NCBI GenBank assembly: GCA_016193065.1 | Contig: JACPSX010000245.1 | Coordinates: forward strand, 1 to 5,027 | Reading direction: 5' to 3' | Length of the DNA: 5,027 nucleotides | Source: Candidatus Tectimicrobiota bacterium | Lineage (GTDB): Bacteria; JACPSX01 | Shown: in pieces, positions 1-5,027 of the stretch | Layout of the letters: each line of letters opens with the position of its first letter | Position numbering within the stretch: position 1 is the stretch's first letter | Position numbers and translations under genes: made by a program | The notes under the pieces: generated by a model | What the model saw: only the letters and a program-made list of their open reading frames with translations | What the model was told of the DNA's origin: nothing | Databases searched by the model: none

Positions 1-68
1 GGATGGACCTGATTGAGGCTCGTCCTGTCCGCCGAGTTGACCAGGTGGTCAATTTACGAAACGAGTAG
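1..68 (+). CDS. Possible 3' end of an unidentified plus-strand reading frame
   Basis: A frame open at the left edge of the window reads ...MDLIEARPVRRVDQVVNLRNE and ends in TAG at 66-68. Only about 22 residues are visible and I recognise no family. Two things make it worth noting. Its stop codon is immediately followed, with no gap, by the stop codon of the minus-strand gene at 69-332, so the two would converge. Also, the bases encoding DLIEAR to RRV recur at 3431-3463, in a frame that again reads DLIEAR. It could equally be non-coding repeat sequence that happens to be open. The start lies outside the window or is the ATG at 3-5, for which no ribosome binding site can be seen. Confidence 0.22.
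   Translation, partial: MDLIEARPVRRVDQVVNLRNE
6..38 (+). repeat. 33-bp direct repeat, copy 1 (copy 2 at 3431-3463)
   Basis: Bases 6-38 match 3431-3463 at 31 of 33 positions; the mismatches are at 25 and 27. Similarity stops abruptly on both sides. It is unlike the C-rich/G-rich palindromes elsewhere in the window and contains no obvious inverted repeat. Confidence 0.7.
37..52. repeat. Perfect inverted repeat TTGACCA-GG-TGGTCAA
   Basis: Seven-base arms (37-43 and 46-52) are separated by two bases. The gap is too short for a good RNA hairpin and no T-run follows, so it looks more like a protein-binding palindrome than a terminator. It lies inside the possible reading frame that ends at 68 and just beyond the end of the minus-strand UPF0175-like gene. 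No role can be assigned. Confidence 0.45.
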
Positions 69-332
69 TTAGCGAGTACCCGAAGACTCCCCAGTTTGGG
101 CTAGCACGATCGCCATAAGTTCCTCACTAATCCAAAGCCCGGAGGCGCGCAAGTCCTCGAGGAATTCCACGCGTGACATCCCAGCTAACTGGGCAGCCCG
201 TCCGGATGACAACTTTCCCAGCTCGAACAACTTCACGGCAGCTAGCAGACGCAGATCCTGAGAAAAGGACTCAGGGTCTTGCTTCAAGCTGATAAGGGTT
301 TCCTCAGGAATTTCGATGTGGACAATTGGCAT
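69..332 (-). CDS. UPF0175-family antitoxin with a DUF3368 (PIN toxin)-like C-terminal tail; probable deletion chimera
   Basis: The 87-residue product has two parts. Residues 1-58 fit the UPF0175 family, usually the antitoxin of a PIN-domain toxin: a beta strand VHIEIPEETL at the N-terminus, then LLAAVKLFELGKLSSGRAAQLAGMSRVEFLED, including the helix-turn-helix-like GKLSSGRAAQLAGMSR signature. In normal UPF0175 proteins this continues into a GIPVFNYDPEELEEDL-like end. Here it is replaced by LRASGLWISEELMAIVLAQTGE, which instead resembles the C-terminus of DUF3368 PIN toxins (typically LRAAGFWISEELYEEVLRLAGE). The simplest reading is an in-frame deletion that removed the end of the antitoxin gene and most of an adjacent downstream toxin gene. 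ATG at 330-332 has GAGG eight bases upstream (341-344). The fusion is still an open frame, so a small DNA-binding protein may be made, but toxin neutralisation is doubtful. The family assignment of the N-part is firm; that of the tail is from memory of the family. Confidence 0.75.
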   Translation of the reverse strand: MPIVHIEIPEETLISLKQDPESFSQDLRLLAAVKLFELGKLSSGRAAQLAGMSRVEFLEDLRASGLWISEELMAIVLAQTGESSGTR

Positions 333-365
333 TCAATCACCCTCATTCGTCACATTTATTTTTAT

Positions 366-394
366 TTTGTACCACTGATTGACCCTTTATGCAA
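366..394 (-). promoter_or_regulatory. Candidate sigma70-like promoter for the UPF0175-like gene
   Basis: Read on the minus strand, TTGCAT (389-394) and TACAAA (366-371) are separated by 17 bases and lie 34-62 bases before the ATG. Each hexamer matches consensus at four of six positions. The stretch 350-370 is AT-rich, unlike the surrounding repeats. Confidence 0.4.
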
Positions 395-426
395 CCCATG
401 AAGTGAACAGGGGATTGACTGTCACA

Positions 427-498
427 TCTCCTACCCCCCATCGGGGGAGAATTCCTACAACCCTCGCCCCCTTTGGGGGGAGGGTGCAGGTCGGGGAA
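427..498. repeat. Two adjacent C-rich/G-rich palindromic repeats
   Basis: The first (427-452) is centred on CCCCC-ATC-GGGGG (435-447). The second starts at 461 with CCCTCGCCCCC (461-471), TTT, then GGGGGGAGGG (475-484) and the tail TGCAGGTCGGGG. Both belong to the family found at 1021, 1117, 1866-2245, 3225-3405, 4704 and 4946. They would form strong hairpins, but no T-run follows either one. They lie between the minus-strand gene at 69-332 and the pseudogene at 618-895. Confidence 0.7.
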
Positions 499-534
499 AA
501 CCGTCCCCTCCGCTCGCGGCAACTCCATCCGCCC

Positions 535-580
535 CCGTTCGTGCTGAGCCTGTTTCTCCCCGTTCGTGCTGGTGGAGCAC
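535..580. repeat. GTTCGTGCT repeat, two partial copies
   Basis: CCGTTCGTGCTGAGCCTGT (535-553) and CCGTTCGTGCTG (560-571) are tandem half-copies. The second can fold as GTGCT (566-570), five-base loop, AGCAC (576-580). The same motif forms a complete hairpin at 2057-2085 and a variant of it at 4860-4892, so this is a dispersed repeat family in the region. Confidence 0.6.
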
Positions 581-617
581 TTTATCCGAGAAGATGTGGA
601 GTGGGGCCTGCGTAGCA

Positions 618-895
618 ATGAATGAGAAGGTGATAACCGCCATTTGTGATGCGGGGCCAATCCTTCACTTGGACGAGTTAGGCAGCCTGAACCTATTAGC
701 TGACTTTCGCAACCCCCAAGCCCACATGGTAGTATCGGTATTCTCCTGCGGGCCATCCGCCGCGGTCAGCTCACCGCTGCCCAAGCCATCTCTTGCTTGC
801 ATGCCATCCCACAGCACTCTTCACTTCACATCAGTCCCGTTCTATTGCAGGAAATTATAAGCCGCGTGAAACAAGAATACAGGATTGAGGAATGA
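618..895 (+). pseudogene. DUF3368-type PIN toxin remnant: N- and C-termini kept, centre deleted, frame changed
   Basis: From ATG 618 the frame reads MNEKVITAICDAGPILHLDELGSLNLLADF, the first strand and helices of a PIN nuclease with its first catalytic aspartate (D11 in ICDAGP). After about position 715 the homologous frame changes. From about 725 to TGA 893-895 it reads HGSIGILLRAI, RRGQLTAAQAISCLHAI and ends in LQEIISRVKQEYRIEE, the characteristic C-terminus of DUF3368/COG2405-type toxins. A complete protein would be about 150-165 residues; roughly 60-85 central residues are absent, including the remaining acidic active-site residues. The original reading frame instead runs out into an unrelated stop near 860. 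It therefore cannot be an active RNase. There is no convincing promoter or ribosome binding site, and no same-strand antitoxin upstream. The frame switch is seen directly; the size of the loss is estimated from family length. Confidence 0.8.
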
Positions 896-1179
896 GCCCT
901 CGACCTGTTGCCTCTGATTTGTAATTTCCACGCTGTTCCCTCATCCCTCAGTCTTCATGCCGATCCTTCTCCTCTTTCCCGGAACGATCCCCTGTCCGTT
1001 CATGGAAAAGAACCTCTTTCTCCCTTTCTCTCACTGGGGAGAAGGGTGCAGGTGAAGGAAAATTGAGGCTGAAGAGGGGAGTCTTTCATGGGAAGCTACG
1101 ACGCGGCGAGCCTTACCCCTCCTCCCCCCATTGGGGGAAAGAGCCATCGGGGAAGGGACTGTCATCAGGCCTCTTACTC
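896..1179. repeat. Intergenic spacer with two palindromic repeats
   Basis: Bases 896-1018 are pyrimidine-rich and show no recognisable gene. Bases 1021-1045 form a C-rich/G-rich palindrome (CCCTTTCTC...GGGGAGAAGGG) with the GTGCAGGTGAAGG tail seen in sister copies. Bases 1117-1156 hold a second (CCTCCTCCCCCCATTGGGGG). The latter begins 24 bases past the end of the minus-strand antitoxin at 1180. It could act as a boundary hairpin, although no U-tract follows in that direction. Confidence 0.55.
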
Positions 1180-1518
1180 CTAACCTTTTTCGCCAACTTT
1201 GACCACGCGTCCTCGGATATCTCCTGTCGCACTCGGAAACAGCTCCTTTTTTATCCCCTCCGCCAACCACTGTCTGATGAGGGTTTGGTAGGGGATCGAT
1301 TTCATCGTGGCAATTTTGCGGAGGGCTTGGATCTGAGCCGGATCAAGCTTAATTGAGATGTTCTGCAGGCGTCTCGTCCTTCTTCCGCTCAAGATCTCCT
1401 TACGCAATTCTTCTTCCAGTGCGAACTCAACAGGGCTCTCATCAAGTTCGCTGAGCACCCCGGATCGATCGTAGTACTCTGCCGGGGTCTCCTTGACCTT
1501 GCCGGATCGCTTTTCCAT
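1180..1518 (-). CDS. CopG/BrnA-type ribbon-helix-helix antitoxin, partner of BrnT
   Basis: The 112-residue protein has an acidic, flexible N-terminal half (1-45, EYYDRSGVLSELDESPVEFA) expected to contact the toxin. A CopG-antitoxin DNA-binding core follows: the strand NISIKLDP (53-60), helix AQIQALRKIATMKS, then the family signature IPYQTLIRQWLAEGIKKEL (75-93). A basic tail, IRGRVVKVGEKG, ends the protein. The family acts as a dimer that neutralises its toxin and represses its own operon. The ATG at 1516-1518 lies three bases after the toxin stop. GGAGG inside the toxin's last codons sits nine bases upstream of it. Toxin-then-antitoxin order is normal for brnTA operons. Length and motifs suggest an intact gene. 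I leave the symbol blank because BrnA and the broader CopG-antitoxin family overlap and I cannot separate them here. Confidence 0.87.
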   Translation of the reverse strand: MEKRSGKVKETPAEYYDRSGVLSELDESPVEFALEEELRKEILSGRRTRRLQNISIKLDPAQIQALRKIATMKSIPYQTLIRQWLAEGIKKELFPSATGDIRGRVVKVGEKG

Positions 1519-1521
1519 CGT

Positions 1522-1797
1522 TCAGATCCTCCGATGCCGCTGGCAATATTTGCGCTCAGCTACATCCATGTCCCATCCCGTGACTACACGGACAAGGCCC
1601 TTCCCTTTTTTTTCAAAGACCACAACAAGCAAGCGGCCTGATCGGGTGCGCCCGAAGGCCGCATAATGGCCTCGCTTTGTCTTTCGAAAAATTGGGGCGA
1701 TGGCAAATATCTCTTCAGCCTCTTCTGGCTCAATCCCATGACCGAGCGCAACGTGCAACACATTCCCGTCATCCCACTCAAATCCTGAGATTCGCAA
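1522..1797 (-). CDS. brnT: BrnT-family ribonuclease toxin
   Basis: The 91-residue protein fits the BrnT family (RelE-like fold ribonucleases that inhibit translation by cutting RNA). It opens with FEWDDGNVLHVALGHGI (6-22), matching the family's FEWDxxK...KHGI start, then EPEEAEEIFA (23-32). GHYAAFGRTRSGRLLVVVFEKKG follows (43-65), then VRVVTGWDMDVAERKYCQRHR (69-89), equivalent to the usual RIISAR..T..ER..Y end. All blocks are present and length is normal, so it is probably functional. The start is TTG at 1795-1797: an in-frame stop lies 30 bases upstream with no ATG or GTG between, and GGAG sits seven bases before the TTG. A weak start codon would limit toxin output. An ATG at 1800-1802 belongs to another frame. 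It is co-transcribed with the antitoxin three bases downstream. Confidence 0.87.
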   Translation of the reverse strand: MRISGFEWDDGNVLHVALGHGIEPEEAEEIFAIAPIFRKTKRGHYAAFGRTRSGRLLVVVFEKKGKGLVRVVTGWDMDVAERKYCQRHRRI

Positions 1798-1813
1798 CCC
1801 ATATCTCCACTTG

Positions 1814-1848
1814 GTAATACATTACACTCCCCGAACATTTTTCGTCAA
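1814..1848 (-). promoter_or_regulatory. Candidate promoter and operator palindrome of the brnT-antitoxin operon
   Basis: On the minus strand TTGACG (1843-1848) is followed by TGTAAT (1821-1826) with a 16-base spacer, or TAATGT (1819-1824) with 18. Overlapping this -10 region is the inverted repeat GTAAT-AC-ATTAC (1814-1825). It is well placed for the ribbon-helix-helix antitoxin to bind and repress its own operon. Autorepression is family knowledge; the site assignment is inference. Confidence 0.5.
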
Positions 1849-1865
1849 GTGCCACCTCCGGTACT

Positions 1866-2245
1866 ACCCCACCCCCCATGGGCGGAGGATCTACCCTCAT
1901 ATCTTCTCCCCTCTCAGGTAGGAGGATTCAGCATCACATCTCCTCCCCCCTTCGCGGGGGCGGAACCACGCTGACATTTTCTCCCTCCCACACTGGGGGA
2001 AGGGTCTGGGTTAGGGAGCAAAGACCCATCCGTCCGTGCTGAGCTTGTCCACCTCCGTTCGTGCTGAGATGGTCGAAGCACGAACCCCTGTCCCCTTGAT
2101 TCGTCGTCGGGAGATATCTTCAACCCCTCTCCCCATCTGGGAAGAATCACCATCTTCCCTGCCCATCCGGGAGAAATTTTCGTTTCCCCGCGCCCCCCTC
2201 TGGGGAGAACCCATTTCCCCAGCACCGGGGAAAGGTGGGGGACTC
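1866..2245. repeat. Cluster of about eight C-rich/G-rich palindromic repeats
   Basis: In 380 bases there are about eight units of the form C-run, 3-6 bases, G-run, then GGAT/GAA/GGT-like tails. They start near 1870 (CCCCCCATGGGCGGAGGAT), 1904, 1938 (TCCTCCCCCCTTCGCGGGGG), 1981 (with tail GGGTCTGGGTTAGGG), 2122, 2152, 2186 (CGCCCCCCTCTGGGGAGAA) and 2215. Spacing is roughly 30-45 bases. Units differ in sequence, and the material between them is not a set of equal-length spacers. No gene is recognisable; frames that stay open through this block do so because the repeats lack stops. The cluster ends exactly where the receiver remnant begins. Confidence 0.65.
2031..2085. repeat. GTTCGTGCT hairpin repeat, one partial and one complete copy
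   Basis: CCGTCCGTGCTGAGCTTGTC (2031-2050) is a half-copy. It is followed by a complete inverted repeat, GTTCGTGCT (2057-2065), loop GAGATGGTCGA (2066-2076), AGCACGAAC (2077-2085). The 11-base loop matches that of the hairpin at 4851-4901 (GAGCCTGTCGA) in 8 of 11 positions, so both belong to one family. The copy sits inside the palindrome cluster. Confidence 0.65.
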
Positions 2246-2530
2246 TGGCGCCTAGCCTTCCCCCGCTCCAGCAAGCTTTTCACCCGGGTCTCCAGAATGT
2301 TCACCTCCCCCATTCTCCCGCTTGATCTTCTGGCACAGCCGGGGGATGTTCACGCTGGGCAGGTGAAAATCGAGGATCACCAGATGCGGCTCGCACTGCT
2401 TCACGCGCAGGAGTGCCTGGCGGTCATTCTCCGCCTCAAAAACCTGATAGCGCGCCTGCAAAATGCGCTTCAAGGTCGTGCGGGTATACGGGTCATTCTC
2501 GACCACAAGGACTCTCTTCTCCCTTGACAA
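2245..2530 (-). pseudogene. Response-regulator receiver domain remnant with its centre deleted
   Basis: Reading from TTG 2528-2530, KRVLVVENDPYTRTTLKRIL (5-24) carries the acidic END pocket (E11, D13). HLVILDFHLP (49-58) carries the phosphoacceptor D54. Homology continues to RLCQKIKREN (about 71) and then stops. From about 2313 a different frame reads GEVNILETRVKSLLERGKARR, which looks like the last helix of a receiver (compare GELLLRVRALLRR). About 35-45 residues between the two are missing, including the conserved Thr/Ser and Lys needed for signalling, and there is a frame change. Downstream the frame runs straight into palindromic repeats without its own stop. No ATG or ribosome binding site is visible upstream, so the true start may be lost too. 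Without an output domain it may once have been a single-domain regulator or a larger one. No partner kinase is present here. Confidence 0.75.
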
Positions 2531-2537
2531 CAGTTGC

Positions 2538-2566
2538 TTGACTGAGAAGGAATCACTGGGTATACT
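2538..2566 (+). promoter_or_regulatory. Strong sigma70-like promoter for the ribbon-helix-helix/MazF operon
   Basis: TTGACT (2538-2543) and TATACT (2561-2566) are separated by exactly 17 bases; each hexamer matches consensus at five of six positions. Predicted transcription would start near 2573, leaving a leader of about 48 bases before the ATG at 2621. It sits back to back with the receiver remnant, whose start lies at 2530 on the other strand. Confidence 0.65.
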
Positions 2567-2620
2567 TCATTTGCAGTTATAGCATCATATACAGCCTTTC
2601 CTGGAAAGGAGGCAAATCCA

Positions 2621-2848
2621 ATGCCGCGCGGCAAAATGGTTTACGTCTCGGAGGAAGCCCACCGGAAGCTCAAGCTACTGGCCGCCCGTCGCAACCGCCC
2701 AATGGGGGAGGTGGTCGAAGAATTGGTTGGACAGGAACTGGCGGATTTGCTCAACCTCTGGACGAGTCCGGAGGGCCTGATGCTGCAGCAAAAACTGCTG
2801 GCCCAGATCTGGGAGGACCCAGCCCTGGATGTCTACAATGATGATTAA
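2621..2848 (+). CDS. Ribbon-helix-helix antitoxin (CopG/VapB-like) of a MazF-type toxin
   Basis: The 75-residue protein looks like a complete small antitoxin. Residues 5-9 (KMVYV) would be the DNA-binding strand. Residues 11-24 (EEAHRKLKLLAARR) and 28-45 (MGEVVEELVGQELADLLN) are the two helices of the fold, and the acidic tail (EDPALDVYNDD) suits binding to a toxin. AAAGGAGG (2605-2612) ends eight bases before the ATG, and a good promoter lies upstream at 2538-2566, so expression is likely. The toxin gene overlaps its 3' end. Because that toxin has lost its centre, this antitoxin now appears orphaned. It may persist as an autorepressor or to counter related toxins elsewhere. The fold is recognised with good confidence; the specific subfamily is not. 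Confidence 0.82.
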   Translation: MPRGKMVYVSEEAHRKLKLLAARRNRPMGEVVEELVGQELADLLNLWTSPEGLMLQQKLLAQIWEDPALDVYNDD

Positions 2849-3060
2849 GCTCTCCCGTGGAGATACCGTGCTCGTGGCATTCCCCTTCGTGACTCAGACG
2901 CATGTGCAGCGCAGGCGGAGACCAGCCCTGGTGGTACAAGCGGATCGGTATAACCGTCGGCGGGCTGCCGTGATCCTGGCCGCCATCACCAGCAGCCGGG
3001 CTGGACCGCATCGACCAAGCTCTGGCAGATGCCCTCGGACTTGTCTCTTCGTCCACCTAG
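2829..3060 (+). pseudogene. mazF: MazF/PemK-type toxin remnant: centre deleted, frame changed
   Basis: The first frame reads MIKLSRGDTVLVAFPFVTQ from ATG 2841, then RRRRPALVVQADRYNRRR and AVILAAITSSR. These are the N-terminal strands of MazF-family endoribonucleases (RGDvvlvpFPF, kRRPALVV, AAITS). After about 2998 homology jumps one frame: GLDRIDQALADALGLVSSST ends at TAG 3058-3060, matching the usual C-terminal helix (LDRIDxALxxALGL). About 35-45 residues between them are absent. That segment normally holds the second catalytic strand region and dimer contacts, so toxicity is unlikely. ATG 2829 is 12 bases after GGGAGG; 2838 and 2841 are alternative starts. All three overlap the antitoxin's last codons, the usual translational coupling. 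Without the frame change the first frame would run to a stop near 3089 with an unrelated tail. Confidence 0.8.
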
Positions 3061-3263
3061 CCCCCCGCACCCAGCTTTCCTATCCATGATCATGCATTGG
3101 AACTCCTTGCCCTCTTTCTCCAGCATTTCCTTCCACCTTCCCCTTATCCCCTAGATCACCCACTGGCCCGGCCAGCTCCGCATCTCCTTCAGGAACCGAA
3201 TATGCGAGTCCGCACCCCAGGCAGAATGGTCCTCCCCCACCCCTATCAGGGAGAACTCTTCTT
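3061..3263. other. Intergenic stretch with no clear gene
   Basis: Pyrimidine-rich sequence follows the MazF remnant. The palindromic repeat copy CCTCCCCCACCCCTATCAGG begins near 3231. The only coding-like feature is on the minus strand at 3151-3222 (see the possible remnant at 3151-3619). No terminator hairpin with a T-run was found after 3060. Confidence 0.4.
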
Positions 3264-3345
3264 TTCCCTCGCCCACATCTGGGGAGAGGGTCTGGGTGAG
3301 GGGGCGCAGGTCAGGACAAGCAGGGTCAGTGTGAGGGAAAGGATC
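3264..3345 (+). repeat. 82-bp direct repeat, copy 1 (copy 2 at 4946-5027)
   Basis: Bases 3264-3345 match 4946-5027 at 79 of 82 positions, with 65 consecutive identical bases (3281-3345 and 4963-5027). The left part is a C-rich/G-rich palindrome with the tail GGGTCTGGGTGAGGGGGCGC. The right part (CAGGTCAGGACAAGCAGGGT onward to GGATC) is unique sequence found only in these two copies here. Copy 2 is cut by the window edge, so the true repeat may be longer only if copy 1's continuation after 3345 also recurs. The pair brackets the vapBC operon. Confidence 0.9.
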
Positions 3346-3367
3346 TACGAGGCAGCAGGAATTACGA

Positions 3368-3405
3368 CTCCTCCCCCCTCGCAGGGGAGGATGCAGGAGG
3401 GGGGG
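3368..3405. repeat. C-rich/G-rich palindromic repeat with GGATGCAGG tail
   Basis: CTCCTCCCCCCTCGCAGGGG (3368-3387) continues as AGGATGCAGGAGGGGGG. It is the closest relative of the repeat at 4740-4930 that is interrupted by a 155-bp element. It serves as the uninterrupted reference for that insertion. Confidence 0.75.
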
Positions 3406-3430
3406 AAGCGTCATCAGCCCCCATGGCGAG

Positions 3431-3463
3431 GACCTGATTGAGGCTCGTCGTGCCCGCCGAGTT
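3431..3463 (+). repeat. 33-bp direct repeat, copy 2 (copy 1 at 6-38)
   Basis: This segment matches 6-38 at 31 of 33 positions. As in copy 1, the plus-strand frame reads DLIEAR followed by RRV. The surrounding sequences share nothing else visible. Confidence 0.7.
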
Positions 3464-3619
3464 CGCCACCGAACCCGCTCCGACCCTCGACTGGGCCGCC
3501 GCCTCGTGAGCCGCGCCCCCCGCGGCCCCCACTCCTCCAACCTCTGACGCTTCATCGCCTCCTCAATCGCTCCCGGCAGATCCTCCGGCTCGCAGGCCCG
3601 ATCAACGGGCCATTCGCTC

Positions 3620-3662
3620 TTGACAGCGTCGCATAATTATGTTATACGTTTTGACAGCTTCG
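3620..3662 (+). promoter_or_regulatory. vapBC promoter with repeated operator candidates
   Basis: TTGACA (3620-3625), 17 bases, then TATACG (3643-3648) form a good sigma70-like promoter about 43 bases before the vapB ATG. TTGACAGCGTCG (3620-3631) recurs as TTGACAGCTTCG (3651-3662), 31 bases apart (about three helical turns), with one copy over the -35 and the other near the predicted start point. The perfect palindrome CATAATTATG (3632-3641) lies between -35 and -10. These are plausible binding sites for VapB/VapBC autorepression. Confidence 0.6.
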
Positions 3663-3690
3663 TTTAACCCAATTAAAAGGAGGCAGAACC

Positions 3691-3918
3691 ATGCCGGCCG
3701 TGAAAATATTAGCCAAGGGTCAACTGGTCATCCCGGCCAAACTCCGCAAGAAATACCACATCCGGCACGGCTCCGAGCTCCAGATCCTCGAATACGGCGG
3801 GATGCTTCATCTGATTCCGCCTGTCACCGATCCGATCAAGGCCGCCGCCGGTTTTTTGCCCAAAAGGCCTTCTCTCGCCAAAAAGCTGTTGAAGGAGCAC
3901 CAAAAGGATTTTGCGTGA
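3691..3918 (+). CDS. vapB: VapB antitoxin, AbrB/MazE swapped-hairpin family
   Basis: The 75-residue protein starts with the AbrB/MazE DNA-binding fold: KILAKGQLVIPAKLRKKYHI (5-24), where GQLVIPAKLR is the family hallmark, then GSELQILEYGGMLHLIPP (27-44). Residues 45-75 (DPIKAAAGFLPKRPSLAKKL onward) form the flexible tail that normally wraps the toxin and blocks its active site. The family dimerises, binds its own promoter and is degraded by proteases under stress. AAAAGGAGG (3675-3683) ends seven bases before ATG 3691. Its TGA overlaps the toxin's GTG start. Length and motifs are complete. It lies in a block bounded by a promoter at 3620 and a terminator at 4583. Confidence 0.9.
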   Translation: MPAVKILAKGQLVIPAKLRKKYHIRHGSELQILEYGGMLHLIPPVTDPIKAAAGFLPKRPSLAKKLLKEHQKDFA

Positions 3919-4316
3919 CATCCCGACTCGTCTTCGACAGCAATGCTCTCCTCAAATTTTTCCAGGGAGAAGCGGGGGCGTCCGCCGTTGAAAAGTGGCT
4001 CCGGACGGCCGAGCGCCGGCGCTGGATCAAATATCTCTGCGCGATCAATCTGGGCGAAATCATCTACGCCACCAAACGCCAATACGGCGACCAGCGGAAG
4101 ATCGAGGTGCTGGGGCACATTCACCGGATGAACTTTACCATTCTTCCGGCGCCCGACGACTTGATCTTCCAGGCCGCGGAGTATAAGGCCGCATACAGCA
4201 TCTCCTACGCCGACTGTTTCGTCCTGGCCTGCGCGGTGAATCACGCCGCCGCAATTATCACCGGAGACCCGGAATTCAAAAAGGTCAGCCACCTTGCAAA
4301 GATCCATTGGGTCTAA
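3915..4316 (+). CDS. vapC: VapC toxin, PIN-domain ribonuclease
   Basis: The 133-residue protein is a full-length PIN-domain toxin, a Mg2+-dependent RNase of VapBC modules that typically cuts tRNA or rRNA. The four acidic positions are present: D8 in LVFDSNALLKFF, E48 in INLGEIIYATKR, D100 in ISYADCFVLACA and D118 in ITGDPEFKKV. The last motif and the final IHWV match the normal PIN ending. I chose GTG 3915, which overlaps the vapB stop by four bases (GTGA). It places the first strand at the normal distance from the N-terminus, and AAAAGGA lies six bases upstream. The same frame is open back to 3639, but that extension overlaps vapB and the promoter and has no family similarity. Coupling to vapB would keep antitoxin in excess. 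The gene appears functional. Confidence 0.92.
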   Translation: MTSRLVFDSNALLKFFQGEAGASAVEKWLRTAERRRWIKYLCAINLGEIIYATKRQYGDQRKIEVLGHIHRMNFTILPAPDDLIFQAAEYKAAYSISYADCFVLACAVNHAAAIITGDPEFKKVSHLAKIHWV

Positions 4317-4550
4317 ACTCTTCACTCCTCACTTCCTCACCAGTTCCTCAATCGCCGCCGCGACCAGCTTCCCGTCGAGCGCCGGCTCTCAGAAGAATTC
4401 GGGAAGCCGAATGAGCGCCTGACCACCGAGATCGGGAAGGTCAACCTGGAATTTGCCAGAGTCCGCTGTACTTCTCGCCTCTCATCTTCCGCATCCGGCT
4501 TTCCCGTCCCTCCTATGTCCCTTGTAGGCGCCAATGACCGAAACGATCAC
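4317..4550. other. Spacer after vapC with two weak coding remnants
   Basis: No intact gene is visible. On the minus strand, bases 4389-4329 read PALDGKLVAAAIEELVRK and stop, like a protein C-terminus of unknown family. On the plus strand, 4404-4460 reads KPNERLTTEIGKVNLEFAR, which faintly resembles the EIGxLKVELxFL segment near the end of IS3-family OrfA proteins. Both stretches are short and lack starts, and adjacent sequence is interrupted by stops. They suggest debris of older genes or an insertion sequence. Neither assignment is secure. Confidence 0.25.
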
Positions 4551-4553
4551 CGA

Positions 4554-4583
4554 AAAAGGCCTTCCGTGTCCGGAGGGCCTTTT
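4554..4583 (+). terminator. Rho-independent terminator, potentially bidirectional
   Basis: AAAAGGCCTTCCG (4554-4566), loop TGTC (4567-4570), then CGGAGGGCCTTTT (4571-4583) form a 13-bp stem with one T-G pair. An A-run lies on the left and a T-run on the right. It is about 240 bases beyond the vapC stop and is the best terminator in the window, so it probably ends the vapBC transcript. The A-run means it could also act on minus-strand transcription. Confidence 0.75.
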
Positions 4584-4703
4584 ATACTGAGAACCGATGA
4601 TCGTCTCGTTCCTTCCGGGTCTGCCAGGAATAACGTCAGGCGAATCACAAAAGCCTGGCGCACAACAAAAGAGACCTCGGTTACGATGCGCCGGGGATTG
4701 CCT

Positions 4704-4730
4704 CTCCTCCCCCCTCGCGGGGGAGGATCA
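4704..4730. repeat. C-rich/G-rich palindromic repeat
   Basis: CTCCTCCCCCCTCGCGGGGG (4704-4723) followed by AGGATCA is a clean copy of the family. It lies some 20 bases before the split copy that begins near 4740. No T-run follows. Confidence 0.7.
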
Positions 4731-4753
4731 TCTTCATATCCCCTCCCCCCTGG

Positions 4754-4908
4754 GAGACTGTGTCGCAATCTGCCATTCGCCCTTCGACAAGCCTGTCCTG
4801 AGCGAAGTCGAAGGGCTCAGCGCGAACGGCTATGTGATTGACTTTCGGTTTGTCATCATCCGTTCGTGGTGAGCCTGTCGAACCATGAACGGATGATGAC
4901 ACAGTCTC
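4754..4908. mobile_element. 155-bp MITE-like element inserted in a palindromic repeat
   Basis: Terminal inverted repeats GAGACTGTGTC (4754-4764) and GACACAGTCTC (4898-4908) are perfect over 11 bases. They are flanked by the triplet TGG on each side (4751-4753 and 4909-4911), a possible 3-bp target duplication. Removing 4754-4911 restores CCTCCCCCCTGG joined to CGGGGGAGGATGCAGGTGGG, a normal copy of the repeat seen at 3368-3405 (about 3 mismatches over 35 bases). The element encodes no protein. Internally it holds an inverted repeat CCCTTCGAC (4780-4788)/GTCGAAGGG (4807-4815) and a 20-bp hairpin at 4851-4901. Movement would need a transposase in trans; none is visible here. Confidence 0.6.
4851..4901. 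repeat. Long hairpin with 20-bp arms inside the 155-bp element
   Basis: TGTCATCATCCGTTCGTGGT (4851-4870) pairs with ACCATGAACGGATGATGACA (4882-4901) at 19 of 20 positions; the exception is a G-T pair, tolerated in RNA. The loop is GAGCCTGTCGA. Its inner part (4860-4892) is a relative of the GTTCGTGCT repeats at 535 and 2057. The right arm overlaps the element's terminal inverted repeat by four bases. Confidence 0.8.
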
Positions 4909-4945
4909 TGGCGGGGGAGGATGCAGGTGGGGGGCAAAAGTAATC

Positions 4946-5027
4946 TTCCCTCGCCCCCACCGGGGGAGAGGGTCTGGGTGAGGGGGCGCAGGTCAGGACA
5001 AGCAGGGTCAGTGTGAGGGAAAGGATC
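4946..5027 (+). repeat. 82-bp direct repeat, copy 2 (copy 1 at 3264-3345), cut by window edge
   Basis: It matches copy 1 at 79 of 82 positions, and the last 65 bases are identical. The mismatches all lie in the palindrome centre (4957-4962). The continuation past 5027 is not available. High identity compared with the diverged neighbours points to a recent duplication or gene conversion. Confidence 0.9.

Follow-up and report, generated by a model that had tools for sequence, protein, structure and literature searches.

Center-deleted toxin-antitoxin genes and receiver-gene fragments in a probably decaying, repeat-rich island of a rare-lineage MAG

The window, i.e. the whole stretch of 5,027 nucleotides analysed here, is all of contig C147 of a MAG of 2.9 Mb (294 contigs, 86% complete). 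Two further short contigs of this genome, C130 (4910 b) and C270 (4059 b), contain the window's material, and the three together make up an island of about ten toxin-antitoxin (TA) modules, which alternate with receiver-gene fragments and C-rich REP-like palindromes. The alternation of receiver fragments with TA modules is an unusual feature. Profile annotation placed five of the modules in the window, three of them broken. C270 carries MazE-PIN, DUF2281-PIN and MNT-HEPN modules and one extra PIN gene, while C130 encodes a UPF0175-DUF3368 pair, a broken AF2212-like/PIN module, a small-gene pair and an HTH_17 protein. Within the TA array of C130 (1657-2287), a small ORF overlaps a gene whose product matches a retroviral-type aspartyl protease domain (PF13975, 3.9e-17). 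Searching the genome collection for relatives yielded same-domain genomes only, the phylum search returned the genome itself alone, and the Rfam and tRNA scans of C147, C130 and C270 gave no matches.

C130 and C270 have an exact 75-nt end in common and overlap by 15 nt at their other end, where an HTH_17 antitoxin-like reading frame stays open across the overlap and meets its stop in C270 just before a PIN gene. As their ends overlap and this frame is open throughout, the two contigs are probably neighbors, possibly closing into an ~8.9-kb circle or else representing two arms with a shared terminal repeat. No full-length homologue of the overlap-spanning antitoxin reading was found in plasmids. 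In the window, an exact 65-nt repeat (3281-3345 and 4963-5027) has its second copy at the contig end, therefore the assembly stopped in a repeat.

Two TA modules of the window retain both partners. On the minus strand, a CopG/BrnA-like antitoxin (1180-1518) and a BrnT-like toxin (1522-1797; profile positions 1-69 of 77) are apparently full length, with scores below the curated cut-offs. On the plus strand, profile searches identified an intact MazE/AbrB-type antitoxin (3691-3918) and an intact PIN (VapC-like) toxin (3915-4316; profile positions 2-119 of 120). Downstream of the latter, at 4390-4470, a possible remnant of an IS3-like transposase was noticed by eye (EEFGKPNERLTTEIGKVNLEF). Pfam searches of the small remnants located here and near 3500-3600 found nothing, which leaves the IS3 suspicion unsupported.

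The remaining three TA modules are broken. The first locus, on the minus strand at 69-332, is an in-frame fusion of the N-terminal part of a UPF0175 antitoxin (profile positions 1-58 of 75, 2e-20) with the C-terminal tail of a DUF3368 protein (a weak match to positions 22-44 of 46). Its intact paralogue pair is located on C130 (UPF0175, profile positions 1-75 of 75; DUF3368, 163 aa), and a single gap of 484 bp suffices to align the chimera with it, the frame being kept. The join lies near 160-166 (GAAT joined to TCCTCGAG), an approximate position at which the shared sequence does not exceed 2-3 nt and no REP is present.

The DUF3368/PIN toxin remnant (618-895, plus strand) was compared with an intact 169-aa protein of a Methylomonas plasmid, whose gene adjoins a ribbon-helix-helix gene. 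Its N-terminal part corresponds to residues 9-30 of this reference (82% identity) and its C-terminal part to residues 117-165 (53%). About 86 residues (~258 bp) are absent from the center and the frame shifts within 708-724; the join, which can be placed only within this interval, is free of REPs, and any homology identifiable there does not exceed 2-3 nt. The lost residues 31-116 include the LTDD motif. When the two parts were searched as one concatenated query, only the remnant itself was matched in 192 genomes. A 35-nt repeat (700-734 and 1785-1819) was judged to be a chance match.

A MazF/PemK toxin remnant (2841-3060, plus strand) follows an intact ribbon-helix-helix antitoxin (2621-2848, plus strand), which is 79% identical over its full length to a protein of an Armatimonadetes MAG. 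In that MAG the antitoxin gene adjoins the gene of an intact 127-aa MazF protein, relative to which the remnant lacks about 157 bp of its center. The PemK profile covers only positions 2-49 of 109 in the remnant, i.e. less than a complete domain. The frame changes at approximately 2994-3002, and this join is free of REPs and of identifiable homology longer than 2-3 nt.

Not only toxin genes are affected. A response-regulator receiver (2236-2530, minus strand) consists of aa 1-75 and, in another frame, aa 109-132, numbered according to a composite built from the fragments. It is about 101 bp shorter than the REP-free composite and 129 bp shorter than a REP-bearing sister copy, and it lacks aa 76-108 with the YKPI lysine. 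We take this lysine, and the LTDD motif of the PIN domain, to be part of the signalling and catalytic centers, respectively. The sequence at the join near 2301-2309 (GAGAATGGGGGAGGTGAACATTCTGG) is compatible with two alternatives in the REP-bearing sister copy, the REP half GGGGGGAGG and a GAGAAT repeat of 6 nt; the possible microhomology amounts to 5-6 nt (GGGAG or GAGAAT).

Recognizable fragments of this receiver are confined to C147, C130 and C270, and all share one orientation if C270 is read in reverse. Three more were located in the window, all on the minus strand: a middle part at the contig start (5-44); a remnant without its N-terminal half, in which aa ~83-110 are followed by a REP and by the last codons and stop (3346-3470); and, from inspection of the aligned copies, a 3' end (last codons and stop) that adjoins REP palindromes (4682-4697). 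Most fragments on C130 and C270 have lost one or both ends. In the sister copy at 508-745 of C130, two C-rich REP-like palindromes flank aa 111-132; this piece is absent from window positions 3346-3470 and from C270 643-840, where REP sequence stands in its stead. Recombination between REPs would be a simple account of this loss. Neither plasmids (best matches below 40% identity) nor viral contigs yielded a close homologue of the receiver. At C270 840-970 and at C130 435-465 and 3825-3855, receiver stop codons are immediately followed by short tandem repeats of the AGAGCTGAGAGCCA type.

The original prediction held that four genes of the window (the chimera, the PIN and MazF toxins and the receiver) show the same damage, with both ends kept and the center deleted. 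An internal loss was confirmed at all four loci, each of which can be aligned on either side of one large gap with an intact homologue or composite (484, ~258, ~157 and ~100 bp, in the order of the genes just named). The reference homologues used for sizing were full length. However, the chimera comprises two genes, and the deletion removed the end of UPF0175 and most of DUF3368, so that each gene taken alone has suffered an end loss. The apparent uniformity is also selective: three further receiver remnants of the window (5-44, 3346-3470 and 4682-4697) are missing different segments. Three of the four joins do change frame, as predicted, which is close to the chance expectation of 2/3. The probability that a random single deletion is internal is approximately 0.20 for the chimera, 0.33 for PIN, 0.61 for the receiver and 0.42 for MazF. 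Taken together, four internal losses would be improbable for an unselected set, but these loci had been chosen out of a larger number of remnants.

Could a process peculiar to the island, either a slippage hot spot or REP-directed excision, delete gene centers? Such a mutator would agree with the density of REPs, with the replacement of lost receiver segments by REP sequence and with the number of center deletions, five in about 14 kb, the fifth being a 102-aa PIN toxin on C130 that lacks the middle present in a Kovacikia homologue. However, REPs are touched by the receiver joins only, and end losses are seen in other receiver copies. Nor are broken toxins limited to the island. In profile searches for PIN, PemK, DUF3368 and UPF0175, the toxins outside the island were mostly full length, with four partial ones (on C178, C277, C116 and C233), which by inspection carry mainly frameshifts and 5' losses. 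Broken toxins account for 5/11 inside versus 4/32 outside the island (p = 0.034), or 4/11 versus 4/32 (p = 0.17); as these counts were assigned by hand, the enrichment is only suggestive and marginal at most. Of the predicted local process (slippage or microhomology), real internal deletions, probably through short homologies, agree with the evidence, and the locality is repeat-rich; a special local process is not supported, and we consider an island-specific mutator unlikely.

The original prediction also invoked selection against toxic centers; in this reading, harmless ends and antitoxins would have been spared. Three toxins of the window and one on C130 are indeed center-deleted, and the antitoxin beside MazF is intact. 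However, the damage is shared by the non-toxic receiver, and in the chimera the end of an antitoxin is gone too. Moreover, since any inactivating mutation would suffice to disarm a toxin, central deletions are not favored in particular. Selection of this kind is not needed to account for the observations and seems very unlikely. The prosaic possibility raised in the original prediction, a systematic assembly fault, could draw on the repeat-rich nature of this MAG, with the 65-nt repeat at the end of a short contig and the 75-nt end common to C130 and C270. None of the four joins, however, lies in a repeat of k-mer length or near 65-75 nt, and the surviving parts differ by ~8-18% from their sister copies and are therefore not collapsed copies, which makes an artefact highly improbable.

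Based on these observations, we suggest, with a probability of roughly 80%, that the window is part of a decaying TA island belonging to a MAG of a rare lineage and eroded by ordinary short-homology deletions. This reading rests on the four deletions sized against intact homologues, on the fifth center-deleted toxin (C130), on the receiver array with its REPs, on the possible microhomology at the window's receiver join, on low Ka/Ks values and on the deletion-dominated erosion of bacterial pseudogenes (PMC2916853). The surviving parts have Ka/Ks of 0.08 (UPF0175), 0.13 (MazF N-terminal part) and 0.13 and 0.04 (receiver), so most of the divergence probably took place while the genes still functioned, with the breaks coming late. 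It seems that individual TA genes would become dispensable, after which ordinary short-homology (RecA-independent) deletions would cut out internal segments; in some receiver copies, REP-to-REP recombination probably removed segments. The breaks may be recent, and toxins would tend to go before antitoxins.

Contrary to what the original prediction assumed, scattered stops and truncated ends are not the general outcome of ordinary decay. Among Salmonella pseudogenes, short deletions rank first as single inactivating mutations, and accumulated deletions are the chief eroding force (PMC2916853). There, as in the island, unneeded genes are inactivated and eroded by deletions; the losses described here are larger (about 1/4 to 2/3 of a locus) and lie close together in a single TA array.

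Stockpiles of numerous TA modules separated by repeats are typical of chromosomal TA arrays and sedentary chromosomal integrons. The island resembles them in this layout, on which the comparison is based, and differs in that its repeated spacer consists of receiver-gene fragments and REPs. One might speculate that these spacers are recombination seams which shuffle, amplify and delete TA modules, making the island an integrase-free cassette array, maybe partly in the form of the ~8.9-kb circle of C130 and C270; we regard this as distinctly unlikely. If it were true, it would offer a simple integrase-free route for the growth and shrinkage of TA arrays. The island in any case provides a clear example of TA modules accumulating and dying in a repeat-rich array, in which sister copies display likely intermediates of REP-associated loss.

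The window also contains a MITE-like element (4754-4908) with inverted ends GAGACTGTGTC; it interrupts the loop of a REP palindrome and is accompanied by a duplicated TGG. Certain IS elements are known to target REPs and to insert at their symmetry axis (PMC1525189), and the likeness to REP/BIME and their IS elements extends to the multicopy palindromes, the position of the mobile element at the symmetry axis and the 3-bp repeat (PMC1525189). In contrast to those elements, the insert found here is MITE-like, only 101-205 bp long, and no transposase was identified. The pattern with GAGACTGTGTC ends matched 19 times genome-wide, and copies outside the window are located on C27, C28, C49, C52, C80, C87, C130, C131, C139, C145, C172, C200, C223, C226, C234 and C277. 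All 15 copies with both ends read lie in the middle of a C-rich REP-like palindrome, mostly with a 3-bp duplication (TGG, TCG, CTT or TTG).
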